The notes beneath the pieces are model-generated. The model made no database searches, was not told the DNA's origin, and saw only the letters and a program-made list of their open reading frames with translations. A DNA stretch of 39,859 nucleotides from a virus. Location: IMG/VR virus record IMGVR_UViG_3300028045_000037, positions 1-39,859 of that record; one strand, 5' to 3'. Of this stretch, positions 1 to 39,859 are shown piece by piece. Within the stretch, counting starts at the first letter, position 1. The number at the start of each line of letters is the position of its first letter. Made by a program: the position numbers and the translations under genes.

Positions 1-155
1 TCACTAACTTAAAGAAATTCATTACAACTAAAAAGGAGGGGATGATACAAAACGAACGCGCATTACCGAAGTAGCGATACACGTTAGGGATGGTTTAGGA
101 ACTCGAGTTAAGGGGGGAGTGTTCTAAATATATTAATTATGTCAGGAGTGCATCT
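1..155. other. leader region before the first gene
   Basis: No gene of useful length lies here. It holds two purine-rich Shine-Dalgarno-like tracts (31-41 and about 110-119) that do not serve an evident long reading frame. The first abuts an ATG at 42 that opens only ten codons (42-74), and the 2-nt spacing is too tight for good initiation. An AT-rich TATATTA at 129-135 lies just upstream of the next ribosome site and may be part of a promoter. The upstream gene that might explain the first tract is outside the window. Confidence 0.4.
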
Positions 156-572
156 ATGTGTAAAACTGCCAATATTATAAAATCTTTAATAGCTTCAGAT
201 GAGCAAAACTTGCAAAATTTAGTGGGCGTTTATAAGGTACTGGGAGTTAATTTTACAGAAGAAATGGCTCCGCCGTGCATTGCCCTACAATGCGAGAAAA
301 ACTGGAAGGATAAGTTTAAATCTATTATCCATGAAACCGTTAGAACAATAAATTTTGAGGAGGTAGCGGTTAGGCTGTCTATGCGAGCATACCGAAAGTA
401 CAAAGATTCTGACCCAACAAAGTACAAGAATGCCGTGTCGGAATTTAATAGTACTACGCTTCGAAAAAAATACCCTTCCGGAATAGACAGTTATTTAATG
501 GAGTGGATATGGGTTGCTTGGAATAAAATCCAAACACAGCAACAGTCTCTTCCATTTAAAACAAGGGATTAG
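156..572 (+). CDS. hypothetical protein, 138 aa
   Basis: I do not recognise this protein. The start ATG is preceded by AGGAG at a 7-nt distance. The product is a soluble, mostly helical-looking protein without signal peptide, membrane segment or obvious catalytic motif. It is rich in Lys and Asn and has several aromatic residues near the C-terminus. A small imperfect hairpin (592-597 pairing with 607-612) follows the stop and could weakly terminate transcription. It is probably co-transcribed with the next gene 88 nt downstream. Coding is supported by the ribosome site and the open frame; function is unknown. Confidence 0.75.
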   Translation: MCKTANIIKSLIASDEQNLQNLVGVYKVLGVNFTEEMAPPCIALQCEKNWKDKFKSIIHETVRTINFEEVAVRLSMRAYRKYKDSDPTKYKNAVSEFNSTTLRKKYPSGIDSYLMEWIWVAWNKIQTQQQSLPFKTRD

Positions 573-660
573 TGCGGGAGCTACATGCACTAAGCTATAA
601 GATCGGTAGCTTACATTTGAATTATTGTACCAAGTATTTTTTATTATCAGGAGGATTGTC

Positions 661-1359
661 ATGTCGGAATTGAAAGTAGCTCATTGTTTACTTACCCCCA
701 AAAAACTTTCACTAAGGATCTTAACTTTTGCGACCAGCTTCGCTGAATGTAAGATCACGTCCTATACTCCAGGACCTTCTCCGCGTAAGAGAAAGCTCTG
801 GGGTAAGGTGTTTAAAAGTATTTCAAACAAAACCTTGAATAATCTTTTATTCAAGGATAGTCGGATCAGCCAAAATATCTTTCGTCCCACAGGAGAGGTC
901 TCTATAGCTGGCTATCGGGTGGGGGTGAGCAATGCCTCTATGCTCTCAAAAGGGTTTAGTTTAAACGTTCCGAATATAGGTTACATCGGGAGGATTGAAA
1001 CAGATTTCCCGACCTTTATCTGCAACCGGGCGTTTATCACTGGAGTGCTGAGTTCGAAAGAGCAGAGAGCGTTTATGCGATACGCACTACTCACCTCAGA
1101 GATTTTTGCCGTTGGAGGAACCCAGGCAGATGTCGATACCGCGCTATTAGCCCTGAGTTATTCTATTAAAAAAGATCTATGGACGACCTACCACAAATGT
1201 GCAAAAGAAACTGAAAAGAACTTTGGGGAATACGTTGATAGAAAGCCTGGAAAGAAGGTGGTAGAAGGGCTCCCAGAATTCGCTACAGATGAGATAGGAC
1301 TATGCTCCCTTGGTCAGCTTAGTCCGAGCGGTAATAGACTGCGTCCATACGACGCGTAA
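661..1359 (+). CDS. hypothetical protein, 232 aa
   Basis: The start is placed at the ATG at 661 because AGGAGG lies 5 nt upstream; the frame is open back to a TTG at 625, but that codon has no ribosome site. The product is basic in its first 60 residues (a PRKRK cluster) and then mixed alpha/beta in character. No family motif is recognised and there is no membrane segment. The gene ends in front of a perfect 16-bp inverted repeat shared with the convergent operon. It may be an early or virion accessory protein, but nothing in the sequence decides this. Confidence 0.75.
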   Translation: MSELKVAHCLLTPKKLSLRILTFATSFAECKITSYTPGPSPRKRKLWGKVFKSISNKTLNNLLFKDSRISQNIFRPTGEVSIAGYRVGVSNASMLSKGFSLNVPNIGYIGRIETDFPTFICNRAFITGVLSSKEQRAFMRYALLTSEIFAVGGTQADVDTALLALSYSIKKDLWTTYHKCAKETEKNFGEYVDRKPGKKVVEGLPEFATDEIGLCSLGQLSPSGNRLRPYDA

Positions 1360-1374
1360 ACGTAACTACGAAAC

Positions 1375-1410
1375 GTAACTAACTGTCGGCGTCTGCCGAC
1401 AGTTAGTTAC
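1375..1410. terminator. bidirectional hairpin between convergent genes
   Basis: A perfect 16-bp stem (1375-1390 pairing with 1395-1410) with a GTCT loop lies between the stop of the rightward gene at 1359 and the stop of the leftward gene at 1417. No long U tract follows on either strand. Position and perfect symmetry suggest a shared bidirectional terminator or an mRNA 3' end-protecting hairpin. Confidence 0.75.
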
Positions 1411-1416
1411 ATATAC

Positions 1417-2940
1417 TTATAATAATTTTATAAATTTGTCCATCACATAATCCGTCACAAGTTCTACCAACACGACCATATCCACGGTATCGAGATCTTT
1501 TTGAGTTATTTCGTTAGACTCACCGACAAGTTTTAGATATGCACCGCCAAGCTGTTTGTATAAGGTTTCCAGAAAAGTTCCTTTATAATGGATTTTAATA
1601 ATGAGATCATACAACGTGTCTTCAATAGAGATGTTCTTTACTATAGAGTTTGTAGCGGCGATTGGAATCAAACTCTTAGGATTGTTGTGCGTAAACACCG
1701 TGGCCTCGACGTCCTTTATTTCTTTAATATAATCTGTAAGGACCTCAGTAAGGGCCATCTTTGTTGATTGATTTTCCAGCCTCAGTAGTCTGGATCTTTT
1801 TTGTCCTGCAGTGGCAGTAACCTTATTGGTGATAAAGCTCACACTGCCTAGGATTGCTTCACCAGTAATACCCCTGGCCGGAAGTTCTCCAGTAGGAAAT
1901 TTAAATGAAATATGGTGAGCGATGTTTTCTAGCGTACCACTATTGTTGGTAAAGATAGTGAGGCAATCTGGATTAATCATTTGATTGGATAGTACCAGAG
2001 TTCGTTCAAGCACTACCTCCCTAAGATATGTCCCAGAGTAGGCCATGAGTAAAAATACCTCATCTAAATAGTTAATGTTGGACATCATGTCCGAAAGGAC
2101 AGAGGGGGGCAACTCTACTATTTCGCTCCTTAATGCCTCAGTTATTTTTCTAGTGCTACTAAGATGTTTCAGTATAAACAACAAGGTATCGGTTGGATAT
2201 TGTAGACCGGTAGTAGTTTTGATGGCCTTGTGCACGAATTGAATTGCCTTCTTCCGGGTCGTGACAAGCCGTACCGTTTCCCTTATTTCGTCTGGTAGTA
2301 CGTCCTCGATGGCACTGTTTATGACGGTAACCATCTCGTCAATTTTTTCTTTTGGTAGCGTAATATCTTTGAGCCTTACATTATTCTTGCTCGCCCCTGG
2401 AGAAAGGAACCTGCCAAGTACCGCCAACCAACTGTCGGTAATTTCAGTACTATCGATCCGGATCTTTTCGTGTACTGTGGCAATTATAGCAGACCCCGTA
2501 CCGTAAGCTATTAGTGGGGACCAATCTATGTTTGTAAATACAGGACCAGTATCAGCCCCATGGTTAGCAACATAGTAAGGATCCCTCGATAGTCGTTCTG
2601 CTCTAATTGCTTGCGTCTTCTCGGCTAAAGCAGCTACGGTCTTTTTAACCACCGACAGCGTGGCCATAGAATCCCCTACCACCTCAGAAAGTGCCGTAAT
2701 GACAAGATCAATGTGTTCGAGTGCCTGCCCATGATGTATACGATTTTTGAATATCTGTTCAAGCTCTTCAATTAATTTTATAATGTATTGTTCATTATTA
2801 ATTTTAGCGCCGTGGGTGTCTCCTCCACCTATAAAGTTTTGGGCTGACATGGATAGGGAAGTGTTTGAATTGAACGCCACTTCCGGCAATGATTTATACT
2901 CTCTTACTATACGATTCATAAAAAACTCAAAAATATCCAT
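1417..2940 (-). CDS. putative virion structural protein, 507 aa
   Basis: This is the last gene of a leftward operon running from 7135. GGGAGG lies about 12 nt upstream of the ATG at 2940. The protein is long, soluble and mainly helical in appearance, with a Gly-rich patch (IGGGD) near residue 38 and no signal peptide. No enzymatic motif is visible. Its neighbours in the same operon include a baseplate-like protein, so a tail or baseplate role is an inference from context. It could equally be a head-associated protein. I do not recognise a family. Confidence 0.7.
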   Translation of the reverse strand: MDIFEFFMNRIVREYKSLPEVAFNSNTSLSMSAQNFIGGGDTHGAKINNEQYIIKLIEELEQIFKNRIHHGQALEHIDLVITALSEVVGDSMATLSVVKKTVAALAEKTQAIRAERLSRDPYYVANHGADTGPVFTNIDWSPLIAYGTGSAIIATVHEKIRIDSTEITDSWLAVLGRFLSPGASKNNVRLKDITLPKEKIDEMVTVINSAIEDVLPDEIRETVRLVTTRKKAIQFVHKAIKTTTGLQYPTDTLLFILKHLSSTRKITEALRSEIVELPPSVLSDMMSNINYLDEVFLLMAYSGTYLREVVLERTLVLSNQMINPDCLTIFTNNSGTLENIAHHISFKFPTGELPARGITGEAILGSVSFITNKVTATAGQKRSRLLRLENQSTKMALTEVLTDYIKEIKDVEATVFTHNNPKSLIPIAATNSIVKNISIEDTLYDLIIKIHYKGTFLETLYKQLGGAYLKLVGESNEITQKDLDTVDMVVLVELVTDYVMDKFIKLL

Positions 2941-2957
2941 AGCAGATGACGCCTCCC

Positions 2958-3125
2958 TTATTTTTCATTCAAAGATTGTGCTTTCTTTTGAATACTATTA
3001 AATACAATATTACTTACTTTATCTTCTGGGATTTCCGCATTAGGTTTGATGCGTGTTGCAACATTCTTAATGATGTGATACAGCACTCCGTACGAAAAGA
3101 CCTGCTTCTTGTTTATAGATTCCAT
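2958..3125 (-). CDS. small hypothetical protein, 55 aa
   Basis: A short gene of 55 codons plus stop sits in the gap between the 960-residue and 507-residue genes. GAAAGGAG lies 7 nt upstream of its ATG at 3125, and the stop is 17 nt before the next start. The product begins MESINKKQV and ends with a Lys-rich helix (SIQKKAQSLNEK). It has no membrane segment. The strong ribosome site, tight spacing and shared strand make it a credible member of the leftward operon. It might be a small virion or assembly-chaperone protein, but that is conjecture. Confidence 0.65.
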   Translation of the reverse strand: MESINKKQVFSYGVLYHIIKNVATRIKPNAEIPEDKVSNIVFNSIQKKAQSLNEK

Positions 3126-3176
3126 TTGTGGCTCCTTTCAGATTAGCAAAATGATTACATAATATGATAATTGGGA

Positions 3177-6059
3177 TCATGTGGTAACTATTCTTAGGAT
3201 AAGTTGACGCTCTATGCCGATAGTCTTATCGGCCATTACAACCAACTGCTGCCTTAAAGATGGCCGTGAATCGTCCCCGGCCGAAATTAACGTCTGTAAT
3301 GTTGGGTCATTATTTATTCCTAATATATCTACCTCACGGACATGCTCCGACATAGATTCCCTTATCTCCTTAGCGATCGCAGTTAAAGAAAATATTCCGG
3401 TTGCGAGATGTCTATCAATAAGTTTCAATATACTCGTTCTTAGAAGTTCTAGATACTGGTTATTGGCTGCCACGAACTCATACACGTGCAATTTCAGACT
3501 GAGTTCAAGTTCGAGTGGAACTTCAAGGTGAGTGTCACTATCAAGTTTAAAGAGACCCGTGCCTATAGATCGTATTGGCTGAAAATAAAGTTTAGTTTTT
3601 TCCAGCAGCCTCTCACGTATTGGAGCGATGGTATCAAAATACTGACGTAGTTTTTGGGTCACCATACTCATAAAGCCAGCATGCTCATCTGCTTCGGACA
3701 GAGTAAGTCTAGCGGACACATGGAGCATGTCTACATTATAGATTAGTTCTCGATCCTCCGCTATTGTTGGATTACCCTTAGAATCCAATATTATATCTCC
3801 AACCTCATGGAGCCAAATCAAATCTCCATTCGCATCTTGCATCTGATCACCTTGATTATACTTGGGCACGAGCACGATATTACCGTCAACGTCCGTAGTA
3901 TATATCGGGATCCCTTGCGCGTCTGTTTCGTACACGGTGGACTGATAGGTCACTGGGATACTTACTTGATGTCTTGCATACTCTTCGCTGGTGTACATTA
4001 GATCAACTCTTGAAAACACATACTCCACATGTTCACCCAATGTGATGTATATGTTCTGTTGTAACAATGGGACATATTCATTAAACGATGGAGCAATCGC
4101 GGTTTTCAATGGTGTGTTCTTAGCACTTATAGAATCTATATGATTCCCATGAACCATGAATGATGCCCGTAAAGTGAACTTGAGTGGTATAGAGACATCC
4201 ACTGCACTAAACAAATCATTGAATGGTGATAATATGATATTATGGTTTACATCAAGATCATAGTTGGTAGTCAAACCAATAATATAAATATACTTACCAT
4301 CGATTGTTTCTGAGTAAGTTGCTTCCATATGAACATTAGGTCCGACCGCATCATCCGTATCAAGATACACCACAATGTCTTCTATCGGTAATTCCAATAT
4401 ATCATCCGTTGGGGTAACAACTAATTTAATTTCAAACCCGCCAGTCCCCTCAGATTTATGCGTTATAGCTGCACTATAGATTGATAGTTGAGAACTAACA
4501 TTGATATTTTCTGCTATGTGTTCTATCCGATTTATCACAGGAGAGGACAAATCAAAAGATTCTGCGAGTGGGTACTTATCTGTTATATTGACTCTAACGT
4601 GGAAGGGACACTTAGTATAAATATTATTGTTGTACATGGCTATCTTTTCTGTCTTAGGTAATACCGATAGCTCCGTTGTTTCAGTATCAGTTAGAACAAG
4701 ACAAATGTCATCGACATACTTGTAAACCGTGGTCGGTAGTATCGTGATAGATCCCTCTAAATTATTTTTAATAGTGGCGGTATTTGCTATTACGTCTCTC
4801 GTTATTCGAGTTGGGATATTACCAGATGGTATGATTGAGCCGTACGGATCTATAAGTTCCTTGAAGCACAAATAAATGCGATCTGTGATGTTGTCAACAT
4901 ACTGCTTGCTGACAAATCCAACTGCCTCGAACGCTTTTTGCCGCTCCATATGTGACACTAATAATCCATCAGTAAATGAATCATTCACGACCCTGGCTCG
5001 AAACTCTTCAAAAGATATTCCATTTCCGCCTCCGGCAATAGTGTACGATAACGGCGCAACCAGTTGTGTTGGTATTCGGTGGAGTATCTTGGAATATTTA
5101 TTTTCTTCTGGTTCTGCGGATATGACATAATTAGTAGTAATGTCTTCTGCAGACAGCTGTCCGATGTCTATGTCTATCTCACCCTTAGTAGAGAATATAG
5201 CAATCTTTAATTTACTACCCATAAGATCGTTTGAAAAATATACCTGAGGGATAGTTATTTTTATTCTATTGGTATCAAACTCTACTACCATCTTAATTGT
5301 CGGATTGTCTGAGTTATAGGTATCTTCCGCCAATGTCTGATCCATTTCCTGCCAGGAACCATCTATATAGTGATGGGCACGCAATGCATAAAACTGATCA
5401 TCGAACGTATACGCTTTAGCGAAACCTGCGTTTGGAGAAAGATCCTCCACAAAAGTTGTTTTTATGAACTGGTGTATAGGTATTTGTATTGCAATGAGTT
5501 CCATCCCATTGACAGAGTAATCCCTATGTTCTATCGTGTTGACTGATAACCGATGTAATGGATTTACCGTTTCTGTGTCATAACTCGTGACAATAGAATT
5601 TGTTACCCTATTAATTTTAATGTCTATCGGATAATGTATACCGAAGGAATTTCCCGCAATAGTAAACACACTGTCAGTAGGTATAGTTACCTTCTTATAG
5701 TTATCATTAAAGTCTTGAGCATAATCAATAAGATATTTTTTATCTAAACTAATCAATATTTCGCAGGAAGCTGGCGTGGCGAATAAACCAACATAATCCA
5801 AGAAAGAGATATGTCGATATAGGTCTGTCGCGGTAGTGGCTCTTTTTGGATAGATGGATGGGTGCAGGTTTAATACCTCATTTATTGCATCCGCTGTAGT
5901 AGTAGAAAAGGCCTCCAGTATACCAGTGAAGACATTATTAACTCCGACTACAGGTGTCCCTCCTAGTAATTTATTTTGAATATCCTCTAGTACTATGTTC
6001 TGTATAGATAACGGGTTACCAAATAACTCCGAAGCGATTTTATTATTAGTGTCAGTCAT
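3177..6059 (-). CDS. putative baseplate wedge (gp6/J-like) structural protein, 960 aa
   Basis: This is the largest gene of the leftward operon, with GGGAG upstream of the ATG at 6059, and starts 14 nt after its upstream neighbour ends. Near residues 345-400 it has a Gly-rich AGGGNG stretch followed by SFEEFRARV and a helical segment ending VSKQYVDNITDRIYL. That layout recalls the core of baseplate J / T4 gp6-type proteins, where a Gly-Gly loop precedes a helix with a conserved Arg. The remainder is beta-rich, consistent with a large baseplate or tail protein. The N-terminus is helical and the C-terminus ends in a short beta segment. The family assignment is tentative and based on pattern and size only. 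Confidence 0.55.
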   Translation of the reverse strand: MTDTNNKIASELFGNPLSIQNIVLEDIQNKLLGGTPVVGVNNVFTGILEAFSTTTADAINEVLNLHPSIYPKRATTATDLYRHISFLDYVGLFATPASCEILISLDKKYLIDYAQDFNDNYKKVTIPTDSVFTIAGNSFGIHYPIDIKINRVTNSIVTSYDTETVNPLHRLSVNTIEHRDYSVNGMELIAIQIPIHQFIKTTFVEDLSPNAGFAKAYTFDDQFYALRAHHYIDGSWQEMDQTLAEDTYNSDNPTIKMVVEFDTNRIKITIPQVYFSNDLMGSKLKIAIFSTKGEIDIDIGQLSAEDITTNYVISAEPEENKYSKILHRIPTQLVAPLSYTIAGGGNGISFEEFRARVVNDSFTDGLLVSHMERQKAFEAVGFVSKQYVDNITDRIYLCFKELIDPYGSIIPSGNIPTRITRDVIANTATIKNNLEGSITILPTTVYKYVDDICLVLTDTETTELSVLPKTEKIAMYNNNIYTKCPFHVRVNITDKYPLAESFDLSSPVINRIEHIAENINVSSQLSIYSAAITHKSEGTGGFEIKLVVTPTDDILELPIEDIVVYLDTDDAVGPNVHMEATYSETIDGKYIYIIGLTTNYDLDVNHNIILSPFNDLFSAVDVSIPLKFTLRASFMVHGNHIDSISAKNTPLKTAIAPSFNEYVPLLQQNIYITLGEHVEYVFSRVDLMYTSEEYARHQVSIPVTYQSTVYETDAQGIPIYTTDVDGNIVLVPKYNQGDQMQDANGDLIWLHEVGDIILDSKGNPTIAEDRELIYNVDMLHVSARLTLSEADEHAGFMSMVTQKLRQYFDTIAPIRERLLEKTKLYFQPIRSIGTGLFKLDSDTHLEVPLELELSLKLHVYEFVAANNQYLELLRTSILKLIDRHLATGIFSLTAIAKEIRESMSEHVREVDILGINNDPTLQTLISAGDDSRPSLRQQLVVMADKTIGIERQLILRIVTT

Positions 6060-6073
6060 GACCGATGCTCCCT

Positions 6074-7135
6074 TTATTTATGTACATCCTTAAATACTAG
6101 TTCTATTCCATGCTTATTAGTTTCTATGTACGGAATGCCGGTGTAGTTATTTATCGGCAGCGCTTCCAATGTAGCACTCTCTTTCACATGGGGACAGTAG
6201 CGTTCAACTAGTCGATTAAAATCTAACAATATCGCATAATCATTATACTCCACTTTATTACTCATGAATGGTATAGATAGACGTTTTGCCGCTTCGACAT
6301 AAAGCTCATTCTCGTTCATATTAATTATAGCACCCATTGGTACTGACTTTGGAAAACAACCAGTGGCTTTAGCGTAGTGGGTAATAAATCTTCTGGTCGG
6401 GTCCAACAAAAATCTATATATAGACACGGAGTAATTAATTTGCTGCGCGTCAATATGTTCCTTGTATGCCGTCATAGTACCCTTAGTTACATGCTGCATA
6501 TATTCTAACCAAGACAAAAATATTGCAGCTATAGGACCGTTTGGAATGTCTTTAAACTGTAACGAAAGATCGTAAGATTTGTTTAGTTGATCGCTACCGA
6601 GAGCCACGGTTAGGTCCTCACTGTGAAACCCACCTTCAGTTGTTCTTGTTTGCATTATCGGATCCGGCCATCCGTTGATACTACTCAATCCCTTACATAG
6701 TGGAATAAAGAATGGATTGTATGGATCCAATAATGGAGAATTATTTACTATGTCGATGTTGTTTGCTTGAAATTTTGTATCTAAGAGACATCTTATAGCG
6801 AAGGCAGTGGATCTTGGATTAGTAGTATCGAGTGGGGCCAGTACCCTACTTTGTCGTATACAGGCACTGGTTAGATTGAGGCAAGGTCGTGTTATAAATG
6901 TCATTCCGCTATGAACCGAATTAGCTGGCATGGTATCCCTACCAAAACGATCCATCCTAGAAAACCAATTTTGAAACTGCGTATTGTAGCTACCGTCTCC
7001 CGTGGACTTTAAGATCATGTCCATAACGTGTGCGGCGTCTATTCCTGCTTCGCTTTTCGATCGAACAATGTCTATATCGGCAGTAGCATTCTCCATGAGC
7101 TTTGCAGCGTTAAGAAAGTTAGTCTCATCGCTCAT
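6074..7135 (-). CDS. putative virion structural protein, 353 aa
   Basis: This is the first gene of the leftward operon, with AGGAG 8 nt upstream of the ATG at 7135 and divergent from the gene at 7287. The N-terminal 50 residues are helical and acidic. The centre is rich in Pro, Asn and aromatic residues (SPLLDPYNPFFIPL), typical of phage structural proteins. No enzyme motif or membrane segment is seen. Its place directly upstream of a baseplate-like gene suggests a tail or baseplate component, by context only. Confidence 0.65.
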   Translation of the reverse strand: MSDETNFLNAAKLMENATADIDIVRSKSEAGIDAAHVMDMILKSTGDGSYNTQFQNWFSRMDRFGRDTMPANSVHSGMTFITRPCLNLTSACIRQSRVLAPLDTTNPRSTAFAIRCLLDTKFQANNIDIVNNSPLLDPYNPFFIPLCKGLSSINGWPDPIMQTRTTEGGFHSEDLTVALGSDQLNKSYDLSLQFKDIPNGPIAAIFLSWLEYMQHVTKGTMTAYKEHIDAQQINYSVSIYRFLLDPTRRFITHYAKATGCFPKSVPMGAIINMNENELYVEAAKRLSIPFMSNKVEYNDYAILLDFNRLVERYCPHVKESATLEALPINNYTGIPYIETNKHGIELVFKDVHK

Positions 7136-7286
7136 AAGGTTTCTCCTATTGTTTAGATGCCAAGCTGGTCCATATCAGCATGAAGGTATAATTACCATTA
7201 CTTGTAGGTATTATGTTAACATATTATATTAACCCGTACTATAAAATAAACACGACAAAGTTGGTTCTTTTGTCGGTGGAGGAAAC
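7136..7286. promoter_or_regulatory. divergent intergenic region with AT-rich promoter-like element
   Basis: This spacer separates the leftward structural operon from the rightward gene at 7287 and must carry signals for both unless distant promoters are used. On the + strand TATATTAA at 7225-7232 lies 55 nt upstream of the ATG and resembles, weakly, the TATATATTA(C) motif found elsewhere in the window. The leftward promoter is not evident. Confidence 0.35.
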
Positions 7287-8381
7287 ATGAGAAACAATCA
7301 CGCGAAAAAGAGTACTTCCGGACAAGAAGCATTTTATGATTCGCTTAGAGACAACTCGGATGATTCGTCGTTCTTAGGATGGATGGAGCGATTCTACCGG
7401 GTTAACGAGCTGACGACGTCCAGCTTATCCCAGTATACTAAGCCAACTAACATAATGAGCCGATTGTATATTGAACAGAGCATTGTTAATGATGAGGTAA
7501 TTCCACCATTAATCTCCATGCTACACCAAAGTTACGTCGGGTATGTGTTTTCTGCGGTGCAACTGAATCAACTCGTTGATGGGACTCGCACGGTAAGAGA
7601 CATCTTACAATTAATCTCTACTGAAGAATACGTGGATTCCGTGGAACTCATTAAATCTGAATTTGGAAAGACTAATCTCGATAAGGTAGTTACCGGAATC
7701 GAAGAACAATCTTTTCAGTTAGAGAAAGGAGAGACCAAACTCCTCACTGGGAAACTAATTGATATTGATATTAAAGTTGGGAAAGATAAGATCACTATGA
7801 AGATCAGAGTCCAACTTATTCCGAGATTCATTCCTACTGAAGTTGCCAAGGGGTTCATCGATCTTAACTTTGACCCTCCCTTAGGAAGAAGATGGAAACA
7901 AATGCGGGCTGGGGAAATATCATTCATTAGTGACTTCATCGCAGCGCGAGATCTGGTAGCGCGTCATAAAAAATCATTAAGTAAGGACAAAGATGGGGTC
8001 TTGTTGGGGATGTTCGAAACGCAACGAAATAGCCTATCCAAATACTTACTACAACTTGTAGGCATTACCCCTCCGAGAATGAACGTTGCCAATAGTGTAT
8101 TAATTATTACTAAGGGCACGTTTGATAAAGCTTGTAATGATAATTCTGTGAACTTCGAACTTCCGGCGATGCGTAACAAGTTCTTTGGGAAGAGTTTTAT
8201 GATGTGCGTTGCCGTGGTAGATCCGTTATATCATCAGGTTGAAATCTTCTACCATGGAATAGATGAGTCGGGTGAATATACTTATAATTTGCTGGCAAAG
8301 GGTGCAGGCGGTGGCGGTGATAAATTTGATCTGAAGACCATAATGAGTACCTTCGCTGCTGGTAGGCCACCAAGCTTTTAA
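7287..8381 (+). CDS. putative virion structural protein, 364 aa
   Basis: GGAGG lies 5 nt before the ATG. The N-terminus is polar and probably disordered (HAKKSTSGQEA). Residues about 60-130 look helical, and residues 140-210 contain alternating beta strands. The C-terminus has a Gly-rich linker (AKGAGGGGDKFD). There is no signal peptide or catalytic motif. It heads a run of four rightward genes of similar size and style that are most simply read as virion or inner-body proteins. No family is recognised. Confidence 0.65.
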   Translation: MRNNHAKKSTSGQEAFYDSLRDNSDDSSFLGWMERFYRVNELTTSSLSQYTKPTNIMSRLYIEQSIVNDEVIPPLISMLHQSYVGYVFSAVQLNQLVDGTRTVRDILQLISTEEYVDSVELIKSEFGKTNLDKVVTGIEEQSFQLEKGETKLLTGKLIDIDIKVGKDKITMKIRVQLIPRFIPTEVAKGFIDLNFDPPLGRRWKQMRAGEISFISDFIAARDLVARHKKSLSKDKDGVLLGMFETQRNSLSKYLLQLVGITPPRMNVANSVLIITKGTFDKACNDNSVNFELPAMRNKFFGKSFMMCVAVVDPLYHQVEIFYHGIDESGEYTYNLLAKGAGGGGDKFDLKTIMSTFAAGRPPSF

Positions 8382-8419
8382 TTTATCGGATCTATAACAA
8401 TCTTACAAAAGAGGTTACA

Positions 8420-9397
8420 ATGAGTATCATAAAAGAAATGACGGCTGCACTCGGCTCGCTTTTCAAATCAGACCTAAAGCTAAAGAGCATTAATAAAGAA
8501 TCCTTTTATGAGTATCTGGTTCTACTTAAAACGGAGAACCAGATACTCGGGACATGCCTGAGTAATTGGGAGACTAAACAAATTGATCTTCTGACTCGTC
8601 GGGTACAAGAGTTGGTTGGTAAAAAATCCAACAAGGCAGCTACTGTATATAAACAGTTTCGAGGAAAGCTTACCAAAAAGGCGGCGGATCTTGAATCGAC
8701 TGCGGTGTTCGGTTCTATTCTCTATGTGAGTAAGGAATTCGACGAGATTCTGGCGGATATCGAAGACAACATAGACAACTTATTCCAGAATAAGAACATA
8801 ACTATAGCTAACACTAGGGTATCTCATTTGGTGGTATTTGGTGCCATAAGAGATTTCCGTGAGTTTGTTAAATTTGGTAGAGCATTGTTCGGAGCTATCA
8901 CAACAGAGCTATCTGGAGAACTCGGATCTACTGCTAAGTTTAGAATGAACGCCATCAGTGATCATCAAGGAGTAGTCAATACAATCAATCGGGTCTGTCG
9001 TGGCGAAGGCGCGTGCTCCTATCTGCCCGCTATAAATAAACTAAGCCAGAGCGGAAGCGACTTACTGCTTATGTCTGGCAATAAATCTTTCTTTACTGAT
9101 TTTCTTCCCGCCAGGGCATTCACTAAAACTTCCGCAGCTCTTGCGATTAGTGGAATCTATAGCCTCAATTTATTTAGATTCATTGGTGAGGCCTGGAACC
9201 TTTACCAGGCTAAGAAGGGGAGACTAAGGGAACTGGACAGAGACTGGATGGAGTCTAGGGTAGCCCTCATAAAGCTCGATTTGATGGGGGTTGACCATAA
9301 CGATCCGCAATACCTGAAGCTTATTAAAATTATTGATAACTATGAGGGAATGATAAATAAGCTAAATCAGGAAATTGCTAAACTAGAGGATAACTGA
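8420..9397 (+). CDS. hypothetical protein, 325 aa, possible inner virion protein
   Basis: The start is supported by AAGAGG upstream of the ATG. The protein is basic and strongly helical, with charged helices over residues 45-110. A more hydrophobic stretch lies around residues 235-260 (TSAALAISGIYSLNLFRFIG), too short and interrupted for a clear transmembrane helix. The C-terminal 40 residues look like a coiled coil. The next gene starts only 3 nt after its stop, so translation is probably coupled. Proteins of this type are common among packaged head proteins of giant phages, but this is inference. Confidence 0.65.
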   Translation: MSIIKEMTAALGSLFKSDLKLKSINKESFYEYLVLLKTENQILGTCLSNWETKQIDLLTRRVQELVGKKSNKAATVYKQFRGKLTKKAADLESTAVFGSILYVSKEFDEILADIEDNIDNLFQNKNITIANTRVSHLVVFGAIRDFREFVKFGRALFGAITTELSGELGSTAKFRMNAISDHQGVVNTINRVCRGEGACSYLPAINKLSQSGSDLLLMSGNKSFFTDFLPARAFTKTSAALAISGIYSLNLFRFIGEAWNLYQAKKGRLRELDRDWMESRVALIKLDLMGVDHNDPQYLKLIKIIDNYEGMINKLNQEIAKLEDN

Positions 9398-9400
9398 TAT

Positions 9401-10288
9401 ATGAAATTTTCATTTACTTTGCCGCCTGGCCAAGATCAGGATTGGGCATACGATTCGGTTAGAAAGTATGCCGTAAGGCTAGTTATGATAGATGCCATGC
9501 GCGACATAGATCTTAATTTAACCCCCAATACTTACATTGCATATGGCGCAGATTTTAATAACCATGGGCTTATTACTGGATCCATTGATAGTATTTGTAA
9601 ATTAGGGGAGAGTAAATCTTCTGCTATCGTCCAATGGATGGAAGAAAAGCTACTATTAGAACTTACTTCTATTGCCGACTCTATTACAGAATTTCGAAGA
9701 CTTCCGCCTTGGATAATGTTTCCACTCAGCGAGCTACTCAATGAGGGCAAGACGCTTGCGCATAACGCGAAGATAAATAGGTTTCGGGACACCATTAAAC
9801 GATTGTTGATTCTGATTCGTGGATTAGACTATCGAGTCGATGGAGATAGTGATCGATGCCGTCAGGGAGATAATGCTACGGTAGCGCTACCAAAAAAATT
9901 CATAGGGCAGGTTGGTGACATACTTACTGCAACCTTCAATGCCCCTCCCGAAGATTATCGTAACAAACAACACGAACTTAATCATTGTTTGGACGTAGTG
10001 GAATTAGCGGTACGTTTAGGAATAGACCAAGATATCAATTATTTTTACGAAGAACAACAAACCGATCCTAGCCCTGCGAACTTATTTGATGCGTGTCTTA
10101 AACATTCCAGCCTGCATAAGGATGCCACTAAAGAGGTTGCCGGATTCGAGCATTTATCAATGACGGAGGCAGTATGTCTAACACCAGGTCGAGAATATAA
10201 ACGACTCAGTAGCAGTAAAGAGTTACGACAAAACACAACTACGCATAAATTTTTATTGGCTCGATGGATACATCATAACTTCGAATGA
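9401..10288 (+). CDS. hypothetical protein, 295 aa
   Basis: It starts 3 nt after the previous stop, using GAGGAT within the upstream coding end as ribosome site. The protein is mixed in composition with a helical middle (residues 100-150) and no membrane segment or recognised motif. The tight coupling to the upstream gene suggests the two products act together or are needed in equal amounts. It precedes a gene with a cleavable-propeptide-like N-terminus. Function is unknown. Confidence 0.65.
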   Translation: MKFSFTLPPGQDQDWAYDSVRKYAVRLVMIDAMRDIDLNLTPNTYIAYGADFNNHGLITGSIDSICKLGESKSSAIVQWMEEKLLLELTSIADSITEFRRLPPWIMFPLSELLNEGKTLAHNAKINRFRDTIKRLLILIRGLDYRVDGDSDRCRQGDNATVALPKKFIGQVGDILTATFNAPPEDYRNKQHELNHCLDVVELAVRLGIDQDINYFYEEQQTDPSPANLFDACLKHSSLHKDATKEVAGFEHLSMTEAVCLTPGREYKRLSSSKELRQNTTTHKFLLARWIHHNFE

Positions 10289-10349
10289 ATATATTATGTG
10301 TACTTCTTGGTATATACCACTTAACCCAACCTTCCTATAGGAGGAAACA

Positions 10350-11381
10350 ATGAAGTTTAATTTTATTAATGGCATTTCACATGACGAACCTGTAGACAAC
10401 AACGCTGCCATAATTGCGTTTGCGGATGCAGTCAATGAGACGCACGAAGCAGCGGCAACTGTTGCTGATGCTCTTGTCAACCTGGAAAATTTTGATGAGG
10501 CGTTTGAGAACCTAACCAACGTCCTTGCTACTATCGAACAGCACGGCGTATCGAAAGGCTTTATGGAGCTTATCGATGGCGATAGTGAACTGTCCAATGC
10601 GATCAATACGGAAATTCCTACCGTAGTTTCTGGTAGTAACGAAACTCAGGTCGCGACTATCGCAACCGAAGGTATCACTGACGCATTGATTACTGCATAC
10701 CAAACCGTGAAAAAGTTTCTCGTTGATCTCTGGAAGAAGATAGTTATTTTCTTTAAGAGCGTGATGGATCGAAACAAAGGAATTCTGCTCAAGGCTACCT
10801 CGTACAAAGACGGTATTCTAAAGGAAGAGCTGGATGAAGAAGCATTTGGTAAATCAAAAATGCGCATCCTTCCGTCCGGAGACTTTGACCGAATGGCCTC
10901 AGGGGTTACTGGACTTGTAGATGGGATGCAGACTCTGGTCGATAATACAGAAGAAGCAGACTTTGACTATCTTGAAACTGAATTTAAGTCAGTGGGGTAC
11001 ATCACAAAAGGAAACAAAGTATCCAAGAATGAAAAGGCCTGGGACCTTAAAACTGAGGAACTCAAAAAGCTTGGTTACAGTACTTCTGATGTGGCTGGCG
11101 TCTTGGACTCATGTATCGGCATGGTTAAACAAATGCGTCGATTGGACGAGTTGCAGAAGAAGATGGACTCGAATGTTAAGGCTGCTGTTAAGGGTTGCGA
11201 CGACTTAAGATCAGTTGGTGAAGCAGCTGCAGCCAAAAAACTTCAGAAAGAGATCGATGTCACAAAGAAAAATCTTGCTATCTTTGCAAAGGCTACAAGC
11301 AAAATTACCAGCATTCAGTATACGCTCTGTTCTATGGGCCTCAACCTTGCTGCTAAAGTTAAGAAAGCTAAAAACAAGTAG
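10350..11381 (+). CDS. putative processed inner-head protein with A-T-E|G motif, 343 aa
   Basis: AGGAGG lies 5 nt upstream of the ATG, and TATATTATG at 10290-10298 may be a promoter element. The first ~105 residues are acidic and Ala/Asn-rich, like a propeptide. A105-T106-E107-G108 follows and fits the (S/A/G)-X-E consensus cut by phiKZ-type prohead proteases. Directly after it comes an amphipathic to hydrophobic helical region (residues ~110-140, KKFLVDLWKKIVIFFKSV). The rest is Lys-rich and helical. A gene at 13652 has the same three-part N-terminus. I infer a packaged head protein matured by the phage protease; no direct homology is claimed. Confidence 0.6.
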   Translation: MKFNFINGISHDEPVDNNAAIIAFADAVNETHEAAATVADALVNLENFDEAFENLTNVLATIEQHGVSKGFMELIDGDSELSNAINTEIPTVVSGSNETQVATIATEGITDALITAYQTVKKFLVDLWKKIVIFFKSVMDRNKGILLKATSYKDGILKEELDEEAFGKSKMRILPSGDFDRMASGVTGLVDGMQTLVDNTEEADFDYLETEFKSVGYITKGNKVSKNEKAWDLKTEELKKLGYSTSDVAGVLDSCIGMVKQMRRLDELQKKMDSNVKAAVKGCDDLRSVGEAAAAKKLQKEIDVTKKNLAIFAKATSKITSIQYTLCSMGLNLAAKVKKAKNK

Positions 11382-11407
11382 TTACATAAACTTTTTTTAT
11401 TGTCACG

Positions 11408-11443
11408 GGTATCCAGCCAGGGCCGAGGCCCTGGCTGGATACC
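11408..11443 (+). terminator. strong hairpin terminator after the 10350 gene
   Basis: A perfect 17-bp GC-rich stem (11408-11424 pairing with 11427-11443) sits 26 nt after the stop at 11381. The U run lies upstream of the stem (11392-11398) rather than downstream. It separates the upstream operon from the noncoding unit that follows. Confidence 0.75.
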
Positions 11444-11467
11444 ACTTAAAGTTCATCCATTTTTATG

Positions 11468-11477
11468 TATATATTAC
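11468..11477 (+). promoter_or_regulatory. TATATATTAC promoter-like element
   Basis: The decamer matches the element at 23295-23304 exactly, and nine of ten positions recur at 30647 and on the minus strand at 24855. It resembles the A/T-rich TATATTAC-containing early promoters described for phiKZ. It lies just after a terminator and just before a gene-free, structured segment, so it probably drives the candidate RNA and perhaps the 12111 operon. Confidence 0.55.
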
Positions 11478-12046
11478 TATAGTGAAGCATTAGACTTTAT
11501 TTATTTAAGTCTCTGTTATTGTGGAAAGACTCACAAACGTTATTGTACCACCGAAGATGGTGGAGTAGTTTGGTACAAGCCTTAATATAAGGAGGGCCCA
11601 CTATGCACATATAATTCTGCGAACGATACTCAACTCTGATCTGGCTATAGTGGTTGCTCTTGAAGCAACTAAAATATTAAGACTTTCTGGGAGAAAGAGA
11701 CCAAATGATACAATACAATATACGTAACCCTTGAAGTATGTAAGAACTATAAAATGTAATGATCGACATGGGAACTGCTAGAGCCTGATGGTGGCACCTG
11801 AAGGGGGGACCTAGCACATACATTTTAAAACTTACACGCACATACTAGGGGATGACAATGGGACTATTAATTACGATAGTTATAGGATAGCTTAGGCAAT
11901 ACAATATATACTGTATACGCCTAAGATTGCATAACGGCGATCTTTATTCTTATACGCGTATGCGAGATCCTATATGTTGGGTTAGTGAAATGGGAAGCTA
12001 ACCCAACCTCCCCCTGTCCCTTCACGGGGCGATTATATTTTTTTTT
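11478..12046 (+). ncRNA. candidate large structured noncoding RNA (~570 nt)
   Basis: No reading frame of useful length covers this segment, yet it lies between a promoter-like motif and a terminator-like end. Many stems are visible: 11492-11497/11507-11512; 11543-11550/11571-11578 competing with 11548-11552/11559-11563; 11598-11604/11647-11653; 11653-11658/11664-11669; 11683-11688/11692-11697; an outer stem 11751-11758/11819-11826 enclosing 11776-11781/11811-11816; 11881-11888/11967-11974 enclosing 11891-11897/11919-11925; and 11976-11985/11998-12007. A ribosome-site-like AAGGAGGG (11589-11596) precedes a three-codon frame (11603-11614) whose start lies in one stem. Length and nesting recall GOLLD or ROOL RNAs of phages in scale only. 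Confidence 0.5.
12011..12046 (+). terminator. intrinsic terminator-like end of the noncoding unit
   Basis: A C-run at 12011-12014 pairs with a G-run at 12026-12029 to form a short hairpin, followed closely by a nine-base T tract at about 12038-12046. Together with the 10-bp stem just upstream (11976-11985/11998-12007) this looks like a rho-independent terminator ahead of the gene at 12111. Confidence 0.6.
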
Positions 12047-12110
12047 CATGGTTCATAATATAGGACTTATCAATACGATAAACTACAGTGACGTAATATA
12101 AGGAGAGAAA

Positions 12111-13649
12111 ATGGATAGCCTATACTCAGGAAAAAATTTATTTACCGGGTTAGAGACGGTGGACTTTCAAGGAATTAGCAAACCGGGATTGGAGATGGTG
12201 GACCTATTCAACAGTGTGATTGAAAAAAGAAACGCGGAGCCTACTGACGTTAAGCGTATAAAAAGGGTGCAGGCGGAACAATCTAATTTGAGGGAAGGAC
12301 TTACCCGCATCTGCAAACAGTACTTCAACATAGAACTGCGTGGTACCCATTTTTTTTCGTATCGGTGCGGGCAGTTTGCAATGCTACCATTTTTTGCAGA
12401 TAACTCCAGATTTGCCAATGAGATTATGGATGGCTACACTGGGACAGAGATGGTGGACGTATTGCCAGAGACTGCTGAAGAACTTGAAGAAGTAGCAGAA
12501 AAGTTTAATAAGAGCACTTGTATGGTAACTAAAAATAAAATGGTTGGATCCATCCAACGCGGCGAAATAACCTGCACGCTTTACTTCGATCCATTTACTG
12601 CGTTCCTCATAAAAGAGGTTGGAAATAAAAATACAAGAGCTTTGACGGCAGAAGAAATAACATCAATAGTACTACATGAGATAGGACACTTATTGATCGT
12701 TGTTGAGCACTGCGCGGATAAGTATCATCAAGCAATCGAGTATACTGCGGCAGTAGACCATTTTACAAAATATGCTAGTCTCAAAGAACAAATGAAGTAT
12801 GCAGTGACGCCAAAAGATACAAAGGATCTTCTGTCTAAAAAGCAAGAACAGACACTACAAGCAGCTCAACGAGCGGGCGATGAGGTTATCGCTAGGGAAT
12901 CTAATTTTCTCAGTAGGGCTATCGTAGTTTTTGGATCAGTATGTTTAACGTTGTATGTATCTATGATGTTTCTTTATCTTGCCGTAAATTTGGCAACTAG
13001 TAGAACAGTTATAAGTTTGGTAGAGACACTGAATGTGGTAACTAGAACTAAGAAAGGAAAGCGAAGCGACCAAATATTTACACTAAGAAATATGTTCTTA
13101 AATGAGCGTAACGCTGATGAATTCGCGGTAAGGCATGGATTTGGAGAGCACTTAATTGCGGCACTAAAAACCTTACACGACAATCACAAACTTGATTTCG
13201 TTGGTGCTAATCGTTACAATGCCGAGAGTACTCTTTTATGGCATCTTGCTAGTTTGCCCGATATGATATTAATTGTGGCCATGGGAGATAGCACCGGCGG
13301 CGGTGGGGTTTACGAGAAACAATTAGCCAGAGCGAGTAGGATAATACAGGGAGCCTTGAAGGCACTTAAAGAAGAGGGTTGCCCCGAGCCTCTAATGGAT
13401 CATTACATAAAACAATACGAGAACACCCTGTCCCAACAAGCCAAATTAAAAAAAGATCGCAAATTGATACGAGCGTCGGAAACCGTCTGGAACATCTTAG
13501 AGTATTGGGAAAGTCCTCAGTCTATAATTAAAATGATAGTATCCGGAAGGCTTACGGATGAGTACAGGAAACTTTTAGATGATGTAGATAAAATTAAAAC
13601 TAACCGACAATATTACCATGCTGCTAAATTCAAACAACTTGGGAGGTAA
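12111..13649 (+). CDS. putative membrane-anchored M48-like zinc metalloprotease, 512 aa
   Basis: The start has AAGGAGAG a few bases upstream. HEIGH at residues 189-193 within a helix (SIVLHEIGHLL) is the HExxH zinc motif. ERNAD at 332-336 fits the ExxxD third-ligand motif of M48 (HtpX/Ste24) peptidases. Between them lies a hydrophobic segment at about 265-295, long enough for one or two membrane passes, as M48 enzymes often have. The N-terminal 180 and C-terminal 150 residues are helical and unrecognised. The next gene follows after 2 nt, so the two are coupled. It may process virion or host membrane proteins. The catalytic motifs are visible; the M48 assignment is inference from motif order. 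Confidence 0.65.
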   Translation: MDSLYSGKNLFTGLETVDFQGISKPGLEMVDLFNSVIEKRNAEPTDVKRIKRVQAEQSNLREGLTRICKQYFNIELRGTHFFSYRCGQFAMLPFFADNSRFANEIMDGYTGTEMVDVLPETAEELEEVAEKFNKSTCMVTKNKMVGSIQRGEITCTLYFDPFTAFLIKEVGNKNTRALTAEEITSIVLHEIGHLLIVVEHCADKYHQAIEYTAAVDHFTKYASLKEQMKYAVTPKDTKDLLSKKQEQTLQAAQRAGDEVIARESNFLSRAIVVFGSVCLTLYVSMMFLYLAVNLATSRTVISLVETLNVVTRTKKGKRSDQIFTLRNMFLNERNADEFAVRHGFGEHLIAALKTLHDNHKLDFVGANRYNAESTLLWHLASLPDMILIVAMGDSTGGGGVYEKQLARASRIIQGALKALKEEGCPEPLMDHYIKQYENTLSQQAKLKKDRKLIRASETVWNILEYWESPQSIIKMIVSGRLTDEYRKLLDDVDKIKTNRQYYHAAKFKQLGR

Positions 13650-13651
13650 CA

Positions 13652-14620
13652 GTGCATTTAGAACTTACAAGCTATGACGAGGAGATACGACAACTATTTG
13701 AGGAGTGCGGCGACGAACTAAATCAAGTAGACTATTTGCTCTCTATGGCCGAACATATAAGCGTACATGGTTTGGATAGAAGTACTTCTGCATACATTGA
13801 AAAAACTTTAGGTATAGAGGGGCTGCGTCAGGACGGACAAGTAGTATCCGTGGAGGGTTTGCTGAGTGGGATCTATGGGGTTATAAAATCTGTTATAGAC
13901 AAGATCACGTCATTGATTCGTCAAATTTTTAATATGGGTAGCGCGCAAGAACGAGAAAATGCGTATATCATTAAGGAGACTGCTAAGTTCTCCGTAGATG
14001 ATTATAAAAAAATACCTTCCGGCCTGAAGATGCGCGTAGCCGGAGACTGGAAAGATTTTACTGCAAGGAACTCATTTTATTCCGACCTATTAGTTAATCT
14101 GAACAACCTAGTAGATCCAATGAATGATCGCATAACTCCAGAGGACTACCAGAATATGTTAATGCGCGTTGTACAATCCAACCATCTTAAGATTCCAGGC
14201 CTGCTATTGCTACTCACAAACTCCGGCAGTATAGCGACTGTGACAATGCCAGAGATGCGAAAGTTTAAGAATATTGACTGCGATGTGACGTCCTGGGGCG
14301 GTTCGCGTTCTGAAGCAAGTACTAAAAATATATATCGGATCTTGAAGGGATTGAACGATGGTGGGGCGATGCTTAACAAGCTGTTGGAAAAGTTACTTCA
14401 TAATCTTAAAGAATTACAGAGTAGGACAGTCCCTCCCATGGGTAGCCCTGCTGCGGAAACAGAAGAGATAACAATAATCAAGAATAAACTATTAGTAACC
14501 AACAGCAGCATAGCTTTGTTACAAACTATCAACGCTTCAATCAGGCGTGACTTTGCGCTGTTCCGTGTAAGTATATCTGCATGGACCACCCTGTTAGAAC
14601 AGGTAAAAGAAAAAAAATAG
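13652..14620 (+). CDS. putative processed virion protein with S-V-E|G motif, 322 aa
   Basis: It starts with GTG 2 nt after the metalloprotease stop, with GGGAGG 5 nt upstream. The first 65 residues are acidic (a propeptide-like segment). S66-V67-E68-G69 fits the (S/A/G)-X-E processing consensus, and an earlier G-I-E-G lies at 54-57. A hydrophobic amphipathic helix follows directly (residues 70-95, GVIKSVIDKITSLIRQIF). The rest is helical and basic. The three-part layout matches the protein at 10350. It may be a substrate of the prohead protease or of the coupled upstream metalloprotease; either is inference. Confidence 0.6.
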   Translation: MHLELTSYDEEIRQLFEECGDELNQVDYLLSMAEHISVHGLDRSTSAYIEKTLGIEGLRQDGQVVSVEGLLSGIYGVIKSVIDKITSLIRQIFNMGSAQERENAYIIKETAKFSVDDYKKIPSGLKMRVAGDWKDFTARNSFYSDLLVNLNNLVDPMNDRITPEDYQNMLMRVVQSNHLKIPGLLLLLTNSGSIATVTMPEMRKFKNIDCDVTSWGGSRSEASTKNIYRILKGLNDGGAMLNKLLEKLLHNLKELQSRTVPPMGSPAAETEEITIIKNKLLVTNSSIALLQTINASIRRDFALFRVSISAWTTLLEQVKEKK

Positions 14621-14623
14621 GAC

Positions 14624-14659
14624 TATACAAGAGCAGTGGAATTCCACTGCTCTTGTATA
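14624..14659. terminator. perfect palindromic terminator between convergent genes
   Basis: An 18-bp perfect inverted repeat (14624-14641 with 14642-14659, essentially no spacer) lies between the rightward stop at 14620 and the leftward stop at 14668. An A-rich run precedes it on the + strand, giving a U-rich tail in the leftward direction. It likely terminates both operons. Confidence 0.8.
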
Positions 14660-14667
14660 AGAAATAT

Positions 14668-15066
14668 CTATGAATTACTCTCATGCGCACAAGGATAGTT
14701 GTTATCGCGAAGTAGCTGCAATACCGTTGGAATTTCATCAGCTGGTACGTTGTAGATGGTAATACGTTGGTGCTCTGTAACTGTTATTAATGATAGGGTC
14801 GTAGGCTCTACCCAATTTACAGCTATTGCTATTGTATCTGAATTAGGTAACCTAACTAACATGTAAATTGATTCTTCTGCTGGGATAAGCGAAGAAGCAG
14901 TTTTGGCAATTTCAAAATACATAGTGACAACATCGTAGTAACCTTTTGCGACTTGGTAATCTCCAAACCCAATTACATTACCAGTGTAAAGATTCGTATC
15001 ATAAGCGTTGATTGTTTTAAATGAGATTCTATCGCCAACGTTAACATTCTTGCTATCTATGATCAT
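14668..15066 (-). CDS. small SH3-like barrel protein, 132 aa
   Basis: The start is placed at the ATG at 15066 because AAAGGA lies 9 nt upstream; the frame extends to a TTG at 15087 that overlaps this ribosome site. The product opens with NVNVGDRISF, then beta-rich segments, and contains a VEPTTL stretch near residue 85. This pattern resembles small phage proteins annotated as SH3 beta-barrel fold proteins, whose function is unknown. It is the last gene of the leftward block and lies 45 nt after the chaperonin gene, suggesting co-transcription. Confidence in the fold is low; confidence in the gene is high. Confidence 0.65.
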   Translation of the reverse strand: MIIDSKNVNVGDRISFKTINAYDTNLYTGNVIGFGDYQVAKGYYDVVTMYFEIAKTASSLIPAEESIYMLVRLPNSDTIAIAVNWVEPTTLSLITVTEHQRITIYNVPADEIPTVLQLLRDNNYPCAHESNS

Positions 15067-15110
15067 AATATTAATTCCTTTCGTCAAATATAACCAATTA
15101 TGTATTATGG

Positions 15111-16922
15111 TTACAGGGAATGATTTAGTCTATCTGCTTCTTCTAATGTTCTCCTGACTATCCCACCAGGTGTCACTATTTTAGACGCATTTAATAAACG
15201 TAAAGCCAATTCCCCAAACCGCTTCAAGATTTCAGTTGTTATATTGGAGGGTTGTATTATTAATCGTGTGCTTGGAAACTCCTCACCACCAAGGGCACGA
15301 TCAAGGGCACAATAGTCAGTTAACTCAATTAGAATAGATGCCGACTCTGATTCTTGGCTGAGTATGTCAAATACCTCCCGATCCAATCTACTCGGAGGCA
15401 GGCCTACTGCTACTGCCATCTTTCTAGCTGCTGTCCGGAAGGCATGGTCAAAAAATGATGACCCCTCCAAAGTTCTAAATACGTAGTTATTACCAGCAGT
15501 GAATCCATCCAGTAGGGAACTTTTGCATGCCCTAATAACGTCCTCAATGAGATCATAAGAAGAAGCCATATCATGGATGTTGCCGCCCGCACGAACGATT
15601 ATATTTCTAGTTAGAAATATTTTGTTGTGGAGCCTGCGTAATTCCTGGACTTTTCTTTTGTTAGATGAGGAGACTTCATCCTGTTGGAGTTTACTGATCA
15701 TCCCAAGAATCGTTTCTAATGTCTCATCAAACTTAGGGAATGTCTTATCATTCACATACGGATGAATCATACTACCCTCTGGATTATCATACAACCCATC
15801 GATCCGAATCACTCCATTTTTATAGTCTAACTTCACAGATTCCTGCACCGTCGGAACAGTGGCCGCCTTGTTCGTGTCCACACCACCAACAAGGCACAGC
15901 CCAGTTAACTCATTAAGTAAGGGCTCCTCCGACCCATAAGTAAAAATGGCTATCTCTTTTTTGGAGACTTTACTGTGCGCCGCAAGTGCCTCCAAAAGCA
16001 ACTGTCTCGTATGTGTATCGATACCAGACATTGTTATGATTACCATCGTTGAAAGATCAGAACTGGCCGCATCGGCATAGGATAAATCCCTTATTAACTT
16101 TAGGATACTTTCAAACATTGGTGTGTTGGCTGTCAGTGTAGTGGGTATAACGAGCAAGCTCGCTCCCTCGCACATGAACCGAGTCTTAAGCTCCGTATTG
16201 CACATGTTCTTAGAAAAAATATTGACCGGTAAGGAATACTGAGACGTCTCTTCAACGAGCGAATACTTGGTAGTGGTTTCTTTTTTGGCATGCTCCAATA
16301 CAATATTATCCCAGGCCTCCTCCGGCATGGAGGAAAATAACTGCGCCGCAAGTTCCGATAGTGCTATATCTCCATGAGACGAGGTATACGCTTGATGGAA
16401 TGCCACGGCCTTGATAAGCTGCGTTCGAGTACGCTCAGCAGTTACAAGTCCGTCTATAGGGTAGCTTGCCGAATTGTTCCTAGAAGTTACGTCTTCTACA
16501 AAACTATCGTAGGCATCTTTTATTTGACCATAAGACATTGCTGCTACTTCGTCAGATTTTATTAATTCTGCCAACGCCACTAAAGTAAGTATGATACTAG
16601 ATGTAGTGCCATCCCCACTAACTCTATCTACAGCACTCCCAATATGTATAACCATCCTTCGTATAACATTTTCTATGGGAGAACCAAAGTCCATAGCTTT
16701 AACGATATTAATCCCATCCTTTGTGAAGGTAGGAGGACTGGTTGGCAATAATGGATCGACGATAATCGCGTAGCTTCCAAAAGGGCCACAATGTTCCATA
16801 AGCCCATTAACGATCGTATCTATAGTGCTTACCATAGTTGCCCGCAGATCTACCTTACCATATACATTAGTCAGTCCTATGTTATTGTTAACTATGGTTC
16901 TTCCTGTTTCAAGCCGGTTCAT
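15111..16922 (-). CDS. groEL: GroEL-like group I chaperonin, 603 aa
   Basis: The ATG at 16922 has AAGGAG upstream. The N-terminal third carries the GroEL signature: GPFGSYAII (residues 46-54), FTKDGINIVKAMDF (66-79), and the nucleotide loop GDGTT (103-107), with D104 at the position of GroEL Asp87. The second equatorial half contains LIEDVIRACKSSLLDGF, which keeps the catalytic Asp corresponding to GroEL Asp398. At 603 residues it is about 55 longer than E. coli GroEL, mostly in the apical region and C-terminus, and lacks the GGM tail. No GroES-like gene is nearby. Phages EL and AR9 encode ATP-dependent chaperonins thought to fold virion proteins; a similar role is inferred here. Confidence 0.9.
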   Translation of the reverse strand: MNRLETGRTIVNNNIGLTNVYGKVDLRATMVSTIDTIVNGLMEHCGPFGSYAIIVDPLLPTSPPTFTKDGINIVKAMDFGSPIENVIRRMVIHIGSAVDRVSGDGTTSSIILTLVALAELIKSDEVAAMSYGQIKDAYDSFVEDVTSRNNSASYPIDGLVTAERTRTQLIKAVAFHQAYTSSHGDIALSELAAQLFSSMPEEAWDNIVLEHAKKETTTKYSLVEETSQYSLPVNIFSKNMCNTELKTRFMCEGASLLVIPTTLTANTPMFESILKLIRDLSYADAASSDLSTMVIITMSGIDTHTRQLLLEALAAHSKVSKKEIAIFTYGSEEPLLNELTGLCLVGGVDTNKAATVPTVQESVKLDYKNGVIRIDGLYDNPEGSMIHPYVNDKTFPKFDETLETILGMISKLQQDEVSSSNKRKVQELRRLHNKIFLTRNIIVRAGGNIHDMASSYDLIEDVIRACKSSLLDGFTAGNNYVFRTLEGSSFFDHAFRTAARKMAVAVGLPPSRLDREVFDILSQESESASILIELTDYCALDRALGGEEFPSTRLIIQPSNITTEILKRFGELALRLLNASKIVTPGGIVRRTLEEADRLNHSL

Positions 16923-16965
16923 CGATATTGCTCCTTAGTTGATATAGTTACTTGTTTGGAAAATC

Positions 16966-17403
16966 TTACTGATCCGGGAATTGGTCAGTTCCTTGCCGCA
17001 TCTGTGCTTTTAATTTATCTTGCTCAGCTTGCTGCCTCTCATCGTACGGCCGAAGAGACTCCTTAATATCCAAGTAGGTCTCGATGTCCATATCAAGTAT
17101 GTCATTAAGTGTTAGGTGGTATACCTCCCACACATTCCCTTTGGAGGCTAATTTCATAGCCTCGTCTAGGTATGAGCTGGAGGGCGTATCATCTTTGGGT
17201 CGGTATCGAATATGTTTGTATTGGGATGGATCGTTAAGAAGAGCCTCTTTATGAAGATGGCTTTCATTAAGAATGAATAATCCAAAGGCACGTTCTATAT
17301 CAGAGGCATTAGCTAGTGCCTCACGTGCCTGTAAATATTTTTCCTTCCATTCCGAACTTACATACCCAGTCCACCCAATATTAGAAGATGATACGCAAGG
17401 GAG
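16966..17403 (-). CDS. -1 frame extension of the 542-aa protein (C-terminal 145 aa of a fusion)
   Basis: This frame is open from the slippery heptamer at 17403-17409 through the upstream stop and on to a stop at 16966. Its first Met codon is not until 17157, and no ATG, GTG or TTG with a ribosome site exists before it. The translation is convincing protein (NIGWTGYVSSEWKEKYL after the shift, later a charged helical tail). A -1 slip would fuse 145 residues to the first 528 of the upstream frame, giving a 673-aa product. An independent 63-aa start at 17157 is the alternative. A sequencing indel is also possible, but the classic heptamer favours programmed frameshifting. Confidence 0.65.
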   Translation of the reverse strand, partial: LPCVSSSNIGWTGYVSSEWKEKYLQAREALANASDIERAFGLFILNESHLHKEALLNDPSQYKHIRYRPKDDTPSSSYLDEAMKLASKGNVWEVYHLTLNDILDMDIETYLDIKESLRPYDERQQAEQDKLKAQMRQGTDQFPDQ

Positions 17404-18986
17404 AAAAAATGCATTTGCATATCCAATGGAATATAATCCTCGTACTTACCCTGCGGTTGCTTTCCGCATTTAGGGCACTTCAAGCCGGAGTAACAAATGT
17501 GAGTGAGTTTTGTATCATGGATAAAATTTTGAACTGTAGTATAGATGGCTCCCCCGTATTGTTCCTGCACGAGTGGATCGAGCAATTCATACAACGCATC
17601 CTCACTTTGCTCTATGATGAATTCGATATTACCATCCTCGTCTAATGATTCCAATGATGAGATCCAAGGCTTAAGTGTCTTATACACATTAATAATTACC
17701 CTATCGTTGATCACCTTATTTTTCACCAAAGGCTTTCCCTGCACCTCAAAGACTATAGTGTTAAAGACTCGATTTCCATTCTGAAGATACTCCGACATAG
17801 TGGGGACCTTAAGATGATATCGGACACCATCTTGTTCGTGCATCCCAGTGAATCCAAGCAACTCTTTTTGATATTTTTGGACTTCTTCTTCGGTAACGCC
17901 TCCGCCTCCGAGTGCTAACTGGGCATCCTCTGGCATTTTACTGTAGGCGACCATCCGTAACTTGGTAAGATCTATATCGATCTTAGACTCGACATACTTA
18001 CAGTCTGCTGCCACACAAGGAAGTCCTATCTCCATACCACGAGGAAATAATGAACAGCACGCCCCCCATAATAAGGTATCATAATCATGGAATGAAAGAT
18101 TACGAGTTATAGTACCGGGAGTATCGTAATCTTTTAAATTGGAGGCAACTATAGCCTCCTCCTCCATAAGCTGCATGAAGGATTCTTTGAGCTTAATGTC
18201 CGCCACCATAAAAGAAAAATCGCCTATTATGCGACCAAGTTCTTGTTGATCCTTGTCTACTGTATTGTAAAACTGCCCAAGCTTCTGCATAGATAACGGA
18301 CGAAGTACTACAAAAAAACCAGAGTTGTGTAAGTAGATTTTACGTAACCCTTGCGTCTTACCAATAGCAGCCATTACAGCTTTTTTGCCTGTGAGTGGCG
18401 TACTTCTATTATCCTTTGATTGTTTCATTCCTTTGTGTAATCTGTCCTTTAGGTGCGTGACTGAGTCCGCCGGAGCCAAAGATTCTTGTAGCTCTACCAG
18501 TCGGGATAGTGAATCGTTCATCAGGTTGAATTGCTTACTTTGTAGTCTCCAGCCCAATAGAAGCTTCGCTATCCAAGGCTCTACTTCCTCCTTCTCCATA
18601 CACTCCTTTAAGATCTTAGTGGTAAGGCCGGCGTCTACCAATGCCTTTTCTATCTCTACAGTATCAGACAATAAAATCTGAACGATCTCTGAAACGTCGG
18701 CAGGCCCTAGTTTTTTAGGACTACCCGCATCATTTTTTTCTGGTATAGATGGTGTACTCACCGTTTCTGTAATTGGTGGTACTTCTTCGGTGGTTTGTTC
18801 CTTACTACTCCGGATTGCTTCCTTCCACGCGTCCTCAGATTTTTCTTGACCTTCGGGCGATTCTGGTGCATCCGCTTTTATTGGCTGATTGAGCGATCGA
18901 TCCAATGACTTTCCTATCGGTGATCCCTGCGTCACTACTTCATCCTCTATGGATAAGTCTGGGACTGTTAAAAATTTATCTGCCAT
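17358..18986 (-). CDS. putative tail/baseplate assembly protein with Cys pair and -1 frameshift, 542 aa
   Basis: AAGGAG precedes the ATG at 18986. The first 110 residues are acidic, Pro/Ser-rich and probably disordered. A helical section follows, then a mixed alpha/beta domain. C498, C504 and C507 (CPKCG) form a half zinc-ribbon near the C-terminus. The frame ends LGGLGM at 17358, but T TTT TTC at residues 527-528 would let ribosomes shift to -1 and add 145 residues. Frameshifted paired products are typical of phage tail assembly chaperones, and Cys-containing baseplate hub assembly proteins (T4 gp26/gp51 type) are another option. Both are analogies; no family is firmly recognised. Confidence 0.65.
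   Translation of the reverse strand: MADKFLTVPDLSIEDEVVTQGSPIGKSLDRSLNQPIKADAPESPEGQEKSEDAWKEAIRSSKEQTTEEVPPITETVSTPSIPEKNDAGSPKKLGPADVSEIVQILLSDTVEIEKALVDAGLTTKILKECMEKEEVEPWIAKLLLGWRLQSKQFNLMNDSLSRLVELQESLAPADSVTHLKDRLHKGMKQSKDNRSTPLTGKKAVMAAIGKTQGLRKIYLHNSGFFVVLRPLSMQKLGQFYNTVDKDQQELGRIIGDFSFMVADIKLKESFMQLMEEEAIVASNLKDYDTPGTITRNLSFHDYDTLLWGACCSLFPRGMEIGLPCVAADCKYVESKIDIDLTKLRMVAYSKMPEDAQLALGGGGVTEEEVQKYQKELLGFTGMHEQDGVRYHLKVPTMSEYLQNGNRVFNTIVFEVQGKPLVKNKVINDRVIINVYKTLKPWISSLESLDEDGNIEFIIEQSEDALYELLDPLVQEQYGGAIYTTVQNFIHDTKLTHICYSGLKCPKCGKQPQGKYEDYIPLDMQMHFFSLAYHLLILGGLGM
17403..17409 (-). promoter_or_regulatory. slippery heptamer T TTT TTC (-1 frameshift site)
   Basis: In the reading phase of the 542-aa frame the heptamer splits as T TTT TTC, the X XXY YYZ form used for -1 ribosomal frameshifting. 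The zero-frame stop comes 15 codons later and the -1 frame stays open for 145 codons. No strong downstream pseudoknot was worked out by eye. Confidence 0.6.
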
Positions 18987-19049
18987 TGAGCTGTTCTCCT
19001 TAAGTTATGGTTGTAACATATGTAATAGTCGGGCACGCTAATAAATTAC

Positions 19050-19077
19050 CAGAGAGATGCCACATGACATCTCTCTG
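19050..19077 (-). terminator. hairpin terminator after the 19165 gene
   Basis: A perfect 10-bp stem (19050-19059 with 19068-19077) and an 8-nt loop lie in the 178-nt gap between the leftward genes ending at 19165 and starting at 18986. In the leftward direction it is followed by an AT-rich segment. It splits the leftward block into two transcription units, or attenuates read-through. Confidence 0.6.
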
Positions 19078-19164
19078 ATGCGCACAATACTTATGGGGTT
19101 ACACTTACATAAGGGAATAGCATATCCTGTGTGTTTAAGTAATCTGAGTAGCTTGTAGAAAGCA

Positions 19165-20169
19165 CTAAGAATGTCCATTAGCGTTGGCTATACGAAATGG
19201 AAACCACTTAGCTCCTGGCCTGTAAGAGGTCGTAGAGACTAAGTCATTTTTAAACACTGCAATGACACGAACAATGTTATGTTCTCGCCATACTTTAATG
19301 ATATGCTTGTATGGAAGTTTAGACTTCTTAACGAATCCGGGAACATCAATTGTAGACGTACCCGGTATCAATGGGACCTGTATAACTGTGGTGACTGAGC
19401 GTTCCTCGATGGGTAGTTGTTCCGGAGAAAGCTTAATCATAGTCCATGAATTACCTTGCAGTATGTCTTGGGAGATATCAACATTTATTGGTTCCGTGCA
19501 TCTCTGCATGATCTCCCTTGGTAATTGCGTATAAACCTTTAAACCGATTGGATCAAGCACCTTGCCAAAATAGAGTCGAAGTCTGTCAGGGTAGAGTTCT
19601 GGTAGAGCGAGTAAGTACTTTTGAAACTGTTTAAGTACTCGATACCATTTATCTTTTTTACCTGGAAGACTATCCTCGTCTATTACTGCAACTCCGTCGT
19701 AAAAATTTTTATGTTTGGCGAGAATTGCGGGCGCGTCGAGTGCATACTTGATATCATTGTACTTAGCTGATAGCAACTTGAACGATTCAGATAGCGGGAC
19801 CTCACAGTATATTCCATTTTCATTTATATCAATGGTTGCTGCGGATTCGCTTAGATCAAGTTTTTTAAGTATGGTCAAAAAGTTTTTGAGCGACAGACAA
19901 AGATTCTTAGTGCCCAAGGCTGGGAAATGCTCATACAATTCGTAAGATGGGGCGTGCTCCGCATTAAATTTAACATCATGTAGCACGTCATCTACTAGTG
20001 GAACATACGCTGTTAATCGTTCAAAGGGTATGTTACTAAACACCCATTTGTTTTTTCTATGGTTCATTATTAAACATGTCCCATGTGGTTTAAACATAGC
20101 CAAATTAGACAGTAATGAATTTAACTTTGCTTTAACTAACTTGTTTCCTGTTAGCTTTTCCTCCTGCAT
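19165..20169 (-). CDS. hypothetical protein, 334 aa (possible replication-associated)
   Basis: AGGGGG lies upstream of the ATG at 20169. The protein is alpha/beta in character. Its N-terminal half (a helical start, then short strands, then LSLKNFLTILKKLDL) vaguely recalls the repeated fold of sliding clamps, but no clamp motif is firm. The C-terminus has beta strands and a KWFPF motif. It sits in a leftward block divergent from the DNA polymerase gene, which makes a replication role attractive yet unproven. No membrane segment is seen. Confidence 0.6.
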   Translation of the reverse strand: MQEEKLTGNKLVKAKLNSLLSNLAMFKPHGTCLIMNHRKNKWVFSNIPFERLTAYVPLVDDVLHDVKFNAEHAPSYELYEHFPALGTKNLCLSLKNFLTILKKLDLSESAATIDINENGIYCEVPLSESFKLLSAKYNDIKYALDAPAILAKHKNFYDGVAVIDEDSLPGKKDKWYRVLKQFQKYLLALPELYPDRLRLYFGKVLDPIGLKVYTQLPREIMQRCTEPINVDISQDILQGNSWTMIKLSPEQLPIEERSVTTVIQVPLIPGTSTIDVPGFVKKSKLPYKHIIKVWREHNIVRVIAVFKNDLVSTTSYRPGAKWFPFRIANANGHS

Positions 20170-20195
20170 GCGCTGCCCCCTATACCGTAGGTAGT

Positions 20196-20366
20196 TTACG
20201 ATGACTCCTTCGTGCCTGACAGGACCAATCGTAATTCAAAAGAAGCTACTATTCCATTAACTGAGATAGATTCCTGTAGTACTTGACCTACCGCATCCAA
20301 CAACTCATTGTCTCTTCCTGATGCTTTGGGGCCGTACCAACCTGCTTGCTTGCTATGATCTCCCAT
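20196..20366 (-). CDS. small hypothetical protein, 56 aa
   Basis: The chosen start is the ATG at 20366, with GGCGG about 9 nt upstream. The frame is open to a TTG at 20387, which lacks a ribosome site. The product begins MGDHSKQAGWYG and ends in a beta-like segment (VASFELRLVLSGT). It lies 24 nt after the 20391 gene and 26 nt before the 20169 gene, in line with one operon. Function is unknown. Confidence 0.55.
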   Translation of the reverse strand: MGDHSKQAGWYGPKASGRDNELLDAVGQVLQESISVNGIVASFELRLVLSGTKESS

Positions 20367-20390
20367 GATACCATCCGCCTGTAACAACAG

Positions 20391-20945
20391 TTAAAAATTT
20401 TCAAGAAAGTCGGCATCGAATGCCTTACTGAACTGACGTTTTATTTCTGATAACTGCCCTTCAATGTGCTCAGATAAGCTGTTTGATAACTTATCCTGAC
20501 AGACGGTAGTGGTCGGAGCGACATGCTTTAGTGCTGCAATATGTGCTACGATATCCTCATCCGGGGTCCTTGATTCCGCGTATCCAAGAAACGAAGCAAG
20601 AGACCCAGATAGATCTTCGTTGGCAATTGCGGGGGTAGAACATCCAAGCGTGGATGGATTATTGCCAATAGCAGTAATGATGTTTCGAGTAAGTTTACTG
20701 TGAAACAAAGATTCCTTCGATGGCTTGACATGAGTCTTTCTTTTTACATAAACCTCAAGGTCTCGTAACATCTGTTGTGTACATAAGCCTCGATCCATCA
20801 TTTCACTTACAACTGCTGCCACCTCCGCGAAACAATCTGCTTTCAGTTCACGCTTATCGTACATATGATCGGCGTATGCTTTGAGCAGCTCGGATAAGAT
20901 AGCCTGATCTATTGATTCCGTCATAATAACTGGTAAATTTTTCAT
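20391..20945 (-). CDS. hypothetical protein, 184 aa
   Basis: GGAG lies 9 nt upstream of the ATG at 20945, and a second in-frame ATG eight codons later is possible. The protein is helical, with an acidic N-terminal domain containing several Cys residues and a C-terminal coiled-coil-like region (HIEGQLSEIKRQF). It is the first gene of the leftward block and is divergent from the DNA polymerase gene, with a 142-nt spacer. No family is recognised. Confidence 0.65.
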   Translation of the reverse strand: MKNLPVIMTESIDQAILSELLKAYADHMYDKRELKADCFAEVAAVVSEMMDRGLCTQQMLRDLEVYVKRKTHVKPSKESLFHSKLTRNIITAIGNNPSTLGCSTPAIANEDLSGSLASFLGYAESRTPDEDIVAHIAALKHVAPTTTVCQDKLSNSLSEHIEGQLSEIKRQFSKAFDADFLENF

Positions 20946-21087
20946 AAAATAATTCTCCTGATTTTAGTAGTCATAACATTAACTGCTCCGGTAATTAAAG
21001 ACATTATGGCAGTCTAAAAGTACTGGTACCTATCATACAATAGTCCACAGCATGTCGTTGGACCACAAGCTAAATCAAGGAGAACTT

Positions 21088-23157
21088 ATGGGAAAATCAC
21101 AGGTAATGAGCGAATATGCCAATAACATGGTAGAGTATATTCACTCGGTCAGGGGTGGCGATAAAGCAAAAATTATGGAGTTTGCTAAGGAAAAGACCCA
21201 AGCATATTTTAAGGACCGTAAGGTAAAGAACGTGATCGTGAGTCGGCCAGGTCAGGAAGATGTAGAAGTGCAGAACCTATGGGATTTTATATCCGACAAA
21301 GCAGACACTGTCATTGCGCCATCTGGTAGTATATACAAATCGGCTACGGTTCAAAAGTCCTTCATAGCTGGGATGCTGGAAGAAGTAATTGAAGAACGAA
21401 ACCACTACAAGCTAGAACAATTTAAAGCTGTTGATAGCGGCGATAAAGTATTGGAGGCAATCAATTATAATGCCCAGTCCAGAAAGAAAATATTTGCCAA
21501 CTCTCTTCCTGGTGGTAAGGGATCTCCCTATAACATCTTCTACGACAAAGGTGGGTATAATGCTACCACCTCATTTTCACGAGAATTAATATCCCATGCG
21601 TTCACTGTATGCGAACAACTACTTGGTGGAAATTTTGGATTCTTCGATGAGCGGACCCTATTGAATCACATTATTGTGAACATAAGGTTGAGTCCGTCGG
21701 AAGAGGAATTGATAAGGATTCTAAATAAGTATAAGCTTATGGTTCCTACAACTGATCAGCTATTCGATTTTTATAAAGCAGACGTTCATAAATATCAACC
21801 GAGAGCACAGTTAAAGAAAGTATACACCTATTTAGAATCACTATCAACGGGTAAGACTGCGTACCTGTATTACTTTGGTAATCTGCGACACCTTATTTGG
21901 GATAACCACGAGTTCTTTAAACCTTGGCTACATTCCCTAATGGACATAGATAAGATACCGGCCGTAACAGATGCGACAAATGAAGAGCTATTTGCGGTGG
22001 ATGAAGACTTAAACATAGCCATCCGATCGATATATAATCATGTCTTTGATGGCATTCCTCCCTGGGATTTCCCAACAAAGAAACCTGAGTATGTAGCTAA
22101 GTACGTAGGAATAGCACGACATATGAATAAGATGTTAGGCGACATACAAGAACTTATGGATACCTTTATAACGTATCCTACTCTCACTCCTAACATCGGT
22201 AAGAAAAAGTTCATGTGGCGCAACACGGTCATCGTTTCCGATACTGATAGTGTCATATTTACCTCAAAGCATTGGATGCTATGGTTCACTGGCACGGACC
22301 AAAAATATGATATAGGAGCCTATCAAATAACTGCTATGACGATATATTGGGTAACTAAAGCCATGGCCCATACTATGAAAAAGTTCAGCATAGCCAAAGG
22401 AGCCGTAGGTAAGAACATTGGGCGCATAATTCTAAAGAATGAATTCCTTTATGCGACCATGATAATCTACGAGGCTAAGAAAACATATGCAGGTATAGTG
22501 ACCATCCAAGAAGGCGCAGTGCTTGTAAAGCCTACGGCAGACTTAAAGGGAGTAGCTATTCGTAGCTCGAATTTTCCTCCGGAGACCGCAAAGTTCGTAA
22601 AAGAATTTATTATCGAACATATACTAAACGCGTCTATCAAGGGGCCCATCCATGGAAGAGATCTTATACAGCTAACCATTGATCGAGAAAAGCTTATTAG
22701 GCAGTCTCTCTTAGACGGTAAGACTGACTTTTTAAAAATAAGTTCCATCAAACCAGAGGACCAATATAAAAATCCTAGCGGTAGTCAGTACCAATATTGT
22801 CTGGCGTGGAATGAGGTCTACGGTAAGAAGTATGAGATCATACGAGTTCCTACAAAAGCATACACCCTTCCGCTTAAGAAGATAACAAGCGAGTACCTTG
22901 ACTATCTAAAGGAAACCGATATCAAAATACATAACAATACTATCCGGTTCATAGAGAAGCATAAGAAATTTCCAAACCTAATATGTATTGATTTGGATCA
23001 TGATAGTATACCAAAAGAGTTGATACCACTCATTGATTACCGAAAGATTATTTACTTTAATCTCAAACCAAATTATTTAACTATGTCTTCCTTAAGTATA
23101 GACGTTGGGTTTGAAAAGAAGCAACTGTTAATGTCTGAGATATACCCGGAGCTGTAG
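21088..23157 (+). CDS. family B DNA polymerase, C-terminal part (motifs B and C), 689 aa
   Basis: The start is the ATG at 21088, because AAGGAG lies 5 nt upstream; an in-frame ATG at 21052 has no ribosome site. Residues 77-95 (PSG then IYK) align in style with the segment that follows motif A in T4/RB69 polymerase. KKIFANSLPGG (N138) is motif B, followed by a helix that matches the fingers-palm region. SDTDSVIF, with DTDS at 385-388, is motif C with both catalytic aspartates. Motif A and the 3'-5' exonuclease domain are absent, so these must be on another polypeptide. About 200 residues separate motifs B and C, longer than in RB69. A hairpin terminator follows. This is a split polymerase; the partner gene lies outside the window. 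Confidence 0.8.
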   Translation: MGKSQVMSEYANNMVEYIHSVRGGDKAKIMEFAKEKTQAYFKDRKVKNVIVSRPGQEDVEVQNLWDFISDKADTVIAPSGSIYKSATVQKSFIAGMLEEVIEERNHYKLEQFKAVDSGDKVLEAINYNAQSRKKIFANSLPGGKGSPYNIFYDKGGYNATTSFSRELISHAFTVCEQLLGGNFGFFDERTLLNHIIVNIRLSPSEEELIRILNKYKLMVPTTDQLFDFYKADVHKYQPRAQLKKVYTYLESLSTGKTAYLYYFGNLRHLIWDNHEFFKPWLHSLMDIDKIPAVTDATNEELFAVDEDLNIAIRSIYNHVFDGIPPWDFPTKKPEYVAKYVGIARHMNKMLGDIQELMDTFITYPTLTPNIGKKKFMWRNTVIVSDTDSVIFTSKHWMLWFTGTDQKYDIGAYQITAMTIYWVTKAMAHTMKKFSIAKGAVGKNIGRIILKNEFLYATMIIYEAKKTYAGIVTIQEGAVLVKPTADLKGVAIRSSNFPPETAKFVKEFIIEHILNASIKGPIHGRDLIQLTIDREKLIRQSLLDGKTDFLKISSIKPEDQYKNPSGSQYQYCLAWNEVYGKKYEIIRVPTKAYTLPLKKITSEYLDYLKETDIKIHNNTIRFIEKHKKFPNLICIDLDHDSIPKELIPLIDYRKIIYFNLKPNYLTMSSLSIDVGFEKKQLLMSEIYPEL

Positions 23158-23158
23158 T

Positions 23159-23205
23159 ACACGTAGTGGCCCGGTGTTTCTTTGAGAAAGTAACACACGT
23201 AGTGG
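23159..23205. repeat. pair of 11-nt direct repeats
   Basis: The 11-mer ACACGTAGTGG occurs at 23159-23169, overlapping the polymerase stop, and again at 23195-23205. The spacing of 36 nt is about 3.5 helical turns. It could be a binding site for a regulator or a chance duplication. Confidence 0.35.
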
Positions 23206-23207
23206 TC

Positions 23208-23228
23208 GCATTTTTGCCGAAAAAATGC
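23208..23228 (+). terminator. hairpin after the DNA polymerase gene
   Basis: An 8-bp stem (23208-23215 with 23221-23228) with a 5-nt loop lies 50 nt after the polymerase stop. The stem itself carries the U run, so it is a plausible but unorthodox intrinsic terminator. Confidence 0.45.
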
Positions 23229-23294
23229 TTCAAGATTTTAACTATATGCGGTAGGTAAGCGCTCATATTTTGATTAGCCCATTCGACTTTTAAG

Positions 23295-23304
23295 TATATA
23301 TTAC
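23295..23304 (+). promoter_or_regulatory. TATATATTAC promoter-like element
   Basis: This is an exact copy of the decamer at 11468-11477. It lies 79 nt upstream of the HD-domain gene and after the polymerase terminator, as expected for a promoter of a single-gene unit. Confidence 0.55.
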
Positions 23305-23382
23305 AGTCTTGACTCACTCTACCTATGATTGATATTGAGTGCAATTTATACTAACTGTAACTAAACAAAGGGGGCCGGATTT

Positions 23383-24015
23383 ATGCATTTACACGACACA
23401 CTTATCACACTGATCAGGCCGTTCTACGCAATCAATGATCCAGCACATCAGTTAGATCATGCCATAGAAGTAATGACAGAATCAATACAATTGGCAGGCT
23501 CCGCTAATCGCGAAGGGGCTGGTGTTCGCCTGTCTGAGGTTGCCGCAGCAGCAGCTTTTCATGACATCCTAGTCTCTAATGGCAGAGAGCACCACCACTT
23601 AGACGGCTACAATTTACTGATGGACGGCGGACCCTTCTCGATATTATTCACTGATATCTTGTGTAAGGACTACGACATACGCCCAGAACCTGTAGCACAT
23701 GCAGTGCTGGAACATCGGGCAAGTTATGACGGTGAGTACTACTCGGCGGTATCCGAGATAGTATCAAGTGCCGACAGGGGTCGTCCAAACTTGTTAAAGG
23801 TATTTCAGCGAACAATGGCCAATGATTATAACGGGAAAATTTCGTCCCCTGTAGTAACTGGGGACATAAGAAAGAAGTGGGGAAAGGGAGGGTATGCAAG
23901 GTATCCTGCGCTGTATCAACGACACTACGCAGCAGAGTTATCGGCCATGCAGGACACTATAGCTGACCCATACAAGATGGAAATAATGTATGAGGCGGCG
24001 GTATCCATCATATAA
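23383..24015 (+). CDS. HD-domain phosphohydrolase-like protein, 210 aa
   Basis: AAAGGGGG lies upstream of the ATG. The metal-binding HD signature is visible: H26 after AHQLD, the H60-D61 pair (AAFHDI), further histidines at 70-72 and 106/111 (HAVLEH), and a late D131 (SSADRGR). This H...HD...H...D order is typical of HD hydrolases that act on nucleotides or cyclic nucleotides. The protein has no membrane segment or signal. It stands alone between a promoter-like motif and a terminator. A role in nucleotide metabolism or in destroying host signal nucleotides is possible, but the substrate cannot be deduced. Confidence 0.75.
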   Translation: MHLHDTLITLIRPFYAINDPAHQLDHAIEVMTESIQLAGSANREGAGVRLSEVAAAAAFHDILVSNGREHHHLDGYNLLMDGGPFSILFTDILCKDYDIRPEPVAHAVLEHRASYDGEYYSAVSEIVSSADRGRPNLLKVFQRTMANDYNGKISSPVVTGDIRKKWGKGGYARYPALYQRHYAAELSAMQDTIADPYKMEIMYEAAVSII

Positions 24016-24053
24016 CGAGTGCCGTATAACACCAAATGAATTACACATGTACC

Positions 24054-24093
24054 GCATAGGGGCTGCTACTCGCAGGAGTAGCAGCCCCTATGC
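24054..24093. terminator. bidirectional hairpin between the HD and RNase H genes
   Basis: A perfect 17-bp stem (24054-24070 with 24077-24093) with a 6-nt loop lies between the rightward stop at 24015 and the leftward stop at 24111. Its position between convergent genes indicates shared termination. Confidence 0.8.
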
Positions 24094-24110
24094 ACCAAGT
24101 ATAAACAATA

Positions 24111-24599
24111 TTACTTTGGTTTAATGCTCATCGATTGCGCTATATTATCCACTATGTTGTTTTCAAAGTAGGGATGGTGCGCCTGTCCTGTATGAGCCTT
24201 AACCCATATTGCCATTAATTTGTGGGTAGAACCATGATGAAACAAGGCTTCCCACAAGTCTCTATTGGCCACAGGGGTCCCTTTTGTTGTGATCCAATTT
24301 TGTTGTTTCCATTGATGCATCCAAGAATTGATGCCCTTAACGACGTAGTTGCTGTCGCTATAAATGGTAACATCGCAGGGACGAACTAAGGTATTAAGAC
24401 TTGCTATGACAGCTAATAGTTCTTGTCTGTTTATGGTAGTATCCGCAGAACTGTCTGACACTAGTAAAACATGATCATCACTTTGTAAGATTCCAGCATG
24501 GCTCCCTATACCTGTCGTAGGTCGGTAAGACCCGTCGGTGTATAGGTTCACTTTTGGAAAAATATATACGTTCTCTTGTGGTGATATAAGTGTAGTCAT
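24111..24599 (-). CDS. rnhA: ribonuclease HI, 162 aa
   Basis: The start is placed at the ATG at 24599, preceded by GGAG at 6 nt; this gives 162 aa, close to the usual ~155. In-frame ATGs upstream to 24677 lack a good ribosome site. The four catalytic carboxylates are present: D22 (YTDGS), E60 (NRQEL), D82 (YSDSNYV) and D151 (IVDNIAQ), plus H136 in VKAHTG. The enzyme cleaves RNA in RNA-DNA hybrids, removing primers or R-loops during phage replication. It has a long structured leader on the same strand and a promoter-like element at 24855. The identification is secure. Confidence 0.9.
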   Translation of the reverse strand: MTTLISPQENVYIFPKVNLYTDGSYRPTTGIGSHAGILQSDDHVLLVSDSSADTTINRQELLAVIASLNTLVRPCDVTIYSDSNYVVKGINSWMHQWKQQNWITTKGTPVANRDLWEALFHHGSTHKLMAIWVKAHTGQAHHPYFENNIVDNIAQSMSIKPK

Positions 24600-25451
24600 T
24601 ATAGGCTCCAAGTTGTAAGCGGTTAGTAATTGTTTGTCCATATAATCATAGAAGATATTCATTAAATATGCATCCATCTCGACAAGAATATTAGGTGGTG
24701 GTGGGTTAGGTTTACCTCGGATATCATCTCACGACGGGTAGGACGATCGATGATATCCGAGGAACGGTTAACTACTAAAAGTGAGTCCTCGAAAGGTCGC
24801 TTAGCAAGGTTCGTAACCCGCTAAGTAGCTCTCAACTAGCATTCCGCAAAACAATAATATATACATGTAATCGAATGAAAGTGCAAAAACCCCCTGTTTT
24901 TAGCCAAAAAGTGCTAATTTTAGGCCTAAAAACAGGGGTGAAGTCGGAGTATCCTGGTGCCGCCATAGCAAGGCAGAGAAGCAAAGAAAGATAGCTGAAA
25001 ACCTGGGCAGAATAACAATAAAATTGCCCCCAAAATATGTTTTTTTTCGTCATTATCCGAGGAAGAGAGCCCCCGCAAGATAGGACCCAGACTGTCCCTA
25101 AAAAAGCAGCGACTGCCGAGTAAAATCGGCGAAAATAACGTCAAAAAAATCATTAAAATTGAGCCAAAAGTACCAAGAAGTTAGTGCGAGAATCTCCTGT
25201 AATGAAAGGATGTAAAAAAACAATATGGCCTACCATTTATATGGGGACCCCCCCCATGTAAGAACGCTAAATTATTAAACTATAGGGAAAAAGTACTTGT
25301 TTCTGCCCATAATGGAGTCCCTATTTCCGCTGTTATCTGCCCTCGTTCCGCTGTCAAACATTCGCTACGACAGCATGTAAGTCCCTACATCTTATACGGG
25401 TCTTTGTGCCCCCTAACCCCATCAAATTTACATGCATGGAGAGGAGTTAAT
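24600..25451. promoter_or_regulatory. long gene-free divergent region with hairpins
   Basis: About 850 nt between RNase HI (-) and the gene at 25452 (+) hold no credible gene. Visible structures are a 14-bp stem (24715-24728/24749-24762), a two-part hairpin (24800-24805/24820-24825 with an inner 4-bp stem), a 13-bp stem (24891-24903/24926-24938), and a G/C hairpin (25241-25246/25252-25257). The first two lie in the RNase HI leader. From about 24880 to 25200 the + strand becomes A-rich and purine-biased, unlike the flanking genes. An origin, a regulatory leader or an unrecognised RNA are possible. Confidence 0.45.
24855..24863 (-). promoter_or_regulatory. TATATATTA promoter-like element for RNase HI
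   Basis: Read on the minus strand the sequence is TATATATTA, preceded by ATG as at 11465-11467. It lies about 255 nt upstream of the chosen RNase HI start and upstream of two strong hairpins, implying a structured leader. Confidence 0.5.
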
Positions 25452-26474
25452 ATGATTAAACCGAACAATAAAGTCCGTGAGAGTGTTGTTGATGACAGTA
25501 TGTACGACACTCTTTTGTTATGCCGACAAGCATCACCAGTAGTGGATGCCTATATAGAAAACAAAGAGTATCTGTCCCACATAGAAGAGGACGATGTGAC
25601 GTATAATCTCCTTTTGCAGGAAGCAACCACCATTCTACTTGACGAGATACATGAAATGGGGGTGGAATTTACCTGCGAGCTGTCAGAAATATACGAAAAC
25701 ATATTCAGAGTAGAGCTTGTTGCCCTACTTAGGGTTAGATTTGATGGTGATTCTTTCCTAAAAGTGCTCGGGGTGCTTGCAGAGACCACAGTACAGCGAA
25801 TAGAATCCTACCTAACGACCGCAATAGATGAGGATGAGCACGACGAAGTGCTGAATGCAACCATAAAGTTAGTACATGAGAGCATGCCGTCCTTCCATAC
25901 ATGGAAAACTTTACTGGATTACCAAGATCTAACCCTAAGTAACCATAAACTTACCGCACATTTGTCTGCTGTGCTGGCTAAATACCATAATAGTCCGGAC
26001 GATACTGTTGTAGACTCGTTCAATACTGCTAATGTTGGTGCGATACTGGCTAAAATGGAGCAAGAACATGGCTTGTATGAGCACAACATCAGGTTAGCGG
26101 CGAAGAATGACCTGACACTCAACCGAATAGAGCTATTTTCGACCATAGATACCTTCCATGGCGACCTAGCAAGGCACCCCGAGGTACCATTCCTTGCCGG
26201 AACGGTGCTGCCGGAGCATATTCTAGCACACCATAGGAAGACACAACCGCATCATATCGAATATTACGTCGAAAACGAGGATGAGGAGGTAACTGTAACC
26301 GCTATCACTACCATAATTGCTGCTATGGTGTCGGATTCAAGCATAACAGACCACAAAGTTGAGGTAGAAAAGCTTTTTTCTACGGAAGTTGCGATCACTG
26401 ATGCGGTACGTACCAAGGCATTGCAACTATCACGCATACTTATACCAGCATCTACCATAAGGATCGTAACATGA
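25452..26474 (+). CDS. hypothetical protein, 340 aa, coupled to the RNA polymerase fragment
   Basis: GAGAGGAG lies 6 nt upstream of the ATG at 25452; the frame is open to a GTG at 25404 without a better ribosome site. The protein is acidic and helical, with a His/Glu-rich segment near residues 265-285 (HHRKTQPHHIEYYVENEDEE). No domain is recognised. Its last codons overlap the next start (ATGA), so translation is coupled to the beta-prime-like gene. That coupling suggests it could be an unrecognised RNA polymerase component or partner, but no polymerase motif is visible in it. Confidence 0.65.
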   Translation: MIKPNNKVRESVVDDSMYDTLLLCRQASPVVDAYIENKEYLSHIEEDDVTYNLLLQEATTILLDEIHEMGVEFTCELSEIYENIFRVELVALLRVRFDGDSFLKVLGVLAETTVQRIESYLTTAIDEDEHDEVLNATIKLVHESMPSFHTWKTLLDYQDLTLSNHKLTAHLSAVLAKYHNSPDDTVVDSFNTANVGAILAKMEQEHGLYEHNIRLAAKNDLTLNRIELFSTIDTFHGDLARHPEVPFLAGTVLPEHILAHHRKTQPHHIEYYVENEDEEVTVTAITTIIAAMVSDSSITDHKVEVEKLFSTEVAITDAVRTKALQLSRILIPASTIRIVT

Positions 26475-27904
26475 AGCTCACTCAACCACAAATAGACTTC
26501 TTAGTAAAGTTCCGAGAGCGGTTAGGGACAAAAGAATTCCTTATAGCGACGTTTAACGTTCTCTATACCCGGCCCGTTGTTGATATACCCAGCATAGAGG
26601 AGGCCAGGAGTACATCTGGCTGTACTGTGGGCAAGTACGCTGAAGCCACGGAGATCACTAAGCCGGCCATAGGAACAGACGCTGCCCCGCATCCACCAGT
26701 GCCGGCGATACCAGGAGACATAATTTTTCTCCAGTCGGGGGAAGATCGGTGTTACGGGTACCTTGATGATGTGGCAGTAGACGAGGATCTCACTTACGTT
26801 GTAAGGTTCTTGGCCTCAGAACTCACGGAATCACCCCTATCCATCGAAGACACGTTCACAATAAAGACCGGGATGATCAATAGTTACAACCGATCCGATG
26901 AGCTCACTTCAGTTGGACGGTTTGTTTTAAACCAGGTAGTCCTTGGATCCACACTCGGAGAAGTCATCTCGTACGTTAACGAGCAATGGGATCAGCGAAA
27001 ATTGGAAAAGACTGTAGCTAAGCTTGTTTTGGAGGATAAGGTGTCCATAGCTCAGTTTGAAACATTCATGGATCATGTATATTTCTTAGGACACTTCACC
27101 AAACTGAATGCACCATCGTCAACTCCACGCTCGTTGTACACGGATCCAAGGATAGCAAAGAGAAAAGAGGAACTTATAGAAGAGAACAGGGCAAACCTCC
27201 ATGATCCACTGGTGATTAGGCGAATAGAGCAGGAACTTATTGCAATGGATAGGAAGTTTCTTGAGGGAGATGAGGCTACCACAGTATATGAGGCACAGGG
27301 CTCTAAGACTATAGAGGTTCATAGAAAAAAAATGTTCTTATCCGTTGGAGGTATACAGGCATTCTCGGAGGATCCATCCGAATTTGAGTTCATAGAGAAC
27401 TCTTTAGAGGAGGGGTGGGAGGTAAGTGACTTTCATGTCAGGGCAAATGAGACAAGAAAGAGTATCTATGGCCGTGGGAAGGAGACGGCGAAGGGTGGCG
27501 AGCAGACTAAGTTCATTCTTCGCATATTCCAAGACTTAGAGGTAGTTGCTGACGACTGTGGGACTACTCGAGGCTTAGAAACCTTCTTGAAGAAAGAGGA
27601 CATACCCGGATTACTCGGAAGAACTATAGTTATCGGGGCGAAGTCGCAACCACTGGATGAAAAATTAGCAAACAGCTTAGTTAATAAAGTTGTTAAGCTT
27701 AGGAGTCCAATGTATTGCGAACAACATGGAGGGATATGTTATAAGTGTACCCGTGATACCTACGAAAAAATAGGTACTGGTTCAATAAGTATGAGTGCGA
27801 TGGAGGTAACTTCCACGTTCCTTAGCTTATCCATGAAATCAGTCCATGGTACCGTAATCAAATCTAAAACTATAGATGTACTTGATTACATAGTTGATAT
27901 GTGA
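26471..27904 (+). CDS. RNA polymerase beta-prime-like subunit fragment (bridge helix to trigger loop), 477 aa
   Basis: The start overlaps the previous stop by 4 nt. From residue ~330 the sequence follows bacterial RpoC: a bridge-helix-like segment (NETRKSIYGRGKETAKGG), DCGT with C363, and C416-x6-C423-x2-C426, the four ligands of the second zinc site (E. coli C814, C888, C895, C898). MEVTSTFLSLSMKSVHG then takes the place of the GEPGTQLTMRTFH trigger-helix segment. The frame stops 20 residues later, so the rest of the trigger loop, jaw and C-terminal parts are missing. The catalytic NADFDGD part is also absent. In phiKZ-like phages beta-prime is split over two genes; here the break seems to fall inside the trigger loop. 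Confidence 0.8.
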   Translation: MKLTQPQIDFLVKFRERLGTKEFLIATFNVLYTRPVVDIPSIEEARSTSGCTVGKYAEATEITKPAIGTDAAPHPPVPAIPGDIIFLQSGEDRCYGYLDDVAVDEDLTYVVRFLASELTESPLSIEDTFTIKTGMINSYNRSDELTSVGRFVLNQVVLGSTLGEVISYVNEQWDQRKLEKTVAKLVLEDKVSIAQFETFMDHVYFLGHFTKLNAPSSTPRSLYTDPRIAKRKEELIEENRANLHDPLVIRRIEQELIAMDRKFLEGDEATTVYEAQGSKTIEVHRKKMFLSVGGIQAFSEDPSEFEFIENSLEEGWEVSDFHVRANETRKSIYGRGKETAKGGEQTKFILRIFQDLEVVADDCGTTRGLETFLKKEDIPGLLGRTIVIGAKSQPLDEKLANSLVNKVVKLRSPMYCEQHGGICYKCTRDTYEKIGTGSISMSAMEVTSTFLSLSMKSVHGTVIKSKTIDVLDYIVDM

Positions 27905-28057
27905 CACTCTCGATATGGCGGATTCCCAAGTAAGCTTCAAATATATATCATTATTTTGGAGTTCGGGCAATTAGTGTTATTAACGGAAATACTATAAGCA
28001 AACATTCTGCCTGTAGTAGCTGGACAACTAATAACCAAACCTAAGGATGGTGCAACC

Positions 28058-28792
28058 ATGGCAACAGAAACTAAAGATAAGGGTAAAACGCCCATTAAGG
28101 CAAAGACTAGAAAATCTAAATCTAGAACAACTAAGGCAAAAGGAGAGAATGTGATACCTACTAAGGAACCATCAAAGCAAGAGCCGCCGGAGGCTACCGA
28201 GCCAACTCTGAATACCGAAGTGCCAACTGAAACGACCGATACCGAAGTACCAACTGAGTCCTCGGAGGCCATTGAAGTAACTGATACGAAAGTACCAACT
28301 GAGTCCTCCGAGGCCATTGAAGCACCAACCGATACTGAAGTACCGATTGACCCTCCAGAAGCACCTCCAATGGAGGATGACACCAACCCAATAGCTGCAG
28401 CTAAGCTGACTCCGCTCCAGCACAGTCTTATCGATTACGTGAAGGCTTGTAAGTCCTGTATTAAAGAGGACGACAAGAGGACGCTCATCAAAAAACTTGC
28501 TTCTGTCATACGACAAGCTCTCAGTGACAACGATGCAAAGGCCGCAGAGACCCTCCTTACGTTTATCGGAGAGTACAAAAACACTATCATGCACGAGAAG
28601 AGTGTATTTCAGTACATACGAACTCTAAGTCTCCAGGAACGTAAGCGAGTTGAGTCATGTTACACATTCCTAATGGCTGCGAACGCAAAGTTACGAGAAG
28701 GGACTCCATTTCGACTTGATGTCCAAGCCGTCCGAGCGGCACTAGAAGCAGATACTTTTGTAAATACGATTATTGCCAAGCTTGAGCGATAA
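28058..28792 (+). CDS. repeat-rich hypothetical protein, 244 aa
   Basis: The ATG at 28058 has only a weak AAGGATGG ribosome site. TATATATC at 27942-27949 may be a diverged promoter motif. Residues 1-45 are Lys/Arg/Thr-rich and basic; residues 46-110 are a Pro/Thr/Glu low-complexity stretch with imperfect repeats (TEVPTE units). The C-terminal 130 residues are helical and globular. The layout is a basic tail, a flexible acidic linker and a folded domain, compatible with a nucleic-acid-associated or virion protein. A terminator follows. No family is recognised. Confidence 0.65.
   Translation: MATETKDKGKTPIKAKTRKSKSRTTKAKGENVIPTKEPSKQEPPEATEPTLNTEVPTETTDTEVPTESSEAIEVTDTKVPTESSEAIEAPTDTEVPIDPPEAPPMEDDTNPIAAAKLTPLQHSLIDYVKACKSCIKEDDKRTLIKKLASVIRQALSDNDAKAAETLLTFIGEYKNTIMHEKSVFQYIRTLSLQERKRVESCYTFLMAANAKLREGTPFRLDVQAVRAALEADTFVNTIIAKLER
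28247..28322 (+). repeat. tandem-type 31-nt direct repeat inside the 28058 gene
   Basis: Positions 28247-28277 and 28292-28322 are identical except for one base, with a period of 45 nt (15 codons), so the reading frame is kept. The unit encodes VPTESSEAIE. Further weaker copies flank it. Such in-frame repeats vary in number by slippage. Confidence 0.75.
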
Positions 28793-28795
28793 CAC

Positions 28796-28834
28796 TATTA
28801 CTCATGTAGGCGATGATCGCCTACATGAGTAATA
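28796..28834. terminator. bidirectional hairpin between convergent genes
   Basis: A perfect 19-bp inverted repeat (28796-28814 with 28816-28834) overlaps the end of the 28058 gene region and precedes the leftward stop at 28859. It likely terminates both genes. Confidence 0.8.
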
Positions 28835-28858
28835 TAAAGAGAAAAGCACGATTTCATC

Positions 28859-29308
28859 TTAGCTATAATCCTCGCTATCTGTTCTGGTTTCACCATTACT
28901 TATCGTCATTCCAGATTTTCTGTGCGCTTGCGCGATAGCCTCTTCCACATTAACATCTTTGGAGGTGGAACTATTACCGGGCACCACATCCTTAGTTATA
29001 CTTCTAAGAAAGTTGGAAATATTGCTGCTTGTTTCTGCGTCATCCTCGTTTATTTTCTTTGCCAGGTTAAGTTTAGTTAGTTTTTCAGCTCTCCTTTCCT
29101 TCTCAACCAATAGGGAAGCCGCCTCTCTAATGCAGGCTAACTTTACCTCGGTTACTCTTGGTGCGTCTTGAGTTGGATTGATTTCTGTAGTGCCAACCAC
29201 ACTCAACAGCTTTTCTATCAGGAGTTCGCGAGAGGCTTTTGTCTGGTTTAACTCGTTATCTAATTCCTCAAAATAGTTGTCTATACTTAAGGGTTCTTTA
29301 GTTTCCAT
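28859..29308 (-). CDS. hypothetical helical protein, 149 aa
   Basis: The start is put at the ATG at 29308, with GAGGAG 7 nt upstream; an ATG two codons earlier overlaps the ribosome site. The protein is strongly charged and almost wholly helical, with a coiled-coil-like segment over residues ~60-95 (EKERRAEKLTKLNLAKK). Size and composition recall small terminase subunits or scaffolding-type proteins, but no helix-turn-helix can be asserted. It is a single-gene leftward unit ending in a shared hairpin. Confidence 0.6.
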   Translation of the reverse strand: METKEPLSIDNYFEELDNELNQTKASRELLIEKLLSVVGTTEINPTQDAPRVTEVKLACIREAASLLVEKERRAEKLTKLNLAKKINEDDAETSSNISNFLRSITKDVVPGNSSTSKDVNVEEAIAQAHRKSGMTISNGETRTDSEDYS

Positions 29309-29758
29309 AGTCATGCTCCTCTTTAAAAAATAAGTTCCGTCGTTATACTATGTGTAAACCGGACCTCGATTTTGTAGTAGTTTTCTCGGAATTAGTATCC
29401 GAGCGATGACTAATTAGGGGGTTGTTGCTATGGCCTGTAGCTACAATCCTACATCGAGCCAATTCCCGATTGTCGGGTCGTGTATTTTATCTAAGCTCCC
29501 GCAAAACTCTAGACATGGATCGGTAGGTTCTCCTGAACGAAGCTACGTCGTTGTTGTTACGCACGGGTTCGTGACAGGTTTTGCCAGTATTACGCTTACT
29601 TAGATTGTTTGTGTATGTTTTCTTACCCCCCGGTAAGATAGTTTATGATGGGTACACGACCCGACCCGAGTCAAGTTATTGATGTCAGAGACCGGGTCCT
29701 TAACTGGGCTCGGTCTTTCCGATATGATTACATCTTTTTTATTTAAAGGAGGTTTACT
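29309..29758 (+). ncRNA. structured noncoding region before the endolysin gene
   Basis: This 450-nt gap shows dense pairing on the + strand: 29385-29390/29398-29403; 29465-29469/29473-29477; a 7-bp stem with a CCCC loop (29621-29627/29632-29638); 29690-29694/29711-29715; and a long-range perfect 13-bp pair (29472-29484 with 29653-29665) that competes with the local 29465 hairpin. A 57-codon frame (29430-29603) exists but lies across these stems. It may be a regulatory leader of the endolysin gene or a separate RNA. The strand is inferred from the downstream gene. Confidence 0.4.
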
Positions 29759-30364
29759 ATGCAATACCATAAAGTAGTTCTTGTAGTTATTACATTCTTT
29801 ATCGCCCACTGTAATATGGCTTCTGCCATTACAGCGTTCACTTTTACTATCGACGATTCTTGGTGCCCTGACAGTGCTTTACTCGAATCAGACCAGGGGC
29901 CAAAGGTAGAGACCATTCCCGTGGAACTGGCTATAAAAAATATTGCCAAGTTGGAAGGATTCCGCGCAACGCCGTATGATGATGTGGGCGGTCATGCGAT
30001 TGGCTATGGCCAGCAAATATCTAAAGATCAGTTAGATCTGTGCGTCACAAAGGAAGAGGCCTACGCTATGCTCCGACAGCATGTGTTGGAATTACATGCC
30101 TTCCTGCTCGCAAAGGTGACTGTAGCACTAACCAATACTCAAGTTGCAGTTTTACTGTCCTTCATCTACAATGTTGGTAGATCTAATTTTGCAAAATCCA
30201 CTCTGTACCGGACTCTTAATGATGGGAATTACTCTAAAGTTCCGACCGAGCTAAAGCGATGGGTTTATGTTACCGTCTATACCTCATCCGGTACAAAGGT
30301 AAAGAAGCGTCTCAAGGGATTGGTGAACCGAAGGAACATAGAAGCAAATCTATGGGCGGTGTGA
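29759..30364 (+). CDS. exported GH24 lysozyme-like endolysin, 201 aa
   Basis: AAAGGAGG lies 6 nt upstream of the ATG. Residues 1-23 form a signal sequence: a Lys, a hydrophobic core (VVLVVITFFIA) and an ASA that could be a signal peptidase site, or the segment could act as a signal-anchor. From residue 56 the GH24 fold begins: KLEG (catalytic E66), Y-D-D (D74/D75), then GGHAIGYG. The last catalytic position, Thr in T4 and P22 lysozymes, is A80 here. FIYNVG at ~140 matches the conserved NxG region. The enzyme would cut peptidoglycan after Sec export. No holin is evident beside it. The substitution may lower or alter activity. Confidence 0.8.
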   Translation: MQYHKVVLVVITFFIAHCNMASAITAFTFTIDDSWCPDSALLESDQGPKVETIPVELAIKNIAKLEGFRATPYDDVGGHAIGYGQQISKDQLDLCVTKEEAYAMLRQHVLELHAFLLAKVTVALTNTQVAVLLSFIYNVGRSNFAKSTLYRTLNDGNYSKVPTELKRWVYVTVYTSSGTKVKKRLKGLVNRRNIEANLWAV

Positions 30365-30401
30365 GGTAAGCGAAACATAAATTTAATAAGGAGGAATAAT
30401 C

Positions 30402-30488
30402 ATCACATCTATAGAAAAATCCATGGTTGCGCCTTGCAGCATATTGTGTAATAAAAGTAATGGGTTAGTTGTTGCTAATTCCCCCTAA
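30402..30488 (+). CDS. possible 28-aa peptide with non-ATG (ATC) start
   Basis: A textbook ribosome site (AAGGAGG, 30388-30394) lies 39 nt after the endolysin gene, but no ATG, GTG or TTG follows at normal spacing. An ATC at 30402 opens 28 codons ending at the base of the terminator. An internal ATG at 30423 is too far from the site. It may use a rare start codon, or be the remnant of a lost gene. The peptide is not hydrophobic, so a small holin is unlikely. Confidence 0.2.
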   Translation: MTSIEKSMVAPCSILCNKSNGLVVANSP

Positions 30489-30522
30489 GGACCAAGGGCA
30501 GTATACTGCCCTTGGTCCTTAG
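30485..30522 (+). terminator. strong intrinsic terminator after the lysis region
   Basis: A perfect 19-bp palindrome (30485-30503 with 30504-30522) is followed directly by TATTTTTG, giving the classic rho-independent layout on the + strand. Confidence 0.85.
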
Positions 30523-30722
30523 TATTTTTGTACTATTGGGGAATATAACTATACAGAAGAACGGTAATAATTTCTCATACCCCACCTTCGGTCATTGTTC
30601 GGGCAGTCTCAATACTGAGAAAATTTCTGCTCAGTCGACAATGGTGTATATATTATTAGTTTGATAGATTATCCATTATGAACAAATTATAACTAACTCT
30701 TTATAAAGAGGAGACGGGCAAT
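30523..30722 (+). promoter_or_regulatory. promoter region of the topoisomerase operon
   Basis: The spacer after the terminator contains a 6-bp hairpin (30614-30619 with 30630-30635) and then TATATATTA at 30647-30655, a copy of the promoter-like motif, 68 nt upstream of the GyrB-like start. GAGGAG precedes the ATG. The hairpin directly upstream of the motif could be an operator. Nothing else is recognised. Confidence 0.5.
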
Positions 30723-33134
30723 ATGAGCAAGGTAGAGGTAGTATACGACGAAGAAAGTATCCGCGTGTTAGAAGGAACTGAGGCTGTCCGCGAAAACACC
30801 GGAATGTATATTGGGGATGTGCAATCTTTAAGTGGCCAAACACATTGCGGAAACGAAGTGATCGATAACAGCTTGGACGAGATAGAGCACAACTCATCAA
30901 TACCACATCAAGTTAATGTCGTGTTCAATGTTACAGAAGCAGGATACCAAGTATACATAACCGATACCGGAAGAGGGATTCCTTTGGGATCCCTCACGGT
31001 CATATGTACCCGTTTGCATAGTGGCGGCAAATCATCTGCTGCGTATGGGAGTACCGGGGGATTACATGGAGTAGGCCTAACTTGTGTTTGTGCTGTTAGT
31101 ACGAATTTCTGTGCCATGTCCAGAAGAGCTGAGGGTACACAATTGGCGTATCTACGAGAAGGAAAACTATTACGTTCTGAGCGACATGATCCTTTTCCAG
31201 AAGGAAACTCTGTTGGAACAACTATAATCTATCAGCCTGATAAGAAGATATTTACTGGGATAGATACGTTTAAGAAGGATGGTGGTATAAACGTCATGGT
31301 AGAGCAACTAGAACTCGCTTCAGTATTCATACCAAATCTTACAGTACGAGTAACCGAAACTAAGGATTGGATTTCTGATGAATTACTGAGCACGGGAACG
31401 CCGGATCAGATCACACAGTTTTTTGAAGGACTTACCGGCAAGACGGTGTTTGAGTCAGATAAGAACGTGTCTCGTGTTTCGTGGATAAAGAATAAATTTG
31501 GGATAACTTCCACGATAGCTAAGTACGCCACACTAAGTAAAGTATCAGAGGAAGAGATAGGATCGGACGGGATAAGTTACGACATCGGAATACTTATTCC
31601 AAGACTATTAATTCCATGGAAAGTGATCGGGACGGTGAACTCTATAGTCATCAACGATACTAACTCTTCTCACATAGTTGGTCTATCTAATGCGGTCAAA
31701 CAGGTTTTATCAAAGTACATAGATCACGACAATACGAAGAAATTCTTCTTAAATGATTACAAACTGCCTATATGCGGATGGGCAAGGGTTAGATACACTG
31801 ATGCCACCTTCATAGGACAAACGAAGAACCACTTTAAGAATAAAATATTTTTAAAGAATTACAGTGAACATATTATAAGTGCGCTGAACGAATGGGAAGC
31901 GGATGCCATTAGGGAGTTATACTTGCTTTTCGAAGAAGACATTATCGAAAAGTATCAGATCTATGTGAATAAAAACTTAGTCGTTACTAAGGGATTTAAG
32001 AATCTCAACTTAGACTTACACAACCCTAAGGCTTACCTGGCGTGCGTTACAGATGATGCAAATCGGAGAGAATTGTTTATAGTAGAGGGGGATTCTGCTG
32101 GTGGTATTGTTGGGCGTGTACGAGACAACGAATATCAGGCCGTGTTTAAACTTAGAGGCAAACCGATGAATGCCGAAAAATCAACTGAGGATAACATGTA
32201 CCGTAATCAGAGGTATCAAGATTTAAGTATGATACTTGGTATAACCCCGAACGATAAGAACTTGGATAATTTAAAGTTTAGGGGTGGTATTTTTATATTG
32301 GCCGATGCCGATATAGACGGATGTCACATTATCTCGCTTGTGCAGGGATTTATTAATAAAATTAATCCATTGCTTTTGGAGAAAGGATATGTGTATGTGA
32401 GCAACCCACCACTATACGCTTTGGCGACGAAGAATAATAAATTATTTCTTAAGGACCATCGTGCACTGATGGATACTAAGGTATCAAAGGTATACCAAAG
32501 TATCATCAACATAGAGGTTAAGAATTTACTCACGGAGAGAGTATCCTTACTGACAGGGTTGGCGTTTAGGGATTTCTGTTATCTAGTTGATCGCGTAGGA
32601 TCTCTAATAACTGAAGTTGCTAACAACCTTGCCATATCCCCTGGAATAATAGAACAACTGGCGCATTGTGTAGACTATCTCGGAAAGGCTCCGAATACTG
32701 TCGAGATAAGAAAAATGCTGCAAGCAGACTTAGTTGAGTTTTACGCCCCAGACAATAGTCTTACGATAGGGGTCGGCAAAGAAGATATAACTATATCACT
32801 CACTAATCTTGAGTCTGATATAAGAGCTTTTATACTTCCAGTGCTGCAGAATATCCAGTGGGACAAGTTTGAAGTGTACATAGTAACCGCAACAAATGAA
32901 AGAAAGCCGCAAACATTTATCCAACTGTATAATCTACTTAGCCAGTTGGACAGCAAATTTAAAGTATCACGATTTAAGGGATTGGGGGAGATGAAACCAG
33001 CGGATCTGGAGACTACATGCTTAAGGCCATCAACACGTGCATTCGTATCGATAACTAAAGTTGGAGATGTCGAAGTGTTGGAGAGCATGTTGGGGATAGA
33101 TCCATTAGCAAGGAAGCTATTAGTCACTGAATAA
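30723..33134 (+). CDS. gyrB: DNA gyrase/topoisomerase IV subunit B-like, 803 aa
   Basis: GAGGAG lies upstream of the ATG. The GHKL ATPase is clear: DNSLDE (Mg-binding region), DTGRGIP, and the LHSGGKS...GGLHGVG loop. The transducer follows. The TOPRIM domain has EGDSAGG (E455) and DADIDG (528-533), the metal-binding acidic triad. The C-terminus ends with RFKGLGEM and a typical GyrB/ParE tail. Length is close to E. coli GyrB (804), unlike the split T4 gp39/gp60. With the GyrA-like product it would form an A2B2 type II topoisomerase acting on phage DNA topology. Gyrase versus Topo IV activity cannot be decided here. Confidence 0.9.
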   Translation: MSKVEVVYDEESIRVLEGTEAVRENTGMYIGDVQSLSGQTHCGNEVIDNSLDEIEHNSSIPHQVNVVFNVTEAGYQVYITDTGRGIPLGSLTVICTRLHSGGKSSAAYGSTGGLHGVGLTCVCAVSTNFCAMSRRAEGTQLAYLREGKLLRSERHDPFPEGNSVGTTIIYQPDKKIFTGIDTFKKDGGINVMVEQLELASVFIPNLTVRVTETKDWISDELLSTGTPDQITQFFEGLTGKTVFESDKNVSRVSWIKNKFGITSTIAKYATLSKVSEEEIGSDGISYDIGILIPRLLIPWKVIGTVNSIVINDTNSSHIVGLSNAVKQVLSKYIDHDNTKKFFLNDYKLPICGWARVRYTDATFIGQTKNHFKNKIFLKNYSEHIISALNEWEADAIRELYLLFEEDIIEKYQIYVNKNLVVTKGFKNLNLDLHNPKAYLACVTDDANRRELFIVEGDSAGGIVGRVRDNEYQAVFKLRGKPMNAEKSTEDNMYRNQRYQDLSMILGITPNDKNLDNLKFRGGIFILADADIDGCHIISLVQGFINKINPLLLEKGYVYVSNPPLYALATKNNKLFLKDHRALMDTKVSKVYQSIINIEVKNLLTERVSLLTGLAFRDFCYLVDRVGSLITEVANNLAISPGIIEQLAHCVDYLGKAPNTVEIRKMLQADLVEFYAPDNSLTIGVGKEDITISLTNLESDIRAFILPVLQNIQWDKFEVYIVTATNERKPQTFIQLYNLLSQLDSKFKVSRFKGLGEMKPADLETTCLRPSTRAFVSITKVGDVEVLESMLGIDPLARKLLVTE

Positions 33135-33153
33135 TTTAATCGGAGGGTTACCA

Positions 33154-33594
33154 ATGGCAAAAGATATGCCAGGCACTGGGGGAAATTCCCCCACAAAAGT
33201 ACTGCCCAAGAAAACTGACGAAGAATTTTTGGAACGGTTTAATGTTAAAACAGATGTACCCGTAGGAACAAAAAATGGGACACCGATGTACACCGAAGAG
33301 GACGTACAAAATACCCCACACGCATTGACGCGAATTCTACGAATGATCTTTGTTAACAACCATATCACCCCGGAATACTTTAGTGAGAAGTTTAAAGAAT
33401 ACGCAATAACTACTTTGGGATTGCTACCGAGCGAGACGAACACGCCAAAAGGAAATCTGCTGAAATGCTTGAAATCTCAAAGAATTACAAACCGCAAATT
33501 CTTAGAGGTGCTTGATGTGTTTGGGTATGATATACTATCCATTACGTTCGAACTTAAGGACCAGGAAGGCAGTGTTACTAAATACAAATATTAG
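33154..33594 (+). CDS. hypothetical protein between topoisomerase genes, 146 aa
   Basis: CGGAGGG lies 6 nt upstream of the ATG, 19 nt after the GyrB-like stop and 9 nt before the GyrA-like start. The first 50 residues are polar and probably disordered. Residues ~60-130 are helical and contain KGNLLKCLKSQRITNRKFLEVLDVFGYDI, a pattern reminiscent of a phage XRE-like helix-turn-helix (a Gly-Asn turn, then a T-x-x-x-F recognition-like helix). It may bind DNA or regulate the operon or the topoisomerase. The fold is a guess; operon membership is clear. Confidence 0.65.
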   Translation: MAKDMPGTGGNSPTKVLPKKTDEEFLERFNVKTDVPVGTKNGTPMYTEEDVQNTPHALTRILRMIFVNNHITPEYFSEKFKEYAITTLGLLPSETNTPKGNLLKCLKSQRITNRKFLEVLDVFGYDILSITFELKDQEGSVTKYKY

Positions 33595-33603
33595 GAGGAA
33601 CCA

Positions 33604-36000
33604 ATGACAACAAGTCAAGATATGTCCCTGTTCCGGAGATATTTGAGCAAGCTTAACCCAAGTCCTTACGACGATGCCAATGCCCGGGCGAAATTAAAAA
33701 TTCAACAGGCGATCGCTCTACCCGAAGGGGCAGACGAACTGACCTCTTCGGAATCGGTAGTTCGCAATATGCAACGCTATGGGCTAGAAACAGTAGAGCG
33801 AGAGTTTGCTAACTGTATAGACGGGCTAAAGAAAGTTCACCGAAGGATAGTAACTACCTTTGGTACAATGGATAAGCCTCATAAATGCTATCCGATGGTC
33901 GGGAGGGTGTTAGAGCTACATCCGCATGGGGATAGTTCGATCTACGAAGCTATGTGCAAACTGATGCAGCCGTTTAATACTGTACTCCCGTTGGTAGAGC
34001 CTCATGGAGGAGAAGGATCGTATGCCGATCCAACTCCGGCCGGGGCTCGCTACCTGGAAGCAAACTCCAGTCCATTTGCGAGAGACGTATTTTTCAATGG
34101 GGTCGCACGACTATCCCTTCCGACAAGACCGGCAGAATCAGGAAAAGGAGTCGAGGTAGGTCACTATATACCTCGACTACCAATGACACTCCTCACTGGA
34201 AATTTTGGAATAGGGATAGGGTTTAAATCGGAAATACCAGTACATGAATTATCCTGTATATGCGATCTAGTCGAGTCTTACATCAAAGCTAAAAAGGAGC
34301 TTAGCGGAATAGCACGGCACTATAAAAAATTTAGCAGGTTGCTGTTGCCAGATTTTACCAGTCATTGCCTGATAAGGAACAGTGCAGAAATTATAAGTAA
34401 GCTCGAGCGCGGTGAGTTTAACTACACTGTTCAGATAGACGGTATCCTCGAGGTGTTGCCGGGATTGATAATTGTACGGACACTACCTCCCCAAACAAGC
34501 CCAAGCAAGCTTGAGAAAAAACTTATTCCAATGCTTAGAGATAAAAATAGCTGGATAGGTAAAAATTTTCAGGCCGTGCTTGATACTTCCTCCGGAATGG
34601 ACTATGCGGAAATACGATTTATGGTTAAGCGTGGTAGAGATCCATTCGCGCTGCTGGAACCACTAAAGCGAATAATTAGGTTCTCAAAGAGTTGGAAGCC
34701 GATATGGCACTGGGCAGATTTAGATGCGAGGATTTCCCATCGAGATCCATATCAGTTACTTGCAGACTGGTATGATGCCCGGTATAAAAGTATCCAAACT
34801 GAGCTGAAGTCAAAGCAGGAAGAATATCTGTTGAAGCTTAGAGAATTAGATGCTATGCTTAAGGTGAGAGATCATTCTGTAGAAATAGTGCAGGCATTCG
34901 ATAACGCGAAAGAGGATGCGCAAGTGGTCAGTACATTGTGTAAAAAATTTCAACTCACCGAATGGCAGGTTGCGTTCTTGTTTAAGCTCAAATTAGAACA
35001 GTTGACCGCAAAGGGAAAGGGCAAACTTCAGGATGAATTGGATGAGGTTAGAGCAAAAAAATTAGACCTCATTCAGCAGACAAAAATGGTTCCGGAAAGG
35101 ATCACAGCAGACGCGCAGTATTTTAAAAGAGTCTACGCCAAAGGCACGGAATCCTCTGGATCTAAATCATACAGGAAAGGGAAGTTGGCTACCGCGTTCC
35201 AAGGATATGTTAAGGTGACAGAAACTGGAATCATCCAATTCTTTAATATCGAAGAGTTAAAATCGATTCTTGCCGAATGGGGTGCCGATGGATCTATCCA
35301 CATGTTCAATCCAACACATAAGTTTAAGTATTTATTGACTGACACTACAGTATCAGCAGTAGGACATACGGACTTACCGCAATCTTTGTTTGGAACAAAG
35401 ATTCTAACATCCGTCTGGCCACTCACCAATATTGTGGTATTTTCCAAAGACACTGGGGGGATATTCCGAGTTAATGGGATAGGAAGTAAATTAAACTCTA
35501 CGTTATCGGTTACGCCAGTTGGGAAAAGATTGTGTACTGCAATTTATGAATCTGGGAAGGTGACCACCACCGGACTTCGTGCTATTCCTATCAGAAAGAC
35601 CATTAACTCCGTAGGCATTAAGAACGATATATTGGCGGTATCCTCAGTTGCCGCCCAGGAAATGGTGATAATTCACGGGAACACGGAGGAACCAAATAAA
35701 GTCCGATTGAGTGTAATCAAAGGAGGAGAGGGTAAATTGGTCCTAACGCCGATAGGTGATAACAAAATATTATGGGTTGGGGCACTCGCTGATCCTGTAC
35801 ATATTTCTATTCCGGATAGCTTATTACGTAGAGCCAAGGTAAAACATCTATGGATACCTAATGTGGAAGAAATAATGGACGGTAAAGAAAAAACAATGCT
35901 GACAATTTCTGGCAGCAATAACCCTTCCACCATACGATTGACGAAGCATCCAGCTGTTCCAAAAACAGTCGTGGCAGAAAGGATCACCATCGCACCATAA
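33604..36000 (+). CDS. gyrA: DNA gyrase/topoisomerase IV subunit A-like, 798 aa
   Basis: TAGGAGG precedes the ATG. The breakage-reunion domain shows DGLKKVHRRI, HPHGDSSIYEAM, and PAGARYLEA with Y150 as the catalytic tyrosine (E. coli GyrA Tyr122). A coiled-coil arm lies around residues 400-500 (LKSKQEEYLLKLRELDAML). The last ~270 residues are beta-rich and resemble a GyrA/ParC C-terminal beta-pinwheel, without a clear GyrA box, which leans to a ParC-like activity. It completes the operon with the GyrB-like subunit and ends in a strong terminator. Confidence 0.9.
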   Translation: MTTSQDMSLFRRYLSKLNPSPYDDANARAKLKIQQAIALPEGADELTSSESVVRNMQRYGLETVEREFANCIDGLKKVHRRIVTTFGTMDKPHKCYPMVGRVLELHPHGDSSIYEAMCKLMQPFNTVLPLVEPHGGEGSYADPTPAGARYLEANSSPFARDVFFNGVARLSLPTRPAESGKGVEVGHYIPRLPMTLLTGNFGIGIGFKSEIPVHELSCICDLVESYIKAKKELSGIARHYKKFSRLLLPDFTSHCLIRNSAEIISKLERGEFNYTVQIDGILEVLPGLIIVRTLPPQTSPSKLEKKLIPMLRDKNSWIGKNFQAVLDTSSGMDYAEIRFMVKRGRDPFALLEPLKRIIRFSKSWKPIWHWADLDARISHRDPYQLLADWYDARYKSIQTELKSKQEEYLLKLRELDAMLKVRDHSVEIVQAFDNAKEDAQVVSTLCKKFQLTEWQVAFLFKLKLEQLTAKGKGKLQDELDEVRAKKLDLIQQTKMVPERITADAQYFKRVYAKGTESSGSKSYRKGKLATAFQGYVKVTETGIIQFFNIEELKSILAEWGADGSIHMFNPTHKFKYLLTDTTVSAVGHTDLPQSLFGTKILTSVWPLTNIVVFSKDTGGIFRVNGIGSKLNSTLSVTPVGKRLCTAIYESGKVTTTGLRAIPIRKTINSVGIKNDILAVSSVAAQEMVIIHGNTEEPNKVRLSVIKGGEGKLVLTPIGDNKILWVGALADPVHISIPDSLLRRAKVKHLWIPNVEEIMDGKEKTMLTISGSNNPSTIRLTKHPAVPKTVVAERITIAP

Positions 36001-36018
36001 CCTTCTGGCAATGTGACG

Positions 36019-36055
36019 AATAGCCCACAGTGTAATACCGTGGGCTATTTTTTTT
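36019..36055 (+). terminator. intrinsic terminator after the topoisomerase operon
   Basis: A 10-bp stem (36019-36028 with 36040-36049) is followed by an eight-base T tract. It ends the operon 19 nt after the GyrA-like stop. Confidence 0.85.
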
Positions 36056-36096
36056 AAGATGTTATAGGATAACTCATACATGAGGAGGTGAGTACT

Positions 36097-36765
36097 ATGA
36101 ACGTGTCTGAGAAACGAAAAGCTATAATGCAGCACTTAGCTAAATGGTATGATAAATTAGATCCTACCGGAAAAAATAGAGAGCACCTTCATAGAAGACT
36201 CTCTGCTATGACTGATGGACAGTTCACGGAATACATGGATAATCTTAGAAGCGCCAAAGAACAGATACATTTAGTGCGCCCAAATATGACAAAGGGTCTT
36301 ACTATAAAACAACTGATGGACATTATGGAAGAACTCGGAGTTGTTTTATATCATCGAATTTGGGTAACTGATGATGCTACCGGAATCAAGTACCTGACTA
36401 ATAAAAAGTATCCAGTAGTACAAATGTCTGTGCGAAGAGCGCAACAATTCCTCGATGAAAAAATATCAATACCAGAATCTGACACTCTTATAAGTGGGAT
36501 GGACGACCAAGTAGTTGGTGCGGACAGGGCCGCCGGAATATCCAATCCCGAACTACACTCTCTACACGCAAGCGGACTTGACATCACCTCTCTGGAACTA
36601 CTTAGAGTGAGGGGAGGGGATCAAACGGCTTACTCGGATCTTAAACGACAAATAGAAGAGACCGGGGTTGGAGAACTAGGATCACTCGGCCATCACACAA
36701 GAGCGAAGTCCCCAATAATATTATCTATGTTTCTTAGAGCCATGCATATAGATAGTAATATGTAA
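36097..36765 (+). CDS. RNA polymerase beta-like subunit, C-terminal fragment, 222 aa
   Basis: AGGAGG sits 8 nt upstream of the ATG at 36097; a GTG three codons earlier overlaps it. After a helical N-terminus (~55 residues), LVRPNMTKGLTIKQLMDIMEELG mirrors the RpoB stretch NPLGVPSRMNIGQ...HLG. YPVVQMSVRRAQQFLDEKI takes the place of the VTVGYMYMLKLNHLVDDKI strand-helix. PELHSLHASGLDITSLELL matches the order of [20 protein letters not shown] near the RpoB C-terminus. The lysine-containing catalytic segment (RHGNKG) and everything N-terminal to it are absent. The match is by pattern and order of three blocks, not an alignment score. It is probably one subunit of a split phage RNA polymerase. Confidence 0.65.
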   Translation: MNVSEKRKAIMQHLAKWYDKLDPTGKNREHLHRRLSAMTDGQFTEYMDNLRSAKEQIHLVRPNMTKGLTIKQLMDIMEELGVVLYHRIWVTDDATGIKYLTNKKYPVVQMSVRRAQQFLDEKISIPESDTLISGMDDQVVGADRAAGISNPELHSLHASGLDITSLELLRVRGGDQTAYSDLKRQIEETGVGELGSLGHHTRAKSPIILSMFLRAMHIDSNM

Positions 36766-36786
36766 TTGGTGTACTTGGAGGAACTA

Positions 36787-37803
36787 ATGTCAAGCAATCT
36801 TTTTGTAACCACAGAAACCAAACCGGCATTGTCGCCGATACTATCTTCTCCAAATAAATCAACAGTATCTAAAGATGTTTCCGTTTTGTCCGGCAATCAA
36901 AAAGCTCTATTGAGCGTTAAGGCCGGTATCCCAATTAAAAGCGATTCGGATCTTGCTCGAGCCAAAGCCACAGTCATAAAGAACTACACGAGTGAAAACT
37001 TCAATCTCAATAAAAGTTCTCCACTCTTTGATCTATCAAAAGTTTCGGACCTTGGGGTCTCCGTGTCTAAAAATATAATGGCGCTTAGGGATGTAATAGA
37101 ACCTATAAAATTAACTATAGCTGGAATCGTCGGGCAAGTAACAACTACATCAAAGACTATAATGCACGCAAAGAATAAACTCGATGAAGCGATAGCAAAG
37201 CACCCACTCTATAAGAAGGCATTGAACATATGCGAGGGCTTGAATTTGCCAGACTTAGACATTAATTATCTGCAGAACAAATTAGAGTTTGAGTTTCTCA
37301 TAGATCTTGGAATATCTACTAATGACTGGGATTTTTTAAGTGGCCTAGCTGATTGCACCAAATTGTTTGACAATTACACGAAAAAAACATTCTTAGACCA
37401 GGCTAATGCTCTAATCGATGTGGGGAACGTTAAAGGGTTTGCAGTTACTGTAGCGATAGTTGGCCCGGATGAGATAGTAGATAAAAAAACAAAGTTGTTA
37501 CGGATAGGAGCAAAGATGCCGAAAACAAGCACGCCAGCGGAACAGGACGAGCAGGTACTCAGCTTTATGGATCTAATGGCGATGTTCGATATGTCCGGGG
37601 AGCAACTAACAACATCGTCAGCGATACCGAGACGATCGCACCCAGCACCATCCCCTCCGCCCAGCAGCACACTGCGCGCAATTGATATCCAAGCTGTGAG
37701 TAAGATAAGTGCAAAGAACCCAAAAGTAGGAAGGGCAAGTATGGGCGATGACAACAAGTGGGCAATGACTATGACCTTGACCAATAAGTATGTAAATTTT
37801 TAA
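36787..37803 (+). CDS. hypothetical protein, 338 aa
   Basis: The start is the ATG at 36787 with GGAGG 5 nt upstream; the TTG at 36766 lacks a site. The N-terminal 60 residues are Ser/Thr/Pro-rich; the middle is helical (residues 100-180); and residues ~270-310 form a Pro/Ser-rich linker before a short beta-like C-terminus. No membrane segment or motif is seen. It follows the RNA polymerase beta fragment by 21 nt and ends at a terminator hairpin, so the two share a transcript. A virion role is possible. Confidence 0.65.
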   Translation: MSSNLFVTTETKPALSPILSSPNKSTVSKDVSVLSGNQKALLSVKAGIPIKSDSDLARAKATVIKNYTSENFNLNKSSPLFDLSKVSDLGVSVSKNIMALRDVIEPIKLTIAGIVGQVTTTSKTIMHAKNKLDEAIAKHPLYKKALNICEGLNLPDLDINYLQNKLEFEFLIDLGISTNDWDFLSGLADCTKLFDNYTKKTFLDQANALIDVGNVKGFAVTVAIVGPDEIVDKKTKLLRIGAKMPKTSTPAEQDEQVLSFMDLMAMFDMSGEQLTTSSAIPRRSHPAPSPPPSSTLRAIDIQAVSKISAKNPKVGRASMGDDNKWAMTMTLTNKYVNF

Positions 37804-37823
37804 TATTATGATAGTAAAAAATA

Positions 37824-37860
37824 AAACACTATGAGCTATGATATGTAGCTCATAGTGTTT
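37824..37860 (+). terminator. hairpin terminator after the 36787 gene
   Basis: A perfect 15-bp stem (37824-37838 with 37846-37860), 7-nt loop and U-rich 3' arm lie 20 nt after the stop. A TTGACA at 37865-37870 and TATATTATT at 37892-37900 follow, possibly parts of the next promoter. Confidence 0.75.
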
Positions 37861-37955
37861 ATGCTTGACACGTCCATTTACTTTTTAAACCTATATTATT
37901 TATCTGAACTATATTAAACTAAGTCGTGTTAAAATAAATAATCTGAGGGGATATC

Positions 37956-39164
37956 ATGGATGACTTTATTGATATGGACGGGATAGAGATGCCACTATTG
38001 GAGACGGACTTTAATTTCCATAGTGACTGTAGTAATTACATTCCATGGGATGCTATGTCCTGTGGGTTCTCTCACAATACGAAGGTATTTAATTACACCA
38101 ACAGTCATATTGGCCTTGTGACAATTAGCAATGTACTGATTGTCATTCCACCAACAATATACCCAATTACTTTACAAGGAGATGTATTAAACAATTCAAT
38201 TTTGTTGCATACGTCCTACGGCGAACCAACAGACGATAATATGTATGACTACATTAGTGGGAAAGAAACTGTAGCGGATGGGACCGAGCGAGGTATGGTC
38301 CTCATTAGTCCCCAACAAATTGCAACAAGAGATACGTTTTACTTAACAGCCGAAGAGGCCGTTTTAATTATTAAGCCTAAGGGAAAGGATGGTCGTCCTC
38401 TAAAAGCTGGAATATACCATCCACCAGAATCCGCATATACAAATCCAAGGTCTCCAACTGAAATTACCAAACGCGCTTCTCGACACGTTATGGATGCTGA
38501 GTGGGTAATGAGATTTAGGATTTTTAGCTCTGACAGGGTGGGGGAGCTTGGGTGGTGCGTAGCTCCAGGATTGATATGTAGCGCGCGTGCTTCTGTCAAT
38601 ACAAAAGAAGATTTATACCCGAATGGGTACTTTGAGTTTGTTCCGACAGTAGGAAATTTCGGAAGGTCGGATGAGTATGACACTACAATAATTCAAGAGC
38701 CTCTGACTAAGGACGGAACCGTAGAAGTAGATGGAATTATTTATACGGTTGGGTTCGATAAAGCTAAGAAGGCTATTGCGGTACAGGAAGAAGCTGCAAG
38801 GAGAAAGGACTCACATCTGTTAGAGGTAGCTGCCGAAAAATTAAAATTAGAAAAAGAAAAGCATAAGAATGAAAAAATGGCCTGGGATATAGAAAAGAAC
38901 GAGAACGAACTTAAGATAAAGGAGCTTGACGCAGAAACAAAACAGTATCAAACAGAAAAGAAACTACTTCATGAGTCTAACAAAATGCAACATGAAATGG
39001 CAGGATATGAGTCTACGGAGAGGCAGTGGCAGAATAAAGAAGCTATAGCCGAGCACAGCGCAACTACGGCGAAATGGACTGCCGGTAAAGCTGGAGTAGT
39101 TGCGGTCGCTGCAGCTGCGGGGGCTTGTGTGACGCTTATGGCTAAGACTTGGTGGAAGAAATAG
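37956..39164 (+). CDS. hypothetical protein with coiled coil and C-terminal hydrophobic segment, 402 aa
   Basis: GAGGGG lies upstream of the ATG. Residues 1-260 look beta-rich with acidic N-terminus. Residues ~262-365 form a long charged, heptad-like coiled coil (LEKEKHKNEKMAWDIEKNE region). An Ala/Val-rich hydrophobic segment (about 375-395) ends in a Trp-Trp-Lys-Lys tail, which could be a membrane anchor. The design suggests a protein that links a globular head to a membrane, or a virion fibre-like component. No family is recognised. A strong ribosome site for the next gene follows 50 nt later. Confidence 0.65.
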   Translation: MDDFIDMDGIEMPLLETDFNFHSDCSNYIPWDAMSCGFSHNTKVFNYTNSHIGLVTISNVLIVIPPTIYPITLQGDVLNNSILLHTSYGEPTDDNMYDYISGKETVADGTERGMVLISPQQIATRDTFYLTAEEAVLIIKPKGKDGRPLKAGIYHPPESAYTNPRSPTEITKRASRHVMDAEWVMRFRIFSSDRVGELGWCVAPGLICSARASVNTKEDLYPNGYFEFVPTVGNFGRSDEYDTTIIQEPLTKDGTVEVDGIIYTVGFDKAKKAIAVQEEAARRKDSHLLEVAAEKLKLEKEKHKNEKMAWDIEKNENELKIKELDAETKQYQTEKKLLHESNKMQHEMAGYESTERQWQNKEAIAEHSATTAKWTAGKAGVVAVAAAAGACVTLMAKTWWKK

Positions 39165-39217
39165 GGGGGTCGTAATCACAGAAATGTTAGCCTATAATTT
39201 TAACAAGGGGGGTACGT

Positions 39218-39859
39218 ATGATACCAGCTAAGGGCTCGTTATGGGATAGAATCCTTGGAGACGTAGCAGAACAGTTGCCTAAGTTTAATGATGACCTTCT
39301 CTTAAATTTTAGAGAAAGAAAAATCGAGGGGGTAGGAGAATACCTAGATGAATTGTTTAAGGAATTGGAACTGTTCTTTGGGAAGAGGTTACTCTATTTA
39401 GGTTACAAGCGAGCGACTCCAGAGGATCGCATTCAGTATTACCTGAAAGATAAATTAATCAACAAGAGAATGAACATACAACCAAGTACGTTCAAGCTCT
39501 ATATATTTGATTTTGAATTCGAGAATCAATTATTTCAAATGCCGGTACATGCTCCATACATAGACAATCACAGAATTCTGATCGATGGAGTCGGGTACTA
39601 TCCTATGTTCGCGATGACGGAACGAGTAGTGCATCGCATCAAAGACGGCATCCGCATAAAGGTACTTCGTGCGCCACTATCCTTTTGGAAGATAGGGATG
39701 GATAAGGGAATCGTCACTGTTTCTGGTAAAATCGCCAGGGAGAATTTAATCACGGTTAGGATACATCAGTTTTCCAAGCCAGGCAATAAGCCAGATGCCA
39801 CCCCATTGTGTATATACCATTTCATAACTATGGGTCTTTGCGGAGCGCTCGAGAAGTAT
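39218..39859 (+). CDS. partial protein, possible RNA polymerase beta N-terminal region, 214+ aa
   Basis: The frame starts at ATG 39218 with AAGGGGGG upstream and is still open at the window edge. Residues ~108-150 read MPVHAPYIDNHRILIDG, then AMTERVV, then RIKVLRAPLSFWK. This order resembles the RpoB N-terminal stretch where a strand with an N-G-x-E-R-V turn follows an FPLM-type strand and precedes a conserved Arg-Pro segment. The resemblance is suggestive, not secure. It would fit with the two other RNA polymerase fragments in the window. The full gene is needed to test for the catalytic beta motifs. Confidence 0.45.
   Translation, partial: MIPAKGSLWDRILGDVAEQLPKFNDDLLLNFRERKIEGVGEYLDELFKELELFFGKRLLYLGYKRATPEDRIQYYLKDKLINKRMNIQPSTFKLYIFDFEFENQLFQMPVHAPYIDNHRILIDGVGYYPMFAMTERVVHRIKDGIRIKVLRAPLSFWKIGMDKGIVTVSGKIARENLITVRIHQFSKPGNKPDATPLCIYHFITMGLCGALEKY

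Follow-up and report, generated by a model that had tools for sequence, protein, structure and literature searches.

A candidate early transcription unit for a mostly non-coding RNA in a variable gene slot of a phiKZ-like jumbo phage

We report the analysis of a gene-free segment in the DNA of a jumbo phage, which we read as a self-contained early unit that makes a mostly non-coding RNA and occupies a variable cargo slot, a reading to which we give about an even chance of being right. The promoter, the absence of genes, the slot and the fold at the 3' end are the parts supported by the sequence. That the segment is a separate and mostly non-coding transcription unit had been claimed in a preliminary description of this DNA, and this is well supported, the segment having a promoter of its own as well as a likely 3' end.

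To our knowledge, phiKZ-like phages have so far yielded very few non-coding RNAs. The junction at which the unit lies, between the genes for an internal head protein and a phrog_2767 protein, is one at which relatives keep differing early-promoter cassettes, several with ORFs of 3–62 codons, and it represents a compact hunting ground for micropeptides and RNAs of early host take-over that escape annotation pipelines. Furthermore, the promoter matrix described below provides a way to find further such cassettes.

The phage and the genes flanking the segment

The source fragment, a 39.9 kb stretch of viral DNA analysed at its full length and called the window here, has gene matches to phiKZ-like jumbo-phage families. 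Its virion proteins include matches to phrog_3248, phrog_3196 and phrog_3239, and it also encodes a phiKZ-type DNA polymerase, RNase H, a GroEL-like protein, an endolysin, two subunits of the topoisomerase II/gyrase type and, at 26471–27904 and 36088–36765, subunits of the phage multisubunit RNA polymerase. Identity to named phages is ~20–27% for the homologue of phiKZ gp87 and ~25% for the DNA polymerase; the phage is a deep-branching phiKZ-like jumbo phage. The segment sits in a 729-nt gap between two genes, given here as context:

10350–11381, + strand: upstream gene, phiKZ-type internal head protein (Pfam PF12699 phiKZ_IP, 34 bits against a cut-off of 27)
12111–13649, + strand: downstream gene, phrog_2767 family, 512 aa, virion-type

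By its position and a weak similarity the 12111 gene appears to be gp84-like, corresponding to gp84 of phiKZ. Its product carries a HEIGH motif at residues ~177–206 and a weak SprT-like match that falls below the cut-off (E 0.2), which makes it a possible metalloprotease-like protein of the virion.

The probable early promoter

The motif that was first described as promoter-like is very probably an early promoter, and its conserved sequence extends well beyond the core:

11448–11487, + strand: extended early promoter with a TTCAT box, a T-rich spacer, the core TATATATTAC (11468–11477) and a downstream TATAGTG

A weight matrix built only on one relative, G027, from 42 intergenic promoter-like sites was scored at all positions of the window on both strands, and 11468 on the + strand ranked first with 20.9 bits, the next position reaching 16.6. 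The training sites were themselves chosen by their core, so that only the score of the flanks is fully independent of the motif; these flanks alone fall in the top 0.1% (p ~0.001). The sequence GTATATATTAY occurs at four sites in the window, all of them intergenic, against 0.1 expected, with ~11% of the window taken as intergenic on a coding fraction that rests partly on our own choice of ORFs.

The early promoter of phiKZ is TATATTAC and those of 201phi2-1 and N1M2 continue with GTG (PMC7058600); across the phiKZ group the early promoters have an AT-rich core of ~10 nt near -10 (PMC7598289). The unit described here shares with phiKZ early units the TATATTAC-type core, the downstream GTG of 201phi2-1 and N1M2, the AT-rich stretch of ~10 nt near -10, conserved flanks, an intergenic position and a phage with a multisubunit RNA polymerase. 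It differs from them in having no ordinary gene and in lying inside a block of virion genes.

Dozens of intergenic copies of the extended motif are found in G027, mostly before ORFs, and one directly precedes a tRNA-like sequence. At G027:C1:213957-214077 an early promoter is followed by the tRNA-like sequence (TAAGTAGCTCAGCAGGTCAGAGCATTCGGATC) and then by a second early promoter.

Predicted ends of the transcript

The ends of the transcript are predictions, its start being placed at 11484 from a core centred near -10:

11484–12046, + strand: predicted early RNA of ~563 nt, from promoter position to T-run, essentially non-coding, no ORF
12012–12046, + strand: probable transcription end, a 6-bp hairpin (12012–12029) and T9 (12038–12046)
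11408–11443, no strand assigned: perfect 17-bp palindrome with a 2-nt loop, at the end of the upstream gene

No T-run in the window is longer than this T9. As a U-tract terminator, which had been proposed, the site has only a weak hairpin, and 8 nt separate the stem from the T-run. The hairpin at 11408–11443, said to frame the segment, is real and its 17 bp are perfect, but it goes with the upstream gene, whose end it marks, and we rejected it as part of the RNA because six such palindromes stand at gene ends in the window and this is one of them.

These six near-perfect palindromes (1375–1410, 11408–11443, 14624–14659, 24054–24093, 28796–28834 and 30485–30522) have stems of 16–19 and loops of 0–4, are intergenic and follow gene ends in six cases out of six. 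Relatives have hairpins at the equivalent gene ends, and the palindromes are possibly the late terminators of the phage or signals for RNA 3' ends.

Coding potential and the mini-ORF

The description of the segment as gene-free holds: besides the tail of one frame that overlaps from upstream, the gap has no ORF of more than 61 aa, and the 61-aa frame at the start of the segment begins upstream of the 11408–11443 hairpin. Hidden coding was looked for with 31 six-frame peptides of the segment, which gave no tblastn match below 0.1, and with its five longest frames, which gave no Pfam match. What the segment does contain is a ribosome-binding site:

11588–11595, + strand: perfect 8-nt Shine-Dalgarno sequence TAAGGAGG
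11603–11614, + strand: mini-ORF of three codons, AUG CAC AUA UAA, 7 nt from the Shine-Dalgarno sequence

In match and spacing this site is as good as those of real genes, and, as the preliminary description had it, it opens only the three-codon frame at 11603. The start codon was also said to lie in a stem; the region of the AUG can indeed pair with 11647–11653, but the stability of this stem is at the level of chance (z -0.5). Some 430 nt of transcript, including its best-folded module, follow the stop codon. With the only strong Shine-Dalgarno start opening three codons and the best-folded part lying downstream of it, the transcript itself is the likeliest product.

The same site is the starting point for a serious rival, in which the unit is a micro-ORF messenger or a decayed cargo gene, the minigene causing peptidyl-tRNA drop-off or only a regulatory frame being left. 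The minigene bar of phage lambda is a mini-ORF whose final codon is AUA, as is that of the frame found here. Toxic minigenes combine a strong Shine-Dalgarno sequence with a very short ORF and a UAA stop (PMC8708949), and the unit has all three of these sequence features. It departs from minigenes of two or few codons in that a frame of three codons, its start in a possible stem (if one of chance-level stability), is followed by a long, structured 3' tail; for a decayed gene, there is no open stretch that would point to one recently broken. We return to this rival with the cassettes of the relatives, which bear on it directly.

Folding of the RNA

Folding energies were compared with those of dinucleotide shuffles, and one part of the RNA stands out:

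11876–12008, + strand: 3' structured module, a three-way junction and a hairpin (z -4.6, 0/200 shuffles)

The junction is closed by the helix 11881–11888/11967–11974 and the hairpin of the module is formed by 11976–11985/11998–12007. The RNA as a whole reaches z ~-2 (6/200 shuffles), while its 5' two thirds (11484–11850) fold no better than shuffles, with z -0.1 for the first 207 nt and a chance-level value for the middle 160 nt as well; structure beyond chance is restricted to the 3' third, 11876–12008. Both of the nested pairs of helices described earlier are present, but that at 11751–11826 is at the level of chance (z -0.9), and the count of nine stems is unremarkable in an RNA of 560 nt. 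The reverse strand of the segment also beats its shuffles (z -3.7), and folding energy alone can therefore not assign the strand. The longest antisense complement to other parts of the window is 13 nt, equal to that of shuffled RNA.

GOLLD and ROOL are phage RNAs that lie near tRNA islands and form RNA-only cages (PMC12286853), and the segment had been likened to them. It resembles them as a large phage-borne RNA (~560 nt) with nested helices. The proposed check with Rfam covariance models was run, and cmscan, at the gathering threshold and at E 10, matched no family, GOLLD and ROOL included; neither tRNA nor tmRNA was found in the window, so there is no tRNA island, the promoter is of the early class and most of the length, some two thirds, is without excess structure. 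Kinship with GOLLD or ROOL is not supported, and it is very improbable indeed that the segment is a giant ornate RNA of this type assembling into an RNA-only cage.

Homologues of the RNA

By blastn, nothing of the segment but its promoter recurs in relatives. Matches to promoters or by chance were all that was returned by blastn of the segment against phages, against 33 + 24 + 11 phiKZ-like records and, with word size 7, against all loci, and by a search for one exact 23-mer in IMG/VR. The 3' module was also made into a covariance model, which rests on a single sequence and so has little reach; it found nothing in 45 loci or 22 records. These searches may miss very close relatives of the window, but with no homologue in them and a model of such short reach there is neither covariation nor proof of selection on the RNA. 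What led to the clade of relatives itself was the alignment of RNA polymerases and of gp88-like proteins (gp88 identity up to 50%); scanning with one protein at a time, namely the 512-aa, 343-aa and GyrB proteins, retrieved none of them.

The slot in related phages

Two relatives, G027 and G028, share synteny with the window over most of its length, and at the place of the RNA their gaps measure 2 nt and 110 nt, respectively, the latter with one gene-end hairpin, so the RNA unit is absent from the closest syntenic relatives. An early promoter is found at the junction, or one gene from it, in 8 of the 11 relatives scored (L187 and L201 being unscored and near-duplicate contigs uncounted), where it ranks 1–5 among ~42,000 positions per locus; G027, on which the matrix was trained, is one of the eight. 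Most of these slots have tiny ORFs and ends with a hairpin or terminator:

L200, directly upstream of the phrog_2767 gene: early promoter, 16-codon ORF (MNVVAILIGFGGGIGK), terminator
L184, directly upstream of the phrog_2767 gene: early promoter, 33-codon ORF, terminator
L199, directly upstream of the phrog_2767 gene: promoter, 34-codon ORF, 149-aa P-loop-like protein, 30-codon ORF, terminator
G027, one gene further upstream: promoter, 9-codon ORF, terminator
L174, one gene further upstream: promoter, 62-codon ORF, terminator
L175 and L176, one gene further upstream: promoter before an ordinary gene
L173, contig without a visible phrog_2767 gene: promoter, 756-nt unit, 44-codon ORF

In L178, L179 and G028 no promoter was found in the slot examined, and G028 has an early promoter just past its phrog_2767 gene. 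The contents of the slot thus vary among relatives while the phrog_2767 gene stays, and, with other tiny early genes held in the same place, the unit looks like swappable early cargo. The cassettes of G027 (L172), L174, L184, L199, L200 and L173 are candidates for unannotated early micropeptides, their ORFs being often hydrophobic.

The ORFs of 9, 16, 33, 34, 44 and 62 codons in these sister slots follow good Shine-Dalgarno sites. It is this likeness of the sister cassettes to micro-ORF genes, and mostly to tiny protein genes, that makes the minigene or decayed gene a serious rival, as the product of the unit could accordingly be a peptide or what is left of a gene; on balance we consider it unlikely, though by no means negligible.

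The relatives also bear on a further alternative, in which the early promoter reads on into the 12111 gene, the segment serves this gene as a long 5' leader or attenuator, and read-through is under the control of the 3' module and the T9. The unit is co-directional with this gene and directly upstream of it, and an identical 12-nt sequence, TAATATAAGGAG, precedes both the mini-ORF and the 12111 start. There is precedent in the leader of phiKZ p40, for which such a role has been proposed: Grad-seq of phiKZ yielded a 5'-UTR-p40 RNA of 180 nt and a 3'-UTR-PHIKZ298 RNA of 100 nt, one of the two being thought to come from termination before a gene (PMC8545117). Like the RNA described here, both are non-coding, structured and encoded by a phage of the phiKZ type, but the present RNA is ~3 times longer and has its own early promoter, a strong Shine-Dalgarno sequence and a mini-ORF. 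In G027 the homologue of the 12111 gene lies 2 nt from its neighbour and has no such leader, and elsewhere the slot changes its contents while the gene persists. Virion genes of the phiKZ type are, moreover, normally late. A leader or attenuator consequently seems improbable to us.

Two observations concern single relatives. The 756-nt unit of L173 has z -7.3 and its gene-poor 3' part of 371 nt has z -5.5; homology of the window RNA to this unit was considered and rejected, as 77 of 200 shuffles matched or beat its Smith-Waterman score. L199 (JAFVPU010000150.1) comes from a sheep-colon MAG of the GTDB collection that is binned as Clostridia, and the presence of a contig of this phage clade in a bacterial MAG is either contamination or a hint to the host.

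A model for the unit

In the reading that we prefer, the self-contained early unit, the virion RNA polymerase would start at the extended TATATATTAC promoter, near 11484, and make an early RNA of ~560 nt, terminating near 12046, where the hairpin and T9 stand ahead of the 12111 gene. This RNA would be non-coding except for the three-codon mini-ORF, with a stable three-way-junction module as its 3' end, and would fill an early-cargo slot into which relatives put other cassettes of promoter, mini-gene and terminator. The likeliest role of this transcript, which would be stabilised at its 3' end and engage ribosomes through its ribosome-binding site, is in early host take-over or in the control of phage genes, exerted by the RNA itself. 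Transcription, the exact ends, the engagement of ribosomes and the function of the RNA are what we infer. We count against this explanation the lack of an RNA homologue, the unstructured 5' two thirds, the z of -3.7 for the reverse strand and the weak terminator hairpin.

More speculatively, the unit could represent a new class of early phage RNA. The injected polymerase would transcribe it from the slot for swappable early cassettes that the clade keeps within its block of virion genes, and the RNA, stabilised at its 3' end and equipped with a perfect ribosome-binding site and a minigene of three codons, would capture ribosomes or a tRNA during the first minutes of an infection; this we regard as a long shot.

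Other gene-free segments of the window

A second gene-free segment, at 29330–29745 (+ strand), lies upstream of the endolysin gene 29759 and is better folded than 11484–12046. Its 416 nt have an MFE of -140 kcal/mol (z -4.6, 0/100 shuffles), in a fold with a long-range helix, GGGUCGUGUA/UACACGACCC, and a terminal hairpin, AGACCGGGUCC..GGGCUCGGUCUUU; it has no Rfam match above the cut-off and no DNA relative among 14 records of the clade. A further gap, of 726 nt at 24678–25403, contains a minus-strand early promoter (24864), behind which the RNase H gene has a structured leader of 185 nt (z ~-3). The rest of this gap, 24870–25395, is gene-free, with z ~-3 on both strands.
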